Assembly (NCBI GenBank): GCA_016194975.1 | Contig: JACQAM010000004.1 | Span: forward strand, 124,001-188,000 | Direction: 5' to 3' | DNA length: 64,000 nucleotides | Source: Bacteroidota bacterium | Lineage (GTDB): Bacteria; Bacteroidota; Bacteroidia; Palsa-965 | Shown here: piece by piece, positions 1 to 64,000 of the stretch | Layout of the letters: every line of letters begins with the position of its first letter | Position numbering within the stretch: the first letter of the stretch is position 1 | The notes under the pieces: generated by a model | What the model saw: the letters and a program-made list of their open reading frames with translations, nothing else | What the model was told of the DNA's origin: nothing | The model's database searches: none | Position numbers and translations under genes: made by a program

Positions 1-2
1 TT

Positions 3-887
3 CTAAACCAACTCCGCTCCGGCGACCGCAAATCCCTCGCACGCGCCATCACGCTCGTGGAAAATGAAATGCCCGGTGCGGAAGAATTGCTGGCTTCGCT
101 TGAGATGGAAAAACTGGCTCCCGTCATCGGCATCACCGGCCCTCCGGGCGCTGGAAAAAGTACGCTCATCAATATGTTGCTTTCAAATTTGACCGCGCAG
201 AGAAAAAAAATTGCAGTCATCGCAGTCGATCCTACTTCTCCTTTCAGTTTCGGTTCTGTGCTCGGCGATCGTTTGCGCATGTCGGAACATTTCAACAATC
301 CCGATGTTTTTATCCGTTCACTCGCCACGCGCGGATCGCTCGGCGGACTTTCTGCAAAAGCAATTGAAGTGAGCGACATCATCCGCTCTGCAGGATTTGA
401 TCTTGTCATTATAGAAACGGTCGGTGTCGGGCAAAGTGAAGTGGAAATTGCAGGACTTGCCGATACTACCGTACTCGTTCTCGTTCCTGAATCGGGTGAT
501 GATGTGCAGGCATTGAAATCGGGCATCATGGAGATTGCCGATATTTTTGTGATCAACAAATCCGATCGTCCGGGCGCGAATACATTTGAAAAAAATATTC
601 ATCAGCATCTTCACAAAAAAAATAATTCCGACTGGGCGCCGCGTCTCGTGAAAACCGTTGCAACTAAAAATGAAGGCGCAGAAGAATTACTCGCTGCTAT
701 AGCGGCACATTTATCTTCCGGAAAAAATAATTCCCGTAAAGCATTTTTGTTCGCCGACAAAGCGCTCCGTCTCATCCAGCAGAAAAAAATGAAAGACATC
801 CGCAAAGAAGAAATGGTGAAAGAAATAAATACGCTGCTCGATAAAAACAGTTTTCAATTGTATCGTTACGTCTCTTCAAAATCTTGA
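3..887 (+). CDS. meaB: Methylmalonyl-CoA mutase-associated GTPase MeaB, 5'-truncated by window edge
   Basis: This is a G3E-family P-loop GTPase that protects and reloads cobalamin-dependent methylmalonyl-CoA mutase in the cytoplasm. Counted from the internal GTG at 57, the Walker A motif GPPGAGKST is at residues 28-36 and the guanine-specificity motif NKSD is near 168. The frame stays open to base 3, and the residues before the GTG (LRSGDRKSLARAITLVEN) match the usual MeaB N-terminus, so the GTG is internal and the true start lies upstream of the window. The mutase subunits are presumably upstream too, but cannot be seen. The family assignment is secure from the motifs; the role is known from the family. 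Confidence 0.93.
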   Translation, partial: LNQLRSGDRKSLARAITLVENEMPGAEELLASLEMEKLAPVIGITGPPGAGKSTLINMLLSNLTAQRKKIAVIAVDPTSPFSFGSVLGDRLRMSEHFNNPDVFIRSLATRGSLGGLSAKAIEVSDIIRSAGFDLVIIETVGVGQSEVEIAGLADTTVLVLVPESGDDVQALKSGIMEIADIFVINKSDRPGANTFEKNIHQHLHKKNNSDWAPRLVKTVATKNEGAEELLAAIAAHLSSGKNNSRKAFLFADKALRLIQQKKMKDIRKEEMVKEINTLLDKNSFQLYRYVSSKS

Positions 888-1328
888 TTGAGAATTCTAC
901 TGTGGACTTTGCTTGTTTTTTTCAGGAGCGCAACTGCAACACTTCTATTTTCCTTTCCTCCCGCTGTCGCTATTGCGCCGCCTGCCAGCCGAATCCCGAT
1001 TGCAATCGGGAACAGGCGGGGCAAAGCGCTTCCATCGGGGCTGGTGTTGTTTCTTCAGTTCGTCAAATTCACATCAACATTTCCCCAAATAGAAATCAGA
1101 ACACAGCACAGAAATTTTGTCACACCCGCCTGCCGCAGGAAAGGATTTGCACGGATTAAGCACCGATTACTTCACCGATTATTTTCGACGGCCCGCTTCG
1201 GTCGAACGGACGGCTGTCGTTATAAAACTGCCCGCCCGGATGACCCGGTCGGACGGGCCGATGACAACTGCCTTCTAAAATAATTTGCCCATCTACCACG
1301 ACCTCCCTATATTGCTGTAGTATAACCC
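888..1328. other. Non-coding gap with stacked GC-rich palindromes
   Basis: Open frames here lack protein-like composition and I treat them as spurious. The gap holds the nested palindrome at 979-1018, a short direct-repeat tract around 1149-1182 (cacggatta, caccgatta, caccgatta), and GC-rich inverted segments at about 1186-1262 built from cccgcccgg and cggacgggcc. It separates meaB from a LytTR regulator. No clear promoter box was found before the regulator at 1329. Confidence 0.6.
979..1018. repeat. Nested palindrome (cgcctg ... cccgattgcaatcggg ... caggcg)
   Basis: A perfect 16-base palindrome CCCGATTGCAATCGGG at 995-1010 sits inside outer arms CGCCTG (979-984) and CAGGCG (1013-1018). The inner element belongs to the same CCCGA/TCGGG class as 29002-29021. 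This looks like a dispersed palindromic element rather than part of a gene. Confidence 0.7.
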
Positions 1329-2018
1329 ATGAATTGCATTATTATAGATGATGACGAGATCGCACGGCTTGCTGTAAAGCATTGCGTGGAGCGCACCGAC
1401 TTTCTCACGCTTGCGGGCACATGTGCTTCCGTACCTGAGGCGTTGAAGATCATCCGAGAAAAAAAAATTGATCTTATTTTTCTGGATGTGGAAATGCCCG
1501 AGATGACCGGCATCGATTTTCTGCGCACGTTCCATGAGATCCCGCAGATCATTCTCATCACAGGGAAAAAAGAATATGCAGCAGAAGCATTTGATTATGA
1601 AGTGACGGATTTTCTGCTCAAGCCCATCGACTATGCGCGGTTTCTGAAAGCAGCGAACAAAGCGCATGTCATTCATACGAACATGCATGTGAGTCCCGAA
1701 GAATCGGGCGCGTTGTTCGTGAAAAAAGAAGGAAGCCGTTTCATCCGCATCGAAGCAAAAGATATTCTTTACATTGAAGCGCTTGCCGATTATGTGAATA
1801 TTCATGCGAAGGATGGAAGGCATACACTGCTTGCTACTATGAAATCCATAGAAGCAAAACTTCCGCCAAAAGAATTTGTACGCATTCACCGTTCCTACAT
1901 TGCGCGCATCGATCGTATCTCCGAGATCGAAGAAAATTCTGTGATCATTGAAGGAAAAGTTTTACCGGTTAGCCGCTCTCACAAAGATGATCTTTTCAAA
2001 CGGCTGAAACTGCTCTGA
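1329..2018 (+). CDS. LytTR-family response regulator
   Basis: This 229-residue transcription factor has an N-terminal receiver domain (about 1-115) and a C-terminal LytTR DNA-binding domain (about 130-225). The acidic cluster DDDE is at residues 7-10, the predicted phospho-acceptor is D53 in FLDVEMPEM, and the conserved Lys is in LLKPID. The LytTR part shows the usual pattern of IRIEAKDILYIEA followed by FVRIHRSYIARI. Regulators of this type normally partner a LytS-like kinase that lacks a separate dimerisation domain. No such kinase is adjacent, so it is an orphan here; the pair at 51781-55589 is far away. Its targets are not evident. Confidence 0.93.
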   Translation: MNCIIIDDDEIARLAVKHCVERTDFLTLAGTCASVPEALKIIREKKIDLIFLDVEMPEMTGIDFLRTFHEIPQIILITGKKEYAAEAFDYEVTDFLLKPIDYARFLKAANKAHVIHTNMHVSPEESGALFVKKEGSRFIRIEAKDILYIEALADYVNIHAKDGRHTLLATMKSIEAKLPPKEFVRIHRSYIARIDRISEIEENSVIIEGKVLPVSRSHKDDLFKRLKLL

Positions 2019-2395
2019 GAATTTTTTTCCAGGCTATCTTAGAATTCTGGTAGTGGCTCAGTTTGAAAAATTCTTAGCGCCTTAGCGTCTTTGCAGTTAA
2101 ATAAAAGAATGGCATAGGAACCGCACTTCAATTCTTCAGGGCAGGCTGCGGCGCGAAGTTGAATAGGGAAACAACAAACTAACCCACTACCGGAATTTTT
2201 CTTCTTGCGATGCGTTTAATAATTTACTTCACCTTCTCATTGGAACGTTGAACTTCGAACCCTTAACATTTCATCCCCCTCACAGTGCATTTCGTCGGAC
2301 GCAGTAGGTAAAGTGTCGTAATTCTTACAGGAAATTATTCTTTTACCGCATTTTTGTCCGGTAAAAAGGTTGAACCCCGTTAAGCAGAAGTGATG
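2019..2395. other. Non-coding gap with word repeat and hairpin
   Basis: The gap contains an isolated copy of the cttagcgccttagcg word repeat (about 2070-2097). It ends with a perfect 8-bp hairpin TTTTACCG (2341-2348) / CGGTAAAA (2359-2366) about 30 bases before the small ORF at 2396. The hairpin could be an operator or 5' leader structure for that ORF. No convincing TAnnTTTG box is seen. Confidence 0.5.
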
Positions 2396-2593
2396 ATGGA
2401 ATCGGAATATAAAAATGTGCTGGCAGCGCAGAAACGCGATTTGCAGATCATGCTCATCAGGGAAAAACATCCTGTTTACTTTGATTTCGATTTTAAGCGA
2501 TACAGCGATATGAAAGTCGCCGAGATGTACCGCATTCTGGTGGAAAACGAAAACGATACCGGATCGCAAACGGGGATGCAAACAAAAGTGTAG
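2396..2593 (+). CDS. Small hypothetical protein (65 aa)
   Basis: I do not recognise this protein. It is short, charged and soluble-looking, with a MRDLQ-type helix followed by the segment REKHPVYFDFDFKRYSDMKV. The frame opens GTG-ATG-ATG at 2390/2393/2396; I chose the last ATG, and the other two are equally possible. Support for a real gene is indirect: a perfect hairpin lies about 30 bases upstream and a strong rho-independent terminator (2623-2653) begins 30 bases after the stop. No signal peptide or membrane segment is present. It is not homologous by eye to its neighbours. Confidence 0.5.
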   Translation: MESEYKNVLAAQKRDLQIMLIREKHPVYFDFDFKRYSDMKVAEMYRILVENENDTGSQTGMQTKV

Positions 2594-2622
2594 GGGTTAT
2601 GCTGTGTTGTATTCCCGCTAAG

Positions 2623-2653
2623 AAGGGTGTCCGAAAGGGCACCCTTTGATTTA
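2623..2653 (+). terminator. Rho-independent terminator with GAAA tetraloop
   Basis: Arms AAGGGTGTCC (2623-2632) and GGGCACCCTT (2637-2646) form a 10-bp stem with one G-U pair, closed by a GAAA tetraloop and followed by TTTGATTT. It sits 30 bases after the small ORF ending at 2593 and before the promoter of the hybrid kinase. Confidence 0.8.
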
Positions 2654-2659
2654 AAACAG

Positions 2660-2780
2660 AAATAACAAATTCTAAAAATCAAATCCCAAATGAACAAATA
2701 ACTTTGATTGGGATCTGGAGTTTTGAATTGGGGATTTTTCATTGGGAATTTGTTTTTTTCATTTGGCACTTGGAGTTTCC
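2660..2780. repeat. A/T-rich 'caaatccc / ggattt' word-repeat tract
   Basis: The left part has words such as aaatcaaatcccaaatg and the right part their approximate complements (catttggcacttgg, cattgggaatttg). Together they make a long imperfect inverted repeat before the kinase gene. Similar tracts occur at 6037-6081, 43636-43712 and 50819-50905. Confidence 0.6.
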
Positions 2781-2793
2781 CTCCGTAACTTTA
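2762..2793 (+). promoter_or_regulatory. Bacteroidota-type promoter of the hybrid kinase
   Basis: TTTG at 2762-2765, a 20-base spacer, and TAACTTTA at 2786-2793 closely match the TTTG / TAnnTTTG consensus of the Bacteroidota primary sigma factor. The ATG follows at 2810. The -33 element lies inside the word-repeat tract. Confidence 0.65.
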
Positions 2794-2809
2794 GTAACAC
2801 GCATAACTC

Positions 2810-5800
2810 ATGGATTCCTTATTCCGAAAAATATTCAATCGTCATTTTTTTTCCGAGCGTATCCTTTTTCTCGCGATCTCGGGTGGAATGCTTCTCGACG
2901 GATGGGTACTCGGAGTGTATGATCATTTTTCCGCGGATCCTTTCCTGAGAATTTCCGTTGGTTTTTTTTCCGCTGTCGCACTCGCCTACACCTACACGCA
3001 ACGGCCCGCGCAATGGATCGTGCGCATGTTCGCATGCATCTCCATTGGAGGTATGATCAGTTTTTCTGCGTGGTTCAACGTGGTTCATCATTTTGATTTT
3101 GAAAACGCGCTCACACTTCTCGGTGTTTACATCGTCTGCAGTTTGTATTTCCGCAAAATGCCCGAACTGGCGCTCTATCTTTTTCTCGGATTTGTTTTGC
3201 AAAGCGTTTGCATTCTCATCACGAAAGATCCGCTCATCACTCCTTCGGTTTATGTTCTCCGGAATTTTTTCGCCGCCTGCATGGTTTTCGGTTTGTCGTA
3301 TTCCACAAGAAGATTCCAGCAACATATCCAGTCGCAAAGTGAAAAAGTGTCCCGTGAAAATCTTTCGCTCATTGAAACAAAGAACGAACTGGAAGCGCGA
3401 CTCTCACATGAACATCTTCTTTCTCTTGTTGCGAGCCGTGCCAATGCAGCTGTCATCATCTGTAATAGCAAAGGTGAAATGGAATGGGTGAATGATCGCT
3501 TCACAGAAATGTTCGGCTATAGCGCGGCAGAAGTTTCCGGAAAAAAAATAACGCTTCTTCACGGAGCGGGAACAAGTGGAATAACACTTGCTAAAATTGA
3601 AAAAAGAAAAAAAGAACTGGCCCCTTTTCATGAAACTATTCTCGAGTACGACCGGAACGGAAAACCGATATGGGTGCAGATGCATGTCGCCCCGTTAACC
3701 GATGAGAACGGAAATACCGAACGTTTCATTGCCATACAGGAAGACATCAGCGGAATAAAAAATACGGAGGAACAACTTATTCGCAGCAAGGAACAACTAA
3801 AAGCCGCCCAGGAACAAGCGAAGATCGGAAGCTGGGAATGGGAAGATGGAAATGATTTCATTACAGTGAGCGATGAGATGGCAAGAATTCTCGGCATTAC
3901 AGGGCGAATGAATTCCGGCAACAGGATCACGATCGATGAAGTTTATGGACAAGTTCATCCCGATGATTTGGAAAAAGTAAAACTCGCCATTGAGAACGGT
4001 TTGAAAATGCGGACCCAGTTCGAAACAGGTTTCCGTGGTTATGCAGAAGGAAAATTAAAACACGTTTATCTCACAGCGAAGATCTACCGTCATGAAAGAT
4101 CGCGCGCAGAAAAACTCGTCGGAACGCTGCAGGACATTACCGAAAGAAAACGCATTGAAGAAGAAATGCACCTGGCGGAAAAACAATACCGCTCGCTTTT
4201 TGAAAATTCGCAGCACATGATCATCATGCATGACCTTGATGGCGTGATCATGAGCATCAACCAGAGCGGTACACACTCGCTCGAATATGAACCTGAAGAA
4301 GTGATCGGCAGAAATATCCGGCAGTTTTTTTTCTCAGACGACGCTGATGGTTTTGCAAATTACATGAGCGGAATGAAAACCGGCGGAACTGCAAGCGGCC
4401 TGATCCGTGCAAAAATGAAACGGGGCGGAACAAAAGTATGGCTGTACAATAACGTGATCATAAAAGGGCCAAAGGGAGATCCCTGCGTGCTGAGCAGCAA
4501 TGTGGATTTCACCAGCAGGATGGATCTCGAAAAAGAATTGCGCAAAGCAAAAAAAGCAGCGGAAGAAGCTTTGCAGATGAAAGATCGTTTTGTTGCGAAC
4601 ATCAGCCACGAACTGCGCACACCGATGAATGCGATTGTCGGCTTCACTGAATTATTAATCAAAACAAAACTTTCGAAAGAACAGGAAGAATATATCGGCG
4701 CGGTGCATCTCGCTGGAACAAATCTCACGACGATGATCAACGATGTACTCGATCTTGCGAAGATAGAAGCAGGAAAAATAGAATTTGAAAGTCACCCGTT
4801 CAGCATCCGCAAAGTAATGGAGGAAACGCATCTTTTACTTTCACAGTCAGCCGCGCAAACCGGGATCGAATTCGAATGGAAATGTGAAACAGGAATTCCG
4901 CTCTACATCATGGGCGACGATCATCGCCTCTCGCAAATTCTGATCAACCTCGTGGGCAACGCCATAAAATTCACGGAAAAAGGTTTCGTTCGTTTCTCCG
5001 CACATCTCATTCGCGAAGATGATGAAAGTGTAAATCTGGAATTGCTCGTTGTAGATACCGGGATCGGTATCCCTGAAAAAAAACTGAAAGATATTTTTGA
5101 GCCGTTCGTGCAATCGAGTACGGAGTCGACGCGCAAGTACGGCGGAACAGGATTAGGATTGAGCATTGTTCGCGATCTCGTGCAATTGCAAGGCGGAACC
5201 GTGGAAGTGAAAAGTGAGAATAGCAAGGGAAGTATTTTCCGCGTATTCCTCAGTTTCAGAAAAGTGGGACAGGATGTGGTGCAGAAAGTGGAGCAGGCGC
5301 TTTCACCCGGCGATTCTCCGGGGAAAATAAATATTCTCATTGTTGAAGATCAACAATTGAATCAGCAACTTGCATCGCGGCTCATTGCGGATTTCGGATT
5401 CACGTGCGAGATCGCTTCGAATGGAATTGCTGCAACAGGAATTCTCCGCAGCAGCCCGAATGCATTCGACGTGATACTGATGGATCTGCAAATGCCGGAG
5501 ATGGATGGTTACGAAGCTACGCGCATCATCCGCCAGGAACTGCATCTTGAAATTCCGATCGTGGCAGTGACGGCGCATTCTTCTGCCGGAGAAAGAGAAC
5601 GCTGCCTTCAACTCGGGATGAATGATTATCTCTCGAAACCCTATCGTGCACAGGATTTTTATTTCCGCATCGTTTCTGCATTGAAAAAAAATCCGCCGGC
5701 AACTGCAGCAGAGATCGACGAAGAGAATCCGCTGCGTTCACTCGCAGGAGGAGATAAAAAATTCGAGCAGGAAATGATCGGGCTGATGCTGCGTTCCATT

Positions 5801-6037
5801 CCCGAAGAATTTTCGCGGCTGGAAAATGCCATTGATAAAAATGACCAGGGCGCTGCAAAGGCCGCGGCACATCGTCTCAAATCGTCGGTAGCGCTGGCAG
5901 GCGAAAAAGAACTGGCGAAAATTTTTGATGAGATGGAAAATGATCAGAAAAAAAGATCGGCGAAGATCATTGATGAAGCGCGTGAAAAAAAATCGCGGCT
6001 GATCCTGAAATTAGAAAAAGAGATGAAGGATTTTTGA
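2810..6037 (+). CDS. Hybrid sensor histidine kinase (membrane, three PAS, HisKA, HATPase, receiver, Hpt)
   Basis: This 1,075-residue phosphorelay protein carries its whole relay in one chain. Residues 1-165 are hydrophobic with several membrane segments. A helical linker leads into three PAS domains (about 205-325, 335-460, 465-590; two end in DIS/DITERKR-type linkers). HisKA has ISHELRTP with phospho-His H600. The HATPase domain (about 700-825) has N, G1 and G2 boxes (LVNLVGNAIKF, DTGIGIP, GGTGLGLS). The receiver domain has phospho-acceptor D892 in ILMDLQMPEMDGYEA. The C-terminal Hpt domain has AHRLKSS with H1021. The gene is monocistronic, read from its own promoter and convergent with murF-alr. 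The membrane sensor is not a family I recognise, and the output regulator is not in the window. Confidence 0.95.
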   Translation: MDSLFRKIFNRHFFSERILFLAISGGMLLDGWVLGVYDHFSADPFLRISVGFFSAVALAYTYTQRPAQWIVRMFACISIGGMISFSAWFNVVHHFDFENALTLLGVYIVCSLYFRKMPELALYLFLGFVLQSVCILITKDPLITPSVYVLRNFFAACMVFGLSYSTRRFQQHIQSQSEKVSRENLSLIETKNELEARLSHEHLLSLVASRANAAVIICNSKGEMEWVNDRFTEMFGYSAAEVSGKKITLLHGAGTSGITLAKIEKRKKELAPFHETILEYDRNGKPIWVQMHVAPLTDENGNTERFIAIQEDISGIKNTEEQLIRSKEQLKAAQEQAKIGSWEWEDGNDFITVSDEMARILGITGRMNSGNRITIDEVYGQVHPDDLEKVKLAIENGLKMRTQFETGFRGYAEGKLKHVYLTAKIYRHERSRAEKLVGTLQDITERKRIEEEMHLAEKQYRSLFENSQHMIIMHDLDGVIMSINQSGTHSLEYEPEEVIGRNIRQFFFSDDADGFANYMSGMKTGGTASGLIRAKMKRGGTKVWLYNNVIIKGPKGDPCVLSSNVDFTSRMDLEKELRKAKKAAEEALQMKDRFVANISHELRTPMNAIVGFTELLIKTKLSKEQEEYIGAVHLAGTNLTTMINDVLDLAKIEAGKIEFESHPFSIRKVMEETHLLLSQSAAQTGIEFEWKCETGIPLYIMGDDHRLSQILINLVGNAIKFTEKGFVRFSAHLIREDDESVNLELLVVDTGIGIPEKKLKDIFEPFVQSSTESTRKYGGTGLGLSIVRDLVQLQGGTVEVKSENSKGSIFRVFLSFRKVGQDVVQKVEQALSPGDSPGKINILIVEDQQLNQQLASRLIADFGFTCEIASNGIAATGILRSSPNAFDVILMDLQMPEMDGYEATRIIRQELHLEIPIVAVTAHSSAGERERCLQLGMNDYLSKPYRAQDFYFRIVSALKKNPPATAAEIDEENPLRSLAGGDKKFEQEMIGLMLRSIPEEFSRLENAIDKNDQGAAKAAAHRLKSSVALAGEKELAKIFDEMENDQKKRSAKIIDEAREKKSRLILKLEKEMKDF

Positions 6038-6081
6038 TTTTACATTTTGGATTTTAAAAATCAACAATGAAAAATCCCATA

Positions 6082-8568
6082 TTATTCCTGGAAATAAACA
6101 CGCTTCACTCTTCCCGAAACATTCGTGAGCACTTCATACGGAATAGTTCCCATTTCCATTGCCATTGATGCGATCGGGTGCCCTTCTCCGAACACGATCA
6201 CTTCGTCTCCTTCTGCACAATTTATCGCGGTGATGTCGAGCATGCACATATCCATGCACACGTTACCGATGATCGCGGCGGGTTTTCCGTTCACGATCAT
6301 TTTTCCTTTTCCATTTCCGAGTACGCGGCTGAGTCCGTCGGCATAACCGATGGGAACAGTGGCAATGCGCATTGCAGTTTCCGCTTTTCCTTTACGGCTG
6401 TAACCGATACTTTCTCCTGCATTCACATTTTTTATCTGCGAGATCCTTGTTTTGAGTGTACTCACCGGGTGAAGATGTTTCTGTTCTTCTTCTCCATCTG
6501 CAATTCCATACAATGCAATTCCGAGCCGCACCATTTCAAATTGCGAATCGGGAAAACGCAGGATGCCGGATGAATTGAGAATGTGGCGATCAATGGGATG
6601 AGAAAAATGTTTTCTGAATTCATCGCACATCGAAGAAAATGTTCGGATCTGTTTGCGTGTGAAATCGTCGTGAACGGATTCATCACTTGCCGCGAGATGA
6701 GAAAAAAGACTGCGCACAACAAGATCGCGGCAATTTTTTACGCGCACCACGAGTTCATTCATGTCTTTCTCTTCGAAGCCAAGACGCCGCATGCCCGTGT
6801 CGAATTTCACATGCACCGCAACAGGAGCAGAAGAAGGATTACGGGAGCGATAACGGCGCGCTGCTTCGTCGAACATTTGCAGGATGCGGAAAGAAAATAT
6901 TTCCGGTTCGAGCTGATAACGGATCATATCACCGAAACTCTGCTCTTCGGGATTCATCACCATGACCGGCAATGTAATTCCTGATCTTCTCAATTCAATT
7001 CCTTCATCGGCGTATGCAACTGCAAGATGATCGACGTGATGAAACTGCAGCACATTTGCGATCTCGAAACTTCCGCTGCCATAGGAAAAAGCTTTCACCA
7101 TGGCCATGATCTTCGTTTCCGCTTTCAAACGAGAACGGATATAATTCAGGTTGTGAACGAGTGCATGAAGATCGATCTCGAGCACCGTTTCGTGCGCTTT
7201 TCGCTGCAATAAAGTGCTGATGATTTCGAATCCGAAAGCGCGTGCACCTTTGAGCAGGATGGTTTCGTTATGAAAAGAAGAAGCCTGGATCGAAGAAATG
7301 AATTCGTTCGTGGAAGAATAAAATTCGTTTTCAATTTCTGAAAAAAAATCACGATTACGCTGCAATGCTTCTCCAATGCCAATGAAACGATCCACATGGC
7401 GCGAGCGCACGAGCGCGGCAACTTCCCCGTACAGTTTTTTTTCTCCGAGTCCGCTCTGGAAAATATCGGAGAGTACGAGTGTGCGTTTCGGATATTGCTG
7501 CTGTTGTTTTAAAAAATCAAGTGCAACGGAAAGAGAACCGAGATCGGAATTGTAACTGTCGTTGATCACCGAGCAATTATTGATCCCCTCTTTCATTTCG
7601 AGGCGCATGGCAACGGGAGAAAGCTGCTTCATGCCGGCAGCAATATTTTCCTGCGCAACTCCGAGCATCAGTAAAGTTGCCCAGCAGTGGATCGCATTCT
7701 CCACGGAAGCATCGTCGGTAAATGGAATTTCTATATCGGAAAAACGATTTTCGAAAACACCCTGGATCTTCGTTGCCGATTCTTCTTTGGTGATCTTCCC
7801 GATCTGCATATCTGCTTTCACTTTGCGTGACCAGGTGAATAACTTTGTTCCCGGAAAATTATTTTGCAGCGCGGAGAATATTTCTGCGTTGTCTTTACAA
7901 CAAATAACGGTTCCCGCGCCGGAGAATAATTTTATTTTTTCAAGCAGTTTCTGATCAGGCCCTGAAAAATTCTCATCATGTGCAGTTCCAATATTCGTCA
8001 TAAGCCCGATGGTGGGACGAAGAATAGCGGAAAGTTTTTCCATCTCCCCCACTCTCGAAATTCCTGCTTCGAAGATCGCGAGTTCATCGGAAGCGCTCAT
8101 TTGCCAAACAGAAAGCGGAACGCCCACTTGTGAATTGTAACTTTTCGGGCTGCGAACAATCTTTTTTTCATCGCGCAACAATTGCCACAGCCATTCCTTT
8201 ACAATTGTTTTTCCATTGCTGCCGGTGATACCTATAACAGGAATGGAAAATTTTCCCCGGTGCGCTGCAGCGAGTTGCTGAAGAGCCGCCAGCGAATTTT
8301 TCACAACAAGAAAATTCCCTTCTGAAAAAACAGTTTCCGCATCGGCGGGAAGTTCTTCCACCACAAAATTGCGAATACCTTTCTGGTAAATGTCGCTGAT
8401 AAAATCGTGAGCGTTATGATGCTCTCCCTTTATGGCAAAGAAAAGTGTGTTGGCTGTGTGATCGATGCGGCGGCTGTCGATGAGCAAATGAAGGATCGTA
8501 TCATCACTATTAATGATGGAATTTTTTGCGTCGAGGAGGCGGGATATATCGGAGAGGGTGTAGGACAC
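6082..8568 (-). CDS. murF-alr: Bifunctional MurF (UDP-MurNAc-tripeptide:D-Ala-D-Ala ligase) / alanine racemase
   Basis: This 828-residue cytoplasmic enzyme joins two steps of peptidoglycan precursor synthesis. The N-terminal half (about 1-450) is a Mur ligase with the ATP-binding motif GSNGKT at 116-121. The C-terminal half (about 455-828) is a PLP-dependent alanine racemase with the Schiff-base lysine at K492 (VKAFSYGSG) and the late motif GNVCMDM. The racemase supplies D-Ala for the D-Ala-D-Ala that MurF adds. The fusion is a known Bacteroidota arrangement, and the TIVKEW variant after the P-loop is typical of it. It lies 15 bases downstream of tdk in the same orientation, so the two are probably cotranscribed. 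Confidence 0.95.
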   Translation of the reverse strand: MSYTLSDISRLLDAKNSIINSDDTILHLLIDSRRIDHTANTLFFAIKGEHHNAHDFISDIYQKGIRNFVVEELPADAETVFSEGNFLVVKNSLAALQQLAAAHRGKFSIPVIGITGSNGKTIVKEWLWQLLRDEKKIVRSPKSYNSQVGVPLSVWQMSASDELAIFEAGISRVGEMEKLSAILRPTIGLMTNIGTAHDENFSGPDQKLLEKIKLFSGAGTVICCKDNAEIFSALQNNFPGTKLFTWSRKVKADMQIGKITKEESATKIQGVFENRFSDIEIPFTDDASVENAIHCWATLLMLGVAQENIAAGMKQLSPVAMRLEMKEGINNCSVINDSYNSDLGSLSVALDFLKQQQQYPKRTLVLSDIFQSGLGEKKLYGEVAALVRSRHVDRFIGIGEALQRNRDFFSEIENEFYSSTNEFISSIQASSFHNETILLKGARAFGFEIISTLLQRKAHETVLEIDLHALVHNLNYIRSRLKAETKIMAMVKAFSYGSGSFEIANVLQFHHVDHLAVAYADEGIELRRSGITLPVMVMNPEEQSFGDMIRYQLEPEIFSFRILQMFDEAARRYRSRNPSSAPVAVHVKFDTGMRRLGFEEKDMNELVVRVKNCRDLVVRSLFSHLAASDESVHDDFTRKQIRTFSSMCDEFRKHFSHPIDRHILNSSGILRFPDSQFEMVRLGIALYGIADGEEEQKHLHPVSTLKTRISQIKNVNAGESIGYSRKGKAETAMRIATVPIGYADGLSRVLGNGKGKMIVNGKPAAIIGNVCMDMCMLDITAINCAEGDEVIVFGEGHPIASMAMEMGTIPYEVLTNVSGRVKRVYFQE

Positions 8569-8583
8569 TTTTTTTAATTTCTA

Positions 8584-9162
8584 TTATTTTTCCATCGCCT
8601 CTTCGAAACAATCCCTGCACAATGGCTCATAACTTTCTTTTTCTCCCAATTGCACCAATTCATTTCCGCCGGTAATGCGATGCGAATGATTTGCAAGATT
8701 TCCGCACCGCATGCAAATGGCATGCACTTTCGTTACATATTCTGCAATGGAAAGCAACGCGGGTATAGGGCCGAACGGTTTTCCCATGAAATCCATATCA
8801 AGCCCGGCAACGATAACGCGAACGCCATTATTCGCAAGCGAAGAACAAACGTCCACAATTTCCATATCGAAAAACTGCGCTTCATCTATTCCCACCACAT
8901 CCACTTCTTTAGCGAGACCGGTGATCATTGATGAAGATGAAACAGGAGTGGAATGAATTTCATTCGCATCATGCGAAACTACTTTCACTTCGTGATAACG
9001 ATTGTCGACAGCCGGTTTGAAAATTTCCACTTTCAGTTTTGCGATCTTAGCACGGCGCAATCTTCGAATGAGTTCTTCTGTTTTTCCTGAAAACATGGAA
9101 CCGCAGACGACTTCGATGCATCCTTTTCTCTTGTGCGGGTGAATGGTGTTTTCAAGAAACAT
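8584..9162 (-). CDS. tdk: Thymidine kinase
   Basis: This 192-residue type II thymidine kinase phosphorylates thymidine to dTMP in nucleotide salvage. The Walker A motif GSMFSGKT is at 21-28. The catalytic Glu is E94 in GIDEAQFF. The structural zinc site is made by C150, C153, C182 and C185. The length is normal for the family. It is the first gene of a two-gene minus-strand unit with murF-alr and diverges from the unknown gene at 9267. Confidence 0.96.
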
Positions 9163-9201
9163 TTCCGATCGGGATAATTGCGTTCCGGTGACGATGGAGA
9201 A

Positions 9202-9215
9202 AAAACGTACTTTTG
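9202..9215. promoter_or_regulatory. Overlapping divergent -7 boxes between tdk and the 9267 gene
   Basis: On the plus strand TACTTTTG (9208-9215) fits TAnnTTTG exactly, 51 bases before the ATG at 9267. On the minus strand TACGTTTT (9209-9202) fits it except for the final base, 39 bases before tdk. The two share the TA of a central GTAC. No good -33 box was seen for either. Confidence 0.5.
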
Positions 9216-9266
9216 AATACGCTTTCGCTCACGAGGCAAATCTAACCAAAAAGCGCACTTCTTCTA

Positions 9267-9830
9267 ATGGGAAATCTGGCGGAGACCAAAGACGCATTGC
9301 GAAAAGAGATTGGAATTCTCATTGACAAGATCACCTTTCAGAAAAAATATCTCGCCACCGCCGATCATGTGCAGTTGAATTTGTTGCGCCTTCTTGTGGG
9401 TGAACTGCTTTCAAAAATTTCTGCGCTTGAACATTTGGAACCCGTTATTGAAGAAAGAATGATCGTGGAAGTTCCGGTTGCAAAAGAAATTCCGCAGACA
9501 CCAAAAGAGATCCCTGTTATTCAACCGATAATGCCTCCCGGCGATCAGTTCATTCCGAAAGTGATGTTCCCCTTCAGTGAAAAGAAAACGGGAAAAAAAT
9601 TACCGGAAATAAAAACACTCATCGGCTTCAATGAAAAACTCATGTTCATCGCACAACTCTTCGGTGGAAATATTTCCTCTTATGAAGAAGCATTGAAACA
9701 GATCGACGCCTGTTCTTCATTGGAAGAAGTAACTGCTTTTCTTTCCGCGATCAGCAGCGAGTACAAATGGAAAGACGGAAGTGATGCTGTTGTTTCCTTC
9801 CGCGCTGTTGTCAAACGTCGTTTTGCATAA
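9267..9830 (+). CDS. Conserved Bacteroidota-type hypothetical protein
   Basis: This 187-residue protein has an N-terminal helical segment (about 1-60, with QKKYLATADHVQLNLLRLLV), a proline-rich linker (about 75-100), and a C-terminal helical domain (about 115-187) with LIGFNEKLMFIAQLFGG and SSLEEVTAFLSAISSEYKW. The C-terminal part looks like proteins I associate with Bacteroidota genomes without a known function. It has no signal peptide or membrane segment. It starts 51 bases after a TACTTTTG box and its stop lies 6 bases before the likely ATG of the M28 peptidase, so it probably leads that operon. Confidence 0.75.
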   Translation: MGNLAETKDALRKEIGILIDKITFQKKYLATADHVQLNLLRLLVGELLSKISALEHLEPVIEERMIVEVPVAKEIPQTPKEIPVIQPIMPPGDQFIPKVMFPFSEKKTGKKLPEIKTLIGFNEKLMFIAQLFGGNISSYEEALKQIDACSSLEEVTAFLSAISSEYKWKDGSDAVVSFRAVVKRRFA

Positions 9831-9836
9831 TTGAAA

Positions 9837-11168
9837 ATGTCGCCCCGAAAATTTTCCTGCTCTTTTCTCCTGCCGCTGTTGCTTTGCACTGTTACTTTGC
9901 CTGCGCAGGATCGCGCGTATGCGAAGCAGGTGATCGACACGCTCGCATCTCCGTCCATGCACGGACGCGGATACGTGAACAACGGTGATAAAATTGCTGC
10001 AAAATATATTTCGGATCAATACAAATCGTTCGGACTTATTCCGTTCAACATCGCAGGGCTTTACACGCAGAATTTTTCTTTTCCCATCAATACATTTCCT
10101 GGTGCGCTCGATCTTTCTGTTACGTTTCCCGACGGGCATAATGAGAAACCGGTTCCGGGAGAAGAATTTCTCGTGCAGTGCCAGTCACCGTCGGTGAAAG
10201 GAAAATTTAAAGTAACGATGCTCGATTCGGCCATTGTTTATGATGATGCAAAATTAGATGCATTTAAAAAATCGGATCTGAAAAAAAGTTTTGTGATGGT
10301 GGATACGAATGGCGTTCGCAATCGCGCGATGCTTCGGTACATGACGGATTTTGTGTTGCACCCGGTAAACGTGAGGGGCATTCTCATTCCGGAAAAGAAG
10401 AATTCAATGACAGAGACGTGTACGAAACTTTCTCCGTGGGATATGTCTATGATACAAACCACGGTTCCCGTTCTTGAGATCGCTTATTCGTACAAACACA
10501 TTACTGCTCTCTCGATAAATGTGAAAGCAAAATTTCTGAAAAAATATACTTCACAGAATGTGATCGGCTATGTGAAAGGAAGTGTGAATCCCGATTCGTT
10601 TATGGTATTCACTGCGCATTATGATCATCTCGGGCAAATGGGAAAGAATACTTTTTTTCCCGGCGCGAATGATAATGCAAGCGGAATAGCCATGTTACTT
10701 TCATTGGCGCGCTATTATTCCAATCCTGAACACAAACCGAAATGCTCCATTGCATTCATGGCATTCAGTGGAGAAGAAGTGGGTTTGCTCGGAAGTTATT
10801 ATTACACGCAACATCCTTTGTTCCCGCTTAAAGAAATAAAATTTCTGGTGAACATGGATATTCTCGGAACCGGCGACGAAGGAATCACCGTGGTGAATGC
10901 AACTGAATTTCAACCGGAATTCAAAAAATTACAGGCGCTGAATACCAATGGCAATTATCTTGCGAAAGTAAATCCGAGAGGGAAGGCGATGATCAGCGAT
11001 CATTATTGTTTCACCGAAATGAAAGTTCGCTGCTTTTACATTTACACACTTGGCGGAATAAAAGCTTACCATGATACGTGCGACAGAAGAGAAACATTGC
11101 CACTGTCAAAATTCGAAGACCTGTTTAAACTGCTGAGAGATTTTACGGATTGGGAAGACCAACTCTGA
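9837..11168 (+). CDS. Secreted M28-family zinc peptidase
   Basis: This 443-residue aminopeptidase-like protein is exported: a signal peptide spans about residues 1-20 (KFSCSFLLPLLLCTVTLPAQ). The di-zinc ligands are visible in order: His in FTAHYDHLG, Asp in GANDNASG, the catalytic Glu pair in SGEEVGLLGS, Asp in VNMDILG and His in SDHYCF. I chose the ATG at 9837; a TTG two codons earlier is the alternative. No T9SS sorting domain is present, so it probably stays in the periplasm. It is 6 bases downstream of the 187-residue unknown. Confidence 0.9.
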   Translation: MSPRKFSCSFLLPLLLCTVTLPAQDRAYAKQVIDTLASPSMHGRGYVNNGDKIAAKYISDQYKSFGLIPFNIAGLYTQNFSFPINTFPGALDLSVTFPDGHNEKPVPGEEFLVQCQSPSVKGKFKVTMLDSAIVYDDAKLDAFKKSDLKKSFVMVDTNGVRNRAMLRYMTDFVLHPVNVRGILIPEKKNSMTETCTKLSPWDMSMIQTTVPVLEIAYSYKHITALSINVKAKFLKKYTSQNVIGYVKGSVNPDSFMVFTAHYDHLGQMGKNTFFPGANDNASGIAMLLSLARYYSNPEHKPKCSIAFMAFSGEEVGLLGSYYYTQHPLFPLKEIKFLVNMDILGTGDEGITVVNATEFQPEFKKLQALNTNGNYLAKVNPRGKAMISDHYCFTEMKVRCFYIYTLGGIKAYHDTCDRRETLPLSKFEDLFKLLRDFTDWEDQL

Positions 11169-11191
11169 TTGTTTATTGTTTTCTGTTTACC

Positions 11192-11245
11192 GTTTTCAGT
11201 TAAGCAAAACCGAAAATCGAAAACCGAAAATCGAAAACTGAAAAC
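11192..11245. repeat. Inverted repeat GTTTTCAGTT / AACTGAAAAC
   Basis: Arms at 11192-11201 and 11236-11245 are exact complements. Between them are two direct copies of aaaaccgaaaatcg. The same decamer pair occurs at 47581-47618. The element fills the gap between the M28 peptidase and rsmI; its right arm ends 4 bases before the rsmI ATG. Confidence 0.75.
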
Positions 11246-11249
11246 TAAA

Positions 11250-11915
11250 ATGCTCTACTTAGTTCCCACTCCGATCGGCAATCTCGAAGACATTACGCTT
11301 CGTGCTTTGCGTATTTTAAAGGAGGCGGATCTTATTCTGGCCGAAGACACGCGCACTACAGGAAATCTTTTAAAACATTTTGAGATCAAAACAAAATTAT
11401 TTCCGCATCATCAGCACAATGAACACAAGACCGTGGAAATGATCGTGGCAAGAATTGCTGCAGGAGAAAAGATTGCGCTCGTGAGCGATGCAGGTACACC
11501 AGGAATTTCCGATCCCGGATTTTTACTTGTGCGCGAATGTGTGCGCGCAGGCGTGAAAGTGGAATGCCTTCCCGGCCCGACTGCATTTGTTCCTGCGCTC
11601 GTGCAATCGGGTTTGGCCTGCGATTCTTTTTTGTTCGTAGGATTTCTTCCCCAGAAAAAAGGAAGGCAAACAAAACTGAAAGAGTTGGCAGAGGAAAAGC
11701 ACACGATGGTTTTTTACGAATCGCCTTTCCGGCTGGTAAAAGCGCTCGAAGAATTCAAAGAACATTTCGGTGCAGATCGTGCCGTTTGTATTTCGCGCGA
11801 ACTCACAAAAATGTTTGAAGAAAATTTTCGGGGAACGGTGAATGAAGCGATCGCGCATTTCTCAGCGAAAACAGTGAAGGGAGAAATTGTGATAGTAATG
11901 GAAGGCGGTCATTAA
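11250..11915 (+). CDS. rsmI: 16S rRNA (cytidine-2'-O)-methyltransferase RsmI
   Basis: This 221-residue tetrapyrrole-methylase-fold enzyme 2'-O-methylates C1402 of 16S rRNA using SAM. It has the family N-terminus YLVPTPIGNLEDITLRAL, the EDTRTT segment, SDAGTPGISDPG and a GPTAFVPALV loop. The open frame extends upstream to a TTG at 11169, but those codons translate the word repeat, so the ATG at 11250 is the start. It is convergent with the T9SS operon, 20 bases away. Confidence 0.94.
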   Translation: MLYLVPTPIGNLEDITLRALRILKEADLILAEDTRTTGNLLKHFEIKTKLFPHHQHNEHKTVEMIVARIAAGEKIALVSDAGTPGISDPGFLLVRECVRAGVKVECLPGPTAFVPALVQSGLACDSFLFVGFLPQKKGRQTKLKELAEEKHTMVFYESPFRLVKALEEFKEHFGADRAVCISRELTKMFEENFRGTVNEAIAHFSAKTVKGEIVIVMEGGH

Positions 11916-11935
11916 GGAGATTACCGAAAAACTCT

Positions 11936-13363
11936 TCAGCGTTGTATTACTATTTTCTGCGAAAAAATATTTTCACCCGCATGCACACACACTAAGTACA
12001 CTCCCGCGCCCAAGCCCGAAACATTGATCTGTTCCTGTAATTCTCCGGAAGAAGAGATGGACAAATTATTTTCTTTTCTTTCAATTACTGTTTGGCCCAG
12101 CACATCATAAATTTTTATGTCAATATTTTTTTCTTGCAGATTTTTCAATTGTATAGTTAATATATCATTTGCCGGGTTCGGAAAAATATTAAACTCTGAT
12201 TCTGAATTCTCCGATTGATTTATTCCTGTTGAAATTACTCCGCAGGTATCTACATAATTTCCGCCGATCCATTTGGCCAAATTAGAAATGCTCGAAGTGT
12301 CCAACTGAATAAATCCTCCGCCAACATACATTGTGTCGTGATAAAATTCCACACTGCCAATTCCTGCGTTAAAAGTTGATCCAAATGTACACCACTGCGT
12401 TTCATCCCAAACAGCAAGACCATCGGCTATCACCCCGCCTATTTTTTCAAAGTTTCCGGCACAATATAATTTCCCATTATGCACACACATATCTTTTACC
12501 GTCGGGAAAGAATTGTTAATCCCTATCTGAACGCTTCCGCCGACTGCATTAAATGCCGTGTCGTTCCAACTGATAATACCAGTTCCGGCATTCCCATCTG
12601 AAGCAAAAAATAATCCACCAACATAAAGTTTGTTATTGAAAACCTGCAAGTCGTCTATTTGACAGAATCCGCCGTGAATTTCATTTGAAAAAAAATACCA
12701 GTTAATCCCATCCCATTTTGCAAAACGACAAATATTTCCTTGCGGGTCAAGAAACATTCCTGCTGCGTATAGATTGCCGTGATAAAAATCTATTTTAGAT
12801 AATAAACTTGCATTTGCAGAAAAATGGTAATTACTTCCGATACATTGCCATGCGACTCCATTCCATTTAGCAATACAATCCGCAGGAACATTACCAATAC
12901 TGTCGAAAGGGCCACAGATATATAACTCGTTATTGTAAACCTTAATGTCGTCAACAACGGAATTTGGTTGTTGTCCTCCCCACATTGAATCCCATTGGCT
13001 ACCATTCCATCGTGCTAAAAAATGAGAATAGATGGTATCAACTTCTGTAAATGCCCCGCCCGCAAGGATTTCATTGTTGTATCTGCAAAGTGCCAGCGTA
13101 TTATTCGGGTAGCTGACCGAATTAAATTCATCCGTTCCCGCTCCAAGAGAATCCCATTGCGTACCATTCCACGAACCAATGCCACGAATATGCTCCCCGT
13201 TTACGAACGAAAAGTCTCCGCCAAAATATAATTTATCATTAACCGAATCGGGATACAGGCACGCAATAAACCTGTTGGGCCATCCCAAAAGTGCCTGCCA
13301 GTGTTGTGCTGCAACACAACATTGTAATAGAACAAAAGAAAATAACAGTACTGTTTTTTTCAC
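11936..13363 (-). CDS. T9SS-sorted repeat protein with type A sorting domain
   Basis: This 475-residue secreted protein has a signal peptide (KKTVLLFSFVLLQCCVAAQ) and a body of repeated beta-propeller-like units with the signatures WNGTQWDSLG, NNELYICGPF and IAKWNG. The C-terminal sorting domain contains FNIFPNPANDILTIQL and ends in QKIVIQR. The start is GTG at 13363, overlapping the stop of the upstream gene as GTGA after an AAAGG ribosome site; longer reads from 13408 lack a proper signal peptide. It is last in a three-gene operon, and its C-terminal DNA is nearly identical to that of its neighbour. Ligand and surface role are unknown. Confidence 0.88.
   Translation of the reverse strand: MKKTVLLFSFVLLQCCVAAQHWQALLGWPNRFIACLYPDSVNDKLYFGGDFSFVNGEHIRGIGSWNGTQWDSLGAGTDEFNSVSYPNNTLALCRYNNEILAGGAFTEVDTIYSHFLARWNGSQWDSMWGGQQPNSVVDDIKVYNNELYICGPFDSIGNVPADCIAKWNGVAWQCIGSNYHFSANASLLSKIDFYHGNLYAAGMFLDPQGNICRFAKWDGINWYFFSNEIHGGFCQIDDLQVFNNKLYVGGLFFASDGNAGTGIISWNDTAFNAVGGSVQIGINNSFPTVKDMCVHNGKLYCAGNFEKIGGVIADGLAVWDETQWCTFGSTFNAGIGSVEFYHDTMYVGGGFIQLDTSSISNLAKWIGGNYVDTCGVISTGINQSENSESEFNIFPNPANDILTIQLKNLQEKNIDIKIYDVLGQTVIERKENNLSISSSGELQEQINVSGLGAGVYLVCVHAGENIFSQKIVIQR
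12113..12270 (-). repeat. Near-identical segment shared with 13540-13706
   Basis: By eye this stretch, encoding the junction to the sorting domain, matches about 13540-13706 with only a handful of differences over roughly 160 bases. The upstream bodies of the two genes differ much more. This points to a recent duplication of the tail or to gene conversion. Confidence 0.8.
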
Positions 13364-14802
13364 CTTTGAATAATTATTTTTTGCGTAAACGCCATCTCGC
13401 CGACACACACGCGCACGAAGTACACACCCGCGCTCAGGCCCGAAACGTTAATCCTTTCTTCCAATTCACCGGGTGATACTGCGCTTTGAGAAACATCTTC
13501 TTTCTTTTCAATAACGGTTTGGCCCAGCACATCAAGAATTTTTATATCAACATTTTTTTCTTGCAGATTTTTCAATTGTATAGTTAAAAGATCATTTGCC
13601 GGGTTCGGAAAAATATTAAACGCTGATTCTGAATTCTCCGATTGATTTATTCCTGTTGAAATTACTCCGCAGGTATCTACATAATTTCCGCCGATCCATT
13701 TGGCGATGTAATTATAATTTGCAGGGGTGCTGTCGGTTTGTAAAAATGGGCCCGAAACATACATGGAATCATTAAAAAAAGTTATCTGGTCGGCGCCGTC
13801 ATATTGCAGCAATGCATTGCTAAAAAAAGTATTGAAACCGCACCAATTATCTCCGTCCCATGAAGCCAAACCCATTGCAGGGACTCCTCCTATTTTTTCA
13901 AAATTTCCTGCGCAGAATAATTTTCCATTGTGTACACACATTTTTTTTACAACAGGGAACGGATTTAAACTCCCAATCTGAACGCTGCCCCCAACCGCAT
14001 TCCAGGTTGTGTCGTTCCATCGCATAATACTATTAGCCGGGTTTCCATCGGATGAATAAAAAAGACCGGAAACAAATAGTTCATTATTGTAAACCTCCAT
14101 ATCCCAAACATCAGCAACACTTCCCTGTAAGGCACTGGTCATAAACTGCCAATTACTTCCATTCCACTCTGCAATGTGGCAGGTGTTACCAAACGGATCG
14201 TCAAAAAAACCAGCGATGTATAAGTTGCCATTATAAAAAATCATTTCGGAAACATATCCGTTGAAATTATAGTTATTTCCGACATCCTGCCATGAAGTGC
14301 CATTCCATTTTGCGATTTCATTTGCCGGGGTATTTCCAACCATATTAAATACACCAGAAATATATAATTCGTTGTTATAAATAATAATATCGTCCACTGC
14401 TGAATTTGGCGGGCCGCCGGGAATAGAATCCCATTGTGATCCATCCCATCTTGCCATTTTTGGTGTATTCAGGTTTCCTGCCAGTGAAAAATTTCCTCCC
14501 ACATAAATATAGTTGCCATAGCGAGCGATAGCCCAGGTACTGCCGGGCATATTTCCGATTGAAGAATTATCGATTCCACTTTTCAGGGAGTCCCATTGAT
14601 TACCGTTCCATGTAGCTATTCCCCAAATGGTATCCCGATTTACTTCCGTAAATATTCCTCCAACGAAAAGTCGATTGCTTATAGAATCTGCATAAAGACA
14701 AGTAATATTTCTATTGACTCCACCATAAAGTGAATCCCAATGCTGCGCAAAACAGCACGGCGTGTACAGAAAAAACAAGAACAGTTGTCGAGTTGTTTTC
14801 AC
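13360..14802 (-). CDS. T9SS-sorted repeat protein, paralogue of the 11936-13363 gene
   Basis: This 480-residue secreted protein has a short signal peptide (RQLFLFFLYTPCCFAQ), propeller-like repeats (ATWNGNQWDSL, MARWDGSQWDS, NNELYISGVF) and a C-terminal type A sorting domain (FNIFPNPANDLLTIQL ... FTQKIIIQR). Start GTG 14802 overlaps the upstream stop as GTGA. The closing FTQKIIIQR-stop and the ribosome site are encoded by about 28 bases identical to those ending the 14799-18689 gene. It resembles the 44702-45973 protein in body repeats. It is probably anchored or released outside the outer membrane after T9SS export. Confidence 0.88.
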   Translation of the reverse strand: MKTTRQLFLFFLYTPCCFAQHWDSLYGGVNRNITCLYADSISNRLFVGGIFTEVNRDTIWGIATWNGNQWDSLKSGIDNSSIGNMPGSTWAIARYGNYIYVGGNFSLAGNLNTPKMARWDGSQWDSIPGGPPNSAVDDIIIYNNELYISGVFNMVGNTPANEIAKWNGTSWQDVGNNYNFNGYVSEMIFYNGNLYIAGFFDDPFGNTCHIAEWNGSNWQFMTSALQGSVADVWDMEVYNNELFVSGLFYSSDGNPANSIMRWNDTTWNAVGGSVQIGSLNPFPVVKKMCVHNGKLFCAGNFEKIGGVPAMGLASWDGDNWCGFNTFFSNALLQYDGADQITFFNDSMYVSGPFLQTDSTPANYNYIAKWIGGNYVDTCGVISTGINQSENSESAFNIFPNPANDLLTIQLKNLQEKNVDIKILDVLGQTVIEKKEDVSQSAVSPGELEERINVSGLSAGVYFVRVCVGEMAFTQKIIIQR

Positions 14803-17800
14803 CTTTGAATAATTATTTTTTGCGTAAATATTTTTTCTCCGGTTTTTAAATGAACTACATAAATACCGTTCGAGCAGTTTTCAAGATTGATTTCATGTCT
14901 CAATACCGAGCAAGGGGAAATATTTTCAGAATAAATTGCCTGCCCGAGCAGATCAAAAACTTCAATGCTAATTGGGTATGCTGTATTAATATTCCCGGCG
15001 ATCCAGAATACATTCTGCGATGGATTTGGAAAAATATTTAGACTCAACTGATTCGCACTTGATAATTCGGGAATTCCAACAATAGTTGGATTAATATCAA
15101 AGCGGGTAATCCAGCCAGTGAAGGCATTCACAGTATCCTGATACCAAACCGGAGGCCCTCCGCCATTATCCAATGGAATAGCACCTGGGCCACTAGCGAT
15201 TACCTGGCCTGCAAAATATAAAGTGGTATCGCTGCTGGTTGCAAGCGCCCATGGAAAAATAATATCTCTTCCAAAATATGTAGTCCAGATCTGTTGGTGT
15301 GTCCCATTTTGAAAACAATTTATAAAGCCGTCATCACCGGAAAAGTTATACGTTGCATCAACGTATGCGCTGCTCAAATTAGGATTTGCAAAAGGAAGAT
15401 TGTTACTCGAAGTATTTCCGGCTAAATACAAATTTTGTAATGAATCGATGGCAAGAGCAAATCCTTGCTCATTACCTGAACCCCCATATAGAGTCGACCA
15501 AATCAGGCAACCATTATTATCAAATTCAGCAATGAAGGCATCTTTACCTCCACCGCCACTATTTTGAAAATAAGCACCGCCACCGGGGTTTACGAGATGA
15601 AGAACGTTTCCTGCAAAAGTTTGGCCTGTTATATAATAGTTGAGCGAAGAATCTGCTATAACATTCCACGAATAATCTTCTATCTGCTCGCCATAAAATG
15701 TACTCCAAACTAAATCATTTGTTTCTCCTGTAAATTTCGTCACGTATGCTGAAAGAACGCCACCCGGGAAACTGACGTTGCTCGAATCTGTACATAAATT
15801 ATGTTTTATGGGAAACCCATTTGCATCAACAACTGCACCTGTTACTACAATATCTCCACTCTTATCAATCACCAATCCCACAGTGTTGTCCGAGAAAATA
15901 GTGGGTGAGTCCGCGGAACCGATTTTTGTTGCCCATTTCCTTACGCCAACAGCATTAAAACGAAGAATAAACCCATTTCCATAATGTGAATTCCAATATG
16001 CAGAGGAAGAATCAAGGGGGAAATCTGATTCGCAAATACCAACAACGTAAATATTGCCATTGGATTTTGAAACACGCAATTTCAAACCATAATCCGTGCC
16101 GTTGCCCCCGTAATAAGTTGACCAAATCTGATTTTGACCACTTGCATCCAATTGAGCAAGGAACACATCCGATTTTACACAACCGCCACCTGTGCATGTA
16201 TTTGTACTGTCATAATATGCACTTCCCCAATGATGAAGTGGAAAATCAGTACTCTGAGTGTTACCAGTAAAGAAAACATTACCAACAGAATCTTCATCAA
16301 CACTTGTCACCTCGTCAAAAGCGTAATTACTTCCTGATTGATCAATATTTCCTCCATAAAACGTTGCCCATTCTCTTTCACCACTCTTTTTAAACTTCAC
16401 CACTGTTCCATCTGAACCTCCCAGAGAACTTGGACCGTAAAAATGGGGAGTTGATAATGGAAAAAAAAACGCGTTTGAAAATCCGCAAACTAAAACATGT
16501 CCATCTTTCGTCACTTTCACATCGCGGAATTCTCCTTTCAGATTATTTCCGCCGGCACCGTAATAAGAACTCCATTCAATATTCTGGATGTTCTGTGGAC
16601 TTAAATGCCCCCAATCCGTTGCAATTACCAATGGCAGCGCCGTGTTGAACGAACCGAAGTTTGAAAAGCTTATTTCGTTTACGCCGATCATCGAGTAGAA
16701 CGGTTGCCAGTTTAATGCAACAAAATTTCCGCCCGCATCAATTTGCCACGCTGCCGGCCGCGGTTGAATTATTTCTCCGAGCTGTGTGTAAATGTGAAGT
16801 TCGCCCACGTAATCTATTCGTACGCTATCTGCTCCTTCAAATTTTAAATCAACTTCAGTTGCAGAATTTCCGCCGCCGCCAGGTTTGCAAATAAAATAGG
16901 TTTTCAGTCCGCGCAGATTACTTCCGTACATCACATCCACATTATTCCACACCTCAAAATCAATCAGCTTATCGTAATTGCGCACATAACTTCTTCCTTC
17001 GGGAATATGCCCGAGAAAAAAATTTTCATAATCATCGCGCACTTCCATCGATCGTACTTTTAAATTGGCATTCGCATTTTCGTATTTCATGTCCACGCGG
17101 GCGAGCGTATCATGGTGCGCGGACGATGAATCTAATTTAGCGAAAACATACGAGATTGCCGTATCGGAAAAATAGACATTCGGCGCTCCGTGAATAGTGT
17201 AAAATTTCTCCTGGGGAATTGCAGCTCCGTTTGTGTTTAGTAACTGATCTTTATTTTCCGTAAAAACAAACGAACTTGATGTGGCTGTAATTGTGTCGTG
17301 AACGAGCGTTACTCCTTTCTCAATGTATCTCACGGTTGTATATTGAAATTTTCCCGAATCGGCTGCAGTTTGCCCCACCACCCAAATCACTCCAGGAACA
17401 TCATTCGCAATATCGGTGGCCTGATCGTTTCCATTCACAATGCTGTTGAAATTAATTTGCCAGACTAAATTTCCGTTCCCGTCGTAACGCAATGTATAAT
17501 AATCATTTGTTGTACCATTGAAACTATAACCCGTGACGTAAATTCGGTCCGTTCCTTTCACGGCAATTGCAGTTGCAGAATCATTTCCGTTTGCGGCGCC
17601 GTTAAATGAACTCACCCATTGCTGATTTCCGCTGTTGTCATATTTTATCGTGACATAATTTTTCCCCTGCGATGTTGTTGTTGAAAATCCGGTTACGATT
17701 ACATTGTTGAGCGAATCGAGATAAATTCCGCTTGCAATGTCATCAAGATTTGCCGCGCCGTTGTACGTAACAGCCCATTGCTGTGTGAGCGCGCTGTCGA

Positions 17801-18689
17801 GCTTTTCTGTTCTATAATCAAATCCCTGTCCTGAATTCATAACGCCGCCCGTTACATAAATATTTTCGCTTGCATCTTCCTGCAAATCGGTGATCTTGTC
17901 AAATGCAATGGCCTGGTTTCCTCCGCTGGTATGTGAATTCTGCACTAATCCGTCCGACACTCTGAATTTCACCACTGCATATTTGTATTTTAAAGAAGTT
18001 GTTTGTGCTGCTCCGGCAACAGTGAGAAAATTATTGTTTACTGTTGCGCGCACTCCGCCGTCGTTTAAATTCGCATCGTTCCACGTTCCTGCCCACTGAA
18101 AAGTTCCGGCGGTAGAATATTTGAGCGCGAGAAAATCATAATTGTTTGTGCTGCCCGCATAAGTAGAACCAACGGCGTAAACGAAATTTGTTGTCAAAAC
18201 CAAATTTACTGTTCCATCGTTGTGCGAAGAAGCGCCATTGTAAATCTGAGACCACAGTAAATTTCCATTTGAATCGTACTTGCGGATAATCGCATCGTTG
18301 CTGTCGGCGGCGTTTTGGTAAACAGATCCGGTGATGTACACATTTCCGTTTGCATCAATTCTTACATCGGCTGCATCGTCATCACCGTTTCCTGCGCCGT
18401 TAAATGAGCGCGCCCACACGAGCGCGCCCGCGGGAGAAACTTTTGCAACGAGCATATCGTAATTTCCATTGGCAGTATTGTATGTTGCGCCTGCCATGTA
18501 CCCGTAATGATTTGCATCGGTACGCGTTACACTCTTCTGGAAAAAATGCTGCGTGCCGACGCTGGTGTTGAAGTCTTCGAAAACTTTTAGCTGATTTTGT
18601 TGCGAAAACAAATTCGTAAACGTCAGACATTCGAAAATAAGAATTGTCGTTCTCGAAAATAATTTTACAGCTGGGAGATTTGTTTTCAT
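14799..18689 (-). CDS. Large T9SS-sorted SBBP-repeat protein
   Basis: This 1,296-residue secreted protein leads the operon. After a signal peptide come SBBP-type beta-propeller repeats (about 30-470) with the cycle VYITGSV..DAIIRKYDSNGNLLW. A central domain (about 475-690) begins FTENKDQLLNTNG and resembles the domain usually found beside SBBP repeats in Bacteroidota. A second SBBP-rich block (about 700-1,200) has WSTYYGG..YGLKL motifs. A type A sorting domain begins at LNIFPNPSQNVF and ends FTQKIIIQR. Such proteins are exported by the type IX system; ligands are not known. ATG at 18689 is a natural start. The next two genes are coupled by GTGA overlaps. Confidence 0.9.
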   Translation of the reverse strand: MKTNLPAVKLFSRTTILIFECLTFTNLFSQQNQLKVFEDFNTSVGTQHFFQKSVTRTDANHYGYMAGATYNTANGNYDMLVAKVSPAGALVWARSFNGAGNGDDDAADVRIDANGNVYITGSVYQNAADSNDAIIRKYDSNGNLLWSQIYNGASSHNDGTVNLVLTTNFVYAVGSTYAGSTNNYDFLALKYSTAGTFQWAGTWNDANLNDGGVRATVNNNFLTVAGAAQTTSLKYKYAVVKFRVSDGLVQNSHTSGGNQAIAFDKITDLQEDASENIYVTGGVMNSGQGFDYRTEKLDSALTQQWAVTYNGAANLDDIASGIYLDSLNNVIVTGFSTTTSQGKNYVTIKYDNSGNQQWVSSFNGAANGNDSATAIAVKGTDRIYVTGYSFNGTTNDYYTLRYDGNGNLVWQINFNSIVNGNDQATDIANDVPGVIWVVGQTAADSGKFQYTTVRYIEKGVTLVHDTITATSSSFVFTENKDQLLNTNGAAIPQEKFYTIHGAPNVYFSDTAISYVFAKLDSSSAHHDTLARVDMKYENANANLKVRSMEVRDDYENFFLGHIPEGRSYVRNYDKLIDFEVWNNVDVMYGSNLRGLKTYFICKPGGGGNSATEVDLKFEGADSVRIDYVGELHIYTQLGEIIQPRPAAWQIDAGGNFVALNWQPFYSMIGVNEISFSNFGSFNTALPLVIATDWGHLSPQNIQNIEWSSYYGAGGNNLKGEFRDVKVTKDGHVLVCGFSNAFFFPLSTPHFYGPSSLGGSDGTVVKFKKSGEREWATFYGGNIDQSGSNYAFDEVTSVDEDSVGNVFFTGNTQSTDFPLHHWGSAYYDSTNTCTGGGCVKSDVFLAQLDASGQNQIWSTYYGGNGTDYGLKLRVSKSNGNIYVVGICESDFPLDSSSAYWNSHYGNGFILRFNAVGVRKWATKIGSADSPTIFSDNTVGLVIDKSGDIVVTGAVVDANGFPIKHNLCTDSSNVSFPGGVLSAYVTKFTGETNDLVWSTFYGEQIEDYSWNVIADSSLNYYITGQTFAGNVLHLVNPGGGAYFQNSGGGGKDAFIAEFDNNGCLIWSTLYGGSGNEQGFALAIDSLQNLYLAGNTSSNNLPFANPNLSSAYVDATYNFSGDDGFINCFQNGTHQQIWTTYFGRDIIFPWALATSSDTTLYFAGQVIASGPGAIPLDNGGGPPVWYQDTVNAFTGWITRFDINPTIVGIPELSSANQLSLNIFPNPSQNVFWIAGNINTAYPISIEVFDLLGQAIYSENISPCSVLRHEINLENCSNGIYVVHLKTGEKIFTQKIIIQR

Positions 18690-18998
18690 GTGTTTTGGTT
18701 TTGAGGTTATACAATTACTATAGTTTCATTCCAAAGCATTCCTGCCCTGGAAATTATTTTCGTTCTCATAAAAAATATTCACCCCCACTCTTTCCGGTAA
18801 ACCGAAAAAAATCGTCCGCAAATTTTCAGCTTCACTGTACGTGTGCATTTACACTGCAACTATTCCTCACCGTACTCCTCTTTCATCATCCGAATCAATC
18901 AACGGGGGACATTGATTAATTCGTTTGCCAAACATATAAAAAAGAATTTAGCCCATATATGGGCTTTCGAGATTTTTTGTACAAATTGATCATTGTAT
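18690..18998. other. Intergenic region between divergent T9SS operon and XRE gene
   Basis: No gene is seen. It must hold the promoters of the minus-strand T9SS operon and of the XRE regulator, but I find no clear TAnnTTTG box for either. A perfect 16-base palindrome lies at 18950-18965. Confidence 0.5.
18950..18965. promoter_or_regulatory. Perfect palindrome AGCCCATATATGGGCT, candidate operator
   Basis: All 16 bases are self-complementary. The site lies about 34 bases before the XRE regulator start, the usual position for an autoregulatory operator. It could also control the divergent T9SS operon. Binding is inferred from position only. Confidence 0.5.
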
Positions 18999-19259
18999 GT
19001 GCAAAATATCCATGATAAACCGTTTCTTAAAGCGCTTGGCATTAAAATCAGGGAGCTTCGCATTAGAAAAGGCATGACTCAGGAAGAACTCGGTTTCGAA
19101 GTTGGAAATTCCGGAAAACAAATCGGTCGTGTAGAACGAGGAGAAAATAATGTCACCATTTGTATGCTTTATCAGATCTCGAAGGTTTTAAAAATTGAAC
19201 TCAAAGAAATCGTTGATTTTAATATTCCCGACAAAACGAAAAAAAACAAATCGAATTAG
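18999..19259 (+). CDS. XRE-family helix-turn-helix regulator
   Basis: This 86-residue DNA-binding protein consists of one Cro/CI-type HTH domain (about 10-70): LGIKIRELRIRKGMTQEELGFEVG, then IGRVERGENNVTICMLYQISKVL. The start is uncertain: GTG at 18999 is chosen, TTG at 18993 is the alternative and no ATG is available. The protein has no other domain, so it is probably a simple repressor. No toxin or restriction gene adjoins it. A perfect palindrome just upstream is a plausible operator. Confidence 0.85.
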   Translation: MQNIHDKPFLKALGIKIRELRIRKGMTQEELGFEVGNSGKQIGRVERGENNVTICMLYQISKVLKIELKEIVDFNIPDKTKKNKSN

Positions 19260-19262
19260 TAG

Positions 19263-19359
19263 AACGAAATTGGAAGATGTACTAAAAGTTCCCTGAGAAA
19301 ATGCTACTTTAATTTTATAATTTATCCTTTTCGTACTTTCGTACATCTTCGTATTTCGT
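19263..19359. repeat. Inverted word repeat spanning the XRE-corA gap
   Basis: Left arm acgaaat / GAAGATGTAC (19273-19282) pairs with GTACATCTTC (19341-19350) / atttcgt. The left arm begins just after the XRE stop and the right arm ends just before the corA ATG. The words cgtatttcgtact also occur at 28987-29036 and 52557-52592. Confidence 0.65.
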
Positions 19360-19362
19360 ACT

Positions 19363-20436
19363 ATGCAGCATTTATCCATCAAATCAGGCGCTCCTCCGGG
19401 AACGCTCGTGTATCTCGGAAGAGAAACGAGGGATAAAGTGCGCATTACACTTATCGAATACAATGAACAGGAATTTTTTGAGCGCGAATTTTTTGACATT
19501 GATGAATGTCTTTCGCATGTGAAATCGGGATTGGTGAAATGGATAAACGTAGATGGCGTACACGATACGGGAATCATCCAGAAGATAGGAACGCTGTTCA
19601 ATATTCACCCGCTCACGCTTGAAGATATTGCGAATACGAATCAGCGTGCGAAATTCGAAGACTTCGATAATTACATTGTGACGATCATGAAAATGATCTT
19701 CGAAGATGCGAAGATCCGTGAAGAAACGGAAGATGCGCTCGTTGCCGAACAGTTGTCCATTCTTCTTCTCAGCGATGAAACCGTGATCTCTTTCCAGGAA
19801 GCTGAAGGTGGCGATGTGTTCGATATTATCCGCGAACGTTTGCGAATGGGAAAAGGAAGGATCAGGAAATGTAAAGCCGATTATCTCGCCTATTCATTGC
19901 TCGATGCGGTGATCGATTCTTATTTCAATGTGCTGGAAAAAATCGGTGATGAAGTGGAAACGCTGGAAGATATTTTAGTGGACAATCCGAATCCCGAAAC
20001 GCTTCATCACCTGCATCACCTCAAACGGCAGATGGTTTACATCCGAAAAGCCGTGTGGCCTATGCGTGAACTTATCGGTAATCTCGAACGCAGCGAGTCG
20101 CCATTGGTGGGCGAGAACACTTCCGTTTACCTGCGTGATGCGCACGATCACACGATACGCGTGATAGACACCGTGGAAACTTACCGCGATCTTCTTTCGG
20201 GAATGATGGACCTGTACATGTCGAGCGTGAGCAACCGCATGAATGAAGTAATGAAAACGCTCACCATCATCACCACTATTTTTGTTCCATTGACATTCAT
20301 TGCCGGCGTGTATGGAATGAATTTCAAATACATGCCCGAACTCGATCAGCATTCCGGATATTTCATTGTGTGGGGCATCATGATCGCCATCACCGTTTCA
20401 CTCATCATCTATTTCCGAAGAAAAAAATGGCTATGA
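19363..20436 (+). CDS. corA: CorA-family magnesium/cobalt transporter
   Basis: This 357-residue inner-membrane divalent-cation channel has a large N-terminal cytoplasmic domain (about 1-285) rich in charged helices and two C-terminal membrane helices. The selectivity motif GMN is at 318-320 in VYGMNF. The ending FRRKKWL fits the cytoplasmic tail. The length is normal. The stop overlaps the start of the next gene as ATGA, so the two are translationally coupled, although a functional link is not obvious. Confidence 0.95.
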   Translation: MQHLSIKSGAPPGTLVYLGRETRDKVRITLIEYNEQEFFEREFFDIDECLSHVKSGLVKWINVDGVHDTGIIQKIGTLFNIHPLTLEDIANTNQRAKFEDFDNYIVTIMKMIFEDAKIREETEDALVAEQLSILLLSDETVISFQEAEGGDVFDIIRERLRMGKGRIRKCKADYLAYSLLDAVIDSYFNVLEKIGDEVETLEDILVDNPNPETLHHLHHLKRQMVYIRKAVWPMRELIGNLERSESPLVGENTSVYLRDAHDHTIRVIDTVETYRDLLSGMMDLYMSSVSNRMNEVMKTLTIITTIFVPLTFIAGVYGMNFKYMPELDQHSGYFIVWGIMIAITVSLIIYFRRKKWL

Positions 20437-21167
20437 AAAATATTATTGCAGTTCTGCTGCTTATTAATTTTTTCCTTGCCTGCGATGAAGAACCGCAGAA
20501 GGAAAAACAACAAACCTTCACTATTGATTCTGCATTTGCAGCATTGCAGAAATCGACGAAGGATAATGCCGCCAACAACACGGTGAAGAACGATACAACG
20601 CATCTCACGGCGCTTCCCCCGGTACAGGAAGGCGATCTTATTTTTCAAATGACCTCGGATGCCAATGGGAAATTTTTCACGACCGCTACCGGGTCGAAAT
20701 ACAATAACATGGGAATGATCTTCCAGCGCCCGCGCGACAATCTTTACATGGTGATCGAAGTGGGCGATTCGGTGAAAGCAACTCCCCTTTCCGATTGGGT
20801 GAATCGTGGTGATGGAAAACATGTGGCTGTAGCGCGTATAAAAAATGCAAAAATTTATCTTGATGCCACGCGCACGAAAAAACTGAAAGAGGCAGCTAAA
20901 ACCTACAAAGGCATTCCCAACGATCCTTACTTTTCGTGGGGCGACGATGCGATGTACAGTTCCGAACTCATTTACAAGATCTATCACACTTCACTCGGCG
21001 TTTTGTTATGCGATACCAGGAAATTTTCTGAATTGCATTTCACCGAACCGGAAGTGAAAAAGAAATTCTATGAAAAATACAATGGGAATTTTCCGCTTGA
21101 CACCCCCATGGTTACACCCGATGATATTCTGAACTCGAAGAACGTGGATAAAGTTTTTGAACGGTAA
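20433..21167 (+). CDS. YiiX-like permuted papain-fold lipoprotein, catalytic residues replaced
   Basis: This 244-residue protein has a lipoprotein-type signal ending in FFLACDEE. The body follows the YiiX/NlpC-P60-like permuted papain fold: EGDLIFQMT (66-74), SKYNNMGMIF (88-97) and MYSSELIYKIY (174-184). In active members as I know them these read SKYSHMGIVY and YCSELVWKIY. Here the catalytic His is Asn (N92, AAC) and the nucleophile Cys is Ser (S176, AGT), each one base from the active codon. It is therefore probably a non-catalytic relative. The start overlaps the corA stop (ATGA); an earlier in-frame start would add a non-signal leader. Confidence 0.82.
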   Translation: MKNIIAVLLLINFFLACDEEPQKEKQQTFTIDSAFAALQKSTKDNAANNTVKNDTTHLTALPPVQEGDLIFQMTSDANGKFFTTATGSKYNNMGMIFQRPRDNLYMVIEVGDSVKATPLSDWVNRGDGKHVAVARIKNAKIYLDATRTKKLKEAAKTYKGIPNDPYFSWGDDAMYSSELIYKIYHTSLGVLLCDTRKFSELHFTEPEVKKKFYEKYNGNFPLDTPMVTPDDILNSKNVDKVFER

Positions 21168-21274
21168 GGTTAAAAAGCAAAATTTTCATTAGAGTTTATT
21201 CCGAATAAGATACTAAATGCGAAACAGGAAACTTTTTGACATTCAAATGAATCAGACTGAGCATCGGGAATGCC

Positions 21275-21312
21275 TTGCAAATGCTCCGTTTTTAATAATG
21301 GAGCGCTTGCAA
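21275..21312 (+). other. 5' leader hairpin before the MORN-repeat gene
   Basis: Arms TTGCAAATGCTCC (21275-21287) and GGAGCGCTTGCAA (21300-21312) pair at 11 of 13 positions around a 12-base loop, 19 bases before the ATG at 21332. There is no U tract, so it is more likely an mRNA leader structure than a terminator. Confidence 0.5.
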
Positions 21313-21331
21313 TCATTGTTATACAACTCTC

Positions 21332-22315
21332 ATGAAAAATCTGATCTCTATCGGCCGCGTTATTGCTGTGACCACCTTGTTATTCACCGGTGTGAATAGC
21401 ATTTCTGCACGAAATTATTTTTTCAAATTCGATCCGGGCCTTGCTGCCGGTGACACCAATAAAACAGATGCGAACGGGCAGAAATCCGGTTTCTGGATCG
21501 AAAAGACGGGCGCTTACGACTGGGAAGGAAATTATATGGCCGGCAAGCGCGAAGGAACCTGGATGGCTTACCCCGTGGGAACTCCAATGCCTGCTTTCGT
21601 TGAAAATTATCACAACGGAAAAAAGAATGGCGTTTCTCTCGGCATCGATCGTGCGGGATATATTTTTCGCCAGGAAAATTTCATTGATGATTCACTCGAC
21701 GGATTACGCCGCACATTTTTCACAGGCGGGCGCGTGAAAACGGAAGAGGTTTATAAGAATGGGAAACTGAACGGCAACCGCAAGATCTACAACAACAATA
21801 ATAAAGTGCAGGAAGAAGGATATTTTGTGGACGGCAAACGCGATGGTGTAGCAAAATGGTATTACACCGATGGAAAACTGAATACAGAATCGAATTACAA
21901 AGGCGGTTCGCTCGAAGGAAAAATGACTACCTATTATGAGAATGGAAATAAATCGAGTGAAGTGATGTACATGAAAAATGACATGGAAGGCGCGTACGTG
22001 GAATACTACGAAAATGGAAAAGTGAAAACGAAAGGCAACTACGTACACAATCTCGAAGAAGGAGTGTGGACCACCACTTATGAAAGCGGGAAAGTTTATG
22101 AGACCGGAAAATTCGTTCACGGCCAGCGCGACGGTTCCTGGAAACAAATGAGTGAGGATGGAAAAACTTCCGGCACCGTGAAATACGCAGCGGGAAAAGT
22201 AGTTTCCGGATCACCAATGGATCCTAAACCAATTCCTGCTGTCCCCGAAACAAAATCCGGAACAGGAAGTTCCAGCACGGGAACATCCGGAACAGGAAAA
22301 CCGAAACGTTCCTGA
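21332..22315 (+). CDS. Exported MORN-repeat (YwqK-like) protein
   Basis: This 327-residue protein has a signal peptide (about 1-25). Nine or so MORN_2-type units of about 23 residues follow, with the cycle YYENGKVKTKGNYVHNLEEG. The last 40 residues are low-complexity (PETKSGTGSSSTGTSGTG). Such repeats form elongated beta-meander surfaces, and in Bacteroidota they are often annotated as toxin-antitoxin YwqK, a label with little functional meaning. No sorting domain is present, so a periplasmic location is likely. It is followed by a good terminator. Confidence 0.85.
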   Translation: MKNLISIGRVIAVTTLLFTGVNSISARNYFFKFDPGLAAGDTNKTDANGQKSGFWIEKTGAYDWEGNYMAGKREGTWMAYPVGTPMPAFVENYHNGKKNGVSLGIDRAGYIFRQENFIDDSLDGLRRTFFTGGRVKTEEVYKNGKLNGNRKIYNNNNKVQEEGYFVDGKRDGVAKWYYTDGKLNTESNYKGGSLEGKMTTYYENGNKSSEVMYMKNDMEGAYVEYYENGKVKTKGNYVHNLEEGVWTTTYESGKVYETGKFVHGQRDGSWKQMSEDGKTSGTVKYAAGKVVSGSPMDPKPIPAVPETKSGTGSSSTGTSGTGKPKRS

Positions 22316-22336
22316 TTTTTTTATTCATTCCACTTT

Positions 22337-22370
22337 CCCCGCCTCTGAAAATGATGCGGGGATTTTTTTT
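22337..22370 (+). terminator. Rho-independent terminator
   Basis: CCCCGC (22337-22342) and GCGGGG (22356-22361) form a GC stem followed by eight T (22363-22370). It terminates the MORN-repeat gene ending at 22315. Confidence 0.85.
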
Positions 22371-22379
22371 AGAGCCAGA

Positions 22380-23272
22380 ATGCAGATCATGCGGAAAATA
22401 ATTCTCTTCTCTTTCTCTTCTTCCCTGTTACTTTCCTGCGCCATTGGCAGCAATAAAAAAAAGATCACGGAACAAATAATATTCCTGCTCCCATTGTGAA
22501 TGCAGTCATTCACCACGATACAGATTATGCAGATCTTGAAATGAAAGTTGCGAATGCAAATGCGCATCCATTCACGGAACAAATGCTGCTGAAAAAAATG
22601 AATGTGAGCGGGAGAAATGAATCGGTCGATTTTTCCCTATTCGACAGGGAAGGACGATTGGTCTCTTCTTCGTCAGGGGGACCGAACCGTTCCGGGATAA
22701 AATATTATTTCAATGATCGCGGGTGTCTCACCGAATATGATCATCTCCGGAAAGACCGCGCTGATTTCATCATACGTTACGATTACAACGACACTCAATG
22801 TGTGCAGATCACGAACATTCTCACCGATGGAAATTACACAACTGTTGCTACTGTAGAACATGATAACGCCGGGAGACGCAGCCGGAAAATTGAAAATGAC
22901 GGGATCACTACTTACACGTACACGCCGCATGGCGATCTTTCCTCTCAGGTTAAATTGAACGCCGATTCTTCGCAACGACACGAAATACTTTTTTTCTACA
23001 ATAAGAAAAACTGGCTCGTGATGGAGGAAGAATGGTTTGAAACGGATACCATGGATATTTATTTTTTCCGTTACGACTCATTAGGACGGCTGACAAATAA
23101 GATCAATTACAAAGAATTTGACCCGGTGGATAAACCGCTGATCGAAGAAAGCTGGGAATACAATAAAGATGGTTTGCCTTCTGTTTATCATTATTCCTCG
23201 CGCTTCATGGCTGAAAATATCAACGACTACACTAAATGGTCGCGGAAATATTCTTACAGCTATTATCATTGA
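22380..23272 (+). pseudogene. Lipoprotein gene with apparent frameshift in an A8 tract
   Basis: A lipoprotein signal (RKIILFSFSSSLLLSCAIG, lipobox LLSC) starts at ATG 22380 or 22389 and enters an A8 run at 22455-22462. In the genomic frame it stops at 22497-22499. With one extra A the frame joins exactly into the 258-residue frame that otherwise begins at GTG 22496, giving a lipoprotein of about 293 residues. The body resembles RHS/YD-type repeats: YYFNDRGCLTEYDH, YDYNDTQCVQ, TYTYTPHGDLSSQV, FRYDSLGRLTNKINY. It may be a pseudogene, a sequencing error, or a slippage- or phase-variable gene. The downstream frame shows no decay. Confidence 0.8.
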
Positions 23273-23317
23273 CAGAATGACCGGGCAAATTAGATTTTTA
23301 TGCATAACCAATTGCTG

Positions 23318-23325
23318 TAACTTTG
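23318..23325 (+). promoter_or_regulatory. -7 box TAACTTTG four bases before the SCO1-like ATG
   Basis: An exact TAnnTTTG match with ATG at 23330. The usual transcription start would fall at or next to the ATG, implying a leaderless mRNA. A T-rich stretch lies at -33, but there is no TTG. Confidence 0.6.
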
Positions 23326-23329
23326 CGCT

Positions 23330-23977
23330 ATGAAAAAACAGTTCGTCAATCTTATTCTTCTTGTAACTGCAGCCGGCCTGCTCATTGCCGGGTATTTTTT
23401 CTTTCATGGAAAAGTGCGCACGCTTAATTATTTCGGGCCCGTTGAAACATCGCTGCAGAATCATAACGACTCACTCGGCCGCCACGTGGTGTATGATTTT
23501 TCACTTACCGATCAATCCGGAAAAATAATTACTCGTGCCGATTTTAAAAATTCCATTTGCGTGGTGAATTTTTTCTTCACGAGTTGCAAAGGAATATGTC
23601 CGCATATGAATGACCAGATGGGGCGCGTGTATGCGAAATACAAAGGCAATAAAGAAGTTCAGTTCATTTCACATACGGTAAATCCGGAAAGAGATTCCGT
23701 TCCGGTTCTCGCTGCTTATGCGGCACAACGTAATGCGGATGAAACACAATGGCATTTTGTGACGGGCGATAAAAAAGAATTGTATGATCTTGCAAGAAGG
23801 TCGTATTTGATTTCCGATACGAAAGGTGACGGTGGAAAAGAAGATTTTGTTCATTCACAGAATTTTGCGCTCGTGGATAAAACCGGGCACATCCGTGGAT
23901 TGTATGATGGACTCGATCCGAACGAAGTGAATCGGTTGATGGTGGATATTGATGTGCTGCTCAATGAATACAAATAA
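23330..23977 (+). CDS. SCO1/SenC-family copper chaperone
   Basis: This 215-residue membrane-anchored thioredoxin-fold protein delivers copper to the CuA site of cytochrome oxidase in related systems. One N-terminal membrane helix spans about residues 6-25. The copper-binding pair is C86 and C90 (FFTSCKGICPHM) and the third ligand is H175 (EDFVHSQNF), so the metal site is complete. The length is typical. No oxidase gene adjoins it. Expression appears to be from its own box four bases before ATG. Confidence 0.93.
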   Translation: MKKQFVNLILLVTAAGLLIAGYFFFHGKVRTLNYFGPVETSLQNHNDSLGRHVVYDFSLTDQSGKIITRADFKNSICVVNFFFTSCKGICPHMNDQMGRVYAKYKGNKEVQFISHTVNPERDSVPVLAAYAAQRNADETQWHFVTGDKKELYDLARRSYLISDTKGDGGKEDFVHSQNFALVDKTGHIRGLYDGLDPNEVNRLMVDIDVLLNEYK

Positions 23978-24081
23978 AAGAACTCCACTTGTAGCGGTAA
24001 TTTTACCGGATATGAATTCAATGGAATAAAAAATAACTTTTCACTAACGAACGCATTATAAAGTAAACAACTCTGCCACTC

Positions 24082-24669
24082 ATGCGTTCCCCGCTGCTCC
24101 TCTCTGTATTTTTTATCAGCACATTTCTTTTTTCATCCTGCGCAAGAAATCTTGATCACGACATCACGCTTAATGTGAATGATTCCATAATGCAATTTAA
24201 TATTCACGCTCCCGCTGATGAAAAATATTACAATCCTTCCGATTCTGCTGATAAAAGAACTGAGGTGATCACGCAATTGAAAAATCAATTCGCCGGCAAA
24301 GGGAATGATGTGAAGGTCGTGGATGCCAATGGAGAATGGACCTTGGAGATCACGTCCTGCAATTTTGAAGAAACAGTGGACGCCCAATTCAGGGTAGATA
24401 GTGCTTTCCCACACGATACCACATGGTATTACATTCATAGAATTGAGGTGAATATGAACGCGATCATAGAAGATGCTTACGGGTATGCAGTTCCGGTGTC
24501 GGCTGCTGCACACGATGAAGAAAAATTACGCGAAGAGCCGATCGGGAAAGGCAGATTTTTCACGCCACACACCACCACTATTACTTTTCCGGATAAAATA
24601 GAGCGGAGAGTACTGCGCAGAATTTACCGCGATGCCATGCAGGAGATCAAATCGCGGCAGAAACAATAA
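24082..24669 (+). CDS. Hypothetical lipoprotein
   Basis: This 195-residue protein has a lipoprotein signal ending FLFSSCARN. The rest is soluble and acidic-to-mixed, with no motif I recognise: AVIA-type catalytic signatures are absent, and the C-terminus is basic (KIERRVLRRIYRDAMQEIKSRQKQ). It is probably anchored to a membrane facing the periplasm. Its stop is immediately followed by a 15-bp hairpin. No functional partner is evident. Confidence 0.8.
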   Translation: MRSPLLLSVFFISTFLFSSCARNLDHDITLNVNDSIMQFNIHAPADEKYYNPSDSADKRTEVITQLKNQFAGKGNDVKVVDANGEWTLEITSCNFEETVDAQFRVDSAFPHDTTWYYIHRIEVNMNAIIEDAYGYAVPVSAAAHDEEKLREEPIGKGRFFTPHTTTITFPDKIERRVLRRIYRDAMQEIKSRQKQ

Positions 24670-24711
24670 TGTGCTAATATGTGATTGGAAATTCATTCAC
24701 ACATTAGCACA
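24670..24711. terminator. 15-bp hairpin directly after the lipoprotein stop
   Basis: Arms TGTGCTAATATGTGA (24670-24684) and TCACACATTAGCACA (about 24697-24711) pair over 15 positions with one G-U. It touches the stop codon upstream and lies 6 bases before the next gene's -7 box. It has no long U tract, so termination is likely but not certain. The word gtgctaat is repeat-like. Confidence 0.6.
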
Positions 24712-24716
24712 TTTCT

Positions 24717-24724
24717 TAACTTTA
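24717..24724 (+). promoter_or_regulatory. -7-like box TAACTTTA four bases before the DAHP synthase ATG
   Basis: This has the same TAACTTT core and the same four-base spacing to ATG (24729) as at 23318 and 60731. The last base is A instead of G. No -33 TTG was found at the right distance. Confidence 0.5.
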
Positions 24725-24728
24725 CTTT

Positions 24729-25844
24729 ATGGCAATCACTCCGCTCGAACTTGATCTTCTTCCGTTGTCTGCCTGGTTTCCTTCTGCAAAAAGAAAACTC
24801 ATTATTGCAGGCCCGTGCGGTGCTGAAAGTGAAATGCAGGTAATGGAAACTGCAAGAGACATTTCATCACTCGGAAAAGTAAACCTCTTCCGCGCGGGCG
24901 TGTGGAAACCGAGAACGCGTCCCGGTTCATTCGAAGGAATGGGAGAAGAAGCATTGAAGTGGCTGCAGCGCGTAAAAAAAGAATTCCGTCTTCCTGTCAC
25001 CATCGAAGTAGCGACAACAGAACATGTGGAACTCGCTTTGAAATATGGCATCGATGTGTTGTGGATTGGTGCGCGCACAACAGTGAATCCTTTTTCTGTG
25101 CAGGAAATTGCAGATGCGCTGAAGGGAATTGATATTCCTGTTCTCGTAAAAAATCCGGTGAATCCCGATCTTCCATTGTGGAAAGGCGCTCTTGAACGTG
25201 TGAATCGCGCAGGAATAAAAAAACTCGGCGCTATTCACCGCGGATTTCACACTGCGGTGAAAACGCAATACCGTAATGCACCGATGTGGGAACTGGCAAT
25301 CGATCTCAAAGCAGCTTGTCCGCAATTGCCTGTTCTCTGCGATCCGAGTCACATCAGCGGAAGAAGAGATCTTATTTCATCGGTCGCACAACGCGCATTC
25401 GATCTCGATATGAACGGGCTCATGATAGAAACACATTGTGATCCCGCAACTGCGCTGAGTGATGCCGCGCAACAACTCACGCCCGACCAATTGGATGAAT
25501 TACTCGAATCGCTCGTGATGCGCGACGCGTACATAGGCGACGCGGGATTCGAGCACATGCTGCGCACATTGCGCGAAGTCATTGACGAAATTGACCAGGA
25601 ACTCATCCAGGCGTTTGCAAGAAGAATGGATGTGGTGGAACGTATTGGTGAATTCAAAGCGGATCACGGCGTGACCATTCTGCAGATCGATCGCTGGCTG
25701 GAAATTTTAAAAACACGAACAGCAGCAGGAGAATCGCTTGGCATCGATCACGATCTCATCGTGGATCTTTGCCAGTTGCTGCACAAAGCGTCGATCAGGA
25801 AACAGACGGAAGTGATGAACCAATCAGAAAGCAGCAGGCAGTAA
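24729..25844 (+). CDS. aroF-pheA: Bifunctional DAHP synthase / chorismate mutase (type II)
   Basis: This 371-residue cytoplasmic enzyme joins two steps of aromatic amino-acid synthesis. Residues 1-260 are a DAHP synthase of the KDO8P-synthase-like class: AGPCGAES, FRAGVWKPRTRPGSF, LVKNPVNPD, GAIHRGFH, CDPSHISG and MIETHCDP are all present. Residues about 275-365 form an AroQ-type chorismate mutase (EIDQELIQAFARRMDVVERIGEFK). The fusion is a known Bacteroidota form in which the mutase domain can mediate feedback control. The stop codon lies inside a gcagtaagcagtaggcag word repeat, so the last few residues (SESSRQ) may come from that repeat. Confidence 0.95.
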   Translation: MAITPLELDLLPLSAWFPSAKRKLIIAGPCGAESEMQVMETARDISSLGKVNLFRAGVWKPRTRPGSFEGMGEEALKWLQRVKKEFRLPVTIEVATTEHVELALKYGIDVLWIGARTTVNPFSVQEIADALKGIDIPVLVKNPVNPDLPLWKGALERVNRAGIKKLGAIHRGFHTAVKTQYRNAPMWELAIDLKAACPQLPVLCDPSHISGRRDLISSVAQRAFDLDMNGLMIETHCDPATALSDAAQQLTPDQLDELLESLVMRDAYIGDAGFEHMLRTLREVIDEIDQELIQAFARRMDVVERIGEFKADHGVTILQIDRWLEILKTRTAAGESLGIDHDLIVDLCQLLHKASIRKQTEVMNQSESSRQ

Positions 25845-25855
25845 GCAGTAGGCAG
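25831..25855. repeat. gcag-ta word repeat overlapping a stop codon
   Basis: Words gcagcaggcag, taagcag and taggcag follow in tandem. The TAA stop of the DAHP synthase gene (25842-25844) is inside the tract. The convergent gap beyond also holds TCTCAAATTTTCGAAT (25913-25928), found again at 59220-59235. Confidence 0.55.
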
Positions 25856-25946
25856 AATTCAGTGGCGGCAGTAGCTCTACTACGTTCGATATAGCCGCAG
25901 CGAAATTTCTAATCTCAAATTTTCGAATAGGCGCAACAGGCGCGGG

Positions 25947-28043
25947 TTACTCTGCCTTCGACAATTCCTGTGTCCACACCAGGTTTCCGGTGCGTATGCG
26001 CAGCAGGTACATGCCCGCAGGAAGATCCTCTTCCGTTTTGAAAACAAGTGTCTGTGTTCCTCCGTTGTGTTGTAATACAACCTCCGGCTGAACAAGTTGC
26101 CCCAATGAATTGTACAATTCCATGTGCACGGGAGCAGGATCGCGCAGGTAAATGGAAAGATTTACTGTACCGGTGAAAGGATTCGGAAACGCAGCATCTG
26201 AATTTCCCGATGAGTTTTCATTCACGCCGGCCACGTTACAACCATTCAGTGTTCCCGGCATATTCGCATCGAGCCATGTATATCTTCCGGTGATGAAATT
26301 TTTCAGCTCATCCACTTCTCCCTGGTAAGTAGTTGGAATCGGAGATGGATTCGGCCAGACATAAGTTCCGAGTGTAGGCCACACGAAAAAATTCCGTTGT
26401 TCACTTTCATTGAGGTAAAGCGCCATCGAATCGCAATAGTTATGCAAATAAGTTGGAGATAGAATCGTCTGACTTAATTCTTCCCAGCGGCAACGGACTT
26501 TATCGCGGAACGCCGGATCCTGCATGAGACGATCCCACCAGAAAGGGATCTGCCAGTAATCTCCGGAACAATAATTTCCGAACTGGTACGCCCATCCTGC
26601 AGTATTGTTTCCATTGCAGTAATTAGCATTGCCCCACGAAATATCATAATCCCAAACAGGACCCATCACTAATTTTCCTCCGCGACTGTATCGGTCTTTG
26701 AACAAATAAGTACTCAACCGATAACCATCCACATTGTGACTCATTTCATTCACGAAAAAATAATCGATGAAAGAATTCACATCAATGTATTTTGCATAAC
26801 CCGTATTCGGATTTGCAAAATTCGGCCCGGCGAGTGCGGTTTCAAAACTGTCAACGTAAGCCTGAATGTACGCCTGCTGCGGAATATTTATAGTTACATC
26901 AGAAGGCGTGTCGTACTGGAAAAATATTGTTTGTCCTGAAGTTGCTGATGCAGGTGCGAATGGAGATGTCCATCCACCTCCACCGGTTCCGGTTCCTTTG
27001 TCAATTTTAATTATATAGCCACCGGTGAGTGCATCGCCACTCGTGTTGGTGATCGTCATTGGTGCAATATTTACACGATTTGAATCGCGTTTTATTTTTT
27101 CAACGAGCAAATAAACACCCTGATATTCTCCGTTGAGTACAACTTCCACATTTTCCGCGCGGGGCGCCCACCATCCCATTTCCCTCGAGAGATCGTAAGA
27201 AAGTTTATTATTCATCAGAGATTTATCGGAATAATTTGCAATGAGCGCCCAATCGTTTTCCGAAGGCATGTTGATGAGCGGAGCATTGTGCGGCCAGTTC
27301 ATCGTGTCCCACAATTCGAGTCCGTAACTTTTTTTAGGAAACATCTGCGAGCTCGATCCACGGAGTTCAATTCCTATTCTTCCATTATAGTTATTCCATG
27401 GATCTGTCATGTAATTCCGCACTCCAAATCCATTATAGATAATTCCCATGTCGGCCTGAATTTTCGGCGAATCGGGAATGCTTTGTGAATTGAGTGTGTT
27501 GATGATGACGATCGGAAGATTGGAAGATGACAATGAAAAATAAGTGGCCGGATTATTTCCGAAAGTGATGCTCCAGCTTAAAACCATTCCGCTGTCCTGC
27601 GCGGCCATATCAGTCACTTGCAGGATCCACGTTCCGTTCCCATTCTGATTATTGTTCACCAAACCCATTTGTCCTTGCGGTTTAAAATATCCTGTGAAAG
27701 GAGAATTTCCATTGCCGATGTTTGTTGAAGCGGTGTCGGTGAAAACTGTATTCGTATAATCATCTCCGCTGCCACCGTTTCCGCTGCTGAGCATTCCCTG
27801 TGTTCCGTCGGGCGCAATGATGCGGATGTCGAGATCACTGTCCCACGTGTGCGTGAGATTGATCCTCACACTTTCAAGCCCGAATGTATTCGTGTCGATG
27901 TTCGCCGGAGAAAGTCCGCTTACGATCGCGGAGAAAGTATTCGTCTGCACGTCGTGAACAATTCCTGTTGATCCGGAAAAAGTCTGCGCAGTGAGAATGG
28001 AGAATGGAGGGAGGAGTATGGAGAAAAATAAAAAATTTTTCAT
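25947..28043 (-). CDS. T9SS-sorted CotH-kinase-family protein with P-domain
   Basis: This 698-residue secreted protein has a signal peptide (KNFLFFSILLPPFSILTAQ). Next is a proprotein-convertase P-domain (about 20-140; LTHTWDSDLDIRIIAPDGT). The CotH kinase-like domain (about 190-520) has the hallmark ELRGSSSQMFPKKSYGLEL and the metal/catalytic motif MGPVWDYDISWGN. A type A sorting domain closes it (AAFPNPFTGTVNLS ... LVWTQELSKAE). CotH kinases phosphorylate proteins in other bacteria; the substrate here is unknown. The longer frame to 28154 lacks a signal, so ATG 28043 is preferred. Confidence 0.92.
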   Translation of the reverse strand: MKNFLFFSILLPPFSILTAQTFSGSTGIVHDVQTNTFSAIVSGLSPANIDTNTFGLESVRINLTHTWDSDLDIRIIAPDGTQGMLSSGNGGSGDDYTNTVFTDTASTNIGNGNSPFTGYFKPQGQMGLVNNNQNGNGTWILQVTDMAAQDSGMVLSWSITFGNNPATYFSLSSSNLPIVIINTLNSQSIPDSPKIQADMGIIYNGFGVRNYMTDPWNNYNGRIGIELRGSSSQMFPKKSYGLELWDTMNWPHNAPLINMPSENDWALIANYSDKSLMNNKLSYDLSREMGWWAPRAENVEVVLNGEYQGVYLLVEKIKRDSNRVNIAPMTITNTSGDALTGGYIIKIDKGTGTGGGGWTSPFAPASATSGQTIFFQYDTPSDVTINIPQQAYIQAYVDSFETALAGPNFANPNTGYAKYIDVNSFIDYFFVNEMSHNVDGYRLSTYLFKDRYSRGGKLVMGPVWDYDISWGNANYCNGNNTAGWAYQFGNYCSGDYWQIPFWWDRLMQDPAFRDKVRCRWEELSQTILSPTYLHNYCDSMALYLNESEQRNFFVWPTLGTYVWPNPSPIPTTYQGEVDELKNFITGRYTWLDANMPGTLNGCNVAGVNENSSGNSDAAFPNPFTGTVNLSIYLRDPAPVHMELYNSLGQLVQPEVVLQHNGGTQTLVFKTEEDLPAGMYLLRIRTGNLVWTQELSKAE

Positions 28044-28154
28044 CGGTGTAAATGGCTGGCTAGGGCGGCTATTAATGACAATGAAGATAAGCAATTGGCG
28101 GTGGAAGGGAAATGACCGGGAAGGTATATCCGTATTGATTCGTAATTCGTACAA

Positions 28155-28604
28155 CTACACTCCAAACTGCCTTAAATGATGATCGAGATGTTTCCACTGC
28201 ATTTCTCCCCATTGTTTCTGCGTGAGGTGTCCGAAAAATCCGTGCGGATGTTTTGTCGCATTTTTTTCTCCGCCTTCATGAAAACGTTTTGTCAAAGTGA
28301 GTAAACGTTGTTTTTCTTTTTCCAGTTCGCGTTTATCGGTGATGATGAATTGCTTCGCTGTTGGATTATTCTGTTTGAAAGGTGTATCTCTGAGAAAACT
28401 TTTTTTGATCATCGGTCCCAGTATGCGGCCCATCACCGAACGTGGAAGTTTTTTGTCGCCGATGGCCATTTCCATGGCTTCACAGCAATGCGCGAGCATC
28501 TGCGCGGGCTCCATTTTGCCCCATCCTCGTGTCGTGTTTTCCGAGATTTTCCGAATGCGGCCGGTGATTTCTTCATAAACGGCCTGGTCAAATAGGGTTT
28601 TCAT
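28155..28604 (-). CDS. DUF1569 (DinB-like fold) protein
   Basis: This 149-residue soluble protein resembles the DUF1569 family, which has a four-helix DinB/YfiT-like fold. The visible pattern is AQMLAHCCEAMEMAIGD near the start and HPHGFFGHLTQKQWGEMQWKHLDHHLRQFGV at the end. The three His clusters are at the places where DinB-like proteins bind metal. The biochemical role is unknown. It diverges from the cold-shock gene and precedes the CotH gene by 111 bases in the same orientation. Confidence 0.85.
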   Translation of the reverse strand: MKTLFDQAVYEEITGRIRKISENTTRGWGKMEPAQMLAHCCEAMEMAIGDKKLPRSVMGRILGPMIKKSFLRDTPFKQNNPTAKQFIITDKRELEKEKQRLLTLTKRFHEGGEKNATKHPHGFFGHLTQKQWGEMQWKHLDHHLRQFGV

Positions 28605-28700
28605 GGCAATATTATTTTACGCAAGTATACTGATTACCAGCAATATATTGACAATATTCCCGGAACGTAAAAAAATTCTTTCAAAGCCGATTATTCCTGT

Positions 28701-28708
28701 TACCTTTG
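28701..28708 (+). promoter_or_regulatory. -7 box TACCTTTG of the cold-shock gene
   Basis: An exact TAnnTTTG match, 26 bases before the ATG at 28735. No clear -33 TTG. The same 26-base spacing recurs at 38364-38398. Confidence 0.6.
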
Positions 28709-28734
28709 CATTTCATCAAAAAATCATCATCACA

Positions 28735-28926
28735 ATGGAAAGTGGAATTGTAAAATTCTTCAATGAGTCCAAAGGTTTTGGATTCATCAAAGTAAACGGA
28801 TCAAACAACGAAGTTTTTGTTCATGCAACAGGGCTTATTGACAAGGTTCGTGAAAATGACGCGGTAACTTTCGAGCTGAAAGAAGGCAAGAAAGGTCTTA
28901 ACGCAGTAAATGTAAAATTGGCGTAA
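28735..28926 (+). CDS. cspA: Cold-shock domain protein
   Basis: This 63-residue single cold-shock domain binds single-stranded RNA or DNA and acts as an RNA chaperone in the cytoplasm. The RNP1-like KGFGFI and RNP2-like VFVHATGL are both present. The start MESGIVKFFN at ATG 28735 fits the family exactly; the longer open frame is leader. A promoter box lies 26 bases upstream and a terminator 26 bases downstream, so it is monocistronic. Confidence 0.95.
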   Translation: MESGIVKFFNESKGFGFIKVNGSNNEVFVHATGLIDKVRENDAVTFELKEGKKGLNAVNVKLA

Positions 28927-28951
28927 TCACCCCTTTTTATATTTGAGAAAC

Positions 28952-28982
28952 GACCTGCTTCGAATGAGGCGGGTCTTTTTTT
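28952..28982 (+). terminator. Rho-independent terminator of the cold-shock gene
   Basis: GACCTGC (28952-28958) and GCGGGTC (28969-28975) pair with one G-U and are followed by seven T. Confidence 0.85.
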
Positions 28983-28986
28983 GGGG

Positions 28987-29036
28987 AGTACGAAATACAA
29001 AATCCCGAATTAATTCGGGATTTCGTATTTCGTACT
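28987..29036. repeat. Long near-perfect palindrome touching the sprF-like stop
   Basis: Outer arms AGTACGAAATAC (28987-28998) and GTATTTCGTACT (29025-29036) enclose a perfect 20-base palindrome around CCCGAATTAATTCGGG (29002-29021). The last base belongs to the stop codon of the sprF-like gene. It probably acts as a terminator for that gene. Confidence 0.8.
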
Positions 29037-29974
29037 CAGTTGAATTGCGGTGTCGACCCATCTCCTTTTTTCACACCGTGCTCATTGAATTTTATTCCGA
29101 TCACCAGCTCGTGTGTGCCCGTTGAATAATTTGCAAGATTAGTGTACGTAAGATCGTAGGCATAACCGAACATCAGGTTTTCGCGCATCACAAATCCGGC
29201 GAAAAGATCGTACGCATCAAGATTTCTATACGAAGCGCCAATCCAGAATTTCCCTTTGTAAATTCCGCGCAAACTCACGTCGAACTGGAACGGAGCAGGA
29301 TGAACATATTTCATGAGCGCCGATGCTTCAATGATAAAATCATCGCCGATCGGCTGCCGATATCCCATCATCCCATAATAAGTACGCGTTAAAATACTTG
29401 TGGTGTTCGACATGTAATCGAAGAATTTCAATTTACTCTGTTGGATCTGCAGGCATGATGCGCCCACCCACCAATGATCACTGTACAGATAAAATCCTGC
29501 ACCGAAATCGGGAGTGAGCACCGACTGCAATGAATTGGTGAGAATAAGATCGCCAGGATCATGTAAAGTTATTTTTTGTCCGTCCACCATAAACTGAAGT
29601 ATTCCTGCGGAAAGTCCGAACGACAATTTTATTTTATCCGTAAGCGGCGCGTGATACGCATACGACATATAAAATCCGGTGCGTCGTGTTGGGCCAACAA
29701 TGTCAGTGAACAATTGCCCGCCTATTCCCATGTGATCGTATTTCATCGGGCCATGACAACTGAGAATGTATGTTCTCGGCGCATCAGTAATTCCTCCCCA
29801 CTGGTAACGGTTAGCAGACATTCCAATGAAATAAGGATTCTTCCCCCCTATCGCCGGGTTCATCACATAATCGTTGAGCATGTACTGGCTGTAATGCGGC
29901 AATTGCTGCGCACGGATCAAGGTTGTACTGAAGCACAACCCTGCAATTGCAATATGGAGAAAATATTTTTTCAT
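29036..29974 (-). CDS. PorP/SprF-family type IX secretion-associated outer-membrane protein
   Basis: This 312-residue protein has a signal peptide (about 1-22) and then the PorP/SprF hallmark QLPHYSQYMLNDYVMNPAIGG. The remainder is an alternating beta pattern expected for an outer-membrane barrel. In gliding flavobacteria SprF is needed to export SprB and is encoded directly after it. The same arrangement is seen here: its ATG overlaps the stop of the giant adhesin gene as ATGA. I infer that it is the dedicated export or anchoring partner of that adhesin. Confidence 0.94.
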   Translation of the reverse strand: MKKYFLHIAIAGLCFSTTLIRAQQLPHYSQYMLNDYVMNPAIGGKNPYFIGMSANRYQWGGITDAPRTYILSCHGPMKYDHMGIGGQLFTDIVGPTRRTGFYMSYAYHAPLTDKIKLSFGLSAGILQFMVDGQKITLHDPGDLILTNSLQSVLTPDFGAGFYLYSDHWWVGASCLQIQQSKLKFFDYMSNTTSILTRTYYGMMGYRQPIGDDFIIEASALMKYVHPAPFQFDVSLRGIYKGKFWIGASYRNLDAYDLFAGFVMRENLMFGYAYDLTYTNLANYSTGTHELVIGIKFNEHGVKKGDGSTPQFN

Positions 29975-32900
29975 CGCATGATGGTAATTGGCCCTGTGTA
30001 AACCTGCGGGAACATCGGATCATTCAGTTTGATGATGTAATAATAAGTTCCGACAGGAAGATCCTGTCCTTTGTATTTTCCATCCCACGGAATATTATAT
30101 CCGTCGGAACCGAAAAGTAATTCACCCCAGCGGTTATAAACTTCTACGCGGCAATGCGGGAACAATTGAATATTATCGATCACCCACACGTCGTTTATTC
30201 CATCGTTATTCGGCGTAAATCCATTGGGAAAATTGATCTCCGGCACTACCGTCACGACGACCGTATCGCTGCCGATACATCCGTTCGCATCAGTAACATA
30301 AACAACATAAGTTGTTGTTGTTTGCGGAGAAGCAACAGGATTCGATGAAGTAGAATTTCCAAGATCTGTTGTCGGCGACCAGATGAATGTAGTTCCGTTA
30401 GGGCCGGTTGGATTTCCTCCGAGTGTTGTTGTCATTCCGGTAATGATCTCCACGTCTGGTCCTGCATTTGCATTCGGCGCCGGATTGGAAGTAACTGCAA
30501 CAAAATCCGTATCGCTGCACGCGCCATTGGTAACAACGAGCATATAGTTGGTTGTTCCAGAAGGCGGGATCACTGTTACCGATTGTGTATTACCAACACT
30601 GGTATTTCCCGGCAATTGGAACCATTGATATGTTGCACCGGCAGAAGTTGTCGCATTGAGCGTAATATTTCCGTTCTGGCAGAATGTAGTATCGTTGCCT
30701 GCACCTGCCACTACGGGAGTGAGTGCATTCACAAGAACCGTATCTCCATTACTGCAACCATTCGCGTCGGTGACCACGAGTGTGTAGGAGCCGGGCAATA
30801 AACCGGAAATGTTCAGTGTATTCGCTGTGTAACCGTTCGGGCCGGTCCATGCAAACAGGTAAGGCAATGTTCCGCCGCTCACAGTGGTAGTAATAGATCC
30901 ATCAGCTGTATTCGTACAACTCGCATCAACAACAACCGGGCTTCCCATCACAATGACTATCGGCGATATGATCGTATCAGTTTGTGTTATAATACAACCA
31001 TTGGCATCGGCGATCGTGACCGTGTAGGTTCCGGCGCAAAGACTATTCGCAGTTTGAGTGGTCTGGGCATTGCTCCAGGTATATGTGTAAGGCATAGTAC
31101 CACCGGAAGGAATTGCAGTGATCGTTCCATTGCATGCACCCGCGCATAATTCATCCTGCACGAACGGGATCGATCCGGCTAGTTGTGTAGGTTGCGTGAT
31201 CGTTACAGATCCGGATGCAACACAACCGGATGCATCCGTTGCCTGCACAATATAATTTCCGGGACACAATGCACTTGCCGTATCATTCACGCTGGCATTA
31301 CTCCAGTTGTAAGTATAAGGTCCCGTTCCGCCGGCAGCTACAACAACGCCTACGCCATTGCAGCTTCCGTTGCAGGAAACATCAGTAGCTGTTGTCGTGA
31401 GAACCATTCCGCTATTGCTGTTGCTCACAGGCATGGGTAGTGTTTGAGCACAACCATTCGCATCGGTGACGGTAACGGTATAAATTCCTGCACAGAGTAA
31501 ATTGATGCTGCTGGTAGTTTGTCCACCGGGCAGCCACGCGTAGGTGTACGGGCCTGTTCCACCCGAAGGCGTGAGCGTGATAGCGCCCGAACAAACTCCG
31601 CAAAGTGTATTATCAATCAGCTGGTTCAGAACAATAGCAGAAGGTTCGTTGATGGCGAAGGTTTGTGTTACAGTACAACCTGCAGAATCGCGCGCCTGGA
31701 AGATGTACACGCCCGCGCAGAGATTATTGATACTCGTCGTAGTTTGTCCGCCTGGCAACCAGAGATAAGTGTAAGGCGGAATTCCTCCATTCACATTCAC
31801 ACTCAGTGATCCGTCACAAACTCCGTTACAGGAAGCATTGTTGAGTGAAGAACTGGTAATCGTTGGCCCGCCGCTGCTGGTAACTGTAATGGTGAATGTA
31901 ACAGAACATCCTGTTGCGTCGGTCACCGTTACATTGTAAACTCCGGAGCAAAGACTATTCACCGTTGAAGTTGGCGCTCCATTGCTCCACAAATAAGTAT
32001 AAGGACTTGTTCCACCGCTTGCATTGAGCGTTACACTTCCGTTGCATTGTCCGCATGTAGTCGGAGTGATAGAAGGATTGATCGTGATCGCTGAAGGTGC
32101 AACAAGTGTTACAGTCAAAGTATTGGAACAACCTCCGGCATCATTGACGATCACCGAATAAGTTCCCGCACATAATCCCGTTGCTGTTTGTGTTGTTTGC
32201 GCAATCGGATCGCTCCATTGGAAAGTGAATGGCGCTGTACCGGAAGTGATGTTCACTGTTGCTGTTCCATTGCAGGAAGTATTGCAACCCGGATTTGATG
32301 AAGTAATAGCTGCGGTTAATGTATTCCACGGATTGACCACAGAAGCCGAAGTATCCGTACAACCATTTGCATCGGTGATCACGCAACTATAATTTCCAAC
32401 ACAAAGCGCGCTGATGTTCGAAGTAATTTGTCCGCCGGGCGACCACAGATAAGTGTACGCGCCGGTTCCCCCTGTTGGTGCAAGAGAAATTGATCCGTCA
32501 CAAATTCCGGTGCAAGACGCATTAGCAACAAATGGATTCGGAACAATTGCAGGAGGAGTAGTGATCGTGACCGGAGAGAAACGAATACATCCATTTGCAT
32601 CAGTAACCTGCAGAAAATAATTTCCGCCGCACATATTCGAAAGTGAATTCACGGTTTGCCCACCGGGATTCCAGAGATAAGTATAAGGAATTGTTCCGCC
32701 GATCGGAGTAACGTTCGCTGTTCCATCGCAGGAATAAGAGCAGGAAGTTGGAGTTGTAACAACCGTTTCACCAGTTGGCCCTCCGGAATTATTCAGCGTG
32801 AGTGTGAATGAAGATGAACATCCGTTGGCATCCGTTACCGTCACTGTATAAATTCCTGCGCAAAGATTTGTTTGATTCGGTTGCGGAGGTAATCCGCCAG

Positions 32901-35900
32901 ACCAACTGTAAGTATAAGGCGCAGTTCCACCAACTGGTGTCACCGACATTGTTCCATCACAGGCATTGCAAGTTGCCGGTGCATTTGCAACGGTAACTGT
33001 GATGTTGGAAGAATTAGCGATTGTTACCTGCTGAATATCCTGGCAACCATTCGCATCACGAACTGTTACAGTATAAGTTCCGGCACACTGACTGGTGATG
33101 GTTGCAGTGGTTTGTCCGCCCGGTGCCCAGAGATACGAATACGGTGTTGTTCCTCCCACAGGATTTGCACTTGCAGTTCCATCACAATTATTTCCACACG
33201 TAGTTGGTGTTGAAGAAACATTCGCAAGAAGTTGTGGTGGTTGAGTGACTGTAGTATTCCCGGTTTGAACACAACCAGCAATATCAGTTACTGTTACTGT
33301 GTATGTTCCGGAACAGAGTGCAGTTGCGGTAGAAGTTGTTTGCCCACCCGGTGCCCAGCTGTAAGTGTAACCCGGAGTTCCACCAGAAGCGTTCACACTT
33401 GCAACACCATTGCAATTTCCAAAACAACTCAAAGGTCCGCTGCTTGCCGAAAGTACGATCGCAGTTGGTTGCAGGATCGTGACCGATTGTACCGAAGTAC
33501 AGCCATTGAGATCTGAAGTGATGATCGAATATGCGCCGGCACAAAGATTATTTACAGAAGGAGTCGTTCCTCCGCCGGGCGACCACGAATAAGTATATCC
33601 CGGTGTTCCGCCGCTTGCACTAACTGTAGCAGTTCCATCACAAACCGCATTGCAGGTTGCATCAGTAGAAGAAACAGACGTTACAAGCGGCGTAGGTTCG
33701 GTAATGGTCACCTGTTGTGTTGTAGTACAACCATTCGCATCGGTAACATCAACAGTGTAAGTTCCCGGGCAAAGATTCAATGCAGTGGCTGTTCCCTGTC
33801 CTGACGACCAACTGTAAACATAAGGAGAGGTTCCTCCTACAGGAGTAATTGTTCCTGTTCCGTTGCAAGCTCCGTTACAAAGCACATTCGTGAATGAAGA
33901 ACTTGAAGTAAGAATTGCCGGTTCAGTTACCGTAATATTCTGAATGAGTGTACAACTATTCGCATCTGTAATGGTGATCGTATAAGTTCCCGCAGTTAAT
34001 CCTGAAATTGTTTGAGTAGGTTGCCCGCCCGGAGCCCATGAATAAGAATAGGGGCCCGTTCCGCCGGATGGATTTACAGTAATACTTCCGTCAGAATTTC
34101 CGCCACAAGAAACATTGGTGATCGTAGATGTTGCAGTGAGTGGCTGAGGTTCTGTAATGGTGATGCTGGTAAAAGTTATGCAACCCACCGCATCGGTCAC
34201 CTGGCAGAAATAAGTGCCGGCACATAATGCAGAAACATTCGGCGTTCCGTCTCCAACAGGATTGCCCGGTGTCCAGTCATAAGTATAAGGAGAAACACCA
34301 GCTGTTACAGTTGCTGTTCCTGTTCCATCACACACGGCGTTACAACTTGCATTGGTAGATGTAGCAGTCACAGTCGGGCCGGCGATGTTGCTCACTGCGA
34401 TCTGCGTATTCACAGAACATCCTGTTGCATCTGTAATTGTGAGCGTATAAATTCCGGGGCAGAGTGAAGAAATAGTTTGCGTGGTTTGTGCGCCCGGCGC
34501 CCATGAATAAGTATACGGGCCGAATCCTCCTGATGGATTTGCTGTAATACTTCCGTCACATAAGGTACAGTTTGCATTGGTTACTGTTTGATTTGCTACG
34601 ATCAATGAAGGTTCGGTAACAGTGATGGTTTGTGTTACAGTACAACCATTGGCATCCGTCACGGTGAGCGTGTATGATCCTGCACAGAGATTCGTTGCTG
34701 TTTGAGTAGTTTGTCCGCCGGGCATCCAGGAATAAGAATAACCACCGGTTCCGCCGGAAGGTGTTGCAGTTGCAGTTGCATCGCAAACTGCATTACAGGA
34801 TGCATTCGTGTTTGTCGTGGTCGCAGTAAGCAGCGGAGGATCTAAGAATGTGATGGTATCTGTATTGAAACATCCGTTGGCATCTGTTGCAGTTACTGTG
34901 TAACTACCCGCGCACAATGCGGAAACAGTTTGTGTATTCTGCCCGATAGGCGACCAATTATAAGAATAAGGGCCTGTTCCACCGGAAGCATTCGCACTTG
35001 CAGTTCCATTGCACGATCCGAAACAAGTGAGATTAGAACCGGAAGTGGTAACTGCAATATTCACAACTGGTGTAATAACTGCTATTGCTGTTGCAGTACA
35101 ACCGCCAGCATCAGTAACTGTAACGGTGTAATTCCCGATGCAAAGATTTGTTGCTGTTGGATTTGTTCCTCCGGCCGGAGTCCAGAAGTAAGCGAACGGA
35201 GCGGTTCCTCCACTCGGAGAAACAGTTGCTGTTCCATTACAGATATTACAACTCGAAGTTGTTGAAGTTACTACTGCAAGAAGCGGAGGTGGTTGTGTAA
35301 TATTCACCTGCTGATTCACTGTGCATCCATTCACATCTGTAATGGTAACTGTATAATTTCCTGCGCAAAGTCCGCTTACGTTATTTGTAGTTTGCCCTCC
35401 AGGCATCCATAAATAAGTGTAAGGCCCAGTTCCTCCATTTGGATTAGCAGTAGCAGATCCATTGCATCCGCCATTGCACGAAACATTTATTGAAGTAACA
35501 TTCGCAAGCAGAGCATTCGGTTCCGTTATTGTAATAATATCCTGTCCTGTACAACCAGCTGCATCAGTGACATTGCAGGTATAAGTTCCTGCGCAGAGAT
35601 TATTGATGGAAGAAGTTGTTTGTGCGCCCGGCGACCATAAATAAGTATACGGTGAAGTTCCGCCCGATGGAGTTACACTTGCACTTCCATTACAATTTCC
35701 ACTACAACTTGCATTGGAAAAAGCCGGAGTGAGAATAAGAGCGGAAGGTTGATTGAGCGTAACCTGTGCACTCGTGGTACAACCATTCGCATCAGTAACA
35801 TCAACCGTATATGTTCCCACACATAATGCACTGATGGAAGAAGTTGTTTGTCCGCCCGGGGACCACAAATACGTGAACGTTGGTGAACCTCCGGCAACAA

Positions 35901-38241
35901 CTGCAGCTGCTGTTCCATTGCAATTACTGTTACAGGTGATTTGCGTTGAATTGATCGTAACAGAAAGCGGATTCGGTTGTGTGATGGTTACGTTTTGTGT
36001 TGCAGTACAACCATTCGCATCTGTAACTGTAAGAGTATATGTTCCGGGACAAAGTCCGCTGATGGTAGAAGTAGAAAAATTTCCTGGTTGCCAATTGTAA
36101 GAATAAGGTGAAACACCACCCGATGGCGTTGCTGTGGCAGTTCCGTCACACGCTGCGTTGCAGGAAACATTGGTGTGTGAAGCTCCGGCAAATAATTGGT
36201 TCGGTTGAGTAATTGTGATGGTTGCATTCGCTGTACAATTGTTCGCATCCGTTACTGTCAATGTGTAAGATCCCGGACAAAGACCAAAAATTGTTTGCGT
36301 ATTTAAACTTCCGGGCATCCAGTTATAAGTGTACGGTGAAGTTCCTCCCGAAGGATTTGAAGTTGCCGAACCGTTGCATGCACCGAAGCATGTAATATTT
36401 ATTCCCGTTGCATTTGAAAGAAGTTGTGTGGGTTGGTTAATGGTGACCTGTCCGCTCGCTGTACATCCGTTCGCATCAGTAACATTCACAGTATAAGTTC
36501 CGGGACATAAATTGGAAGCCGTTGGGCCGGTTCCGCCTGATGGAGACCAATTGTATGTGTAAGGAGATGTTCCGCCCGAAGCATTCGCAGCAGCAGTTCC
36601 GTTGCACGCGTTGAAGCAGGTAATATTCACACCGGTTGGTGCAACAAAAAGTTGCGCGGGTTGTGTAATAGTAACTGTTCCCTGCACGGTACAACCATTT
36701 GCATCAGTAACATTCAATGTATATGTTCCTGCACATTGTCCATTGATAGTAGGCGTGACCTGTAATCCCGGAAGCCAAGAATAAACATACGGACTTGTTC
36801 CACCGGAAACCGTTCCTGTTGCAGTTCCGTCGCACACACCAAAACAACTTGCATTGGTATGACTCATAGTAACGGTGAGTGCAGGCGGTTGTGTTATTGT
36901 TGCAACATAAGTAGTAGTACAATTATGCGCGTCAGTAATTGTGCATGTATAAGTACCGGGACACAAACCAGACACTGCAGGCGTTGTTTGTCCGCCCGGC
37001 GACCAGGAATAAGTATAAGGAGCAGTGCCGCCTGTTGGTGCAACAGAAGCTGTTCCATTACATGCTGCGAAGCAATTGACATTGGCACTGGTTCCGTTCG
37101 CAACGAGCGGATTGGGTTGTGTAAGATTAAAGGTTTGTGTTAGAGTACAACCATTCGCATCGGTGACGGTTATTGTATAACCACCTGCACATTGTCCGTT
37201 GATCGTAGCTGTAGTTTGTCCACCGGGTGCCCACAAATAACTGAAAGCGCCCGTTCCACCTGCAGCACTTGCAGTAATAGAACCATTACATTGTCCGCTG
37301 CATAAAGGGGCAACAGAAGAAAAGAAAATTACAATTGGAGGTGGATCGGTAACAATAGCAAATGCAGGAACCTGGTCGCCAAACACTACGTCAGTTACCA
37401 CAACAAGATAAGTTCCAGCGCAGAGTCCGGTTGCGGTTTGTGTTGTTTGAGAATTACTCCAGAGATAAGTGAACGTTCCTGATCCGCCTGATACCACAGC
37501 AGTCGCCGTTGCATTGCATTGGCCGTTGCACAGATTAGGAGTAACAACTGTGGTTACCGTATGTGTTTGCGGATTCTGTGGATTAGAATTTCGCTGTGCA
37601 GCAGGATCATCATTGGAGGCGAGTACACGCCCGCCCTGGTTGATGAGTGACCCTGCGGAAATGATCTGTTTTGAAACTACTGTTGAATTTTCTCCTACAA
37701 GAAGTTCGGCATTTACATTGATCGTGATCGAATTGTTTACGTAAAGTTTATCGGAAACAGAATAAGTACTCTCAATTTTTTTATCCGCATTGAAAATAAA
37801 TTCTCCCGTAAAAACCTGTCCATTCGTTTTAATTAATGCGGTGCTGTTATCACGCATTCCACCGAATTCGTCCTGCAGGATCCATTTACCGCTGAACCGA
37901 TCATTGAAAATTATTCCAATGGAAATATTTCCGCCAATGTGAATTTCTCCATTGCCACAAAGAATAATTTTTGCAGCACCCGGGAGATCATTCACAGAAA
38001 AATCCAAAGCAAAAACATGATCATCAATAAAAACGGAATCGGTTGCGGAAGACAGATCAGTTCCCAGAATAACATTATCAGTCGAGGATGGAATACCTGT
38101 TCCCGGTTTTCCATTCGCAACAATTGACCAGTGATTAGGATCGTTCCAGCGCCCGCTTCCGCCCACCCAATATTTATTGCCGGCAAAAATGCTCAGCGGC
38201 AATGAAAAGAAAAAAACTAAAACAAGTAGATGTTGTTTCAA
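29971..38241 (-). CDS. Giant SprB-like repeat adhesin with gliding-motility C-terminal domain
   Basis: This 2,756-residue secreted filament-like protein has a signal peptide (about 1-20), an N-terminal region (20-227) beginning GNKYWVGGSGRWNDPNHWS, and 30 SprB-type repeats of about 76 residues (228-2513). Two PKD/Ig-like segments and a CHU_C gliding-motility C-terminal domain follow (FPNGFTPNNDGINDVWVIDN ... YTGPITIMR). Each repeat has SC..CNGTA, SGGTSPYTYLWSPGGQTT, LCAGTYTVTVTDANGC, with three to four cysteines. The CHU_C domain is a type B T9SS signal, exported with an SprF partner, which is the next gene (ATGA overlap). The start codon is TTG at 38241; a stop lies just upstream in frame and no ATG or GTG is available. 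Confidence 0.92.
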   Translation of the reverse strand: MKQHLLVLVFFFSLPLSIFAGNKYWVGGSGRWNDPNHWSIVANGKPGTGIPSSTDNVILGTDLSSATDSVFIDDHVFALDFSVNDLPGAAKIILCGNGEIHIGGNISIGIIFNDRFSGKWILQDEFGGMRDNSTALIKTNGQVFTGEFIFNADKKIESTYSVSDKLYVNNSITINVNAELLVGENSTVVSKQIISAGSLINQGGRVLASNDDPAAQRNSNPQNPQTHTVTTVVTPNLCNGQCNATATAVVSGGSGTFTYLWSNSQTTQTATGLCAGTYLVVVTDVVFGDQVPAFAIVTDPPPIVIFFSSVAPLCSGQCNGSITASAAGGTGAFSYLWAPGGQTTATINGQCAGGYTITVTDANGCTLTQTFNLTQPNPLVANGTSANVNCFAACNGTASVAPTGGTAPYTYSWSPGGQTTPAVSGLCPGTYTCTITDAHNCTTTYVATITQPPALTVTMSHTNASCFGVCDGTATGTVSGGTSPYVYSWLPGLQVTPTINGQCAGTYTLNVTDANGCTVQGTVTITQPAQLFVAPTGVNITCFNACNGTAAANASGGTSPYTYNWSPSGGTGPTASNLCPGTYTVNVTDANGCTASGQVTINQPTQLLSNATGINITCFGACNGSATSNPSGGTSPYTYNWMPGSLNTQTIFGLCPGSYTLTVTDANNCTANATITITQPNQLFAGASHTNVSCNAACDGTATATPSGGVSPYSYNWQPGNFSTSTISGLCPGTYTLTVTDANGCTATQNVTITQPNPLSVTINSTQITCNSNCNGTAAAVVAGGSPTFTYLWSPGGQTTSSISALCVGTYTVDVTDANGCTTSAQVTLNQPSALILTPAFSNASCSGNCNGSASVTPSGGTSPYTYLWSPGAQTTSSINNLCAGTYTCNVTDAAGCTGQDIITITEPNALLANVTSINVSCNGGCNGSATANPNGGTGPYTYLWMPGGQTTNNVSGLCAGNYTVTITDVNGCTVNQQVNITQPPPLLAVVTSTTSSCNICNGTATVSPSGGTAPFAYFWTPAGGTNPTATNLCIGNYTVTVTDAGGCTATAIAVITPVVNIAVTTSGSNLTCFGSCNGTASANASGGTGPYSYNWSPIGQNTQTVSALCAGSYTVTATDANGCFNTDTITFLDPPLLTATTTNTNASCNAVCDATATATPSGGTGGYSYSWMPGGQTTQTATNLCAGSYTLTVTDANGCTVTQTITVTEPSLIVANQTVTNANCTLCDGSITANPSGGFGPYTYSWAPGAQTTQTISSLCPGIYTLTITDATGCSVNTQIAVSNIAGPTVTATSTNASCNAVCDGTGTATVTAGVSPYTYDWTPGNPVGDGTPNVSALCAGTYFCQVTDAVGCITFTSITITEPQPLTATSTITNVSCGGNSDGSITVNPSGGTGPYSYSWAPGGQPTQTISGLTAGTYTITITDANSCTLIQNITVTEPAILTSSSSFTNVLCNGACNGTGTITPVGGTSPYVYSWSSGQGTATALNLCPGTYTVDVTDANGCTTTQQVTITEPTPLVTSVSSTDATCNAVCDGTATVSASGGTPGYTYSWSPGGGTTPSVNNLCAGAYSIITSDLNGCTSVQSVTILQPTAIVLSASSGPLSCFGNCNGVASVNASGGTPGYTYSWAPGGQTTSTATALCSGTYTVTVTDIAGCVQTGNTTVTQPPQLLANVSSTPTTCGNNCDGTASANPVGGTTPYSYLWAPGGQTTATITSQCAGTYTVTVRDANGCQDIQQVTIANSSNITVTVANAPATCNACDGTMSVTPVGGTAPYTYSWSGGLPPQPNQTNLCAGIYTVTVTDANGCSSSFTLTLNNSGGPTGETVVTTPTSCSYSCDGTANVTPIGGTIPYTYLWNPGGQTVNSLSNMCGGNYFLQVTDANGCIRFSPVTITTPPAIVPNPFVANASCTGICDGSISLAPTGGTGAYTYLWSPGGQITSNISALCVGNYSCVITDANGCTDTSASVVNPWNTLTAAITSSNPGCNTSCNGTATVNITSGTAPFTFQWSDPIAQTTQTATGLCAGTYSVIVNDAGGCSNTLTVTLVAPSAITINPSITPTTCGQCNGSVTLNASGGTSPYTYLWSNGAPTSTVNSLCSGVYNVTVTDATGCSVTFTITVTSSGGPTITSSSLNNASCNGVCDGSLSVNVNGGIPPYTYLWLPGGQTTTSINNLCAGVYIFQARDSAGCTVTQTFAINEPSAIVLNQLIDNTLCGVCSGAITLTPSGGTGPYTYAWLPGGQTTSSINLLCAGIYTVTVTDANGCAQTLPMPVSNSNSGMVLTTTATDVSCNGSCNGVGVVVAAGGTGPYTYNWSNASVNDTASALCPGNYIVQATDASGCVASGSVTITQPTQLAGSIPFVQDELCAGACNGTITAIPSGGTMPYTYTWSNAQTTQTANSLCAGTYTVTIADANGCIITQTDTIISPIVIVMGSPVVVDASCTNTADGSITTTVSGGTLPYLFAWTGPNGYTANTLNISGLLPGSYTLVVTDANGCSNGDTVLVNALTPVVAGAGNDTTFCQNGNITLNATTSAGATYQWFQLPGNTSVGNTQSVTVIPPSGTTNYMLVVTNGACSDTDFVAVTSNPAPNANAGPDVEIITGMTTTLGGNPTGPNGTTFIWSPTTDLGNSTSSNPVASPQTTTTYVVYVTDANGCIGSDTVVVTVVPEINFPNGFTPNNDGINDVWVIDNIQLFPHCRVEVYNRWGELLFGSDGYNIPWDGKYKGQDLPVGTYYYIIKLNDPMFPQVYTGPITIMR
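30703..37560 (-). repeat. Array of 30 SprB-type coding repeats (about 228 bp each)
   Basis: Thirty units, counted from the translation, run from residue 228 to 2513. Most have the set CxxxCxG, PYTYxW, LCxGxYT and TDAxGC. Unit 16 lacks one Cys of the first pair (CGGNSDGS) and its LCAG Cys (LTAGTYT), and units 11, 14, 21, 25 and 27 have a shortened first pair (CNICNG-like). Protein identity is higher than DNA identity, so the array is old but maintained. Confidence 0.9.
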
Positions 38242-38363
38242 AACAGTGTTTCGCTAATGGTGTTTGCTATAAAGGTCTTCGAAACCGGGTTGCCTGCGGT
38301 TATCGTTTTTCCCTGAAAATAAACAAGGTTGTTAACAGTGTACGAAAACGGGGGTCGATTCGT

Positions 38364-38371
38364 TACCTTTA
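38364..38371 (+). promoter_or_regulatory. -7-like box TACCTTTA before the small LytTR-like ORF
   Basis: It matches TAnnTTTG except for the last base and lies 26 bases before the GTG at 38398, the same spacing as at the cold-shock gene. It lies inside the longer open frame, which argues that the gene starts at 38398. Confidence 0.5.
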
Positions 38372-38397
38372 CAAGACTAAAAGTAAAAAATACTCCT

Positions 38398-38595
38398 GTG
38401 AATAACAAACAAGAAGAGAACCTTCCCCCTGCCAATGATATTCCGGTTCTTCTCAAGATCGATGAATACTATTTTATCAAGAAAAATATCCGTTCTGTAA
38501 CGCGTTTTGGAAAAGGATGCAAGATCATGCTTACCAATGGAGATGAGGTGGTGGTGAAGATTAATTACGATAAGGTGGCCGCTATGCTGAAGTGA
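38398..38595 (+). CDS. Small protein resembling half a LytTR domain (65 aa)
   Basis: Starting at GTG 38398, this short protein has a proline-rich head (NNKQEENLPPANDIPVLLK) and then IDEYYFIKKNIRSVTRFGKG and CKIMLTNGDEVVVKINYDKV. The latter resembles the first strands of a LytTR DNA-binding domain (DILYIEA..nyv.ih..dG..ylvr), without the second half and without a receiver. An open frame back to TTG 38329 exists but contains the promoter box. The gene diverges from the sprB-like gene. Function unknown; the LytTR resemblance is by eye. Confidence 0.6.
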   Translation: MNNKQEENLPPANDIPVLLKIDEYYFIKKNIRSVTRFGKGCKIMLTNGDEVVVKINYDKVAAMLK

Positions 38596-38636
38596 ATTCT
38601 CTGGTAATTTGAGTTGAGAAAAGACGATTCTCCCGA

Positions 38637-39251
38637 TCAATGCAACAGGTACATCATCAGTAAAAATAATGTTGCAAATCCAGTGATAAATCCGGCAAGT
38701 AATTGCAATAAAGAATGTGTTCCCAGATAATGCCGGGCTGATGCAATAATTCCTGCCAGCACACACAACGCTGCAACAAATTTTATGGCCGGTGTTTCTT
38801 CACGGATAATATCGCCGGCAAGTCCGCCCACGAGTCCGCCAATACCGATCATGTGCAAACTGATCTTCCATTTTAAATTGATGATGAGTGCGAGAATGAT
38901 GCAGGCCGTTGCGCCGAGCATGAACACCTGGATGAACGGGGGAATGCCAGCGCGATGAACAAAATACAGAATTACAAAATAGATTACCGAGGTTTGCAGG
39001 AGCGGCCAGTTTCTTTCGCCCTGCGTTTCCATTTCAAGTGATTTTATTTTTCCGATACGCATCGTGATGAGTGAAAAAATAATTGGCAGCAGAAAAGTTC
39101 CTGTAACAACAAGCCCGAGAATATAAAAAGGCAAACGCTCATCAGGAGGAGCAAATGGTGTGGGAATGAAAAAAAGATAAAGGGCCGTGGCATAAGCCAC
39201 CATGAGCAACGGATGAAATAAAAAAGAAATAGCGCGACAGAGTTGTGTCAT
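38637..39251 (-). CDS. PAP2-like integral membrane protein
   Basis: This 204-residue inner-membrane protein has about six hydrophobic segments. It resembles the Bacteroidota branch of the PAP2 phosphatase superfamily: IKSLEMETQGERNWP stands where motif 1 (K...RP) is expected and SARHYLGTHSLLQLLAGF where motif 3 (SR..lG.H...D..aG) is. The motif-3 Asp is Gln here, so phosphatase activity is doubtful. It starts one base after the rpoN stop, so it is cotranscribed and probably translationally coupled with rpoN. Confidence 0.75.
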   Translation of the reverse strand: MTQLCRAISFLFHPLLMVAYATALYLFFIPTPFAPPDERLPFYILGLVVTGTFLLPIIFSLITMRIGKIKSLEMETQGERNWPLLQTSVIYFVILYFVHRAGIPPFIQVFMLGATACIILALIINLKWKISLHMIGIGGLVGGLAGDIIREETPAIKFVAALCVLAGIIASARHYLGTHSLLQLLAGFITGFATLFLLMMYLLH

Positions 39252-39252
39252 A

Positions 39253-40716
39253 TTACAACTCCTTCCTCAGCCGCGCAACAGGAATATCGAGCTGTTCGCG
39301 GTACTTTGCAACCGTTCTTCTCGCAATGTTGTACCCTTTGTCCTTGAGAATTTTTGCAAGGCGATCGTCGGTCAGCGGTTTGCGTTTGTCTTCGGCACCA
39401 ATGCAATCGGAAAGAATTTTTTTCACTTCACGCGTCGAAACTTCTTCGCCTGAATCAGTGGAAAGTGATTCGGAGAAAAATGTTTTCAGCAGGAAAGTGC
39501 CGAATTGTGTTTGCACATATTTACTGTTCGCCACGCGCGACACCGTTGAAATGTCGAGCCCCACCCTGTCTGCAATATCTTTCAGGATCATCGGTTTCAA
39601 TAAAGTTTCATCGCCCTCCACAAAATAATCATACTGGTATTCGAGAATGGTTTGCATCGTGAGTAACAACGTTTGCTGACGTTGGCGCAATGCATCCATA
39701 AACCATTTTGCAGAATCAATTTTCTGTTTGATGAACGTCGCGGCTTCTTTATTGCTCTTGTCTTTGCTGCGCGCGTATTCCGAGAGCATACCCGCGTACA
39801 TTCCGCTCACGCGCAACTCCGGCATATTGCGATCATTGAGTGTAAGATCAAGTTTCCCGTCATTATTGGTAACCACAAAATCAGGAACCACATCCTGCAC
39901 GGCACGTGCGGTATCACCGGTAGCGCCGCCGGGTTTCGGATTGAGATTCGTGATCTCGCGAATGACACGCTTCAATGAATCATCATCTACACCGAGTCGA
40001 CGCGCAATTTTATCGTAATGTTTTTTGGAAAATTCTTCCATGTGTTCCTGCACCACGCGCATGGCGAGCACCACTTCTGCCGTCTTCGGAATTTTCCGCT
40101 GCAACTGCAGCAACAAACATTCCTGCAGATCGCGTGCGCCTACTCCCGCAGGATCGAACGTGTGGATGAGTTCGAGTAATTCTTTCAACTCTTCTTCAGT
40201 GGTCGTGATGTTCTGCGCGAATGCAATATCATCTACGATCGCTGCAAGTTCTCTACGCATATAACCATCCTCATCAATATTCCCGATGAGATATGCTCCT
40301 ACGTTATAATGATGATCATCGAGCGGCTGCAATCCGAGTTGCGTGAGCAGCTGATCATGAAATCCGGGGCCCTGCGATAATGGAGATTCCCTTCGCTCTT
40401 CATCGGCCGGAGAATTATTTACACGTTCCTTATAAGAAATTCCCTCATCTTCATTCATGTAATCTTCCAATGCAAAATCATCCTTCGTGTCCTTCTCTTC
40501 TCCTTCTTCAAATAATCCATCATCATCTTCAGCGAGATCATCTTTATTTTCTTCTTCATCATTCTCATCTCCTTCTTCGAGCGCAGGATTTATTTCCAGT
40601 TCCTCCTTGATGCGTTGTTCAAGCGCAACGGTAGGAAGCTGCAGCAACTTCATCAGCTGTATTTGCTGCGGCGATAATTTCTGGAGTAATTTCTGGTATA
40701 GTCCCTGTCGTAGCAT
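39253..40716 (-). CDS. rpoN: RNA polymerase sigma-54 factor RpoN
   Basis: This 487-residue alternative sigma factor needs AAA+ activators to open promoters. Region I is present (LYQKLLQKLSPQQIQLMKLLQLP), followed by the acidic region II (about 50-95), the core-binding domain (about 120-310), and a C-terminal DNA-binding domain with the RpoN box ARRTVAKYREQLDIPVA. The length is normal for the phylum. It heads a two-gene unit with the PAP2-like gene. No sigma-54 activator with an AAA+ domain was recognised in the window. Confidence 0.96.
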   Translation of the reverse strand: MLRQGLYQKLLQKLSPQQIQLMKLLQLPTVALEQRIKEELEINPALEEGDENDEEENKDDLAEDDDGLFEEGEEKDTKDDFALEDYMNEDEGISYKERVNNSPADEERRESPLSQGPGFHDQLLTQLGLQPLDDHHYNVGAYLIGNIDEDGYMRRELAAIVDDIAFAQNITTTEEELKELLELIHTFDPAGVGARDLQECLLLQLQRKIPKTAEVVLAMRVVQEHMEEFSKKHYDKIARRLGVDDDSLKRVIREITNLNPKPGGATGDTARAVQDVVPDFVVTNNDGKLDLTLNDRNMPELRVSGMYAGMLSEYARSKDKSNKEAATFIKQKIDSAKWFMDALRQRQQTLLLTMQTILEYQYDYFVEGDETLLKPMILKDIADRVGLDISTVSRVANSKYVQTQFGTFLLKTFFSESLSTDSGEEVSTREVKKILSDCIGAEDKRKPLTDDRLAKILKDKGYNIARRTVAKYREQLDIPVARLRKEL

Positions 40717-40792
40717 AGTGATTTTCTACAGCACCAAAATACAGGATTTAAATTAAAATATGGAATGATTTTTGATGTAGATGTAAAAGAAA

Positions 40793-40836
40793 ACCGCCTT
40801 GTTCCCGATTAACTATCGAAGTGACGAGGCGGTTTT
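40793..40836 (-). terminator. Terminator after sdhCAB, possibly bidirectional
   Basis: ACCGCCT (40793-40799) and AGGCGGT (40827-40833) form a 7-bp stem with T runs on both sides (TTTTC on the minus strand, seven T on the plus strand). It lies just beyond the sdhB stop at 40850. Confidence 0.8.
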
Positions 40837-40849
40837 TTTATGGGTAGAA

Positions 40850-41593
40850 TTACTTTTTCAGGTTCGCCACTAAATATTCCCGATTCATCCTCGCGATATT
40901 CTCCAGTGAAATTTCTTTCGGGCATTCTGCTTCACAACTTCCGGTATTGGTACAATTTCCGAAACCAAGCGCGTCCATTTCTTTCACCATGTTCAGCACA
41001 CGATCAGCGCGTTCTGTTTTTCCCTGCGGAAGAAGTGCAAATTGAGAAACTTTTGCAGAGACAAAAAGCATGGCAGAAGAATTTTTACAAGCGGCAACAC
41101 AAGCGCCGCAACCAATGCAGGCCGCAGCAGCGAATGAAGCATCAGCATCATCTTTCGGAACAGGAATAGAATTCGCATCCTTTGCATTTCCTGTATTCAC
41201 AGAAATAAATCCGCCGGCCGCCTGGATTTTATCGAATGAAGAACGATCAACGACGAGATCTTTTATCACCGGGAATGAAGATGCTCTCCAGGGTTCAACG
41301 GTGATCGTATCTCCGTCTTTGAATGCGCGCATGTGCAACTGGCAGGTGGTGGTTCCGCTCCAGGGCCCGTGCGCACGTCCGTTGATGTGCATGGAACACA
41401 TTCCGCAAATTCCTTCGCGGCAATCGTGATCGAACGCGATCGGCTCTTCTCCTTCACGGATCAATCGCTCGTTGAGCACATCGAACATTTCGAGGAACGA
41501 CATGTCGGTAGAAATATCGCTCACTTTGTAAGTGACGAATCCGCCATTGTCATTTGCATTTTTCTGTCTCCAGACTTTTAATGTAAGATTCAT
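40850..41593 (-). CDS. sdhB: Succinate dehydrogenase / fumarate reductase iron-sulfur subunit
   Basis: This 247-residue subunit carries electrons between the flavoprotein and the membrane quinone site. The [2Fe-2S] cysteines are in [10 protein letters not shown] plus a downstream Cys (TTTCQLH). The cysteines for the [4Fe-4S] and [3Fe-4S] clusters are in [15 protein letters not shown] and [15 protein letters not shown]. All cluster ligands are present. It is the last gene of sdhCAB and is followed by a terminator. A word-repeat element fills the gap to sdhA. Confidence 0.96.
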
Positions 41594-41597
41594 AATT

Positions 41598-41650
41598 CTC
41601 TGCGTTAGCTTAGCGCCTTAGCGGTGAAATTGAAACCGCAAAGACGCAAA
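41598..41650. repeat. Inverted 'cttagcgcc / cgcaaagacgc' word repeat in the sdhA-sdhB gap
   Basis: Left words gcttagcgccttagcggt and right words accgcaaagacgcaaag are approximate complements and fill nearly the whole 59-base gap. The same family is at 2070-2097 and 46131-46199. Confidence 0.7.
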
Positions 41651-41652
41651 GA

Positions 41653-43629
41653 TTATTTATAGGATCGTGCGGTGACTTTTATTTTCTCGTATTGCAATTC
41701 TTCTTTGTGCATTTCATAATTATTGTTGCCCTTATTTTCCCACGCGGCTACGAACATAAAATTCTCGTCATCACGGTTTGCTTCTCCTTCTTCTGTTTGA
41801 TATTCTTCGCGGAAATGCCCGCCGCACGATTCATTCCGCTGCAATGCATCCATGCAAATCAATTCTCCCAGCTCGAGAAAATCGGCAACGCGCCCTGCTT
41901 TCTCCAGTTCAACATTAAATTCGTACTGCGTTCCGGGAATGCGTAAATCTTTCCAGAATTCTTCGCGCAACGTGCGTATCTCTGAAATCGCTTCCTGCAA
42001 ACCTTTTGCATTTCTTCCCATCCCGCATTTATCCCACATGATCTTTCCGAGTTTTTTGTGAAAATGATCAACAGAATTTTTTCCTTTTATTCCCATCATC
42101 TTGTCAATATTTTCCTGCACCGCTTTTTCTGTTTCTGCGAATGCAACATGATCAACAGGAATTCCTTTATCGCGGATCATTCCACTGAGATAAGCGCCGA
42201 TCGTATAGGGAATCACAAAATATCCGTCGGCGAGTCCCTGCATCAATGCAGAAGCACCGAGACGATTTGCACCGTGATCAGAAAAATTTGCTTCGCCAAG
42301 CGCGTACATTCCCGGAACAGTTGTCATGAGATTATAATCAACCCACAATCCGCCCATCGTGTAATGCACAGCAGGATAAATTCTCATTGGCACTTCATAC
42401 GGATTCTCGTCGGTGATCTTCTGGTACATCTCGAAAAGATTTCCGTATTTCTCTTTCACCACTTCTTTTCCGAGCGTAGTGATCCGTTCCGGTGAAGCAT
42501 GTTCTTCATTGAGCTTTGTCACTTGCTGTTTTCCATAGCGCTCTATAGCAGCAGCAAAATCCAGATATACCGCCATCTTCGATGTGCCTACTCCGAATCC
42601 TGCATCGCATCTTTCTTTCGCAGCGCGCGAAGCCACATCGCGTGGAACTAAATTTCCGAATGCAGGATAACGACGCTCGAGATAATAATCGCGTTCGTCT
42701 TCCGGAATCTCATTTCCTTTTCTTGTATCATTTTGTTTTTTCGGAACCCAGATGCGTCCGTCATTGCGCAATGATTCCGACATGAGTGTGAGTTTCGATT
42801 GGTGATCGCCGGAAACAGGAATACATGTTGGATGAATTTGCGTGAAGCATGGATTTCCAAAAAATGCACCGCGCTTGTTCGCTTTCCACGCCGCAGTGGC
42901 ATTCGACCCCATTGCATTCGTGGAGAGATAAAAAACATTTCCGTATCCACCGGTGCAGAGAAGAACCGCGTGGCCCGAATGACGTTCGAGTTTTCCGGTT
43001 ACAAGATCGCGCGCAATGATTCCTCTCGCTTTTCCATCGACAAGAACCACATCAAGCATTTCATGTCGCGAATACATTTTCACAGCACCGAGTCCGACTT
43101 GTCTCTGCAATGCAGAATACGCGCCGAGTAAAAGTTGCTGGCCGGTTTGCCCGGCCGCGTAAAAAGTTCTTTGCACTTGTGTTCCGCCGAATGAACGATT
43201 GGAAAGTAATCCGCCATATTCACGCGCAAAAGGAACCCCCTGTGCAACGCACTGATCGATGATGTTTGCACTCACTTCAGAAAGACGATGCACATTTCCT
43301 TCACGTGCGCGATAATCTCCGCCTTTGATCGTATCGTAAAACAAGCGATAAACACTATCGCCATCATTCTGATAATTTTTTGCAGCATTGATACCTCCCT
43401 GTGCGGCGATCGAGTGCGCGCGCCGCGGAGAATCCTGGAAACAGAAAACTTTCACTTTATAACCGAGTTCTGCCAATGATGCAGCAGCAGATGCACCTGC
43501 GAGTCCTGATCCAATAATGAGGATCTCGATAGAACGTTTGTTCGAAGGATTGACAAGAGGAACAGTGGATTTATAATTCGTCCATTTCTGGTCGAGCGTT
43601 CCGTCGGGAATTTTTGAATCAAGTTTCAT
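41653..43629 (-). CDS. sdhA: Succinate dehydrogenase / fumarate reductase flavoprotein subunit
   Basis: This 658-residue catalytic subunit oxidises succinate to fumarate, or the reverse, with covalently bound FAD. The dinucleotide fold [10 protein letters not shown] is near residue 37. The FAD-linking His lies in the segment [17 protein letters not shown]. Substrate motifs include HPTCIP and the later GGLWVDYN and [12 protein letters not shown]. The length fits the B-type Bacteroidota enzyme with a single cytochrome b subunit. It lies between sdhC and sdhB, with repeat-filled gaps on both sides. Confidence 0.96.
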
Positions 43630-43718
43630 AGCGAAATTTCAAATTGAAAATCCCAAATTCCAACCTGGTGAATATTATATTTTGGATTTTGTGATTTGAT
43701 TTTTTTTATTTTTTTTAT
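43630..43718. repeat. A/T word-repeat tract between sdhC and sdhA
   Basis: Words aaatttcaaattgaaaatcccaaa on the left and tattttggattttgtgattt on the right are approximate complements. It belongs to the same family as 2660-2780, 6037-6081 and 50819-50905. Confidence 0.6.
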
Positions 43719-44414
43719 TTACATGTTCCAGTTGAGCAGATCCTTGTGCAGAAGTTTTGCGCCGTAGAACAGGATGGGGAATGATGCGAAGCCAATGCCG
43801 AACACGAGTGCGACGCCGGTTGCTGCCATATCCCACACCGAAGTGTATTTTTTATTGTTGAGCCCGAGCGATTGAAACGCCGATTTGAATCCGTGACTGA
43901 GATGGAAAGCGAGAATGACCACGGAAACAAAATACAATACAGCGTACAGCGGATTTCCGAATGCCACAGCTACCGATTGAGCAAGTGTGAGTTGGTTTTC
44001 ATTATGGCCCACAGTATCTGTTATGCGATAAGGAACGAAAAACTGCCAGAGATGAACGACGAGGAAAAAGAAAATAACACTTCCTGTAATTCCCATATTG
44101 CGCGAGATCCACGAAGAAGTTTTGTTCACACCATTCACCGCGTATTTCACCGGACGCGCATTTGTATTCTCGCGCGTGAGCAGGATCGCCTGCGCTACGT
44201 GCACGACGATGGCAAAGAACAACACCACCTCAATGATGCGGATGAGAATGTTGCGCACAGCATCGTGCGAATAATCATTGAATGCTTTGCCTCCATCACC
44301 GAAATAAAGCAGAACATTTCCGTAAATATGTTCCACCAGAAATACAATGAGGAAAAGTCCGCTGAGGGACATCACTGTTTTTTTTCCAATGGAAGAAGTG
44401 AGAAAATTATTCAT
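43719..44414 (-). CDS. sdhC: Succinate dehydrogenase cytochrome b subunit
   Basis: This 231-residue inner-membrane di-heme subunit anchors the complex and handles menaquinone. It has five predicted membrane helices with His in LVEHIYGN, VVHVAQA, VVHLWQF and FHLSHGFKSAFQ, the pattern of single-subunit B-type anchors. ATG 44414 (NNFLTSSIGKK) is preferred; the open frame to 44489 is leader that contains the promoter boxes. It is the first gene of sdhCAB. Confidence 0.94.
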   Translation of the reverse strand: MNNFLTSSIGKKTVMSLSGLFLIVFLVEHIYGNVLLYFGDGGKAFNDYSHDAVRNILIRIIEVVLFFAIVVHVAQAILLTRENTNARPVKYAVNGVNKTSSWISRNMGITGSVIFFFLVVHLWQFFVPYRITDTVGHNENQLTLAQSVAVAFGNPLYAVLYFVSVVILAFHLSHGFKSAFQSLGLNNKKYTSVWDMAATGVALVFGIGFASFPILFYGAKLLHKDLLNWNM

Positions 44415-44458
44415 AGAAAAGAATTTTTCTGCCGGAGAAACGATTTTCAACCGGCGCA

Positions 44459-44489
44459 CAAATATATCGGTCGCAACGGGAAGTATCAA
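44459..44489 (-). promoter_or_regulatory. Promoter of sdhCAB
   Basis: On the minus strand TTG at 44489-44487, a 20-base spacer and TATATTTG at 44466-44459 match the Bacteroidota consensus fully. The leader to the sdhC ATG is 44 bases from the box. Confidence 0.75.
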
Positions 44490-44701
44490 GATGATTTGTG
44501 AACTAAATGAAAGAAAAACCGGTTGAAAAGTTGAAAACTGCCGCGAATTCCGATTTTACTTTTTCGTTTTTCATTTTAAATTAATTGTTCCCGAAACGAC
44601 CTTTTCCTCACCCGAACAGCAGTTCACTCAGTAGTGACCTTTATCAGGAGTGTGTCTCCATTTAATACCTACTTTTCAAAACTAATTCTAACCCTTTCTC
44701 T

Positions 44702-45973
44702 ATGAAAAAAAATCTACTCGTAATTATTCTGGTTGTTTTGTCGCTGAACAGTTACAGCCAATGGACGAATCTCTCTTCCGGAATTGCAGGAAATGTAAAA
44801 GCAGTCGCTTATTACAATTCGCAAATTTATGCCGGTGGTTCGTTTGTGAATGACGGATCGTTTTCTCTCACGCTGAATAATATTTCTATCTGGACAGGCG
44901 CTGCATGGACGGCGATGGGAACCGGAATGAACAGTGACGTAAATGCGATGGTGGTGTTCAATGGAAATCTTTATGTAGCCGGAGCATTCACCACTGCAGA
45001 TGGAACTCCTGCAAATTATATTGCAAAATGGAATGGCTCTTCATGGTCGGCGCTCGGCACCGGGCTCAATGGAACCGCGTATGCACTCGCCGTATTCAAC
45101 AGCAACCTTTATGTCGGAGGAGAATTCACAACTGCCGGAGGAAATGCTGCAACTAATATTGCGATGTGGAATGGATCAACTTGGTCGGCGCTTTCTTCCG
45201 GATGCAACGATCGTGTTCTCACACTCGCAAGTTATTCCGGTTCTCTTTATGCCGGTGGGCGATTTACATCGCCCGGAAGTTACATGGCGAAATGGAGCGG
45301 CAGTGCATGGTCTTCTGTAGGAACCGGCGCAAGCTACTGGGTGTACAGCATGACTCCGCATCTTACCGATCTTCTCATTGGTGGAAATTTTGCAACACCG
45401 AATAACGGGATCACATTGTGGAATGGAAGTGCTTTCAGCGCAATAGGTTCATGGGGCGGCGGAACAGTTTATGCAACGGGATCTTATAATTCCACCGCTT
45501 ACATGGGTGGCGATTTTATAAGTGGTGATTGTGTTGATTCCTACAATGGAAGTTTCTGGAGTGATGTGGGAACAAATCCTCCGTACCCGAGCACGCGCGT
45601 GTATGATCTCACAACGATCAATGGTGCGTTGTATGCGGGTGGCGATTATCAATCCGGAAATTTATATGCGATCGCAAAATGGACCACCCCTGCGGGCATT
45701 GATGATCCATCGGGAAATTTCACGAACATGGCGGTGTATCCGAATCCATTCAATGGAACATTTACTTTGTCGGCAAATATTCTTCAGCAAAAAGATCTTC
45801 ACGTTAGTGTAACAGATATGCTCGGACAGGAAGTTTATTCGGAAGATATTGCACAATGTTTCGGCAACTTCAGAAAAGATTTTGATTTCGGCAGCATTAC
45901 TCCCGGCATCTATTATGTTTCTGTTTCGGCAGCGGGAACTTCTCCCGTGGTCTGTAAAGTGGAAAAACAATAG
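44702..45973 (+). CDS. T9SS-sorted propeller-repeat protein
   Basis: This 423-residue secreted protein has a signal peptide (KKNLLVIILVVLSLNSYSQ). About seven repeats of 40 residues follow, with NLYVAGAFTTADGTPANYIA, KWNGSSWSALGTGLNG and similar, resembling delta-60/kelch-like propellers. A type A sorting domain completes it (AVYPNPFNGTFTLSANI ... VVCKVEKQ). The body resembles the two paralogues at 11936-14802, but the sorting domain is a different subtype. It stands alone, diverging from sdhCAB and followed by a strong terminator. Confidence 0.9.
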   Translation: MKKNLLVIILVVLSLNSYSQWTNLSSGIAGNVKAVAYYNSQIYAGGSFVNDGSFSLTLNNISIWTGAAWTAMGTGMNSDVNAMVVFNGNLYVAGAFTTADGTPANYIAKWNGSSWSALGTGLNGTAYALAVFNSNLYVGGEFTTAGGNAATNIAMWNGSTWSALSSGCNDRVLTLASYSGSLYAGGRFTSPGSYMAKWSGSAWSSVGTGASYWVYSMTPHLTDLLIGGNFATPNNGITLWNGSAFSAIGSWGGGTVYATGSYNSTAYMGGDFISGDCVDSYNGSFWSDVGTNPPYPSTRVYDLTTINGALYAGGDYQSGNLYAIAKWTTPAGIDDPSGNFTNMAVYPNPFNGTFTLSANILQQKDLHVSVTDMLGQEVYSEDIAQCFGNFRKDFDFGSITPGIYYVSVSAAGTSPVVCKVEKQ

Positions 45974-45994
45974 CACGATTTTTTTTTCATTTCA

Positions 45995-46022
45995 AAAGCT
46001 GTCCTTCTGCGACAGCTTTTTT
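45995..46022 (+). terminator. Rho-independent terminator
   Basis: AAAGCTGTC (45995-46003) and GACAGCTTT (46011-46019) form a perfect 9-bp stem followed by a T tract. It ends the T9SS gene at 45973. Confidence 0.9.
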
Positions 46023-46290
46023 ATTGAACATTTTCATTGTGTGACACTAAGCTTTGTACTTACTCCAATTTGAATTTTCATTCACTGATTTTCTGATAAT
46101 GGATAAGTTTGTTCTTTTGCAATTGAACTTCGCGTCTTAGCGCCTTCGCGGTTCATAATCCATTCTTTTATTTGACCGCAAAGACGCAAAGGCGCAAAAG
46201 AATTTTTCATACGGAGACTGAATCGATTTTCTTTTGAACTGCCGTGTTCTGTAATTCATCCTATCTTTAACATTCCAAAAAAATCTTCCT
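46023..46290. other. Intergenic region with word repeat and -7-like box
   Basis: Words gcgtcttagcgccttcgcggtt (left) and accgcaaagacgcaaaggcgc (right) form an imperfect inverted repeat at about 46131-46199. TATCTTTA at 46262-46269 is a possible -7 box 21 bases before the aminopeptidase ATG, without a well-spaced TTG. Confidence 0.55.
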
Positions 46291-47580
46291 ATGCGCTACG
46301 CTCCCATCAACTTTTCTCTTTTCATTGAGAACCGTCATCGTTTTGCAAAACAGATGCAACCTTCTTCCATCGCATTTTTCAATTCGAATGATGTGATGCC
46401 CACGAGCGCCGACGGCACCATGAAATTCCGCCAGCATGCTGATATTTTTTACCTGAGCGGAATTGACCAGGAAGAAACCATTCTTGTTTTATTTCCCGAT
46501 TGCCCCGATGAAGAACATCGCGAAATATTATTTGTGCGCGAAACGAATGATCACATTGCCGTATGGGAAGGAGAAAAACTTTCGAAAGAACAGGCAACAA
46601 AGATTTCAGGAATAAAAAAAGTGTACTGGACCCACCAGTTCAAACAGGTGATCACCGGAATTATTTTCGAAGCGAAAAATATTTATGTGAATACAAATGA
46701 ACATGTGCGTGCGAATGTGGAAGTGGAAACGCGTGATGCCCGTTTTTTCAAATGGTGCCGGGAAATTTATCCCGCGCACACGTATGTTCGCAGCGCACCC
46801 ATCCTGCACGAACTGCGCGCGCTCAAGTCGCACATGGAAGTGGAACTCATCCAGAAAGCATGTGATCTTACTGAAAAAGGGTTGCGCCGTTTATTGAATT
46901 TTGTGAAACCCGGTGTGTGGGAATATGAAATAGAAGCGGAACTCGGCCATGAATTTGTAAAAGCAGGATCGGGTTTCGCCGGATATGAACCGATCATTGC
47001 TTCAGGAAAAAATTCCTGTGTACTGCATTACAACATCAACAACAAACAATGTAAAGACGGCGATGTGCTGCTGATGGATTTCGCTGCCGGTTATGCCAAT
47101 TACCAGAGTGATCTCACGCGCACTATTCCTGTGAATGGAAAATTCACGAAGCGCCAGAAAAATGTTTACAATGCGGTGCTGCGGGTGATGCGTTTCGCGA
47201 TGACAAAATTAGTAGTTGGAAATACGATCCAGGAATATCACAAACAGGTTGGCGCGGCGATGGAAGAAGAATTGCTCAAGCTGCGCCTCATTTCAAAATC
47301 AGATATTAAAAAACAGGATCCCGCATGGCCGGCTTACAAAAAATATTTCATGCACGGCACTTCGCATTACCTCGGGCTCGATGTGCATGATGTGGGAAGC
47401 CGCTACAGAAAATTCGCAGCGGGAATGGTTTTCACCTGCGAGCCGGGAATTTATATTCCGGCAGAAGGAATAGGCGTGAGGATTGAAAATGATATTCTCA
47501 TCACGAAAAAAGGAAACCAGGATCTCATGAAAAATATTCCGATAGAGGCGGATGAGATCGAGGCGTTGATGAAAAAATGA
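46291..47580 (+). CDS. pepP: Xaa-Pro aminopeptidase (aminopeptidase P, M24)
   Basis: This 429-residue di-manganese peptidase removes N-terminal residues before proline. An AMP_N domain (about 1-135, NSNDVMPTSADGTMKFRQ) is followed by the pita-bread catalytic domain. Metal ligands are visible as Asp in LLMDFAAGYANYQSDLTRT, His in MHGTSHYLGLDVHDVG, Glu in FTCEPGIYIP and Glu in GVRIENDILIT. It has no signal peptide. It is followed after a repeat hairpin by an alpha/beta hydrolase in the same direction. Confidence 0.95.
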   Translation: MRYAPINFSLFIENRHRFAKQMQPSSIAFFNSNDVMPTSADGTMKFRQHADIFYLSGIDQEETILVLFPDCPDEEHREILFVRETNDHIAVWEGEKLSKEQATKISGIKKVYWTHQFKQVITGIIFEAKNIYVNTNEHVRANVEVETRDARFFKWCREIYPAHTYVRSAPILHELRALKSHMEVELIQKACDLTEKGLRRLLNFVKPGVWEYEIEAELGHEFVKAGSGFAGYEPIIASGKNSCVLHYNINNKQCKDGDVLLMDFAAGYANYQSDLTRTIPVNGKFTKRQKNVYNAVLRVMRFAMTKLVVGNTIQEYHKQVGAAMEEELLKLRLISKSDIKKQDPAWPAYKKYFMHGTSHYLGLDVHDVGSRYRKFAAGMVFTCEPGIYIPAEGIGVRIENDILITKKGNQDLMKNIPIEADEIEALMKK

Positions 47581-47618
47581 GTTTTCAGTTTCCGGTTTGC
47601 ATTTTAGGAACTGAAAAC
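47581..47618. repeat. Inverted repeat GTTTTCAGTT / AACTGAAAAC
   Basis: The left arm (47581-47590) starts at the first base after the aminopeptidase stop; the right arm is 47609-47618. The decamers are identical to those at 11192-11245. Confidence 0.75.
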
Positions 47619-47644
47619 AGTAAACCGAAAACACGGTGAATAAT

Positions 47645-48466
47645 ATGTTTTCTGTTCCTGCAAAATTCATGATCTCCCGCGGTGCAAAGATCCGCTATGC
47701 CGATGTTGGCAAAGGGAGAGCGATCGTTCTTGTTCATGGTTTTCTCGAATCGCTCGATATTTTTTTTATCAATGATTTTGCAAATGAGCTGGCGAAAAAA
47801 TTCCGTGTGATAGTTATCGATCTTCCCGGGCACGGAAAATCGGAAGTGATGGGATACGTGCAGAAAATGGAACGCATGGCTGATGTGGTGAAAGATGTGA
47901 TGAATGAACTCGGCTTGCGGCGTTATGTTCTCGTTGGCCATTCTATGGGCGGATATGTTTCGATGGCATTCGCAGAAAAATATCCGGAGCAACTGAGCGG
48001 GCTTTGTCTTTTTCATTCCACGCCCCGCGGCGACAGTGATGAAAAAAAACAAGATCGCGACCGTGCCATAAAAATTGTAAAGCGTGATCCGTTGAAATAC
48101 ACGAATCAACTCGTGATGAATTTATTTGCTGTTGCGAATCAGAAATACATGAAGAAGGAAATAAATGCGGCGAGGAGAATTGCATCGCGAACAAAAAAAC
48201 AATCGATCGTTGCCTGCCTCGAAGGAATGAAAGCAAGAAAGAACAGGGAAAATATTTTCCGCGATGCAGAATTTCCATTGATGATCATTGCCGGAACGCG
48301 GGATCCTGTTATTCCGATAGACTCGCTGAAAGAAATTTCCAAACTGCCGCACGATTGCCGCTTCGTTGCGCTCGAGCGCACGGGACACATGGGATTCCTG
48401 GAAGCAAAAAATATTACTGCGAAAAAAATAATCGCCTTTGCCGGTTATTGTTTCAGAAAAAAATAA
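47645..48466 (+). CDS. Alpha/beta hydrolase
   Basis: This 273-residue soluble hydrolase has the complete catalytic triad: Ser in VGHSMGGYV, Asp in AGTRDPVIP and His in ERTGHMGFLE. The oxyanion-hole motif HGFLES is near residue 33. The cap region (about 130-215) is basic and helical. The substrate is unknown; the enzyme resembles general esterase/haloperoxidase-like members. ATG 47645 is chosen; GTG 47636 would add three residues. It lies downstream of pepP and may be cotranscribed. Confidence 0.92.
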   Translation: MFSVPAKFMISRGAKIRYADVGKGRAIVLVHGFLESLDIFFINDFANELAKKFRVIVIDLPGHGKSEVMGYVQKMERMADVVKDVMNELGLRRYVLVGHSMGGYVSMAFAEKYPEQLSGLCLFHSTPRGDSDEKKQDRDRAIKIVKRDPLKYTNQLVMNLFAVANQKYMKKEINAARRIASRTKKQSIVACLEGMKARKNRENIFRDAEFPLMIIAGTRDPVIPIDSLKEISKLPHDCRFVALERTGHMGFLEAKNITAKKIIAFAGYCFRKK

Positions 48467-48469
48467 TTT

Positions 48470-48721
48470 TCAGGGAAGACGGAATCTCGAATTGTGAAGC
48501 TGGTCGCCGTCGATTACACACAACTGGTAAAATCCCGGTGCAATATTTCCGAGCCCGATCACATGTGTAGATCCTGATTGGATCATTCCTTTTTTAAGTT
48601 CCACTCCGCCTTCATCGAAAATACTCCAGGAACATTTTTCAGTGGAGCGCAGATAGGAAACTATAAGATCATTCATTCGGATACAGAGATCCAATTTCAT
48701 TTCACGGACAGACTTATTCAT
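48470..48721 (-). CDS. Small protein resembling a detached sorting-domain fold
   Basis: This 83-residue ORF has no signal peptide. Its second half, CSWSIFDEGGVELKKGMIQS followed by VIGLGNIAPGFYQLCVIDGD, resembles the beta-sandwich of T9SS type A sorting domains (strands before and after a NIAPGFY turn), but lacks the FPNP start and an adjacent cargo body. It lies between an alpha/beta hydrolase (convergent, 3 bases away) and a true T9SS gene. It may be a remnant of a cargo tail or a small independent protein. No promoter was identified. Confidence 0.5.
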   Translation of the reverse strand: MNKSVREMKLDLCIRMNDLIVSYLRSTEKCSWSIFDEGGVELKKGMIQSGSTHVIGLGNIAPGFYQLCVIDGDQLHNSRFRLP

Positions 48722-48904
48722 AAAAGGAATTTAGGGGGAAACGTACTCCTTGTTTATTGCTATACGTGTGCAGCCCGTTCCCGTTTGCAGGAATTCGACA
48801 AATGCGGTTTTGAGGGAGATGAATTTGACCTGCAATAAAATGAAATTATTACTGGTAATTTTCATTCACATCATTTACGTAAAAAATATCCGGCAGAAAA
48901 AAAT

Positions 48905-50617
48905 TTATTCTTTGATGAGCTTCGTTGCTGCAACAGTTGCTCCGTCTTCAATCCTCAAAAAATAAATTCCTGAAGAAAAATTTTCTATGTTCAGTTCTGT
49001 GGTGCTGCGATTGATGGTCTGCACGAGTACAACTTTTCCGGAAACATCATACACTTCCAATTTAGCAGCGGCAGTTTTCGGTTTCCAACTGATCGTGAAA
49101 TTTCCATTCGAAGGATTAGGATAAACACCGATGCTATTTTCTTCGCTCACATTTTTTATCCCGAGTGGATTCGGTACGCACGTGCATGGAGAAGTGGTTT
49201 GATAAAAAGCCGCAACAGAATCAGCATACCCGGATATTGCTGTAACGCTTCGCGGAATCCACGAAATGGAAGTGTCGTGCCGGGCATACACTAAAGCAAA
49301 ATCGACACACAATTCTTCTCCTGAATAAAAATCGAATGGGCCGGATGAAGCCATTCCTCTCCTGTCGAATGGTGTATTTCCAACTGTTCCCTCATCCCAT
49401 GTTGGTTCTGGAACAAAATTCGTTCCCCATCCGAGCGGATCGGAATTATAAGGGAACATGAAATCACAATTTGTTGTTCCTCCATAACCATTTCCGCCGT
49501 AAGTAACATGCGTGCTGTCTTTCCAGAATCCATCCATGTATTTGAAATAATCCCACGCTGTTACCGGATTGCCTATTGCAGAAAAATCATTGTTATAATA
49601 ATTGAAATGATTCATCATGCAAACTTCACCCGCTTCATCTGTTACTCCATTGCGATTATTATCTATTCCATCGTTGGGAGTTGCCAATGGGCCGCGCAGA
49701 AAAACCACACCCTGCGCAGGAGGATTTGCTCCGTAAGTTCCGGTTGTTGGTACTGCAGATGTTCCATCATTCGCATCGCCATTGTATCCGTAAAACATAT
49801 TTCCTGTTACATCGCAACCAATGTAATCGTCATCATACGCACCAATATCAAAATCCATCCAGCTTCCGATGTACGATTTCACATAATCATTCGATGAGCG
49901 ATTGTAAATTTTATAATTGAGAAAAACTACGCTGTCGAGATAACTTCCCGGAGCAATAAATGAATACGCCATCGCGTGAACTTCAATTTTCATTTTCTGT
50001 CCGCCTGTTTCTCCGTGCGCATTGCGATCGTCATTGAAAATCATGAACACGGCCTGGTCTCCTTTTATACAGGGATAATCTCCAAAATTAGGATCATAAA
50101 TTCCATCGTTGTTCCCATCTACATAAGGAGCGAGTTGCGCCGCTTCACCGAGTGCAACATTTCCATTGCCCGGCCAGTTGAGAATTGAAGAAGGAATGGT
50201 GTAGCCGGGATAAACAGAATGATTCACCCACCACGTGCAGAAAGAATCGACCGCTGTTTTATTGATCTTCCAAACTTTGTTCCATTGCGCATCAGTTGCT
50301 GCAGAATAGGAAACTGAATTCATAACAGGCCCGGGATAAAAATCATTTCCACTCTGGCGATACGTTTGCGCAGCGAGATGAAGCTGTCCCGATGTATCGA
50401 GTCCGCCGATCCATAATGCGCCGGCAAAAATGGTGTTGGCCGTTCCGCCTTTAGGAACGGTGTATTGCGCGGAAGCATAATCCCAGAAGAGATCGCCGTT
50501 GGAGTTGACCAGCGCGCTCACGCCGTTGATGTCGAGACGGGCGTTGGCCCAATTCTGCGAATGAATAAAATTCACAAAGCAGAAAAGTGTGCAGAAGGAA
50601 AGTAATTTTTTTTTCAT
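48905..50617 (-). CDS. T9SS-sorted protein with Asp-rich metal-binding loop, family A
   Basis: This 570-residue secreted protein has a signal peptide (KKKLLSFCTLFCFVNFIHSQ) and a body shared with the 55624-57144 protein: WIGGLDTSGQLHLAAQTYRQ, KVWKINKTAVDSF, GDYPCIKGDQ, HGETGGQKMKIEV and YGGNGYGGT. A DGNNDGIYDPN loop near residue 180 and DNNRNGVTDEAGE near 320 look like calcium-binding loops. A type A sorting domain (IGVYPNPSNGNFTISW) ends in VAATKLIKE. Function unknown. Its leader holds an attenuator-like terminator. Confidence 0.88.
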   Translation of the reverse strand: MKKKLLSFCTLFCFVNFIHSQNWANARLDINGVSALVNSNGDLFWDYASAQYTVPKGGTANTIFAGALWIGGLDTSGQLHLAAQTYRQSGNDFYPGPVMNSVSYSAATDAQWNKVWKINKTAVDSFCTWWVNHSVYPGYTIPSSILNWPGNGNVALGEAAQLAPYVDGNNDGIYDPNFGDYPCIKGDQAVFMIFNDDRNAHGETGGQKMKIEVHAMAYSFIAPGSYLDSVVFLNYKIYNRSSNDYVKSYIGSWMDFDIGAYDDDYIGCDVTGNMFYGYNGDANDGTSAVPTTGTYGANPPAQGVVFLRGPLATPNDGIDNNRNGVTDEAGEVCMMNHFNYYNNDFSAIGNPVTAWDYFKYMDGFWKDSTHVTYGGNGYGGTTNCDFMFPYNSDPLGWGTNFVPEPTWDEGTVGNTPFDRRGMASSGPFDFYSGEELCVDFALVYARHDTSISWIPRSVTAISGYADSVAAFYQTTSPCTCVPNPLGIKNVSEENSIGVYPNPSNGNFTISWKPKTAAAKLEVYDVSGKVVLVQTINRSTTELNIENFSSGIYFLRIEDGATVAATKLIKE

Positions 50618-50741
50618 GGTATCTTTTTTTGTCCCGATAGTTGCCGGGATGAATTCTGATGGAATAAAATTAACTGGTAATACTTATTAATGCCGGACAA
50701 AATAATTTCATCATTAAACATGTTCAACGATTGAAGCGTTT

Positions 50742-50769
50742 AAAAAAAAATCCGGACAGGATGTCCGGA
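50742..50769 (-). terminator. Strong terminator inside the leader of the 48905-50617 gene
   Basis: On the minus strand TCCGGACA and TGTCCGGA form a perfect 8-bp stem (50769-50751) followed by nine U (50750-50742). It lies 125 bases before the ATG at 50617. Upstream on the same strand are a CGGCC/GGCCG hairpin (50789-50806) and a TACTTTG -7-like box (50820-50814). It either ends a transcript from further upstream or attenuates this gene. Confidence 0.75.
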
Positions 50770-50818
50770 TACTTACTCTATATAGTGGCGGCCGTTGAAA
50801 AGGCCGGAAGTGACAAAG

Positions 50819-50905
50819 TAAAATTCCAAAATTCAAACTCCAAATTCTAAAATTTAATTCACTGATAACTCAATTCTCTTTGAGTTTTGGAATTTGAAAT
50901 TTTCT
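50819..50905. repeat. A/T word-repeat tract (aattccaaaattc ... gttttggaatttg)
   Basis: Left words aaattccaaaattcaaactcc and right words gagttttggaatttgaaat are approximate complements around an ATTCACTGATAACTCAAT centre. It belongs to the same family as 2660-2780. Confidence 0.6.
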
Positions 50906-50926
50906 TGTTGTTTTTTTATTGAAATA

Positions 50927-50973
50927 AATCCCGGTTTCGAACTCAGCTTTTGGGCTTCGACAAAACCGGGATT
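50927..50973 (-). terminator. 11-bp hairpin after the 43-residue ORF
   Basis: AATCCCGGTTT (50927-50937) and AAACCGGGATT (50963-50973) are exact complements. On the minus strand the hairpin begins 11 bases after the stop at 50984 and is followed by TATTTC rather than a long U tract, so termination is likely but imperfect. Confidence 0.6.
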
Positions 50974-50983
50974 CCACACACAC

Positions 50984-51115
50984 TCATGTAAAAATTACGT
51001 GAAACACATTATAGAGAATGAAACCAACGCATGCAATTCCGAATACAATGCCGATGGTGCCGAGGCCGTCTACGTGATACGAGTGACCTTTCCGATAATC
51101 TTGAGTCCTTTTCAT
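50984..51115 (-). CDS. Small membrane protein (43 aa)
   Basis: Read on the minus strand from ATG 51115 to TGA 50984. The N-terminal 18 residues are polar and basic (KRTQDYRKGHSYHVDGL). One membrane helix of about 22 residues follows (GTIGIVFGIACVGFILYNVF), and the protein ends HVIFT. The sharp polar-then-hydrophobic layout and the hairpin directly after the stop support a real gene. I do not recognise the family. It lies alone in a gap of more than one kilobase. Confidence 0.6.
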   Translation of the reverse strand: MKRTQDYRKGHSYHVDGLGTIGIVFGIACVGFILYNVFHVIFT

Positions 51116-51780
51116 GGCACACTGTTTTAAAAGATTAAACATTCAGTTATTTATTGGCCGTTTTTTCATTGCGGCTCGCCTTCTTTGTTTTGATCATAAC
51201 GCCCGTTGCGAATTCTGTTACAGTTTTTTTACAGAAAAAAAGCCGGGTGCAACAAATAGTCAGCGCAACATCCCCGAATACGCCATCCATCTGTTCACAC
51301 CCGGTGGCTCAGGGCCTTTTTCTTCTGTAACAAAATTTGAAAGAGCGGAATTTATTTTTGGTCACCAGCTTTACACTCTATGTTTTGTATTGCTGATTTC
51401 CACTCAATATTACGACGACAAATACAGGAAGGATAGCGACTTCTAACAGATGGTGAGTGAACTGTGATAATCGGGAGAAGAAAAAGATTATCTGGCGAAG
51501 AGAAAAAAAACAACGCGCTGTGTCATTCTTATACGACAATTCTCATTGGTAAATCTGGATTTTTTCTGAACGGAAAACAAGTGGTGAGAATTCACGCACA
51601 ATTGGAAGAGTGAGCCGATTAATTGGAAAATGAAAGTGGATCTGCGCTGTAACCTTGCATTATTTTAATTCACCAAAACGTAAATCTGGCAGAAGAAAAT
51701 AATATTGCCACAGACTTTCACTGATTACACACAGATTATTTTTGCTGCCCGCTACCGCTGAAAACTTCCGCTTTTTCTTA
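51116..51780. other. Non-coding region
   Basis: No convincing gene is seen; the 110-residue plus-strand frame at 51114-51446 has unconvincing composition. A short cacagact/gattacacacagatta word repeat is at about 51709-51742. TAACCTTG near 51651 resembles a -7 box but has no gene after it. Confidence 0.5.
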
Positions 51781-52530
51781 CTACACTTTATTCAGTCGCT
51801 GGAGGAACGCATCTTTTTTCCGTCGCGAAACTTCTATCTGTGTTCCATCGCTCATCACGGCATATCCTCCATCTGCTTTCAGGTAACGAACCACATGTCC
51901 CATGTTGATGAGATGTGCGTGATGCACGCGGATGAATTCATCGGAAGGAAGAATGTCTTCGTAATGTTTTAAACTCGCCGACACCAACAGTTTCTTTTTA
52001 TTCTCGAGGAAAAATGTGGTGTAACTTCCATCGGCTTCGCAACGGATAATGTCTTTCACATTCACAATTTCATACGCATTCCCCGTTGGCAAAGTGATCT
52101 TCGAATAATGTTCACTTGGTTTGCGGAAATTCTGCAGCAGAAATTTCAGGTTATCGAGATTGGCAGAACTCGCCGATTTTGCGCGGATCTTGTCGACAGC
52201 AGCTTTCAATTCATCAGCATCGATCGGTTTAAGAAGATAATCGATAGCGCTGTACTTGATCGCGCGCAGCGCATGCGCATCACTCGCGGTGGTGAAGATG
52301 ACATCATATCCACTTCCGGCCGATTTTTCAAGCAGATCGAATCCGCTTCCATCCGCCATTTCTATATCGAGAAAAACGAGGGCTGGTTTCGCACTCTTGA
52401 TCAACTCCACGCCCGAAGCAACGGAATCTGTTGCGCCGATAATATTCACATCGGGGCAATTTGCTTTGATTAGCGCTTCAAGCACTTCCATGCTTTTTTT
52501 TTCGTCTTCTACAATAATGGAGTTTATCAT
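51781..52530 (-). CDS. LytTR-family response regulator
   Basis: This 249-residue regulator has a receiver domain (1-120; acidic residues EDE at 8-10, phospho-acceptor D55 in VFLDIEMADGSG, Lys in LLKPID) and a LytTR DNA-binding domain (about 145-245; VNVKDIIRCEADGSYTTFF, FIRVHHAHLINMGHV). It follows the LytS-like kinase gene by 65 bases in the same orientation, so the two form a two-component system. The gap between them carries direct tatttcgta word repeats. Targets are not known; the cargo gene upstream of the kinase is one candidate. Confidence 0.95.
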   Translation of the reverse strand: MINSIIVEDEKKSMEVLEALIKANCPDVNIIGATDSVASGVELIKSAKPALVFLDIEMADGSGFDLLEKSAGSGYDVIFTTASDAHALRAIKYSAIDYLLKPIDADELKAAVDKIRAKSASSANLDNLKFLLQNFRKPSEHYSKITLPTGNAYEIVNVKDIIRCEADGSYTTFFLENKKKLLVSASLKHYEDILPSDEFIRVHHAHLINMGHVVRYLKADGGYAVMSDGTQIEVSRRKKDAFLQRLNKV

Positions 52531-52556
52531 AAGTATGGAGTTTTTCGTTATTATCA

Positions 52557-52592
52557 GTATTTCGTATATCTGTAAATATCTGTATTTCGTAC
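52557..52592. repeat. Direct 'tatttcgta' word repeat between kinase and regulator
   Basis: The words cagtatttcgtatatctg and ctgtatttcgtacg repeat in tandem in the 65-base gap. They match the words of the 28987-29036 palindrome and the corA leader. Confidence 0.55.
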
Positions 52593-52595
52593 GAA

Positions 52596-55589
52596 TTAGG
52601 AAACAGGTATGAATATATCAACCCGGGTTCCGGCCGGCGATTTGTCTTCGTGGTAAAGATCGGTTATTGCAAGACTCAATTGTGATCCGTGCAGGCGATT
52701 AATGAGTTCAAGCCGGTCGTGCGTGATCTTCATGCCCAGCGATTTGTCGTCCTTGCGTTTTGAAAACTGGCGCATCTCTCTTGCGCGTTCTCTTCCTATT
52801 CCGTTGTCTTCGATGGTGCACACCAGCGTTTCTCCTTTGAGTTTCATTGAAATTTTCAGATGTCCTTTTTGTTTCGCCGGCGTGAGTCCGTGCAGGATCG
52901 CATTCTCGACGTAAGGTTGCAGCAGCATAGCAGGAATTTCGAAAAAATCGGCATCAATATCTTTTTCCACTTCTATCGACCATTCGAATTTATTTTCGAA
53001 ACGCATTTCCTCGAGGCCAAGATATAATTTAAGGTATTCGATCTCTTCGGAAAGTGCGATGACTGATTTTTCAGAATTATTGAGAATGACACGCATCAAT
53101 CGCGCAAACTTGTTCAGGTATTTTCCTGCATCGGCACTTTTATTGGTGAGAATGAAATGCTGGATGGAATTGAGTGAATTAAAAACGAAATGCGGATTCA
53201 TCTGCGCACGCAATGCCTTGAGCTCGTTACGCGCGAGCGCAACCTGCACTTCCGATTCAACTCGTTCTTTATTTTTGATCAATCGTATTCTCCACAAAAT
53301 TGCCAGGCCGAGAATCGAAATTGAAATTCCGGTGAGCAGCAACCAGAACCATGCCTGCTTCCATACCGGAGTTTCGATCGTGAAAGAAATAGCAGCGGGA
53401 TCATTATTCCACAGTCCTTCGTTGTTTGCGCTGATCACTTTGAATGTATAATTCCCGGGAGGAAGATTCGAGTAACGAGCCGTGCGTTCTTTTGTAGGCG
53501 GAGAAAATTTAGAATCAAATCCTTCGAGCATGAATTGATACTGAACTTTGGCAGGATTCGTGAGACAGATACCAACATAATCAAATGAAATATTATTGTC
53601 GTCCCAATTGAGAAGAGCTCCGTTTGCCAGCGCAGTATCGTTGTAAAACAAACGGACGCCGGTGATGGAAGTTTTTGTGTACGCCGAATTTTTTACAAAA
53701 TCATCCGGGGAATAACGGATGAGTCCATTCACAGTTCCGAACCAGATCACACCATCCTCATCGAGGTACGTTCCGTTCGTGTTGCTTTCCACTCCTGAAA
53801 ATCCTTCTTCCTTGCCGAATGTGGTAATGATCTTAGAACCGTCTTTATCATAAGCATTCACATCGAGCCGGCTTAATCCCTGGTTGGTTCCCGCCCACAG
53901 GAAATTTTTTTCTTTATCCATTGACATGCAATAGATCAGTTCCGAACTTAATCCGTTTTCTTCGCCAACGTGATCGGTGGTGTGATGATCGTAAATAAAA
54001 ATTCCGTCGAGGGTTCCGAAATAAAGTTTTCCCTGCTTGTCTTCACAAACTGAAAAATAAGAATCGGCGCTGATGCCGAGTTTTTTTCTTCCATCAGAAA
54101 ATTTTCCGGTGCCCGTATCGAAAACATAAAGTCCGGCGGTGTAGGTGCCCACCCACAATTTACCGTCATCGTCATCTGCAATGCACCACACATCAAAATT
54201 CATTTCCGGATCAGTAGAAATATAATAAGGGATGAATTTCCCATTCTCATAAAGTGTGATGCCTTTTCCGCCGCCCAGCCACAATCTTCCTTTGCGGTCA
54301 CGGAAAATACAATTCACAGTGTCGGAATTCAATCCGTTGCTGCGATGAAAATTCTTTGCTTTTCCATTGGTGATCACACTCAGTCCGCGATCAGTTCCTA
54401 TCCACACGTCATTATTTTCCATCGCACAAACTGTATTCGATTTATCGGAAGCAAGCCCTTCCTCTTTACTGAAACGTATGAATTTTTTTCCGGCCGGCGC
54501 TGATGCGTCATATTTGTAAGCGCCGTCATTTTCCGAACACACCCAGAGTTTTCCATTCTTGTCTTTATCAATTCCGAAAATGAAACTGGAATTCAACCCT
54601 TCTGCCGTTCCGTAACTGATGAATCCTTCACCGCGAAAACGGAAAATTCCCGTGTGTGTTCCCAGCCATAAACTTCCTTCGTAATCTTCGTAAAGACTCA
54701 CCACGTTATCGGCATTCACATCTGAATTCGAGATGCGGTAGTAGGTAAATTTTTTTCCATCGAAAGAATACAATCCATTTCCTGATCCGATCCATGTTAT
54801 TCCGTTGCGATCGGTGATCATCGAATTTACAGCGGGCATATCGAAACCCTGCGGGGTGAGAATGAGTTTGAAATGGCCGTCTTCCAGTCTGAAAATGCCA
54901 TCGGAAGTTCCGGCAATGATGTTTCCGTTTTTATCAGCAGTAAGAGCGGTGATGGAATTGTTTCCGAAAAGTGCGACATCGAAGTAAGTGTACTTCCCGT
55001 TTTCAAAAAGAAAAACTCCGTGATCCGTTCCTATCCACACTTTCTGCGAATTCTGTTGCTGGTAAAAACAGAGAATAAAATTTTTATGCGGGCCCTCTGA
55101 AGTATCCGAAAGGAATTTATCACCGTTGTATTTGCAAATTCCTTTTGAAGTTCCTATCCACAACACGTTTGAATTATCATGCAGCAGGCAATTCACATAA
55201 TCGTCGGGCAAGCCGTCCTGCTTTTTGTAATTCGTGAATTTATTTTCCGAGTAACGGGAAACGCCGCTGATGGTTCCCACCCAAAGATCGTGATTGCCAT
55301 CTTCGCTGATGGAAGTGACCCAGTGATTGGGCAAACCGCTGCGCGGAGAAAAATTCGTGAATGAAATTCCATCGAAACGGCTGAGCCCGCCATAACCACC
55401 CGACCACAGATTTCCATTCGCATCCTGGAAGATCGTGTACACTTCCACGAATGGAAGTCCATCGTCCACAGAATAATTTCTGAAGTTGAGTGACTGGGAA
55501 AATCCGCTGGAAAAAGATCCGAACAGAAAAATAAAAAGCGCCAACGAGTGACGCCATTTTTTTGCTGCAGCATTTCTTTTGCGGAACAT
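52596..55589 (-). CDS. LytS-type sensor kinase with two-propeller ligand domain and Y_Y_Y domain
   Basis: This 997-residue inner-membrane sensor has an N-terminal signal/anchor. The periplasmic part (about 25-670) is made of repeated units such as GNLWSGGYGGLSRFDG and DVWIGTDRGLSVITNG (Reg_prop-type propellers), followed by a Y_Y_Y domain (about 680-745; YQFMLEGFDSKFSPPTKERT). One membrane helix follows (about 750-772). The kinase core carries the His_kinase motif MNPHFVFNSLNSIQHF with phospho-His near residue 800, and an ATPase N-box LLQPYVENAILHG. Such sensors usually detect extracellular ligands, often glycans, but the propeller of this class is also found with signals that are unknown. 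Partner regulator at 51781-52530. Confidence 0.94.
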   Translation of the reverse strand: MFRKRNAAAKKWRHSLALFIFLFGSFSSGFSQSLNFRNYSVDDGLPFVEVYTIFQDANGNLWSGGYGGLSRFDGISFTNFSPRSGLPNHWVTSISEDGNHDLWVGTISGVSRYSENKFTNYKKQDGLPDDYVNCLLHDNSNVLWIGTSKGICKYNGDKFLSDTSEGPHKNFILCFYQQQNSQKVWIGTDHGVFLFENGKYTYFDVALFGNNSITALTADKNGNIIAGTSDGIFRLEDGHFKLILTPQGFDMPAVNSMITDRNGITWIGSGNGLYSFDGKKFTYYRISNSDVNADNVVSLYEDYEGSLWLGTHTGIFRFRGEGFISYGTAEGLNSSFIFGIDKDKNGKLWVCSENDGAYKYDASAPAGKKFIRFSKEEGLASDKSNTVCAMENNDVWIGTDRGLSVITNGKAKNFHRSNGLNSDTVNCIFRDRKGRLWLGGGKGITLYENGKFIPYYISTDPEMNFDVWCIADDDDGKLWVGTYTAGLYVFDTGTGKFSDGRKKLGISADSYFSVCEDKQGKLYFGTLDGIFIYDHHTTDHVGEENGLSSELIYCMSMDKEKNFLWAGTNQGLSRLDVNAYDKDGSKIITTFGKEEGFSGVESNTNGTYLDEDGVIWFGTVNGLIRYSPDDFVKNSAYTKTSITGVRLFYNDTALANGALLNWDDNNISFDYVGICLTNPAKVQYQFMLEGFDSKFSPPTKERTARYSNLPPGNYTFKVISANNEGLWNNDPAAISFTIETPVWKQAWFWLLLTGISISILGLAILWRIRLIKNKERVESEVQVALARNELKALRAQMNPHFVFNSLNSIQHFILTNKSADAGKYLNKFARLMRVILNNSEKSVIALSEEIEYLKLYLGLEEMRFENKFEWSIEVEKDIDADFFEIPAMLLQPYVENAILHGLTPAKQKGHLKISMKLKGETLVCTIEDNGIGRERAREMRQFSKRKDDKSLGMKITHDRLELINRLHGSQLSLAITDLYHEDKSPAGTRVDIFIPVS

Positions 55590-55623
55590 GGTTAAAGTTA
55601 CACGTTCCTTTGTGATAGAAAAA

Positions 55624-57144
55624 TTATTCGGTCTTCACGAATTTCATCGCACTGGCGTGTGCGCCTTCGCCTGTGCGCAGGAAATAAATTCCCGCCGGCA
55701 GACCTTCAACATCAATATGAGTTTCATTTCCGGACGTAGTTCCGCCTGTGAGTTGGCGGCCTGTGAGATCGAAAATAAAATACGGTTGTGTTTGTAATGA
55801 AGAAGTGTGCAGCGTGAATGAAGATGAAACGGGGTTAGGAAAAATATTTGTGAAAGAATTTACCGCTGCATCGGGTACAGAGGTAATATTATCGCCGCAG
55901 GGAGTAAGGTCATTCGTATAATAATTCCGGATCGATTGCATTCTCTGCTTGAGATTGGGAACACAAAGATTCAAAGTAGAAGTGGGATCATAGCAAGCGA
56001 CGTAAGCCATGTCAACAGAATAAATTTCGCCGGGTTGAAGGGTAAATGGCGCTATTGATCCCAGCATACGACGATCAACCGGGGTTCCGGAGTTCCATCC
56101 CGTTCCTGAAAATGGATTTCCGGTATAGCAATAAGAAGTGTTGCTGGTTCCTCCGTATCCGTTTCCTCCGTACGTCAGTGAAGTTCCATCTTTCCAGCGG
56201 CCGCGCATGTATCCGTAATAATTGGCACTGCCGACAGGATTTCCGGTCACAGAAAAATCATTGTTGTAATTCATGGTCGATGTCATTGTTCGATTGAGAA
56301 AAATTGCTCCTACTGCAAAATAATTACTGTAGTAATAAAAATCATTCTGCAAACTATCACTTCCTACGTTGTTATTGAATGAAGTTCCTACATCAAGATC
56401 GGTCCATAATCCTGCAACAGTAGAATCATAAGTGGTGGAAGATCTGTTGATGATATCGAAATGAAGAAAGATCGTATTTGCCAAAGCGGAATCATTACAA
56501 TTTACTGCATAAGCAAGACAACGGATCTCTACTCCCATTCTTCTGCCTCCCGTTTCACCATGGTCCTGCGTGTCAAGTGAATCGTTGTAAACAAAAAACA
56601 AAGATTGGTCGCCACGGATCTTCGGGTAATCGCCATCGAGATAATTATACATTCCATCTCCATTCACATCAACATAAGGTGCGAGCAGATGTCCTTCATT
56701 GTTCGCTACACTTCCATTTCCCGGCCACGTTGTTATAGAAGCGGGAACAACCGTGAATAATCCAAGACGGAAACTATCGACTGTTGTTTTATTTATTTTC
56801 CAGACTTTGTTGTAGAAGTTGGTTTGAAATCCTGATGATACCGCAAGAGAAGTATCCATAGCGCCGGCCCAGAAATCGGTTCCGTTCTGTCGATACGTTT
56901 GCGCTGCAACATGCAATTGTCCTCCCTGGTCATAGCCGCCGATCCAGAGATTGCCGATTGAAAAAGGAACCTGGTTATAAGGCGTGATCACGTTATTGGT
57001 AAAATTCGGGATCAACGACAACTGATCTCCGGCAGCATTGAATCCGGCGTTGAAGTGATTAATATCGAGGCGTTCGAAAGAAGATTGAGCAACCACGCTT
57101 GTTGCAAGAACAGCAGATGCTGCAAGAGAAAGTATTTTTTTCAT
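55624..57144 (-). CDS. T9SS-sorted protein, family A, upstream of a sensor kinase
   Basis: This 506-residue secreted protein has a signal peptide (KKILSLAASAVLATSVVAQ). The body is homologous to the 48905-50617 protein: WIGGYDQGGQLHVAAQTYRQ, KVWKINKTTVDSF, HGETGGRRMGVEIRC and YGGNGYGGTSN. A calcium-loop-like DVNGDGMYNYLDGDYP is near residue 170. A type A sorting domain begins NIFPNPVSSSFTL and ends SAMKFVKTE. The kinase gene starts 34 bases after its stop in the same orientation, so the three genes 55624-57144, 52596-55589 and 51781-52530 may be one operon. Confidence 0.88.
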   Translation of the reverse strand: MKKILSLAASAVLATSVVAQSSFERLDINHFNAGFNAAGDQLSLIPNFTNNVITPYNQVPFSIGNLWIGGYDQGGQLHVAAQTYRQNGTDFWAGAMDTSLAVSSGFQTNFYNKVWKINKTTVDSFRLGLFTVVPASITTWPGNGSVANNEGHLLAPYVDVNGDGMYNYLDGDYPKIRGDQSLFFVYNDSLDTQDHGETGGRRMGVEIRCLAYAVNCNDSALANTIFLHFDIINRSSTTYDSTVAGLWTDLDVGTSFNNNVGSDSLQNDFYYYSNYFAVGAIFLNRTMTSTMNYNNDFSVTGNPVGSANYYGYMRGRWKDGTSLTYGGNGYGGTSNTSYCYTGNPFSGTGWNSGTPVDRRMLGSIAPFTLQPGEIYSVDMAYVACYDPTSTLNLCVPNLKQRMQSIRNYYTNDLTPCGDNITSVPDAAVNSFTNIFPNPVSSSFTLHTSSLQTQPYFIFDLTGRQLTGGTTSGNETHIDVEGLPAGIYFLRTGEGAHASAMKFVKTE

Positions 57145-57657
57145 ATTGTTAAGTTAATAAAACCCGGCAAGAAGAAGTGGAGAATTTTTTTCTGCGATTG
57201 CCGGGGGCCCGGCCAACATCCCCTTTGAAACCGGACCCCGCAGCTGATCGCATGAAATTTACCAATACAGGATCGAAATTATTTTGTGCAGTGCTGCATT
57301 CCAATTCATGTAAACGGGCAATTAAACATGTCAAAGACCCTGCTGCGGTGGTTTTGAATTTTCAATCGCCTGGTAACTAATGAGCTAATTGGCGTTCTCA
57401 TTCGTAGTCCAGCGCTTTTACAACAAACTTTTATCATTTAACATGTCAAGAGGCAACCAATATGCCTTTGTGAACGTTGTATTTTTTATTGATATACGGC
57501 AATTATCCATTAACTTCATTATTGGAAGAAACACCGAAGGTTCAGATTTCCATTATAGAGCCGAAGGTTATTTCCACAATAAGTAAAATCAGGGATCACG
57601 GCAGTTTTCCAAAAAATTAACCGATCTAATGGTCAATAATTTTTGAAATAAATAAAC
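57145..57657. other. Divergent intergenic region with leader hairpin
   Basis: On the minus strand CCCGGCAA (57205-57198) and TTGCCGGG (57170-57163) form a perfect 8-bp stem followed by TTTTATT, ending 18 bases before the ATG at 57144; this resembles a terminator or attenuator in the T9SS gene leader. On the plus strand TAATTTTTG (57637-57645) is a loose -7 box 12 bases before ATG 57658. Short frames in the rest look spurious. Confidence 0.55.
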
Positions 57658-59208
57658 ATGTCAGGAAAGTCATCCGATACGCTTCATAAACTGATTTCTT
57701 CGCTCACCAAGCAGGAGAAAAGACATTTTAAAATTTTCGCCGGCCGACATACGATCGGTGATCAGAATAATTATGTGCTGCTTTTTGATGCGATCGAAAA
57801 GATGAAAGAATACAGTGAAGAAACTTTGCTGAAAAAATTCAAGGGAGAATCGCTGCTCAATAATTTTTCCATCACCAAGTCGCGTTTGTATGAAACCATT
57901 CTCCGCTCGCTCGATGTTTTTCATCACAACAGTTCGGCCGACGCGCAGTTGTGGAAAGAATTGCATTATGCAGAAATTCTTTACAAGAAAACTTTGTACG
58001 ATCAATGCGCGAAAAGATTGAAAAGTGTAAAACGCCTTGCCGAAAAATTCGAGAAACATGCTGCGCTCGTGCAGATACACGCCATGGAAAAAGCGCTCGC
58101 AGAAAAAGACAGTTATTCCGGGATGACGGATGAAGATATTCTGAAACTGCAGGAAGAAGATAAAAAAGTAGCGGAAGACATCCGTGCTTACAATGATCTG
58201 TGGAATGTGAAGAGCCGTTTGTTCATGCTGCTCAATACCAAAGGACGCGCAAGAGAAAAACATCAGCTCGAAGATTTCCGCAAACTCATTGACGCTTCGC
58301 TCAAGGATCACTCGCTCGAGGGACTTAGTGTGAATGCGCGTTTCATGTATCACCACACTTACAGCGCGTATTATTTCGCGATCGCCGATGCTGATAATTG
58401 TTACAAGCATCTTTCTGCGAACGTTTCACTCATTGAAAAGAACACTGATATTTTCCGCGATGAACCGAATGTATATTTCGGTGTGCTCACGAATCTCATT
58501 TACGTTTGCCAGCATCTGAAAAAAAATGATGAGGCGCTGAAGAACCTGGAAAAACTTCGTGCGCTTCCCGAAAAACTCGACACCGCGCGCAATGAAGATC
58601 TCGAGATCAAACTTTTTGCAAGCGCATACAGCATCGAGATCACGCTTTATAATACGATGGGCGAATTTGAAAAAGCGATGACTCTCGTTCCGAAAATTGA
58701 AGGCGGACTTGCAAAATACGAAGGGCGCATCAGTAAAATACGTGAAGCGCATTTCTGCATCTCGTGCGCAGTGGCGTGCTATGGCGCAGGCAAGCTGCAG
58801 CAGGCGTTGCGCTGGAACACGCGCGTGATCAACGATCCTGCCATTGGCCAGAACGAATGGATCTATGCAGTCGCGCAGGTTTTTTCACTCATTCTCCATA
58901 TAGAACTCGATCACCGCGATCTTCTTCCTTATGTAAGCCGCAATGTGCAGCGCTATCTGAAAACAAGAAATCGCTCTTACCAATTCGAAAATGTGCTGAT
59001 GAAATTTGCGGAAAAAATTTCGAAGACTTCGAATGAAAAAGAAATGGCGCCATTGTTCGCCGATCTTTCGGAACACCTCGATAAATTAGAGGCCGATCAT
59101 TTTGAACAAACTGCTTTCGAATATTTTGATTTCCCGGCGTGGGCGAAAAGCAAAGTGCTGCACAAGCCATTCCGGGAAATAGTTGCAGAAAAATCATTGC
59201 AGAAATAA
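57658..59208 (+). CDS. Conserved helical (TPR-like) hypothetical protein
   Basis: This 516-residue cytoplasmic protein is almost all alpha-helical, with pairs of about 35-residue helices resembling TPR-like repeats. Its N-terminus (LHKLISSLTKQEKRHFKIFA) and the segment NNFSITKSRLYETILRSLDVFH are motifs I associate with a conserved Bacteroidota family of unknown function. It has no signal, membrane segment or catalytic motif. An adaptor or scaffold role is possible, but this is inference from the fold only. A loose promoter box lies 12 bases upstream. Confidence 0.8.
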   Translation: MSGKSSDTLHKLISSLTKQEKRHFKIFAGRHTIGDQNNYVLLFDAIEKMKEYSEETLLKKFKGESLLNNFSITKSRLYETILRSLDVFHHNSSADAQLWKELHYAEILYKKTLYDQCAKRLKSVKRLAEKFEKHAALVQIHAMEKALAEKDSYSGMTDEDILKLQEEDKKVAEDIRAYNDLWNVKSRLFMLLNTKGRAREKHQLEDFRKLIDASLKDHSLEGLSVNARFMYHHTYSAYYFAIADADNCYKHLSANVSLIEKNTDIFRDEPNVYFGVLTNLIYVCQHLKKNDEALKNLEKLRALPEKLDTARNEDLEIKLFASAYSIEITLYNTMGEFEKAMTLVPKIEGGLAKYEGRISKIREAHFCISCAVACYGAGKLQQALRWNTRVINDPAIGQNEWIYAVAQVFSLILHIELDHRDLLPYVSRNVQRYLKTRNRSYQFENVLMKFAEKISKTSNEKEMAPLFADLSEHLDKLEADHFEQTAFEYFDFPAWAKSKVLHKPFREIVAEKSLQK

Positions 59209-59219
59209 TATTCGAAGAT

Positions 59220-59235
59220 TCTCAAATTTTCGAAT
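59220..59235. repeat. 16-base exact repeat TCTCAAATTTTCGAAT
   Basis: This is identical to 25913-25928. Here it lies just before a TATATTTA box (59236-59243), five bases from the ATG at 59249. Confidence 0.7.
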
Positions 59236-59248
59236 TATATTTATAGAA

Positions 59249-59611
59249 ATGAAAACCTTTCTGCTGTTTTTGTTTTGTTTTGTAACCGGAATCATTCATT
59301 CGCAACCTCCGACCAATTCGGCCGAGTTCACTTATCTCGGAAAAAAATATTCCGCGAATTATGATGCCGGAAAACACTTGCTCACTTTTTCTGAAGAAGT
59401 CTCTTTCGAAATTTATGACTCGACTGGCGCCGTGGTAAAAAGAGGCGATGGCCTGAAAGTTGATTTCCGTTCGCTGCTCAAAGGCGGTGGAGAAAAAACT
59501 TTCACAGTGAAAATTTATAAGCAGGCGAAAAAATCAAAGAAAAAAAAATCGACGTCCATCAAAGAGAAAGGTGAAATAGGAACAATGCTGGTTACGGATG
59601 AACTCGATTAA
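59249..59611 (+). CDS. Small exported hypothetical protein
   Basis: This 120-residue protein starts at ATG 59249 with a signal peptide (KTFLLFLFCFVTGIIHSQ). Its core (about 25-95) resembles a small beta-sandwich: VSFEIYDSTGAVVKRGDGLK and EKTFTVKIYKQAKK recall the end of T9SS sorting domains, but no cargo body is attached. The tail is very basic (KKSKKKKSTSIKEK). The longer frame from 59183 lacks a signal. The stop codon is part of a long hairpin arm. It may be periplasmic; function unknown. Confidence 0.75.
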   Translation: MKTFLLFLFCFVTGIIHSQPPTNSAEFTYLGKKYSANYDAGKHLLTFSEEVSFEIYDSTGAVVKRGDGLKVDFRSLLKGGGEKTFTVKIYKQAKKSKKKKSTSIKEKGEIGTMLVTDELD

Positions 59612-59688
59612 TAATGAATAATGAATGATTGTACATAGTGCAGCGCAGGGCTTAGCGCATTCTTAATCGTTAATTATTCATTATTAAT
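59608..59688. terminator. Bidirectional hairpin between convergent genes
   Basis: ATTAATAATGAATAAT (59608-59623) pairs with ATTATTCATTATTAAT (59673-59688). The left arm contains the stop of the 59249 gene and the right arm the stop of thiL (59674-59676). An inner gcgc...gcgc stem is also present. The arms are A/T-only and word-like. Confidence 0.7.
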
Positions 59689-60726
59689 TCGAAAAGCGTC
59701 CCATCCCTGTGCAGTAACCGGGTGAACCGTATTTGATTTGGAGATCATATTCACTCCCGCTTCTTTCGCCGTCATGTGTCCGATGAAAGTTACATCCGGA
59801 TCATTCTGCAGTTTTTCGTGATCCTCATATTTTATAGTGAAAAGTAATTCGTAATCTTCTCCGCCACTCATTGCACACATCGTAGGATCGAGATTGAATT
59901 CGCGCGCACGTGTGTACGTCATGGGATCAATCGGAATTTTTTCTTCGTAGAGATTCGCGCCCACGCCCGACTGCATGCACAGGTGCATGAGTTCAGAAGC
60001 AAGTCCGTCGGAAATGTCGATCATGGAAGTGGGTTGCACAGCGCGGTTTTTCAAAAGCTGAACAACATCGATCCTCGCTTCCGGTTTCAATTGCCGTTCG
60101 AGAATGTAATCGTTCCCTTCGAGATCAGGTTGTGTGCCCGGATGTGATTTGTAAACTTCTTTTTCGCGTTCGAGCAAAAGCAATCCGGTATACGCGCCGC
60201 CAAGATCACCACTCACACAGAGCAGATCATTTTCTTTTGCTCCGTTTCTATAAACAACATTTTCTTTTTTCGCTTCACCGATGATCGTGCATGAAATAAT
60301 AAGCCCGACTTTTGAAGAAGAAGTATCACCACCGACAAGATCCACATTATAATTTTTACACGCGGAAAGAATTCCTGTATATAATTCTTCCACGGCATCG
60401 AGTGGAAAGCGCGATGATAACGCAATAGAAACCAATAATTGTTTCGGCGTTCCGTTCATCGCGCAGATATCGGAAAAATTGGAGACCGCCGCTTTATACC
60501 CGAGATGTTTTAAAGGAACATACGTAAGATCGAAGTGAATTCCTTCCACCATCATGTCGGTAGAAATAAGTTTTACATTTCCATCGCCGGCATCGATCAC
60601 GGCAGCATCATCTCCAACTCCTTTGAGCGAAGAAGGATTTTTCAGTTCAATATTTTTTGTGAGTTGCTCAATGAGGCCGAATTCTCCCAGCTTTGAAATT
60701 TCAGTTCGCGAATTGTTGTCTAACAT
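59674..60726 (-). CDS. thiL: Thiamine-monophosphate kinase
   Basis: This 350-residue ATP-dependent enzyme makes thiamine diphosphate from thiamine monophosphate. It is a PurM-like dimeric kinase with the metal/nucleotide motif GVGDDAAVID near residue 37, STDMMVEGIHFD near 55, LVGGDTSSS and the later IDISDGLASEL and MSGGEDYELLFTIK. All motifs are intact. It is alone, with a -7 box only four bases before ATG, and no TPP riboswitch is seen. Confidence 0.95.
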   Translation of the reverse strand: MLDNNSRTEISKLGEFGLIEQLTKNIELKNPSSLKGVGDDAAVIDAGDGNVKLISTDMMVEGIHFDLTYVPLKHLGYKAAVSNFSDICAMNGTPKQLLVSIALSSRFPLDAVEELYTGILSACKNYNVDLVGGDTSSSKVGLIISCTIIGEAKKENVVYRNGAKENDLLCVSGDLGGAYTGLLLLEREKEVYKSHPGTQPDLEGNDYILERQLKPEARIDVVQLLKNRAVQPTSMIDISDGLASELMHLCMQSGVGANLYEEKIPIDPMTYTRAREFNLDPTMCAMSGGEDYELLFTIKYEDHEKLQNDPDVTFIGHMTAKEAGVNMISKSNTVHPVTAQGWDAFRINNE

Positions 60727-60730
60727 TTGC

Positions 60731-60738
60731 CAAAGTTA
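60731..60738 (-). promoter_or_regulatory. -7 box TAACTTTG four bases before the thiL ATG
   Basis: An exact TAnnTTTG match on the minus strand; TTTG (60760-60757) lies 18 bases upstream as a -33 element. The spacing to ATG implies a leaderless or nearly leaderless mRNA. Confidence 0.65.
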
Positions 60739-60890
60739 GCCGGATTGTCATTCACGCAAAACAGGTGATGATCCTAAGTTGAGGAACAAATTTCACCTTG
60801 TCCATAGTAACAGCAGTTACCAACGCTCGCCATAAACATACCAGCTATCTAATAAGAGGGCGACAATCGAATGAGGAATCCGTATTTTTT

Positions 60891-60898
60891 TATTTTTG
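60891..60898 (+). promoter_or_regulatory. -7 box TATTTTTG before the STAS-like gene
   Basis: An exact TAnnTTTG match 75 bases before the ATG at 60974. No -33 TTG was found at the right distance. Confidence 0.5.
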
Positions 60899-60973
60899 TT
60901 TAGAGACTGTCTAAAATTCATTTTTTTCAAATGGGTTATTTATAATTCGCTTACCACGAAAGAAGATGATGAT

Positions 60974-61393
60974 ATGGTTGAAAACAAAACTGCAAAAAAA
61001 GATCAGTCGGAAAAACTGGAAACTCCTTTCATGACAATATGGAAGGAAGATGGGATCCTGCATTGTGTTTTCAACGAAGGGCTCGATATGGATCTCCCCA
61101 CCGCTAAGTATTGCGTAAAAACAAGGATCGAATTTTCGGGTGGAAAGGATTACCCGTGTTTCATCAATATGAAAGGGTTGAGAAAAGCGAGTAAGGAAGC
61201 GCGTGATTATATGGGGAAAGAAGGAGCTGAATTGATCAAAGCCGGCGCACTGCTCACCGGCAATCCATTGACAAAAATGTTCGGAAATATTTTTCTGACA
61301 CTGAACAAACCAAAAGTCCCCACAAAATTATTTTCGGATGAAACAGCCGCGCTCACTTGGCTGAAAAATTATTGCAGCAATGAAATTGAATGA
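60974..61393 (+). CDS. STAS/SpoIIAA-like small protein
   Basis: This 139-residue soluble protein has an alternating beta-alpha pattern (TIWKEDGILHCVFNEGLDMD, KDYPCFINMKGLRKASKEAR, MGKEGAELIKAGALLTGNPL) like a STAS/SpoIIAA fold of the kind found beside PAS kinases in Bacteroidota. Start ATG 60974 is preferred; the upstream frame to 60896 overlaps the promoter. Its stop overlaps the next gene by 14 bases, so the two proteins are translationally coupled. It may modulate or be modified by the kinase; this is inference. Confidence 0.75.
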   Translation: MVENKTAKKDQSEKLETPFMTIWKEDGILHCVFNEGLDMDLPTAKYCVKTRIEFSGGKDYPCFINMKGLRKASKEARDYMGKEGAELIKAGALLTGNPLTKMFGNIFLTLNKPKVPTKLFSDETAALTWLKNYCSNEIE

Positions 61394-62993
61394 TGAACGG
61401 ATCGATATTATCCTGAAAATTCTGCTGAAGTATGTTCAGAAAGATTTTTCCGTTTCCATTCCTGTTTCAGACAAGGGAGATGAACTCGATGCGCTTGCGG
61501 TTGGCCTTAATACAATGCGTGAAGAACTGGAGCATTATCTCATGGAGCTTAGGGAAAGTAAAGATCAGATTCAGTCCATTCTGAAGAATGCGCCCGATGC
61601 AGTGATCGTAATTGACGCCGGCGGAAAAATTACCGAGTGGAACCCGATGGCAGAAAAAACTTTCGGCTGGACGCAGGAAGAAACGGCAGGCAGGTTTCTT
61701 CACGAACTGATCATTCCTCTGAAATACCGTGAAGCTCATCTAATGGGATTGAAGCATTTTATTCAAACCGGCCAGGGCCCCGTACTCAACAAAACGATTG
61801 AAATGCCTGCACTGAGAAAAGATGGTTCCGAATTTCCGACTGAATTAAGAATATCTCCTTCCTCAATCCGCGGAAAATCTTTTTTCATTGGTATCATCAA
61901 AGACATCACCGAACGCAAAAAACTCGAGGATAAACTCAGGGAGAGTGAAGAAAAATTCCAGAAAGCATTTCAGAGCAGCGCTGCCGGTATCACGATCACG
62001 CGCTTACCCGAAGGAACTTTTCTTAATGTCAATGAGGCATTCGTAAAGATGACGGGATTTTCGGAGGAAGAAATAATAGGACGGAATTTCCTGGAGTTGG
62101 GTTTGATCACTGATATAAAATCACGGGAAGAAATTATCCAAAAAGTGCAGGAGCATGGTTCGGCGAAGAATTTCGAAATGACCATCCGCAACAGGTCCGG
62201 AAATGTTCTTGAATTTTTATCTTCTATCGAAACGATCACCCTCAAAGGCGAAAAGTATGCGATCAATATCATTTACGATATCACTGACAGAAAAAGAGCG
62301 GAGGAACAACTGGAAACTGTGAACAAAGAACTCGAGGCATTCACCTACTCGATTTCTCATGACCTGCGCGCGCCCCTGCGTGCAATTTCGGGTTACGCTA
62401 ATATCCTGGAAGAAGAGCATGATAAATCACTTGACGGAGAAGGAAAACGATTGCTTGGTAATATCCGGTATAATGCTTTCAAAATGGGAAAGCTGATCGA
62501 CGATCTTCTTGCTTTTTCACGACTCGGAAAAAAAGAAATTCAGAAATCGGAAATCGACATGAATGAATTGACCGAAGGCGTTTTCATTGAATTCAACAAA
62601 TCTGCTGCGCATCATGCAGAGATCCGGATTGGAAAACTGCTTCCTGTGTATGGCGATTATTCCCTCATTCATCAGGTAGTTATGAATCTCGTTTCAAATG
62701 CAATTAAATATTCTTCTAAAAATGCACATCCTGCGATTGAAATAAATTCTTCGAAACAGGATGGCAATATTATTTATTCCATTAAAGATAATGGCGTCGG
62801 CTTCGATATGCGTTATGTACATAAACTCTTCGGAGTGTTTCAACGCCTGCATCAAACGGAAGAATTCGAAGGGACAGGCGTCGGCCTTGCGATCGTTCAG
62901 CGCATCATCAATAAACACGGAGGAAAAATTTGGGCTGAAGGAGAAATCGGCAAAGGCGCAACGTTCACTTTTTCTCTTCCCGATCCAAAATAA
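61380..62993 (+). CDS. Soluble PAS-domain sensor histidine kinase
   Basis: This 537-residue cytoplasmic kinase has no membrane segment. A short N-terminal HAMP-like helix pair (DELDALAVGLNTMREELEHY, about 30-55) is followed by two PAS domains (about 65-185, 190-310). HisKA carries ISHDLRAPLRAISG with phospho-His H327. The HATPase domain has LVSNAIKYSS, DNGVGFDM and GTGVGLAIV. It lacks a receiver, so an external regulator is needed. It overlaps the STAS-like gene by 14 bases (ATG 61380 inside its last codons) and is followed by the suf promoter. Confidence 0.95.
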   Translation: MKLNDERIDIILKILLKYVQKDFSVSIPVSDKGDELDALAVGLNTMREELEHYLMELRESKDQIQSILKNAPDAVIVIDAGGKITEWNPMAEKTFGWTQEETAGRFLHELIIPLKYREAHLMGLKHFIQTGQGPVLNKTIEMPALRKDGSEFPTELRISPSSIRGKSFFIGIIKDITERKKLEDKLRESEEKFQKAFQSSAAGITITRLPEGTFLNVNEAFVKMTGFSEEEIIGRNFLELGLITDIKSREEIIQKVQEHGSAKNFEMTIRNRSGNVLEFLSSIETITLKGEKYAINIIYDITDRKRAEEQLETVNKELEAFTYSISHDLRAPLRAISGYANILEEEHDKSLDGEGKRLLGNIRYNAFKMGKLIDDLLAFSRLGKKEIQKSEIDMNELTEGVFIEFNKSAAHHAEIRIGKLLPVYGDYSLIHQVVMNLVSNAIKYSSKNAHPAIEINSSKQDGNIIYSIKDNGVGFDMRYVHKLFGVFQRLHQTEEFEGTGVGLAIVQRIINKHGGKIWAEGEIGKGATFTFSLPDPK

Positions 62994-63128
62994 AATCCGG
63001 AACACGGAATAAGCGCTGCATAACAACCGGATAATTCAGCAGGTGTAACGTGAATCTGGAATGAAAGCAACATTCCAAATCATGACCATTATCATCACTT
63101 TTGTCAATGGAATTATTGTCGTTTGTAC

Positions 63129-63159
63129 TTGCTGCTCTACCATAAATACGGTATTTTTG
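63129..63159 (+). promoter_or_regulatory. Promoter of the suf operon
   Basis: TTG at 63129-63131, a 20-base spacer and TATTTTTG at 63152-63159 match the Bacteroidota consensus fully. The HesB-like ATG lies 56 bases downstream. Confidence 0.75.
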
Positions 63160-63214
63160 TAGAGTGTTTGGAATTAGTCTAAATAAAATCATGGACATAA
63201 AACATTGAAAACCA

Positions 63215-63541
63215 ATGATTACAGTAACTGAGAATGCGAAACAGCAGGCAATTCACCTGATCGCTGAAGAAAAACATCCGGGTAATTCGTTCATACGCGT
63301 AAGTGTAGAGAGCGGTGGGTGTTCGGGTCTTTCCTACAAACTTGAATTCGATCACGTGATCAAACCGAATGACCAGGTTTTCGAAGACAAGGGAATTAAA
63401 ATAGTGGTGGACAAAAAAAGTTTTCTCTACCTCGTGGGAACGGAACTCGATTACACGAGCGGATTGAATGGAAAAGGTTTTGTTTTCAATAATCCGAATG
63501 CCTCGCGCACGTGTGGATGCGGAGAAAGTTTTTCTGTTTAA
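63215..63541 (+). CDS. sufA: HesB/IscA-family iron-sulfur cluster assembly protein
   Basis: This 108-residue A-type carrier accepts and delivers Fe-S clusters. The three conserved cysteines are present: one in VESGGCSGLSYKLEF and two in SRTCGCGESF. It lies directly before sufB in the same direction, the normal start of a Bacteroidota suf operon. The gap to sufB holds two repeat hairpins. Confidence 0.95.
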   Translation: MITVTENAKQQAIHLIAEEKHPGNSFIRVSVESGGCSGLSYKLEFDHVIKPNDQVFEDKGIKIVVDKKSFLYLVGTELDYTSGLNGKGFVFNNPNASRTCGCGESFSV

Positions 63542-63543
63542 CC

Positions 63544-63618
63544 GTCAGACTTCGACAGGCTCAGTCTGACAAATATGAAAAACAAAATTGTCATGCTGAG
63601 TTCGTCGAAGCGTGACAA
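63544..63618. repeat. Paired hairpins of the ttcgacaggctcag word repeat
   Basis: The first hairpin has GTCAGAC (63544-63550) / GTCTGAC (63564-63570). The second has TTGTCATGC (63588-63596) / GCGTGACAA (63610-63618). The loop words ttcgacaggctcag and ctgagttcgtcgaa are near complements, so the two copies are inverted relative to one another. This fills the sufA-sufB gap. Confidence 0.8.
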
Positions 63619-63634
63619 GGGGGGATAAAAAATT

Positions 63635-64000
63635 ATGAGCAACAAAAATCAAATATTAGAAGAGCACATTTCGTCGGATTACAAATATGGTTTTGTTTCC
63701 GACATTGATACCGAGTTTGCGCCGAAGGGATTGAACGAAGAGATCGTGAAATTCATTTCGAAGAAGAAGGAAGAACCGGAATGGATGCTTGAATTCCGCT
63801 TGAAAGCATTCCGTTACTGGCTGAAGATGGACGAGCCCCGAAACTGGGCACAGATCTCTTATCCGAAAATAAATTTCCAGGATATCAGTTATTACGCTGC
63901 GCCAAAGAAAAAAAATGCAGTCGGTTCGCTCGATGAAGTGGATCCGGAATTGCTGAAGACTTTTGAGAAACTCGGAATTTCCCTCGAGGAACAGAAACGC
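63635..64000 (+). CDS. sufB: Fe-S cluster assembly scaffold SufB, 3'-truncated by window edge
   Basis: The first 122 residues from ATG 63635 are visible. They show the SufB N-terminus: YKYGFVSDIDTEFAPKGLNE, EEPEWMLEFRLKAFRYWLKM and WAQISYPKINFQDISYYAAP. SufB with SufC and SufD builds Fe-S clusters on a scaffold in the cytoplasm. The rest of the operon lies beyond the window. Assignment is secure by sequence pattern and context after sufA. Confidence 0.95.
   Translation, partial: MSNKNQILEEHISSDYKYGFVSDIDTEFAPKGLNEEIVKFISKKKEEPEWMLEFRLKAFRYWLKMDEPRNWAQISYPKINFQDISYYAAPKKKNAVGSLDEVDPELLKTFEKLGISLEEQKR

Follow-up and report, generated by a model that had tools for sequence, protein, structure and literature searches.

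Phase variation of a lipoprotein by a local frameshift was reportedly demonstrated in a mycoplasma by Theiss and Wise in 1997. The gene described here resembles that case in having a frameshift in a lipoprotein gene, but switching was shown for the mycoplasma only. In Listeria monocytogenes, a one-base change in length of the poly(A) tract close to the 5' end of inlA also truncates a surface protein early; according to PMC2831843, both inlA alleles are seen in strains and their rates of change have been measured, whereas a single sequence is available here. Genes of Blochmannia and Buchnera frameshifted at a single poly(A) run, with the rest of the gene open and a possible rescue by slippage, offer another parallel. 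As described in PMC3017870 and PMC5009743, those genomes are AT-rich and reduced, their runs are long, some of the breaks are conserved between populations, and corrected transcripts were measured in work that these reports cite; here, the run has only eight A's, the genome has about 44% GC and no close homologues were found. The dnaX-type and IS3-type -1 sites treated in PMC9307594 share their A AAA AAG heptamer and its phase with our locus, where, in contrast, no second useful product is apparent and no stimulators were found.

The locus lies on the + strand of a 64,000-nucleotide window, that is, the whole stretch of DNA analyzed. It begins with a signal-peptide ORF (22380-22499) of 39 codons with the lipobox LLSC, which starts at ATG 22380, has a second in-frame ATG at 22389 and ends at the TGA of 22497-22499. 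At 15 nt past the lipobox Cys codon there begins a run of exactly eight A's (22455-22462), between a T and a G, which the signal ORF crosses as AAA AAA AAG. The remainder of the gene, hereafter the body, is offset by one base at this tract. Its frame opens behind a TAA (22454-22456) partly built from the A run and extends from 22457 to 23272, with its own stop codon (23270-23272) as the only stop. The body is counted as 258 residues from GTG 22496, a possible internal start that overlaps the TGA of the signal ORF as GTGA (22496-22499). Direct counting of the run, codon reading from ATG 22380 and the arithmetic of the frames thus bear out what a previous sequence-only reading had described, namely an A8 tract, a signal peptide with LLSC that reads into it and stops at 22497, two frames one base apart and a body without internal stops. 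That reading was silent on the A AAA AAG heptamer (22457-22463), which, read against the frame of the signal ORF, is phased for a -1 slip, on the GTG/TGA overlap and on a terminator-like hairpin upstream.

We tentatively propose, with slightly less than even confidence, that the locus is a real, recent and probably leaky null allele left by a slippage indel rather than an evolved device. Replication slippage would have changed the length of the A run by one base. Most ribosomes would then yield a signal fragment of no more than 39 residues and of no use, and the body would be absent or produced in small amounts only, when RNA polymerase or the ribosome happens to slip by -1 on the run. For this reading we infer that the base count of the run is right, that slippage was the cause and that the change is recent, and likewise the level of any residual expression. 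The lack of inner stops in the body, together with its persisting coding score, points to a break that is young or harmless. PMC2831843 gives a rate of about 5.5e-7 for the A6 to A7 change in inlA and a lower one, about 3.9e-8, for the loss of an A from A7 to A6; loss is the direction needed here if the ancestral run was longer, and its rarity in inlA weighs against a null allele. The sequence-only reading had listed sequencing error, recent loss, transcriptional slippage and an on/off switch as options, and recent loss and sequencing error are the two that we favor together.

A prior question is whether the halves form one gene. The signal ORF has a basic N-terminus, a hydrophobic stretch and a lipobox ending in Cys (MRKIILFSFSSSLLLSC), which is the pattern of a type II signal, although as sequenced the lipobox and the mature body are in different frames. 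Of 20,000 random 123-nt sequences drawn from a second-order model of the genome sample, only 3 contained a signal ORF that has a lipobox and stays open as far as the junction. As for the body frame, random sequences with its dinucleotide make-up contained 13.6 stops on average, against the single stop observed, and just 1 in 5,000 had one stop or fewer. Both tests argue that the halves belong together, and we rejected a pair of unrelated neighboring ORFs on these grounds. The coding score per codon of the body, measured in a slightly different way from that of the genes, falls at about the 16th percentile of 513 genes, so the claim of an intact coding body is not strong; this also counts against the proposed null allele. 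The body would be exported if joined to the signal upstream of it. Its predicted structure, taken alone, had a pLDDT of 31 and gave no usable model.

The GTGA overlap at 22496-22499 might also be taken as translational coupling, with the signal ORF as a leader and the body restarting at GTG 22496 to give a cytoplasmic protein of 258 residues. The upstream context of this GTG, with a score of 0.46, is at the 35th percentile of 309 starts, compared with the 21st for ATG 22380 and the 12th for ATG 22389; such scoring is indecisive between ATG 22380 and GTG 22496, leaning slightly towards the latter. Nevertheless, a lipobox would be wasted on a leader, and the segment that scores as coding begins at 22469, ahead of the GTG. 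By our rough estimate, an NTG/TGA overlap in such a register is not improbable once the stop is a TGA. Moreover, two of the four distant YD-type matches (L003 and L086) have, by eye, an N-terminal signal-like stretch of their own. Taken together, a restart seems extremely unlikely.

Homopolymers are sites where consensus errors gather, and a single miscounted base at the run would give a picture identical to that of the null allele, of which one sequence is known here. The run may then differ in length from what was assembled and the gene may be an ordinary intact lipoprotein gene, an explanation that we rank second and consider somewhat unlikely. The assembly (4.1 Mb, 99.78% complete) is in 28 contigs, and PMC3711429 ranks sequencing error among the two main causes of such singletons. 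We place the genome in the Bacteroidota, as for one enzyme the closest named relatives, among 80 of 592 loci, mostly belong to this phylum, with identities below 60%; two of the records are labelled Legionellaceae and Lentisphaerae, presumably in error. Against such an error stand the remaining runs of this genome, counted per tract and strand in a sample of 864 kb (21% of the genome, window included) and, for some counts, in a smaller sample of 464 kb. A total of 132 coding A/T runs of length 8-9 (122 of 8 and 10 of 9) keep their frame in the 864 kb, as do 365 runs of 7 in confidently coding, same-frame surroundings. Runs of 9 and 10 are also present (26 and 3, respectively, in 464 kb), which argues that runs were not clipped at 8. 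The ratio of 9-base to 8-base runs in coding DNA is 0.12-0.22 in three samples of the source genome, and a fall from 8 to 9 is likewise seen in the coding DNA of two relatives, G007 (16 to 1) and G001 (15 to 2), whereas G006 (3 to 1) and G003 (1 to 1) have too few runs to compare.

The frame screens point in the same direction. Apart from the tract at our locus, no break lacking an explanation came out of them at A/T runs of at least 8 in the 864 kb, although short broken ends can escape such screens. In fact, three of the screens missed the tract itself, on account of the short upstream piece or of an over-strict rule on later ATGs, and two flagged it, so other short broken ends may have been missed as well. 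The screen of 464 kb gave 34 rows of adjoining ORFs, 31 of them with a nearby ATG and 3 with only GTG or TTG candidates. The frame switches at runs of at least 8 were four, three at gene junctions and one in an IS3-like element, where a transposase slip site is of a known kind. Among 330 coding ORFs, 58 lacked an ATG up to 30 nt into the coding segment and, in a scan by eye only, our gene was the sole row of these with a run of at least 8 and an upstream ORF running into it. The 16 two-sided rows in 864 kb (including C23 125404, W 20421 and C23 72534) all read as gene junctions with a start of their own, W 20421 and C23 72534 being judged from the 464-kb screen. The nine 5'-type rows comprised our tract and eight others, six of which had, by eye, their own ATG, GTG or TTG start; the row W - 5076 (T8) is on the strand opposite to a long coding ORF, and C3 + 49271, at a run of C7, was left without explanation by eye. 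The many frame-keeping runs and the lack of a second unexplained break indicate that the assembly is not full of homopolymer errors. We therefore rejected clipped homopolymers or an error-filled assembly as a general cause, and a systematic counting error is unlikely. Should the count at this one run be wrong, the gene is simply a lipoprotein gene so far seen in one genome. Should the break be real, it is a further example of an accessory gene for a surface protein that a homopolymer indel has shut off, and would lend itself cleanly to the question of how much an A AAA AAG null leaks in Bacteroidota. Either way, 132 in-frame coding runs against one break illustrate how rarely runs are broken in this genome.

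The A8 run itself is common here, as shown by 39 overlapping hits on both strands of the window (28.1 +/- 6.3 expected) and by 173 A/T runs of exactly 8 in 464 kb of genome. Within genes, long runs appear to be avoided, since 208 genes contained 74 A8+ runs and synonymous shuffles predicted 104.6. According to PMC1088944, selection against A/T runs is evident at nine bases in a large proportion of genomes.

These figures bear on a contingency switch, in which frequent changes in run length would turn a surface lipoprotein on and off. The tract lies directly past the lipobox of a product that would be of surface type, 17 of 111 runs of at least 8 A's fall within the first 120 nt of genes, a mild excess for a part that makes up 9.3% of gene length, and both inlA and the mycoplasma lipoprotein gene provide precedents. 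On the other hand, an A8 is short and ordinary in this genome, and the screens brought up no second candidate for such a break. The 464 kb contain 35 lipoprotein-like ORFs; in two of these an A run, of length 8 in one and 10 in the other, lies at most 60 nt past the Cys codon, and both ORFs stay open across it. The on/off option of the sequence-only reading thus found no support, as no homologue with the tract was found either, and we hold a switch to be very unlikely. The lipoprotein-like ORF with the A10 run (near G000:C23 97,265, - strand, L048) is in frame and is a candidate for length variation.

Leaky recoding that is put to use, whether the ribosome shifts by -1 at A AAA AAG or the polymerase slips on the A8, with a steady low dose of the full lipoprotein as the outcome, is another explanation that we regard as improbable. 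In its favor, the heptamer at 22457-22463 is of the slippery X XXY YYZ form and in the correct phase, and would be able to join the two frames. Furthermore, an IS3-like element of the same genome (L044, G000:C23:2284-2292(-)), with HTH_Tnp_1 in orfA and rve in orfB (Pfam), has at its orfA/orfB junction an A9G with the same A AAA AAG in -1 frameshift phase, suggesting that the shift is probably usable in this host. PMC1088944 describes genes of IS elements that exploit transcriptional slippage, and it also presents IS elements of Deinococcus in which nine or eight A's stand in a row. However, no structure beyond that of shuffled sequences was found downstream of the tract (fold z of +1.13, -0.05 and +0.36, for pseudoknot-free folds), and no Shine-Dalgarno-like AGGA, GGAG or GAGG occurs in 22380-22455. 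In 208 long genes, the in-phase heptamer was observed 25 times against 29.2 expected; it is not clearly avoided, as if spontaneous slips cost little, and no homologue shows that it is conserved at our locus. Spontaneous frameshifting in canonical translation is put at 1e-4 to 1e-5 in vivo by PMC9307594. The transcriptional slippage mentioned by the sequence-only reading is accordingly possible at an A8, but nothing specific to slippage was found. A further version has the A8 kept as a dose limiter for a newly acquired and possibly costly surface lipoprotein, with the dnaX-type heptamer enabling a minor but constant share of ribosomes or polymerases to link lipobox and body, or has the gene fully on by a change in run length in some cells; this we also consider distinctly improbable.

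Whether recoded or null, the gene may be poorly transcribed. A hairpin followed by T8, resembling an intrinsic terminator (22336-22370, + strand, inverted repeat I11; fold z of -2.35 for 22320-22380), ends nine bases (22371-22379) before ATG 22380, although it was absent from the hits of a consensus scan. The motif TAnnTTTG, the -7 box of Bacteroidota, was not found on the + strand between 20,285 and 23,317, while SCO1 has one at 23318. The gene has no apparent promoter, and the hairpin just before the ATG and the lack of a nearby motif hint at poor transcription; overall, the window shows no excess of the motif (33 copies, with 49.8 expected by chance), which makes this a weak argument. A gene poorly expressed in any case would tell somewhat against the proposed null allele.

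The gene is placed between a MORN-2 gene and SCO1. These two neighbors are adjacent, with no lipoprotein gene between them, in all eight family genomes that have both on one contig (G003-G010); G001 has them on different contigs, G002 has only lower-scoring matches and G011 has no SCO1 match. Such an absence between the same neighbors indicates that the gene is accessory. No close homologue was found in family and class genomes, plasmids, phages or viral contigs, so that among the genomes searched this lipoprotein gene is known in the source genome alone. A search of 99 genomes matched two and another of 395 genomes matched seven, the source genome included in both. The six matches in the 394 other class genomes are weak and partial (E 1.9e-6 to 9e-4). 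Within its own genome, the gene matched nothing besides itself at E up to 10. Plasmids, phages and viral contigs gave no match at the limits used, and 40 pattern hits in genome contigs all failed tblastn. We regard the break as an ordinary event in an uncommon gene.

The distant matches suggest what the product may be. Judged by eye, three of them (L003, L084 and L086) are proteins of the YD type, and L083 is a long protein of the RHS type. The body itself scores 17.4 bits with TIGR01643 (cut-off 15.8), with E 0.0048 and no single stretch passing, and 10.6 with Pfam RHS_repeat, where the cut-off is 22. These weak matches and the weak YD-repeat hit suggest a small YD-type protein. Three other matches were set aside as chance, L082 for lying opposite a 793-residue ORF, L085 for falling inside a glycosyltransferase-like ORF and a body match in L006 (E 0.003, 23%) for falling inside a SCO1 gene.

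MORN-2 repeat sequence is abundant in the source genome and its family. The MORN-2 protein encoded next to the gene (window 21332-22315) has 37 matched stretches in the source genome; the six other genomes of the family that are at least 97% complete (G001, G003, G005, G006, G007 and G008) have 28-38 apiece.
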